A stretch of DNA of 20,285 nucleotides from Eimeria necatrix (Eukaryota > Apicomplexa > Conoidasida > Eucoccidiorida > Eimeriidae), in NCBI RefSeq assembly GCF_000499385.1, contig NW_013651672.1, positions 5,062 to 25,346 on the forward strand. Reading direction: 5' to 3'. Positions 1-20,285 of the stretch are shown in pieces. A model generated the notes under the pieces. That model was given only the letters and a program-made list of their open reading frames with translations, was not told the origin of the DNA and did not search any database. Numbering within the stretch: position 1 is the stretch's first letter; every line of letters starts with the position of its first letter. The position numbers and the translations under genes are program-made.

Positions 1-2789
1 TGTCTGCTGCTGCTGTAATGGGTGGGGAATAACAGGCATTCTGGTTCTTTGCGTGTTCCTTTGACTTCACAATAGCTGTCAACGTAGGCATGAAGCTTTT
101 TTGCCCATACGTTTAGTAGCTGCATGTGGCCGACACTTTGCGTTTTTTAAGCTTTGTGGACCATGTAGTACCGAAACGCTGAGATGCGTTTGCGTTTAAT
201 ATCAAATTGAAGCATGCCGCTGGCAATGCCATCGTCAGCTGTTACATCACGTTGCTCTATTGCACGACGTTACATTTTCCGCGCACAGCCGGTGGGTGCA
301 TGCAAGAGAATGTTCGGTGCTTTTCCTTCCTTAGAACGGGGAGCTCCAGAGACGTCGGATTGATGGGGATGGTGTTTGTTCGATGTATCTCGTATCGTTG
401 TGAGGAATCCTGCAACTCCTCACTCAATTGAACTTGAAATGCTTGTTCATGGCAATTAAGGAAACCGTCTTCCGTGCAGAGCTTTGTTGTTGATACAGCT
501 GCGCAATAAAACTAGTGGGTGGTGCCCAATACTTCTTGCCGAGAATTTTTGTCGCATGTTGAGAAAGAGTCGTATTTTGGTACTGAGCAGGTATTCTTCA
601 CGTGAAATGGTGGTCATCTGAATCGCAGAACCCCCAAAGCTTGAAGTCATATGGTGCGTTTGGAAGGCAACGGGCGCGCATGAGAGATCCGCCCTTTTTT
701 TGGTGCAGCCTGTATGTGATAAAACACAATGCTAGTGATTGGTGGCTGAGGTTGCTGAATTTGGGATTTGATGCAATTCGGCTTGTTCAAAGGCTATGGG
801 GGATTTCGCACTAAGTATCAATCCAGTTCTTATGTCTGAATTCAGAACCATTTGCAAGTTGATAGTATTGGTGTGGTGGTGGTATGTAGATTGGCGGGTT
901 GATTCATGATTCTTCAGATTTTGGTCCAAAGCTCCAGGCGAGATTGCTTTAGCTGTTCTTATGAGCATACCTATTCAGGTGAATGTCCTGACTTTCCTGG
1001 CATCGCGTTAGCATTGAAAGTGCGATAAATCGTGCACGCGCTCAATTACCATGCAATGATCGACTTTTGAGCAATCCAGCTAAAGATTTCTCGAGGAGAC
1101 CCCATGCTGAATATGAATTGTTCCCGGAAAGTGCCCTTACGGCCATGATGGCTTTCACTTGAAATTATGCTTTTAACGAAACTGTGCAGGCTGCTGTTCC
1201 ACTTAGTGTCAATTGTTTATATTCTTCGTCGTGGTCTCGTGCAAGCATAATCAAAAGCATATTCATCCTCATTCTGCGCGTGCTGCTGTATTCATTGAAG
1301 ACGTCCGCTTCCTTTTGCATCGTTTCGCAAACGCCTGGCAGGAGTCTGCGGCAAATACTGCCCTTGGAAATTTGAAAAGGATCGGTGTTCCAGGGAGTGA
1401 GTTTTGTTGGAGGCGATTTGTTAGAGAACTGTGGACATTGCATCCATATGTACCCATATGTTGTGTGTTCTATTGTTGGGTGAGTAGTCCGCTTGAAAGT
1501 TCAAATTAAAAGCGAAGAACCACCCTGCATTTACGTTCTTCGTTTTTGATAATTTGGGGCATGTACGTACCACGTAAAGAACGACCATTTTATCTCTTTG
1601 CTTGTGCGGTTTCCACTGTTGGTGGGTGAGAGGCAGCATGGCATTTTGATGCCCGACCCGATCTCAGCAGTCACCAGTGCAGAGGCTTTTGTTCTTTTGC
1701 AAATTGAATCATCACTAAGTACGAAACCTCTGTCGCCAGTTTAGTTACCTTTTCTAGTTCAAGAATACTGGTCTGTGAGTAGCAGCATCGGTTGGGGAAT
1801 GCTGCGCCTTTGGGTGACGACGTTTTGTTCCCCTGGAGTTTGTGGGCGCAGCCAGTACGAGGCTTCTTCATGGCACTAGGGTTGGTTCGAAAGATATCGA
1901 CCACATGTTCAGAGTGACTTCTGTGCTTGACCAAAATCTAAATTTATACCTTAAATTAAGCTGAAGTATCAAAACGACTGAGTAAGCTTATCTTGACGTT
2001 AAGACACATGTTTGATATTTGGAACGTAGCTGAAGAACTGTTAACATGTTTCGCCAAGAGTCTTTTCAGGGGCATAATCCAATCATGGTAATCGAATGCC
2101 TACGGCATTCTCTCGAGGAAACACGCCTGACCAAGATACAGGGTGTTTCTCGCGGAGTGCAGCCGGTGGGTGAAGAGGGAAGACCTTGAGTGTCGGTGTC
2201 CAAGGCTGATGGGTTCGAGTGATCATGTGGTCGTTTATCCGCGGCGGCTGTATTTGAAGCGCCACTAGACATTGTTTTGGCGATGTTCTTGTCAATGTGG
2301 TTTGAAGACTGGTTGGTGCTGCGCGTTCTTCCTCCTTTGATCCGTGTTATCTCAACCCATCGTGCTGCTATGAGTTGTTGTTTCATTGTGACCGCTTTAT
2401 TTTCGTTGGGCCTACAGCAGAACAGACGCATGGCCAGCTACAAGACGTCCGTTCTAATGCTTTTGAAAGCTTCACGCAGAAATGTGAGAAGCATTTAAGC
2501 CACGTGCTTTGTAAGCGGATATACGGAGATGCAGTTGTGCTCGACGGAAGATAGGGATGCATTCTTTTATAGAGGGATGATGTGTGCGTCCTGCTGCTTG
2601 CGACGGTGATGTGTTCACGTGCCTCTGTCGTTGTTTAGCATGTAACAAGAGCATTTAGAGCAGCCAGGTCCGGATACTACAAGGTTCATTGAATGCCTCG
2701 ACTGGCCTGCTGAGAAGTACACAGCAGGCTGACCCAGTTTTGGGATAACAGGGACCTCAAAAAGAGTACCTTGGGATCCTTGCCATTTC
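1..2789. other. Left flank, no confident gene
   Basis: No frame here shows a convincing start, length, codon pattern or family motif. The longest + frame, 207-431, has no ATG at its beginning; it contains several cysteines near its end (residues CISYRC at about 390-410) that loosely resemble the Cys-containing frame at 19124-19438, which is only suggestive. A 49-codon ATG frame lies at 214-363 in another phase. An AATAAA hexamer at 505-510 could be a polyadenylation signal but has no gene to attach to. The + strand is G/T-rich as in the array. Exons of a spliced gene could be hidden here and cannot be excluded by eye. Confidence 0.5.
2114..2152. repeat. Imperfect hairpin
   Basis: GAAACAC at 2118-2124 can pair with GTGTTTC at 2143-2149, and CCTG at 2126-2129 with CAGG at 2139-2142, around a 9-nt loop, with one bulged G and weaker outer pairs. 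No function is implied. It is listed because it is one of the few structured elements in the left flank. Confidence 0.35.
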
Positions 2790-3550
2790 AGGGAGTAAGA
2801 GGACGCTACGCTGATATGTTGTCACGTGATACAGGGCGCCGCGTTGCACTCCTTTTTGATAGAGCTGGGCTACGAAATTAAACGTGCTGCATGTGCTCCT
2901 AACTCTGCCTTGAGCGCGATTATGGTGAAGAAACGGGCTAGGTTCAGACGCATACTTATTTTGCTATGCAGTCCATCACGTTTGTTGAAGCGCCTGACGA
3001 TGAATATGGAAGGTGTTGTCTACCGAAATCCAATTGATGAGCAGTTGTATTCGCTGAGCTCTTGTTGCGAAGTGCTCAAGGGAACTGTGGGGAAAATAGC
3101 TCCTGCGATAAATTTTGGGGCCAGCGTGATGCGGTCGTTGTGTCGATGTCTTTTGTATTGTGCTTTGCTGCGCTGGGGCCGTCCCAAACGCGTGTGATTC
3201 ACCCAGGATTTCCGAATTTTTCTCGCGCATGGACTTCGCTAAGCTCCTCGAACATGCATGCAGCAAACGATAAAGAGAGCACCGGCCGAGCTACAGTGCA
3301 GTTTTCGGCTAAGCTGCCTTTTATTCAATGACCCGATGTAGCTCGAGAGCCTGCAAAGGCACCACAGTTGCACCCTAGCGGAATTTAAGAACCGCCGGCG
3401 CATGGACTTGTAGCTGGACACAGGGTAGGCGCCTCACCTCGTTTTGCGCGCATAGGAATTGCTTGGATACTGTCTGTTGTTGCTTGTTATTGGACGTCAA
3501 AATTTTATGAGGCGACCAAGTGAGACAGGTGCGTGATGAACCGCATGATC
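2790..3550 (+). repeat. Array unit 1 (B body, 5'-truncated)
   Basis: This is the first recognisable array unit. It retains a CACGTG at 2823-2828, in the context that follows the TATA box in other units, then jumps directly into a B-type body homologous to unit 3 (5575-6230). The leader, intron 1 and exon 2 blocks are missing. TGCATGC is at 3255-3261. A + frame at 2826-3197 aligns over about 95 residues with the frame at 5540-5986 of unit 3. Differences between the two copies fall about equally on all codon positions, so this looks like DNA similarity rather than protein conservation. The left boundary is approximate. Confidence 0.7.
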
Positions 3551-4304
3551 ATTTTTTTCCCGCGGTGTCTATGGAGCGCTCAAGTGAAACTTGTCACGCG
3601 AAAGACTGTTCGCAGGATACTGACCTTCTAGGAGGTGCGTTTTGCTTATGAGAAAGTAGCTGAGAGTCGTGAAGGTAGCGGCGACGCTTCCGTGGCTCTA
3701 TTGCTTGGTGGCAATTTTGCTATTGCGTTTTCATTCGCAGCAGCGCCAGCTATTCACGTTAGCTTTTTGTTGTAAAATTAGAATGCTGTAGTGAACAAGC
3801 TGTTTGAACAGCTTATTTCTATTGTTGTTTGTTTTGCAGCCATAATAGCTTCCCGCAGAATGTGTCGCTTTAAAATTGCGGTGCTCTTTGCAGGTGCGCA
3901 CCGCAGATTTCTCTTGTATGTGCTGCCAGCGCCAAACAGTACTGAGGTATGAACGGCTAGCATTCATTTGATCAACACAAATCGCACATTAGTGTTGACT
4001 ACGAATGGGACAAAGAAATGGTCTCTCTTCATGCTGCTGCTGCAAAATCAAAGCATCCTACTTCATGCACTCAGACACTACGCCGAAAAAATGAAGCATC
4101 CTCGAAATACGCGGCCTTCGGCTGCGTTTCTTGCAGTGTATCTGTGAGAGGTTGTGACAGGCCGCGTATTTCGAGCTACGAAGTAAAAAAGCCGCATCAC
4201 ACTGAGTGCATGAAGTAGGATGCTTTGATTTTGCAGCAGCAGCATGAAGAGAGACCAAAAGAAACAGGGTAAGCATCAGTTGTCTAATGTGCGATTTGTG
4301 CCGT
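3551..4304 (+). repeat. Array unit 2 (body replaced by inverted repeat)
   Basis: The 5' half follows the unit plan: CCGCGG at 3560-3565, a degraded TATA region just after it, a donor-like GTGCGT at 3635-3640, and a pyrimidine tract ending in TTTTGCAG at 3839, giving a 205-nt intron-like span. The exon-2 block follows from 3840. At about 3961-3970 the expected second acceptor and body are lost and an inverted repeat (3976-4300) takes their place. An 18-nt palindrome, AAGCTGTT-TG-AACAGCTT, lies inside the intron at 3797-3814. The right boundary is where similarity to the other units stops. Confidence 0.7.
3976..4300. repeat. Long inverted repeat with two in-place complemented 26-nt blocks
   Basis: The arms are 3976-4117 and 4159-4300, 142 nt each, around a 41-nt loop. 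Reading inward they pair as 17 bp perfect (3976-3992 with 4284-4300), 26 nt mirrored (3993-4018 against 4258-4283), 56 bp perfect (4019-4074 with 4202-4257), 26 nt mirrored (4075-4100 against 4176-4201) and 17 bp perfect (4101-4117 with 4159-4175). In the mirrored blocks one side is the exact reverse, not the reverse complement, of the other, so identical bases face each other in a hairpin. Comparison with units 3 and 5 shows that 3993-4018 and 4176-4201 are the altered copies, each at nt 18-43 of its arm. Confidence 0.95.
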
Positions 4305-4935
4305 TTGAGGGCGTTTGTAGTCTCTGCCCTTGATTGGATTCGAACGTATTTTTCGTGTAAATGCGACTCGCTGCTCGTGCAGATTGCCGCACATGTATCA
4401 TGAAAGGCGTTTAATTAAAAGCGTTTACTCGCGTTGGCTGTAGGCTTAGACCGTGTCGGATGTTAATACACATTTTTTTACTTTGTAAAACGAAATTGAC
4501 AGCGAGATGCCGAATTTCGGCTTCAACTGAGGCTTCCTGGTGCACAAATAATAAACGTCTTACATTAAAATGTGCGACATGTTCGCCAGTTTGTACGGTA
4601 GTTTCAGGCTGTTACTTATTTTGTCTGTAGCACGCATCATGCTCTTTAACTCACTTGCTACGGCATGATGATGATTTAGGAAGTTGAGCTGGGACTTTGA
4701 TGAGTTTTGCTTATCAAGGTGTTCTTGCAAAGTGCTGAAGAGAATTTGGAGGCACCATTGCACCTTCAAATAGCTTCGGGAAAACGTGACGCGGTTGGTC
4801 TGCTGATGCCCTTTCCACTGCGATGTGCAGTTTGGCGATTCTCGCAGAATTGTGCAATTTACCCACCGGTTCAAGGGATATGTCGTTTTACTAACTTCAC
4901 TGGAGTCCTCCATGTGTGATCTATCGGAAAACGGC
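4305..4935. other. Non-repeat spacer between units 2 and 3
   Basis: This stretch does not align by eye with any array unit. An AATAAA hexamer occurs at about 4549, and frames on both strands between 4560 and 4943 lack family motifs or coding-like third positions. GGATTCGAAC at about 4335 resembles a tRNA B box, but no A box or cloverleaf is present. It may be an insertion into the array or a very diverged body; I see nothing that decides between these. Confidence 0.5.
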
Positions 4936-6229
4936 CCCTGCATGATCCCTATATAACGCTCGAAAGAGGCTGTCCTCCCAAGTAGATATACGATGTGCCC
5001 TGGCGTTCCAGACGGTATGTTTATTGTAATTAGGATGTGATAGGATGTAGTAAACGTACTGCCAAAGCATTCACGTTTTTATTGTTCAGCGGCGCATTCG
5101 CCATTGAGTTTATGTCGCATTCGCTGTGACGTCACATATTCACGTCAGCCTTTGTTGCAGATCAGGCTCTTGTAGCTAACACGTCGCATAAATGCAATAT
5201 GTCCTTCCTCCCGTTGTTTCACAGGCATGATAGCTTCACGCAGGAAGAGTGGCTTTAAACTGCAATGCGTTTTGCAGTTGAGCGTCACAGGTTTCTGCTG
5301 TATGTGCAGCCAGCACTGGACAATACTGAGTCAAAGCGTAGCATTCATTTTCCCATCCTCTTTAGGTCGTCCAGGCTTCTTGCAGTGTATCTGAGAGTGC
5401 ATGTTGAGCGCTGCGTGTTTCGAGGATGCTATATATTTTGGGCGTCGTGTCTGCATGCCTGGAGTATGATGCTTTGCTTTTGCTGCAGCACCACGAAGAG
5501 AGACAAAAAGATCCTGGATAAGCACCCATTGCCTGATTAATGCCCATTTTCTGGTCTCTGACAACATTTGGCAACTGTGCTCTGAACACAATTATGGTGA
5601 AGAAACGTGCTAGTTTCAGACGGATACTTATTTTTCTATGTAGTGCATCACGTTTATTGAAGCGCCTGACGATGAATATGGACGGTTTTGTTTGCCGACG
5701 TCCAGTTGATGCGCAGTCGTATTCGCTGGGCTATTGTTGCGTAATGCTGAAGAGAGCTATGAAAACCATAGCGCCTGCAATAAACTTTTGGACCGGACTG
5801 ACGCGATCGTTGTCTCAATGTCTTTTGTATTGTGCTTTGCTGCGCTGGGGTCGTTCCAAAACGTGTGATTCACTCAGGTTTTCTAAAAATTATCTTGCAG
5901 ATGGATTTCGCTTGGCTCCCCGAACATGCATGCAGCGAAGGATAAAGAGAGCACCGCCGCCCAGCTACAGTGCAGTGTTCGGCTAAGCTGCCTTTTGCTC
6001 AATGGCCCGATGTGGCACGAGAGCCTGCAAAGGCACCACAGTTGCACACATGCGGAATTTAAGAACCGCCGGCGCATGCATTTGTAGCTGGACACGGGGA
6101 AGGCGCCTCACCTCGTTTTGGGCGCATACGAAATGTTTGGATAACTGCTTGTTTTCGTTTGTTATTGGACACCCGTCAAAATTTTGTGAGGCGACCAAGT
6201 GAGATTGGTGCGTGATGCATCGCATGATC
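4936..6229 (+). repeat. Array unit 3 (complete, B body)
   Basis: This is the only full-length B-type unit, about 1.29 kb. It has TATATAA at 4950-4956, a donor-like GTATGT at 5015-5020 and an acceptor CACAG ending at 5224, a 210-nt intron-like span. The second acceptor is a pyrimidine tract plus TAG near 5366. The body has TGCATGC at 5927-5933. A + frame of 148 codons with a true ATG at 5540 ends at 5986. It is the longest ATG frame in the array but is shifted or stopped in unit 5 and in all A units, so coding is doubtful. The last 129 nt (6101-6229) belong to a tract identical to one in unit 5. Confidence 0.75.
4941..5020 (+). promoter_or_regulatory. Diverged TATA promoter and leader of unit 3
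   Basis: TATATAA at 4950-4956 is followed 65 nt later by GTATGT at 5015. The sequence between them ends in a block resembling the TGGCC-TTCCAG-G block that precedes the donor in other units. CCGCGG and CACGTG are absent here, so this is the most diverged promoter that keeps a TATA box. Confidence 0.45.
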
Positions 6230-6277
6230 ATTCTTTCGCCGCGGTATCTTTGGAGCGCTGAAATGGGATGTACCACG
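6101..6277. repeat. 177-nt tract identical to 8265-8441
   Basis: Every base from 6101 to 6277 matches 8265-8441 (offset 2164), while the flanks differ at once. The tract spans the end of the B body and the next unit's CCGCGG/TATA region. The surrounding unit copies are much more diverged, which points to recent gene conversion or unequal crossover. Confidence 0.9.
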
Positions 6278-7229
6278 AGGACACGTGTTTGGACGAAGTT
6301 CTGTAATTAGTATGTACGTTTTGTTGATAACACCGAGCTGTACTGCGGAGTGAAAGAATAGCATTCATTTGTTTATCCTTTCTAGGTTGGCTGTGTTTTT
6401 CGCAGTGGATCTGTGAGCGGTTTTGGCACGCTCTGTGTTTCGAGGGTGCTACATATTTTGGACATAGTGTCTGATTGCACGGAGTAGGATACTTCGACTT
6501 TGCGCCAAAAGCACAAAGAGAGACGAACGAATACACGATAAGCACTGATTGTCTAGTGAATGCGCACTACGGGCCGTCTGGGAACATGTTGCAGTTCTGC
6601 GCTGGATCACGTTATGATGATGGGAATGTGCTAGTTTCAGACGAGTATTTGCTCTTTTATGCCGCGCATCACGCTTGCTGAAGCGCCGTACAATGCATGT
6701 AATGGTGATGGTTGAACTGTTGCGCAGTTATATTCGTTGAGCGGTTGTTGGGACGTGATGAAATGAACTGGGAGGCATTGTAGGGAATCACGTGTGGAGC
6801 CGAAATGACGCGGGAGGTGCAACAAAGTTCTTTGTATTGTGGTATGCAGGGCTGCAGTTGTTGCACAAGGGTGTGACTCAGTCAGGCTTTCCAAAATCAT
6901 CTCTTTCCTGGATCTCGTGTAGCCTTTTGCATATGCATGCAGCGCGCAATAATGAGACAGCTTGCCCATCTACACCGGCGTTGTTCGCTTTGCGGGTCTT
7001 TTGTCGACTGGCGGGGATAGCTCTAGAGCCTGTAATGGCATCACTCGTGCACTGAATCGGGGATTACGAAATTCCGCCGTACGCACTTGCAGGTGTGTGC
7101 AGTGTAGACGTCAGGCTGTTGGCCTGTGCCTATGAACTATTTGAGCAACTGCCTGCTGTCCATTCCTATTGGGCATCACAATCCGACAGGGGAACCTACT
7201 GAGCACCATGCATGATGCGCTGCATCATT
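6230..7229 (+). repeat. Array unit 4 (A body, intron 1 deleted)
   Basis: The unit starts with CCGCGG at 6239-6244 and a weakened TATA (TATCTTT) just after it. Donor-like GTATGTACGT is at 6310-6319. The sequence then jumps from about 6325 to the block that normally precedes the second acceptor (CTTTCTAG near 6388), so intron 1 and exon 2 are missing. The body is A-type, with TGCATGC at 6934-6940. The last 230 nt match the A-unit end that leads into the next promoter. Confidence 0.7.
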
Positions 7230-8389
7230 ACTTCGCCGCGGTATATAAAGGGTGCGGAAGAGAAACATGTCACTTGAAGGGGCGCTTGCAGGTTGCTGGC
7301 TCTTAGCAAGTACGCTTTGTTAATGCGCGGGTATCCGGTAGTCGTGGAGTTGGCGGATATGAACTCAATGTTTTATTGTTTAATGTGCTGTCGCGTTTGC
7401 GTTTACTTCCCATACGCAGTGGAGGCAGATATTCACGTCAGCCTTTGTTGCGAATTAGGATGCTGTGGAACAGACGTACTTTGGCGACATTGAATCTTTT
7501 TGTATGTCTTGCAGCCTCAATAGCTTTCCGCACGAAGGAGCTGCTTGAAAAGCGCAATGGTATTTGGAGCTTCGCCCAGCAGATTTCTGTTTTATGTGCA
7601 GCCCACACCGAGCCGTACTGGGGAGTGAGAGAGTAGCATTCATTTGCTCATCCTCTGTAGGTCGCCTGTGTTTGGAGTATGCTACATATTTTGGGCGTAA
7701 TGTCTGAATGCCTGCAGTATGATGCTTCGATTTTGCAGCAGCAGCATGAAGAGAGACCAGAAGATCCAGGATAAGCACTGACTGTCTAATCAATGCGCAT
7801 TTTCTGGTGTCTAACCACATTTGGCAACTCTGCTCTGAACACAATTATGGTGAAGAAATGTGCTAGTTTAGACGAATACTTATTTTTCTATGCAGTGCAT
7901 CAAGTCTGTTGGAGCGCCTGACGATGAATATGGAAGGTTTTGTTTGCCGAAGTCCAGATGATGCGCAGTTGTATTCGCTGAGCTATTCTTGCGCAATGCT
8001 GAAAGGAACTGGGAAAACAAAGCGCGTTGAATCACATTTTCATTCGAAATGACGCTGTCGTTGTCTCGATGTCATTTGTAGTGTGCTTTGCTGCGCTGGG
8101 GTCGTTCCAAAACGTGTGATTCACTCAGGACCGGCCTAGCTACAGTGCAGTGTTCGGCTAAGCTGCCTTTTGCTCAATGGACGAGAGCCTGTAAAGGCAC
8201 CACAAGTCCACCCATGCGGGTCTTAAGAAACGCCGGCGCATGCACTTGTAGCTGGACACAGGGTAGGCGCCTCACCTCGTTTTGGGCGCATACGAAATGT
8301 TTGGATAACTGCTTGTTTTCGTTTGTTATTGGACACCCGTCAAAATTTTGTGAGGCGACCAAGTGAGATTGGTGCGTGATGCATCGCAT
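7230..8389 (+). repeat. Array unit 5 (chimera: A-like 5' part, B body)
   Basis: The 5' part is canonical: CCGCGG at 7236-7241, TATATAAA at 7242-7249, donor GTACGC at 7310-7315, acceptor CTTGCAG ending at 7514 (205 nt), exon-2 block 7515-7559, second donor-like GTATTT at 7560 and second acceptor CTCTGTAG ending at 7660 (101 nt). A deletion near 7675 removes part of the post-acceptor block. From about 7720 the body is B-type, and a second deletion near 8130 removes the TGCATGC region. A 1-nt loss near 7868 shifts the frame that is open in units 1 and 3. Confidence 0.7.
7236..7315 (+). promoter_or_regulatory. TATA promoter and leader of unit 5
   Basis: CCGCGG is directly joined to TATATAAA (7242-7249), followed by a GCGGAAGAGAAACATGTCAC-like stretch and, 68 nt after the TATA box, the donor-like GTACGC at 7310. 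In this unit the CACGTG seen in later units is changed to CACTTG. The spacing fits RNA polymerase II initiation about 30 nt after TATA and a leader exon of about 40 nt, which is inference. Confidence 0.55.
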
Positions 8390-8985
8390 GATCATTCTTT
8401 CGCCGCGGTATCTTTGGAGCGCTGAAATGGGATGTACCACGTGGGCAAGTGTTTAAAGCCAGCTGTACAATTAGTGCGTACGTTATGTCGATGGGATAGT
8501 AGCGAGGAGTCGTGAAGGTATCAGCGGTGCTTCCGTCGTTCCGGTGTTAAGTGCAATTTCGTCTTTGCATTTAGTTCCCATTCGCAGTGGCGGCTGATAT
8601 TGACGTCAGCCTTTGTTGCAAATTAGGATGCTGTGGAGCACAAGCAGGTTGGCGGCATTGAATCTTTCGGTGTGTTTGCAGCCTCAATAGCACAAAAGAC
8701 CTGCTTGAAAAGCGCAATGGTATTTGGAGCTTCGCCTGGCAGATTTCTGCTTTTTCTGCAGCCAACAGCGAACTGTACTGAAGAGTGAAAGAACAGCATT
8801 CATCTGCTCATGCTTTCTAGGTTGGCTGTGTTTTCCGCAGTGGATCTGTGTGCAGTGTAGACGTCAGGCTGTTGGCCTGTGTGAGTATGAACTATTTGAG
8901 TAACTGCCTGCTGTCCACTACTATTGGGCATCAAAATCCGACAGGGGGACCTACGCAGCACGATACGTGATTTGCGGCATCATTC
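8390..8985 (+). repeat. Array unit 6 (body deleted)
   Basis: CCGCGG is at 8403-8408, followed by a weakened TATA (TATCTTT) identical to that of unit 4 through gene conversion. A donor-like GTACGT is at 8478-8483 and the acceptor TTTGCAG ends at 8681 (204 nt). The exon-2 block and second acceptor (CTTTCTAG near 8820) are present. At about 8849 the sequence jumps directly to the unit end, so the whole body is missing and the unit is about 0.6 kb. Confidence 0.7.
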
Positions 8986-8996
8986 CGTTGGCGCAA

Positions 8997-9076
8997 TTAT
9001 ATATATATCGCGCGCTGAAGAGAAATGTGTCACGTGAATAGGTGTGTGCAGGGACCTGGCCATCCAGGGAGTATGT
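8997..9076 (+). promoter_or_regulatory. TATA-like promoter and leader of unit 7
   Basis: A 12-nt T/A run (8997-9008) takes the place of the TATA box, and CCGCGG is lost. CACGTG at 9031-9036 and the TGGCCATCCAGGGA block before GTATGT (9071) are kept, 73 nt after the run begins. Confidence 0.5.
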
Positions 9077-9375
9077 TTGGTTGGAGAAGAAGTACCGAGA
9101 AGTCTATGGCATAGCGGCAACGCCCTGAATGTTTTAAGTTTTATTTCCATGTCGCGTCCGCGTTTATTTCCTAGTCGCAGTGGCGGCTGTTATTCACATC
9201 AGCCTTTGTTGCAAATTGGGATGCCGTCGACCACAACTGCTTTGGCGACATTGATTTTTTTTCGTGTTTGCAGCCTCAATCGCTGTCCGCACGAAGGAGC
9301 TGCTTGAAAAGCGCAATGGTATTTGGAGCTTCGCCTGGCAGATTTTTGCATTATGTCCAGCCAACACCGAGCAGT

Positions 9376-10074
9376 ACTGCGGAGTGAAAGAGTAGCATTC
9401 ATTTGTTCATCCTTTCTAGGTTGGCTGTGTTTTCCGCAGTGGATCCGTGAGCGGTTGTGGCACGCTGCGTGTTTCGAGCGTGCTACATATTTTGGGCCTA
9501 ATGTCTGAGTGCACGGAGTAGGATGCTTCGACTTTGCGCCAAAAGCACAAAGGGAGACGAACGAATACCCGATAAGTACTAATTGCCTAGTGAATGCGCA
9601 TTTCGTGCCGTCTGGGAACATGTTGCAGTTCTGCGCTGGCTCACGTTATGATGAAGGGAATGTGCTAGTTTCAGACGAATATTTGCTCTTCTATGCCGCC
9701 CATCACGCTTGCTGAAGCACCGGACGATGCATGTAGTGGTTCGGCTCGTAAAGGTCGAACTGTTGCACAGTTATATTCGTTGAGCGGTTGTTGGGACGTG
9801 ATGAATTGAACTGGGAGACATTCTAAGGAATCACGTTTGGGGCCGAAATGACGCGGGCGGTGTGGCAAAGCTCTTTGTATTGTGGTCTGCAGGGCTGCAG
9901 TCGTTGCACAAGGGTGCGCCTCAGCCTTTCCAAAATCATCTATTTCCTGGGTCTTGTATAGCTTTCTTACACATGCATGCATCGCGCGATAAAGAGAGCA
10001 TTTGCGTGTCTACACTGAGGTTGTTCGGTATGCTGGATTTTTTTTTCATTTGACAGGATAGCTCTAGAGCCTGT
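9376..10074. repeat. Left copy of a 699-nt exact duplication
   Basis: Identical to 10176-10874 at a constant offset of 800. The following base differs at the contig edge (G at 10075 against A at 10875). Other copies of the same body in units 4, 8 and 9 differ at many positions, so perfect identity here is out of line with the array. Confidence 0.95.
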
Positions 10075-10075
10075 G

Positions 10076-10175
10076 NNNNNNNNNNNNNNNNNNNNNNNNN
10101 NNNNNNNNNNNNNNNNNNNNNNNNNNNNNNNNNNNNNNNNNNNNNNNNNNNNNNNNNNNNNNNNNNNNNNNNNNN
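10076..10175. other. Assembly gap of exactly 100 N
   Basis: Exactly 100 Ns, a size commonly used for gaps of unknown length. It is flanked by the two halves of an exact 699-nt duplication, which indicates that two overlapping contig ends were scaffolded without being merged. Confidence 0.98.
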
Positions 10176-10874
10176 ACTGCGGAGTGAAAGAGTAGCATTC
10201 ATTTGTTCATCCTTTCTAGGTTGGCTGTGTTTTCCGCAGTGGATCCGTGAGCGGTTGTGGCACGCTGCGTGTTTCGAGCGTGCTACATATTTTGGGCCTA
10301 ATGTCTGAGTGCACGGAGTAGGATGCTTCGACTTTGCGCCAAAAGCACAAAGGGAGACGAACGAATACCCGATAAGTACTAATTGCCTAGTGAATGCGCA
10401 TTTCGTGCCGTCTGGGAACATGTTGCAGTTCTGCGCTGGCTCACGTTATGATGAAGGGAATGTGCTAGTTTCAGACGAATATTTGCTCTTCTATGCCGCC
10501 CATCACGCTTGCTGAAGCACCGGACGATGCATGTAGTGGTTCGGCTCGTAAAGGTCGAACTGTTGCACAGTTATATTCGTTGAGCGGTTGTTGGGACGTG
10601 ATGAATTGAACTGGGAGACATTCTAAGGAATCACGTTTGGGGCCGAAATGACGCGGGCGGTGTGGCAAAGCTCTTTGTATTGTGGTCTGCAGGGCTGCAG
10701 TCGTTGCACAAGGGTGCGCCTCAGCCTTTCCAAAATCATCTATTTCCTGGGTCTTGTATAGCTTTCTTACACATGCATGCATCGCGCGATAAAGAGAGCA
10801 TTTGCGTGTCTACACTGAGGTTGTTCGGTATGCTGGATTTTTTTTTCATTTGACAGGATAGCTCTAGAGCCTGT
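10176..10874. repeat. Right copy of the 699-nt exact duplication
   Basis: The copy begins at the first base after the Ns, as expected if it is the start of the next contig. It continues smoothly into the rest of an A-type unit at 10875, so this copy carries the true downstream join. Confidence 0.95.
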
Positions 10875-11078
10875 AAAGGCATTACTCGTGCACACAGTCG
10901 GGGATGACGAAACCCCGCCGTGCGCACTTGCAGCTGTGTACAGTGTAGACATCAACTTGTTGGGCTGTGTGCTTATGAACTATTTGAGTAACTGCCTGCT
11001 GTCCGCTCCTATTGGGCATCAAAATCCGACACAGGGATCTACTGAACACCATACGTGATGCGCAGCATCATTCTTTCG

Positions 11079-11159
11079 CCGCGGTATATAAAGGGTGCGG
11101 AAAAGAAACATATCACGTGAATAGGTGTTTGCAGGGCCCTCGCCATCCAGGGAGTATGT
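11079..11159 (+). promoter_or_regulatory. TATA promoter and leader of unit 8
   Basis: This is the reference version of the module: CCGCGG directly joined to TATATAAA, then AAGGGTGCGGAAAAGAAACA, CACGTG at 11114-11119, the CGCCATCCAGGGA block and GTATGT 69 nt after the TATA box. Similar order and spacing recur in units 5, 7, 9 and 10. Confidence 0.6.
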
Positions 11160-11358
11160 TTACTTGATAAAGAGGTATTGGGAAATTGAGGGCATAGCGG
11201 CTATGCCCTCAATGTTTGATTGCTTGACGCGATGTCGCGTTTGTGTTTACTTGCCATTCGCAGTGGCGGCAGATATTCCCGTCAGCCTTTGTTGCAAATC
11301 AGGATGCTGTAAGGAACAAGCTGTCCGGAGACATTAAATATTCTTGTATGTTTTGCAG
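11154..11358 (+). other. Putative intron 1 of unit 8
   Basis: It begins GTATGT and ends with a pyrimidine-rich run plus TTTTGCAG. The equivalent spans in units 2, 3, 5, 6, 7 and 9 are 203-211 nt and keep both ends: a GTATGT, GTACGY or GTGCGT donor and a pyrimidine tract plus CAG. The interior varies more freely. The acceptor side is the stronger evidence, since the tract varies in exact sequence but stays pyrimidine-rich. Confidence 0.5.
11188..11210. repeat. Perfect 11-bp hairpin in unit 8
   Basis: GAGGGCATAGC (11188-11198) and GCTATGCCCTC (11200-11210) are exact reverse complements separated by one base. The homologous position in units 7, 9 and 10 keeps only the left half (GGCATAGC-like) and an imperfect right half, so the perfect form is specific to unit 8. 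Confidence 0.8.
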
Positions 11359-12359
11359 CCTCAATAGCTATCCGCACGAAGGAGCTGTTTGAAAAGCGCG
11401 ACGGTATTTGGAGCTTCGCCTGATAAATATCTGCTCTATCTGCAGCTAACACCGAGCCGTACTGAGGAGCGAAAGAGTAGCATTCATTTGCCCATCCTTT
11501 TCAGGTTGGCTGCGTTTTTCGCAGCGGATCTGTGAGCGGTTGTGGCACGCTGCGTGTTTCGAGCGTGCTACATATTTTGGGCCTAATGTCTGAGTGCACG
11601 GAGTAGGATGCTTCGACTTTGCGCCAAAAGCACAAAGGGAGACGAACGAATACACGATAAGTACTAATTGCCTAGTGAATGCGCATTTCGTGCTGTCTGG
11701 GAACATGTTGCAGTTCTGCGCTGGCTCACGTTATGATAAAGGGAATGTGCTAGTTTCAGACCAATGTTTGCTCTTCTATGCCGCGCATCACGCTTGCTGA
11801 AGCAGCGGACGATGCATGTAGTGGTTCGGCTCGTAACGGTCGAACTGTTGCACAGTTATATTCGTTGAGCGGTTGTTGGGACGTGATGAATTGAACTGGG
11901 AGACATTCTAAGGAATCACGTTTGGGGCCGAAATGACGCGGGCGGTGTGGCAAAGCTCTTCGTATTGTGGTATGCAGGGCTGCTGTTGTTGCACAAGGGT
12001 GTGACTCAGTCAGGTTCTCCAAAATCATCTCTCTCCAGGATCTCGTATAGCCTTTTGCACATGCATGCGGCGCGTGATAAAGGGACAGCGTGACCATCTA
12101 ACCCAGAGTTGTTTCCTTTGCGGGTTTTTTTTGACCGTCGGGGATAGCTCTAGAGCCTGTAAAGGCATCACTTGTGCACTCAATCGGGGATTACGAAATT
12201 CCGCCGTACGCACTTGAAGCTGTGTACAGTGTAGACGTCAGACTGTTGGCCTGTGTGCTTAATGAACTATTTGAGTAACTGCCTGCTGTCCACTCCTATC
12301 GGGCATCAAAATCCGACATGTCGACCTACTGAACACCATACGTGATGCGCTGCATCATT

Positions 12360-13660
12360 CCTTTGCCGTGATATATATATATATATATAGCGCGCTGAAG
12401 AGAAACGCCTCACGTGAATAGATGTTTGCAGGGACCTCTCCATCCAGCGAGTATGTTTGGTTGGTGAAAAAATTTCGAGAAGTCAAGGGCATAGCAGCAA
12501 CGCTCTCAGTGTTTTAGGTTTAAGTGCCATGTCGGGTTTGCGTTTACTTCCCAGTCGCAGTGGCAGTGACAGCTGATATTCCCGTCGGCCTTTGTTTCAC
12601 ATTAGGATGCTGTCGACCACAAGTGCTTTGGCGACATTGAAGTTTTTTTTGTGTTTTGCAGCCTCAATAGCTGTCCGCACGAAGGAGCTGCTTGAAAAGC
12701 ACAATGGTATTTGGAGCTTCGCCTGGCGGATATCTGTTTTATCTGCAGCTAACACAGAGCAGTACTGAGTAGTGAAAGAGTAGCATTCGTTTGCTCATCC
12801 TTCTTAGGTTGGATGTGTTTCTAGCAGTGAATCTGTGAGCGGTTTTGACTGGTTGCGTGTTTTGAGGGCGCTACATATTTTGGACCTAATGTCTGAGTGC
12901 ACGGAGTAGGATGCTTCGACTTTGCGCCAAAAGCACAAAGGGAGACGAACGAATACACGATAAGTACTAATCGTCTAGTGAATGCGCATTTCGTGCCGTC
13001 TGGGAACATGTTGCAGTTCTGCGCTGGCTCACGTTAGGATAAAGGGAATGTGCTAGTTTCAGATGAAAATTTGCTCTTCTGTGCCGCGCATCACGCCTGC
13101 TGAAGCACCGGACGTTGCACGTAATTTTTTTGCTTTTAAAGGTCGAACTGTTGCGCAGTAATATTCGTTGAGCGGTTGTTGGGACGTGAAGAATTGAACT
13201 GGGAGACATTCTAGGGAAAGACGTTTGGGGCCAAAATGACGCGGGCGGTGTGGCAAAGCTCTTCGTATTGTGGTATGCAAGGCTGCTGTCGTTGCACAAG
13301 GGTGTGCCTCAGCCTTTCCAAAATCATCTCTCTCCTGGGTCTTGTATAGCTTTCTTACAAATGCATGCATTGCGCGATAAAGAAATCATTTCCCCATCTA
13401 CGCTGAAGTTTTTCGCTTTGCTGGATTTTTTTCCATTTGACAGGATAGCTCTGGAGCGTGTAAAGGCATCACTCGTGCACACAGTCGGGGATTACGAAAC
13501 CCCGTCGTATGCACTTGCAGCTGTGTACAGTGTAGGCGTCACATTGTTGGCCTGTGTGCTTATGAACTACTCGAGTAACTGTCCATTGGCCGTTCCTAAT
13601 GGACATTAAAATCTGACGGGGGGACCTACTCTGCAACATACGTGATGTGCTGCATCATTC
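12360..13660 (+). repeat. Array unit 9 (complete, A body)
   Basis: About 1301 nt from TATA region to TATA. A (TA)n run at 12371-12388 replaces the TATA box, CACGTG is at 12411-12416, donor GTATGT at 12451-12456, and acceptor GTTTTGCAG ends at 12661 (211 nt). The second acceptor is CTTCTTAG near 12808. The body has TGCATGC at 13362-13368. The + frame that is open in units 4, 7 and 8 has a TAG near 13036 here, which argues against a conserved product. Confidence 0.8.
12370..12456 (+). promoter_or_regulatory. Expanded TA-run promoter and leader of unit 9
   Basis: The TATA box has become an 18-nt TA dinucleotide run (12371-12388), followed by CGCGCTGAAGAGAAA, CACGTG at 12411 and GTATGT at 12451. 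The extra length accounts for the larger spacing of 80 nt. Confidence 0.5.
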
Positions 13661-13904
13661 TTTCGCCGCGGTATATATAGGTTGCGGAAAAGAAACATGT
13701 CACGTGAATAGATGTGTGCAGGGTACTGGCCTTGTAGAAAGTACGTTTTGTTAGTGAGGGAGTATCTGGGTGTCCTGGAGATAGCGGGTGTGCGCCCTCA
13801 TATGTTGTTCGTAGTTTTCTCGTGCATGGATTCCAGTTAGCTCCTTAAACACGGACATCAAAATCCGATGAGGAGACCCAGTGAGCATGATACGTGCTAT
13901 ACCG
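13661..13904 (+). repeat. Array unit 10 (short, chimeric)
   Basis: It has CCGCGG at 13666-13671, TATATATA at 13672-13679, CACGTG at 13701-13706 and donor GTACGT at 13741-13746, 69 nt after TATA. Near 13800 it jumps to a piece of B body (similar to 3215-3255 of unit 1) and then to the end-of-unit sequence. No acceptor follows the donor within the unit. Confidence 0.65.
13666..13746 (+). promoter_or_regulatory. TATA promoter and leader of unit 10
   Basis: CCGCGG, TATATATA, CACGTG and GTACGT are all present at canonical spacing, although the unit behind them is nearly gone. Confidence 0.5.
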
Positions 13905-14300
13905 CATCCTCTCTTCGCGTTATCAATAGCACGCTGAAGAGAAGCATGTCACCTGAATACGTCTTTGCTGGATACTGGATACTGGCATTGCAGTACGTAT
14001 GTTTTGTTTAAAAGGAAGTATCGAGAAGTCGTGGCGGTAGAGGCGATGCATTCGTTTTTCTTAGAATCCAGCTGAAGATTTCATACTGCATTTGTTTAAC
14101 ATTCACAATGTCGCATATTCACGTAAGCGTCTGCTGTAAATTGGGATGCTGTGGTGAGCATGTAGTTTGAAGGCATTAAGTCTTTTTGTTCCGTGAGCTA
14201 TGGCAGCTGGCAACACGAAGGAGATGCTTGATTATTGCATGCGCTGCGATGGTCAACCAGACAGCAGAGAGGCACCGGTATTTTCTGTATTGTAAGATTT
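13905..14300 (+). repeat. Array unit 11 (terminal, decayed)
   Basis: The last recognisable copy. TTATCAATA at about 13919 stands in for the TATA box, and GTACGTATGT is at 13993-14002. The intron-1 and exon-2 blocks can be followed to about 14300, but the acceptor reads GTGAG instead of TGCAG at 14197. A short tandem of GGATACT occurs at about 13970-13983. The right edge is uncertain: weak similarity to the exon-2 downstream region may extend to about 14330. Confidence 0.55.
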
Positions 14301-16740
14301 GTGAAGCAGTTGAAGTCTTTGTCTTCCAGCATACTTATATGCCCGTACTAGCGTGGCTGTTAGTCCTGAGTTCCATGTCCTGGCGTCTGCGACATTACGG
14401 TGATATTCATGCCAGGTCCGAAATAAGTGTGCCTACTTGCAAGATATGTCGCAGATTTTGGTGGTGTTACGCCAATAAGTACATCATCCTTTGTTGGCGG
14501 CACCGCTCCAGTCCCTGGTTATACCTATTCGAATTGCAACAGAAAAGAAGGCCATGAAGCATTTATGCAATCCACATGCCGGCCGCAGCACTCTAGTAAG
14601 CTGCAAAATGTTAGTTCGTCATAATCTGACGTAGTGCTTCAACTGTGGAACTTTTCGGAGCAAACGGCTGACTTTCAGTCAGTCTTCTGCCATCACTGCA
14701 TCTATCAAGCCGGAAAACTGTGGGGCGCTTGGCATTTTCTTTGACCAGCTTGTAGGATCACTGGACGTGATTCTGACTTACCACAAGAAAGCAAATGGCA
14801 GAAAGCTACTTACAGTTCCGTTAATTCTCAAATCACCGTTGTGGTGCGAAGTGTGCACGCACTTGCATCTGAGGCGTGAACAGAGTTTTACATTATTCAA
14901 GGACTTCCATCAATTGCAAGTGATATTTTCATGAAAAGTTTTTTTTTTCACTGGTAAATAATTCATGCCCCTGGCAAAGGTGGGCTGAACTCACAGCGCG
15001 CTTCAAGTTTTAGTACTCATCAACATTTTGTTTTGCGTGACCTGATTATCTTTGTGCACTGAAGCATAGATCCAAATCTATTCGCACAAGGAGGGCTAAC
15101 TGCGCACCTACTCAACCCAAGCTGCACAATTCTTAAGAAACTGTAATTGAGATTAGAATAAACTCTGAGGAACAAGGTACCCGTTGACTCTGTTCATATA
15201 TAGTTTCGTTAGATACACGTTGATTTTCCTTCTTTACGCCCAAACGAGCATGGATAGCAAGCACAGAGAATATATTTCACCTATTTTGAGAGCTTGCTGT
15301 GTCATTCAGGCAGTGTGTCGCCACATGCTAGTTTAGAAGTGACTCAAGGCAGAAATTGTTACAGCATCTATTTTTGAATCATTTCCCCTAGAGGTCACTA
15401 TTAAAATGCCGCGATACGACGTCATAAGGCAATTGCGTCTTGTCTAGTGATAGGCCTAGTTTTTGTCACGCTCAAAGTAGTTTACGCAAATACGCATTGC
15501 GCGCGAATGTGCGACAGCACCATGGTCACCTCTAGCGTTTTTGTGTGGAGTCAGAAATTAAAACGCATGTTCGCCTTATGAGAGCAGTGCTGCAGTTTTC
15601 CAAGGCACATATTAGCTGCTCAGCTACTTAGCGCCTAATGAGCTTTCAGTGATATTGGAACACGAGCAAATCTGTGCCTCACGCTAGTCCAACAGCGAGT
15701 TGCCACGAGCTCTCAGACTCATAACTTTAATTCTTTAGTGTTTTATAGGCTTTTCCTCTCTCCCTAACTACTCCGCGTATCTAGGTTCATGGGTTGCTCT
15801 ATTGATGAGCACCCCTTCTACAACTGCTTTGCAACGGTGGATGCTAGGTTCTGGGGATCTTTCAGCATTGGTCCCAGGCGTGAAGTGTTTGTAGGCATTG
15901 TGTGTGCGCAAGATGCTGCGTGCGCGGTTATTTAGCCTTCAAATCCAGCGCGGCCTGTAGGTGTTGGTGATGCGTGGCGCATATGATTGACGGGAGAACC
16001 ATATTGAATCATTTGAAACTACTAGTGCGAACGATTCCCCGGTGTAGTGCAAACTCAAAGTAAAACATTTATATATTTTCCAGCAATCCTGAAGCCTAAT
16101 GTTCCTTTCCGAAAAGTCGACGCGTTGTGTGCTGGCGTACTGGCATTATACCCAGCGTGTGGCTTGCTGATAGTGTTAAACAGTTGTGTCATGCTTCGCA
16201 ACCAGGACTTTTGACGAACGACCCCGCATTGTTGTATCTCAGGTTGTACGCAAATCCCAAAAGTGCCACACCCTTAATGTAGACGCTGAGCGTTGAGGCT
16301 TTGGAGATACCTACAAATTTCCAACTCGCTGTGCGCTTCCTGGCGAAGTGGTGCACCATCAAAAATGCTAGAATAGACACATAGAGCCGCAATCGTGAAT
16401 CCCAGTGTTTTGCCCAGAAAGGCAATTGTCCTTTTGAAGCCTACATCAATTTTTCTGAGAAGCTAGATGCTGCCCTCTAAACATTCGGCTTAAAGAAAAC
16501 TTTGTTCGCGTCTCACGCCTTTACCACCCTCACAATTTTGGGAGGATTCTTGACTTGCGTCCCACGGACTATTCCTTTTGATCCCGTTATACTGGAATAG
16601 GTTTCTGCCTTGAGCAGCAGAAGCAAGCTGAATGCATCCTTTGCGTCTGCTTGGTCACAACAAGTTGTGCCTCACAAAATTGACCTTCTGACGTAGCTGT
16701 AATGTGGTTCTGTAACCCATGCAAAGCACAACTGACGATC
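14301..16740. other. Inter-array region, no supported gene
   Basis: A frame without an ATG start at 14427-14624 has fairly coding-like composition (Gly, Pro and Cys residues, ending TAA), but no family is recognised and it may be a relic exon. AATAAA at 15157-15162 is a possible polyadenylation signal downstream of it. A 78-codon minus frame at 16189-16425 lacks recognisable motifs. No repeat, RNA gene or TATA module was seen between 14.6 and 16.7 kb. Confidence 0.5.
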
Positions 16741-17207
16741 AGCTGAAGTGGTTGGCTTTTCAGGGAGTAAGAAACGAAGTATAGAGGCGTTTTAAACGTG
16801 GTTCATGTAATCTCGTGTTATAAAACGCAGCCGTTCGAAATAATTTTGACATAGGATGCCGTCAGTAATTACGGGTGCAGCATGTTTGGCAGTGTGATAT
16901 GCGACAAAGATTCATGCTTCGTCCTAGTTTTGTGCTTGAACACATGGACATTTTCGCCATTTTCTGCTGCTTCGGGCGTCTTTGGAGTGGCCTGAAAGTG
17001 GTACCATGCAGACGTATAATGAGTTGAAGACTGCGATGTTGCTTTTGTGGTCTAAATCCTCAATAGACAGACAGCTGACGCTCGCGTGTTTATCGATGCT
17101 AGAAACGATGCGCTGTCTGTCAAAGTGCTAATTCCAACCGGCGCCACATCATCGGAGTGCATGCACACAGAGCTTGCTGTATGATCTAAATGCAGCCTGT
17201 GAGATTA
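16741..17207. other. Region upstream of the 17.2-kb coding-like frame
   Basis: TTTTCAGGGAGTAAGA at about 16757-16772 resembles the donor block of the array (CAGGGA followed by GTANG) but has no TATA box 70 nt upstream. Two short ATG frames follow, near 16945 and 17037, the first beginning with hydrophobic and cysteine residues. Neither can be supported as a gene. Exons belonging to the next feature may lie here. Confidence 0.35.
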
Positions 17208-17538
17208 GCAACAGCGACGTTCAATCACACTCGCGCAATTCAGCTGCACACAACAGTGTTTGACTTGCAAGGACAAGAAGGTCTGGCTGCCCAATCCCGT
17301 TTTCTGGGCTATCCTACGAAACGAACACACAGCTGCCAAACCTACAAGGCGCATATCCAATGGCGAAATCCTCTTCTCGCCTATCGCCATCAACAAGAAA
17401 AACGAAAGTGCACGCGACTCTCAGCTCCTTGAAGGCTTCGAGCCTGCCGCCATGAAGCATTACAGCTTCAGCGCCTCCACTAACAAGACAGCACGCTCAT
17501 GCATGATGCATTCACACTGTTTGGGTAGTGCCTGTTAA
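17208..17538 (+). CDS. Coding-like terminal exon, unknown protein
   Basis: After a TAG ending at 17208, one frame stays open to TAA at 17536-17538. Its codons are strongly C/G-ending (AAC, GAC, TTC, ATC and TAC dominate between 17260 and 17450), unlike the surrounding G/T-rich DNA. There is no ATG near its 5' end, so it would have to be a 3' exon; CAATTCAG ending at about 17242 is a possible acceptor. An internal ATG at about 17452 sits in a strong GCCGCC context but leaves only 29 residues. The peptide has CLTCKDKKVW near its start and several late cysteines, with no domain I recognise. A second frame is open across 17190-17432. AATAAA at 17538-17543 overlaps the stop, supporting a gene end. 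Confidence 0.35.
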
Positions 17539-17543
17539 ATAAA
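17538..17543 (+). terminator. Polyadenylation signal candidate
   Basis: AATAAA overlaps the TAA stop of the 17208-17538 frame by one base. Many eukaryotes use this hexamer; its position immediately at the end of a coding-like frame is the only reason to favour it over chance. Confidence 0.3.
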
Positions 17544-17552
17544 ACAAACAAG

Positions 17553-17831
17553 CTATTTTTTATCATCACCAAGTTTAAAGAATTGAAGAACTGGGCGGAA
17601 GTGTGCCGGGTGCCCGGTGCTGAGCTGCACAAAGCACCAAAAAGAGCGGTGGGTTACTTCGTGGTGGACGCCTGAACAGCTTAAACATTGAAGGCACTGG
17701 GCAGCAAGACGACAGACGCTGGCATCTTCCTCACAAAGTAAAACACTACCACGCAAGTAGGCACGCGCCGATATTTCTAAGGCTAGCGTTTTTGTACTAT
17801 CTGTTGTGAATGTTAAACGCCAGGCTTCCAA
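17553..17831 (-). CDS. Open minus-strand frame, Cys-rich, doubtful
   Basis: A 92-codon frame on the minus strand ends 15 nt from the stop of the + frame at 17538, so the two would be convergent. It has no ATG; the listed beginning is only the open boundary. It contains a run of cysteines (C..RLAAQCLQCLSC, about residues 40-54) and mixed codon use. It could be a 3' exon of an opposite-strand gene or chance. No family is recognised. Confidence 0.18.
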   Translation of the reverse strand: MEAWRLTFTTDSTKTLALEISARAYLRGSVLLCEEDASVCRLAAQCLQCLSCSGVHHEVTHRSFWCFVQLSTGHPAHFRPVLQFFKLGDDKK

Positions 17832-18308
17832 AGCATGCTGTCGGCAACAACATGCCTCAAATGAATGTTTGGAGATATCGCTTTTCGTAGTTGACTCGGT
17901 TACCCTTTATAGAATTATTTGACATGTATGGGACTTTTCATGCATGATGCTGTAATTTCGGCTTTTTCCTGTGGCAACTGTAGTGAGACGACGAACTTTC
18001 TGCTTGGTCTGCAGCGCCAGCGAAATAGCTCTTAGCCCAGTGTTACTGGATGCGGGGACATTTGTTCGAGCCACGGAGTGTGTTTTGCATGTGCGTTGAC
18101 TGTATTTTACGACAAAAAATATAGAAGCGTGGAACTCAGTTGGTAAGGGATACTGTGTTAGGCATGAACGTGCGCGTTAACAAATTTGTATTTTGGGACC
18201 TGTAGGGCTTGGCTGCGAATCATAGTCTCAGTGTGCAAGAATTCCCTAGGCAGCCTGTAGGGTGTAGGGGACATTGCGTCATAGAACTTTTCTTTTCGCG
18301 CTCTTTTG
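17832..18308. other. No gene seen
   Basis: Nothing supportable. A few bases near 17870 (GGAGATATCGCT) recur near 20048, which suggests this stretch is a very diverged member of the right-flank duplication, but the match is too short to prove it. Confidence 0.4.
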
Positions 18309-18388
18309 ATATAACTGTGGCATGGGTCCTCCTTCCGTGAAATGCCCATTTGACCACTAAAGCCTTACTGGCTCTGCAGGGGGTAGGT
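18309..18388 (+). promoter_or_regulatory. Diverged TATA-to-donor module outside the array
   Basis: ATATAA at 18309-18314 is followed 73 nt later by GTAGGT at 18383, preceded by TACTGGCTCTGCAGGG, which matches the block before the donor in array units (TACTGGCCTTG in unit 10, TGGCCATCCAGGGA in unit 7). A second such block without a TATA box is at 19463-19481. The module lies about 740 nt upstream of the putative secreted-protein frame at 19124, so it might drive it through a spliced leader; this is inference. Confidence 0.35.
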
Positions 18389-18821
18389 TGCGGTTTCTAA
18401 TACTCTTGCGAATTCGGTAAATATAATGCCTAGCCATCAATATGGCGACTTGCCATTTTTTTGCGGAGGGCGTGTTTGCAATCACGACCCCTGTATGCAC
18501 ATTGGTTGATGTTATGCTTCTACAAGCATGCGTCTCGGCTGCTTCTCGCTCGCGTTGACCCGATCAGGAGCGTTTAAATGCAGTGGTCTTCCACGGTATA
18601 TTCGTTTGAGAGCAGCATTCCTCGCATGACGCTCCTTTTTGTCGAGCTTTACGCGCCGCCAAACCGCCGTGTAGCTGCTACCCTTCCATGATAATTGATC
18701 TCGTGCTGCGGGGTGTTAGAGTGCAATGCTCTAGTGCTTCGAGCTTGGACGTATATCGCTTCACGTGCGGACACCCCAAAATTGGACAGGACATACGCAA
18801 TTGAAATATGTGTGGCTCTTT
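18389..18821. other. No gene seen
   Basis: This stretch lies between the TATA-like module and the duplicated segment. If the module is active this would be intron or 5' leader. No acceptor stands out clearly enough to call. Confidence 0.35.
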
Positions 18822-19230
18822 AGCCTGTATGTATAGGCGCCACCTGCACGATTAAAAGGCAAATCAAGGCCATGCAGATGCACAAAGATCAGTTTTCTTC
18901 GAGCCAGCATCTGTGTCATGCATGTTGTGAAGTTGGAGCGGCAAGCTTTAAGACATGCTCTTGTTGTAGTGTCCCACAATAGTGTTCAGAGAAAACGCTG
19001 TTACTGTTCGAAGTTTGCTAACGCAGTTTCGTTGGGCCCATTCGACATAAATGCCGTCTATTTTGAAAGATTTCTGCAGCTGCCGTGGCCCCTCATTGCA
19101 GCACTCGCAGCTGCTGGAGTTCGATGGTGATCATTGTTCTTGTTCTACACCTCGGGGCGCATTGCGCTTCGGACAAGATAAGTGTATGTGTTTATGCTTG
19201 TGAGAGTAGCAACACGCGTTTGTCGAACGC
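18822..19230 (+). repeat. Right-flank duplication, copy 1
   Basis: Three anchors recur in order with near-constant offset in 19877-20285: AGCCTGTATGTATAGGC (18822 and 19877, offset 1055), CATTCGACA-AAATG (19039 and 20092, offset 1053) and a GAGAGT-containing Cys-codon stretch (19202 and 20267, offset 1065). Sequence between anchors is heavily diverged. It is therefore an old tandem duplication of about 1.05-1.07 kb period, cut by the window end. Confidence 0.55.
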
Positions 19231-19438
19231 TTTCGAGCCTTTTCTGAACAGCGCATGTTCCATCCAGCCAGTAAGAAAAACAATATTGGCCATGAGCCTA
19301 ATTATCCAGGAGTGCCTTAGAACTTACAAGAATTCTTGTGATTTAGCATTTTCTCTCACGTGGAGGAAATGTTCAGCTACGCAGTGGAAGAAGTCCATCG
19401 ATTTGCGACAGCGTATGCCATTTTATCAAGACTCGTAG
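19124..19438 (+). CDS. Putative small secreted Cys-containing protein
   Basis: An ATG frame of 104 residues. Residues 1-15 are hydrophobic (MVIIVLVLHLGAHCA), a plausible signal peptide with cleavage after the Ala/Ser at 15-16, and six cysteines lie in the presumed mature part, beginning CVYAC. No transmembrane segment or family domain is recognised. The frame also extends upstream to 19085, but the ATG at 19124 puts the hydrophobic stretch at the N terminus. The duplicated segment at 20203-20285 has a comparable hydrophobic stretch followed by QCAYESRC, suggesting a family, though the ATG is not conserved there. The TATA-like module at 18309 is upstream. It could be a single exon of a longer gene or a chance frame; function unknown. 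Confidence 0.38.
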   Translation: MVIIVLVLHLGAHCASDKISVCVYACESSNTRLSNAFEPFLNSACSIQPVRKTILAMSLIIQECLRTYKNSCDLAFSLTWRKCSATQWKKSIDLRQRMPFYQDS

Positions 19439-19518
19439 TTTAACTATGACTGCAATGGCATCGATTCTGCAGGGAGTAGGCGACGGTTCTTGGGAGTTTT
19501 TCGAATACTATTCATAGA

Positions 19519-19680
19519 ATGAGTACGCCGCGCTATTCGGCTCTCAGCATTTCACTTTTCATTCAACTTCCGTATGATGTGATTTTCACTATTCCATTGG
19601 ACTTCAATTTTGGCTGCCTCGTGCTGCTTTGGACATCATCGATCGATCCTACAAACTGCTTTCTCAATGCAGGATGGTAG
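19519..19680 (+). CDS. Short coding-like frame
   Basis: A 53-residue ATG frame with coding-like codon use and a hydrophobic middle (IFTIPLDFNFGCLVLLW, about residues 24-40) that could span a membrane. It follows the frame at 19124-19438 by 80 nt and overlaps the next frame by a few bases (ATG at 19674). All three could be exons or remnants of one gene. No homologue is recognised. Confidence 0.2.
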   Translation: MSTPRYSALSISLFIQLPYDVIFTIPLDFNFGCLVLLWTSSIDPTNCFLNAGW

Positions 19681-19838
19681 CAGAACTCTCCACCCGTCAT
19701 TCTAACACGCTTTGCAGGAACGCATCTTCTGGCATTTCGTTCTTTTGTGGCTTGCTCCCACAGCGCAACGCCGCAGGGCTTCAGGACTCGACGCGTGCTG
19801 CGCTGCCTTCGCGAAAATCGGCAAACAAAAGCGGGTAG
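19674..19838 (+). CDS. Short coding-like frame, possible 3' exon
   Basis: A 54-residue frame ending TAG, open upstream to 19629, C/G-ending at many third positions and locally less G/T-rich than its surroundings. CTTTGCAG at about 19711-19718 inside it is a possible acceptor. Residues from RNASSG onward align loosely with RISNGEILF onward in the 17208-17538 frame, with similar spacing of Phe, Asn and Asp-Ser. If real, both would be 3' exons of related genes about 2.3 kb apart. A longer minus frame (19563-19895) overlaps but lacks motifs. Confidence 0.22.
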   Translation: MVAELSTRHSNTLCRNASSGISFFCGLLPQRNAAGLQDSTRAALPSRKSANKSG

Positions 19839-19876
19839 AACGTGAGCAAGTGACACATGCTGCATTGTTGCGCTGC

Positions 19877-20285
19877 AGCCTGTATGTATAGGCATTGCGC
19901 AGTCTCCTTTTTTACAGTAAAGTAGATTTGTAGAGCCCCATGCGCCCCGCCGCGTTTCAGTCCATGACTTTCGCCATCCTCACCGTGATTCCGAAGCTCA
20001 ACATCTGAAGCCACACTGCAGACGATTCAGTGGGCCAAATGCTTGGTGGAGATATCGCTGTTTGTCTTTGTTGGCGACGCCTTCTTATGCTCATTCGACA
20101 CAAATGGCGATTTCATTTTGAGATGTCCCTGCTGCTTCGAATTCGTCTCACAAGCATCGTACTGAAATGCCCTAAGCTCTGTTGGAAGGGTTGCTCGGCT
20201 TGGATAGCTCTGCTAGTCGAGTTGTTGAATGTGCAGGACGCTGCGTATAGTGCACAGTGCGCTTACGAGAGTCGCTGTGTACCTT
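19877..20285 (+). repeat. Right-flank duplication, copy 2 (cut by window end)
   Basis: This is the partner of 18822-19230, aligned through the three anchors at offsets 1053-1065. It continues past the window. Confidence 0.55.
20039..20285 (+). CDS. Open frame running off the window, Cys-containing
   Basis: After a TGA at 20006-20008, the frame with ATG at 20039 stays open for 82 codons to the window edge. A later in-frame ATG at 20123 is followed by SLLLRIRLTSIVL. Near the end, a hydrophobic segment (AWIALLVELLNVQ) precedes SAQCAYESRC, which lines up with the signal-like segment and CVYACESS of the 19124 frame in the duplicated copy. The N-terminal part is Arg-rich and less convincing, so the real start or an exon boundary may lie further in. 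No family is recognised. Confidence 0.28.
   Translation, partial: MLGGDIAVCLCWRRLLMLIRHKWRFHFEMSLLLRIRLTSIVLKCPKLCWKGCSAWIALLVELLNVQDAAYSAQCAYESRCVP

Follow-up and report, generated by a model that had tools for sequence, protein, structure and literature searches.

In-place complemented blocks recur in the draft genome assembly of Eimeria necatrix and most likely do not reflect a feature of its DNA

Exact in-place exchange of A with T and of C with G has been described by Seligmann as swinger DNA, for instance in the 16S gene of the Kamimuria wangi mitogenome; in the words of that account, 'only this author describes them' (PMC4942731). The blocks reported here resemble the description in being exact in-place complements set into normal sequence with abrupt switches, a change that the same account also terms 3'-to-5' inversion without complementing and places in nuclear as well as mitochondrial genes (PMC4942731). 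The setting differs, since swinger DNA is described there chiefly from ribosomal RNA genes (PMC4942731), whereas the present cases are short blocks in repeats, spread over many contigs of a single draft. Artificial palindromes described after whole-genome amplification are likewise near-perfect inverted duplications with a short loop, but they appear to be ordinary reverse complements, unlike the 26-nt blocks studied here (PMC6218980). Template-switch mutations insert a nearby inverted copy, as seen in the left arm of our locus, which replaces 7 nt and has 1-2 nt in common with the flanks at its junctions; template switching yields reverse complements, and in-place complements lie beyond it (PMC7954356).

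The E. necatrix genome was sequenced on the Illumina HiSeq 2000 and is reported as 3707 contigs; the species is named among genomes that received automatic improvement only, and the same passage of that source places it in two tiers (PMC7564333). The assembly searched here holds 44,016,600 bases in 1148 contigs, partly N. The window, by which we mean the whole 20,285-nt stretch of DNA analysed, is C173:5062-25346 and is identical in its letters; the two altered blocks described below fall at C173:9054-9079 and C173:9237-9262. The pattern that we describe is real in the record and recurs across the assembly, and the DNA itself most likely lacks it.

Two unreversed blocks in an inverted repeat

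Realignment of the two arms as reverse complements (Table 1) gave match runs of 17, 56 and 17 nt with two full runs of 26 mismatches between them, reproducing the symmetric 17-26-56-26-17 layout of each arm that the first-pass annotation had described. Outside the two 26-nt blocks the arms are perfect reverse complements (90/90), as claimed there; pairing beyond the arms and within the loop is only scattered. Both blocks carry the plain reverse, not the reverse complement, of the partner side, and this earlier claim of an exact mirror also stands. The two mirror pairs are the sole non-self mirror matches of at least 14 nt in the window when low-complexity words are excluded; one self-mirror 15-mer lies at 18655-18669. 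Given mismatch, the probability that all 52 of 52 positions would be complementary is about 1.5e-25, in agreement with the earlier statement that chance is negligible. The ends of the blocks are exact, because complementing alters every base. The altered blocks start 183 nt apart; on the + strand each is 26 nt long and begins after 17 nt of its own arm. The fold energy of the locus (-108.5 kcal/mol, z -17.2) merely restates the inverted repeat.

The altered side of each pair was decided by comparison with four paralogues (C337, C1070, C224 and C260) aligned from among the 38 matches listed for the locus. C337 is identical to window 4117-4420 at 265 of 278 positions outside block 2, and within that block it agrees at every position once the letters are complemented in place (Table 1). 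The pre-image of block 1 matches C337 at 23/26 positions; in local alignment against C337, C1070, C224 and C260 it scored 20, 22, 18 and 10, versus 9, 7, 12 and 8 for the altered form. Other units of the window separated the two forms of block 2 (17 vs 11) but not those of block 1 (11 vs 11). Judged by the paralogues, the left arm is altered at 3993-4018 and the right arm at 4176-4201. The first-pass annotation had made the same assignment from units within the window, evidence that holds for block 2 and is undiscriminating for block 1. Moreover, block 1 derives from the right arm of this same locus, because it mirrors a right-arm base that is missing in all four paralogues (GAAAC vs GATAC).

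Each altered 26-mer has a single match in the assembly with up to 3 mismatches allowed, and no donor was found elsewhere in the assembly at that tolerance, stretches reading N excepted. Alignment spoke against ordinary direct-orientation homology of the altered blocks. Block 2 aligned to the reverse complement of its own canonical form with a score of 3, above the 95% value of the shuffles (-7), an unfair control, since the shuffles had been compared with the direct form alone. A protein search with one frame across block 2 returned one candidate and no scored match, Rfam returned no family at the gathering score, and one 21-mer searched in viral contigs gave no match.

The left arm is absent in 4/4 aligned paralogues. 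In C337 and C1070 the flank reads ACA-TCTTAAG-TTCGG, and the window carries inverted 3978-4116 instead of TCTTAAG; the junctions of the insertion share CA and T with the flank. An inverted copy of a nearby stretch with an empty site in the relatives is the expected outcome of template switching. However, the insert is not throughout the reverse complement of its source, agreement at 3993-4018 being 0/26. The left arm may have arisen by true template switching, or it may belong to the same misplacement as the blocks.

Table 1. Coordinates of the features in the window, with altered states assigned from the paralogues.
Feature	Position	Strand	Description
Left arm	3976..4117	+	Inverted copy of the right arm, 142 nt; relative to paralogues, about 139 nt (3978-4116) are inserted in place of about 7 nt
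Altered block 1	3993..4018	+	Exact reverse of 4258-4283, i.e. in-place complement of the canonical sequence
Left-arm core, intact, 56 nt	4019..4074	+	100% reverse-complementary to 4202-4257
Left-arm block, canonical state	4075..4100	+	Reverse complement equals paralogue C337:8771-8796
Loop, 41 nt	4118..4158	+	Ordinary unit sequence, common to paralogues
Right arm	4159..4300	+	Ancestral sequence of the repeat unit; keeps register with the direct repeats
Altered block 2	4176..4201	+	Exact reverse of 4075-4100; C337 0/26 as written, 26/26 after in-place complement
Right-arm block, canonical state	4258..4283	+	Carries a base that none of the four aligned paralogues has; block 1 mirrors it too
100-N gap	10076..10175	.	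Flanked by identical copies of 699 nt (699/699; 9376-10074 = 10176-10874)

Recurrence in the assembly

In-place complements are detectable in repeats alone. We scanned 24 non-overlapping stretches of the assembly (251,750 bases, of which 57,031 are N, in long runs that include L013 1-5061) for exchanged runs (13 nt or longer) bordered on each side, along the same diagonal, by 12/14 or more plain matches, excluding low-complexity and very frequent words. The complement rule returned two loci, the one described above and a second on C100, and the exchanges A<->G,C<->T and A<->C,G<->T returned none in the same stretches under the same thresholds. A second scan, by period, covering the 12,407 bases that form exact tandem arrays with periods of 5-99, gave the C100 array alone for the complement rule and none for the two other exchanges; an earlier, looser version had additionally returned an AT-rich run with poor flanks on stretch L038.

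The array on C100 is AT-rich with units of 29-32 nt. It reads normally to base 111, is complemented from 112 to 186 and is then normal again. The 75-nt block (C100:112-186, in stretch L035, which is C100:1-10000) is the exact complement of 205-279 (75/75, in phase), with 14/14 and 13/14 plain matches on the same diagonal at its flanks. By composition, the chance of such agreement is about 2e-32, and the best fit of the block to the array is 42/75 as reverse complement and 40/75 as plain sequence. A length of 75 nt is a usual read length.

Two further searches were run. Across blastn searches of 24 letter exchanges, the complement gave 8 hits at E <= 1e-4 (six at this locus, one on L035 and one self-mirror on L037), and the other exchanges gave 0 to 1046, with at most six listed for each, so that counts for those exchanges are not specific. 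Mirror runs of at least 16 nt were found at six other places (L016, L035 and four in L038), none flanked on both sides by inverted-repeat matches. This mirror scan, which left out low-complexity words and self-overlapping mirrors, is blind to direct in-place complements, which is why the C100 block is absent from its results.

Switches were further sought in the AAACCCT arrays, which are common in Eimeria (PMC7564333). The backwards form of this heptamer is its own in-place complement on the other strand; (AAACCCT)3 occurs 44,244 times in the assembly and its backwards form 24 times, on 10 contigs. The entry pattern (AAACCCT)2 N{0,13} (TTTGGGA)2 had five matches, with gap lengths of 7, 7, 0, 7 and 7, and 0 and 7 are the only lengths within N{0,13} that preserve phase. 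In three of these matches the middle is a single unit that changes exactly from plain to complemented letters partway (AAACCC|A, AAAC|GGA and A|TTGGGA). The match with gap 0 switches where two units meet, and the remaining one, on C958 (TGCTGGA), keeps the phase but is inexact. Exit switches gave three matches at two sites, both exact: TTTGG|CT on C660 and a unit boundary on C975. All seven heptamer boundary sites are thus in phase and six are exact, some of them in mid-unit; the exact ones lie on C194 (near 583), C588 (near 88), C660 (near 29546), C688 (near 29962 and 30099) and C975 (near 17535). The same heptamer pattern had no match in viral contigs, a weak control in that such arrays may be rare in viruses.

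CAG arrays contributed six matches at five sites on four contigs (C671, C701, C1100 and C1123), all in phase. This evidence is weaker, because at one-base gaps half of the bases (two of four) would fit. In the 24 sampled stretches (CAG)5 occurs 1060 times and its backwards form not once. The CAG pattern had three matches in viral contigs, representing two distinct sequences, and the middles there are not split units.

Recurrence, which a software artefact would predict, was found on C100, on the five contigs with exact heptamer switches and on the four with CAG switches. At the inverted repeat, in the C100 array and at the heptamer switches, A is exchanged with T and C with G, in phase, with sharp ends and no change of length. 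In 6 of 18 site-bearing contigs (C100, C194, C588, C627, C701 and C1100) the site lies within 600 nt of the contig start, an enrichment confounded by the tendency of repeats toward contig ends.

Origin of the complemented blocks

Polymerase copying and DNA joining are antiparallel. The first-pass annotation was right to argue that polarity-preserving rearrangements are unable to yield an in-place complement. It had offered two causes, an algorithmic error in handling a palindrome or a deliberate edit. Error remains the best reading, but a palindrome is unnecessary: since the 75-nt block on C100 and the heptamer cases sit in direct tandem arrays, an inverted repeat is not a prerequisite.

We consider it very probable that the in-place complements, here and on the other contigs, come from a faulty strand-handling step of the assembly software and from no event in DNA. 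A consensus or gap-filling step of the short-read pipeline would have written stretches complemented with their order unreversed, or the reverse. A read- or contig-derived stretch may have been placed correctly with half of the reverse-complement operation done, and such a half-converted stretch would have become the consensus where there was no other coverage. At this locus, one 142-nt piece might have been used twice, once per orientation, with its list of positions not reversed along with it; a shared + strand offset of 17 and length of 26 in the two arms would follow from this. The occurrence in several array types, the 75-nt length on C100, the sites near contig starts, the Illumina-only draft and the 699-nt doubling within the array all fit a software artefact. 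Among the matches listed in a literature search, no assembly tool with a complement-only fault was identified. A complement mask on packed words is not supported, as the block spacing of 183 nt (183 mod 4 = 3) is not word-aligned, and FASTA line width did not hold up as a cause either.

The recurrence and the sharp in-phase switches are equally predicted by swinger-type copying, in which a polymerase would write T where A belongs and C where G belongs, and vice versa, over tens of bases of the nuclear genome. On their sequence, the present cases carry the marks by which swinger DNA is recognised, namely a stretch that is the in-place complement of a homologue (26/26 twice, 26/26 against C337 and 75/75 on C100) and an abrupt switch, which is base-sharp at this locus, on C100 and at 6/7 heptamer boundary sites. 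The exchange of A with T and of C with G is also the only rule that the author reports for DNA in that account (PMC4942731), and within 3976-4300 the offset runs in the same direction and on the same strand in both arms. Eimeria DNA would then now and then be copied in the parallel sense, leaving scars in repeats genome-wide and, at this locus, twice at equal distances in hairpin-forming arms, a proposition to which we give a small chance. We know of no enzymology for swinger copying. The sequence examined is a short-read-only draft, the C100 block equals a usual read length, and swinger-type copying as a whole appears unlikely to us. Its basis in that account consists of database sequences which, by the account's own statement, one author alone describes (PMC4942731). 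The first-pass annotation had held that the pattern, if real, would need an unknown mechanism; this has to be amended, as the transformation is already in print under one proposed, contested name (PMC4942731). If the letters were present in the DNA, template copying would not always be antiparallel.

If a strand-handling error is instead responsible, the draft genome of this poultry parasite has scattered base-flipped blocks, so far seen in repeats alone, and genes may be affected too. Claims of swinger DNA based on database sequences would then have a simple explanation as well. The several loci named above allow existing reads, or a long-read Eimeria assembly such as the one that exists for E. 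tenella (PMC9131526), to decide the matter directly.

A scripted edit that complemented characters 18-43 of each arm at 3976-4300 only would account for the identical offset and length, counted from the left of each arm. We nevertheless regard it as highly unlikely: the assembly carries the same letters as the window, and the same change recurs at independent places, on C100, a contig picked irrespective of it, and at switches assembly-wide. The deliberate edit suggested earlier has accordingly become unlikely.

It is likewise very improbable that the inverted repeat in its entirety arose as a fold-back chimera during library amplification and carried the blocks in with it. The zero divergence between the arms outside the blocks would suit such an origin, and artificial palindromes have been described after whole-genome amplification (PMC6218980), but a chimera accounts for the arms and neither for the unreversed blocks nor for the examples in direct arrays. 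For a locus within an array of diverged copies one might consider gene conversion, ordinary mutation or a series of rearrangements; these are scarcely credible against 52/52 and 75/75 complementary changes with sharp ends, and without a donor of the altered 26-mers elsewhere in the assembly, N stretches aside. Chance is rejected by the probabilities at the two loci (about 1.5e-25 here and about 2e-32 at C100).

The surrounding repeat array

The locus lies within an array of diverged direct-repeat units at 2900-14200, many of them about 1.3 kb apart, with relatives on C337, C1070, C224 and C260. Tandem Repeats Finder returned nothing for this array at a longest period of 500. The gap within it (Table 1) probably marks contig ends of this array that were left unmerged, and one repeat unit may have been counted twice there. 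Searches of Pfam with six frames outside 3976-4300, among them two of the five recurrent minus-strand frames of the array, gave no match at E <= 0.1, a result uninformative on the locus itself. The five frames (6637-6969, 9671-9982, 10471-10782, 11756-12097 and 13059-13370) are similar to one another, encode 103-113 aa and recur across the units; those at 9671-9982 and 10471-10782 lie in or beside the doubled 699-nt stretch.
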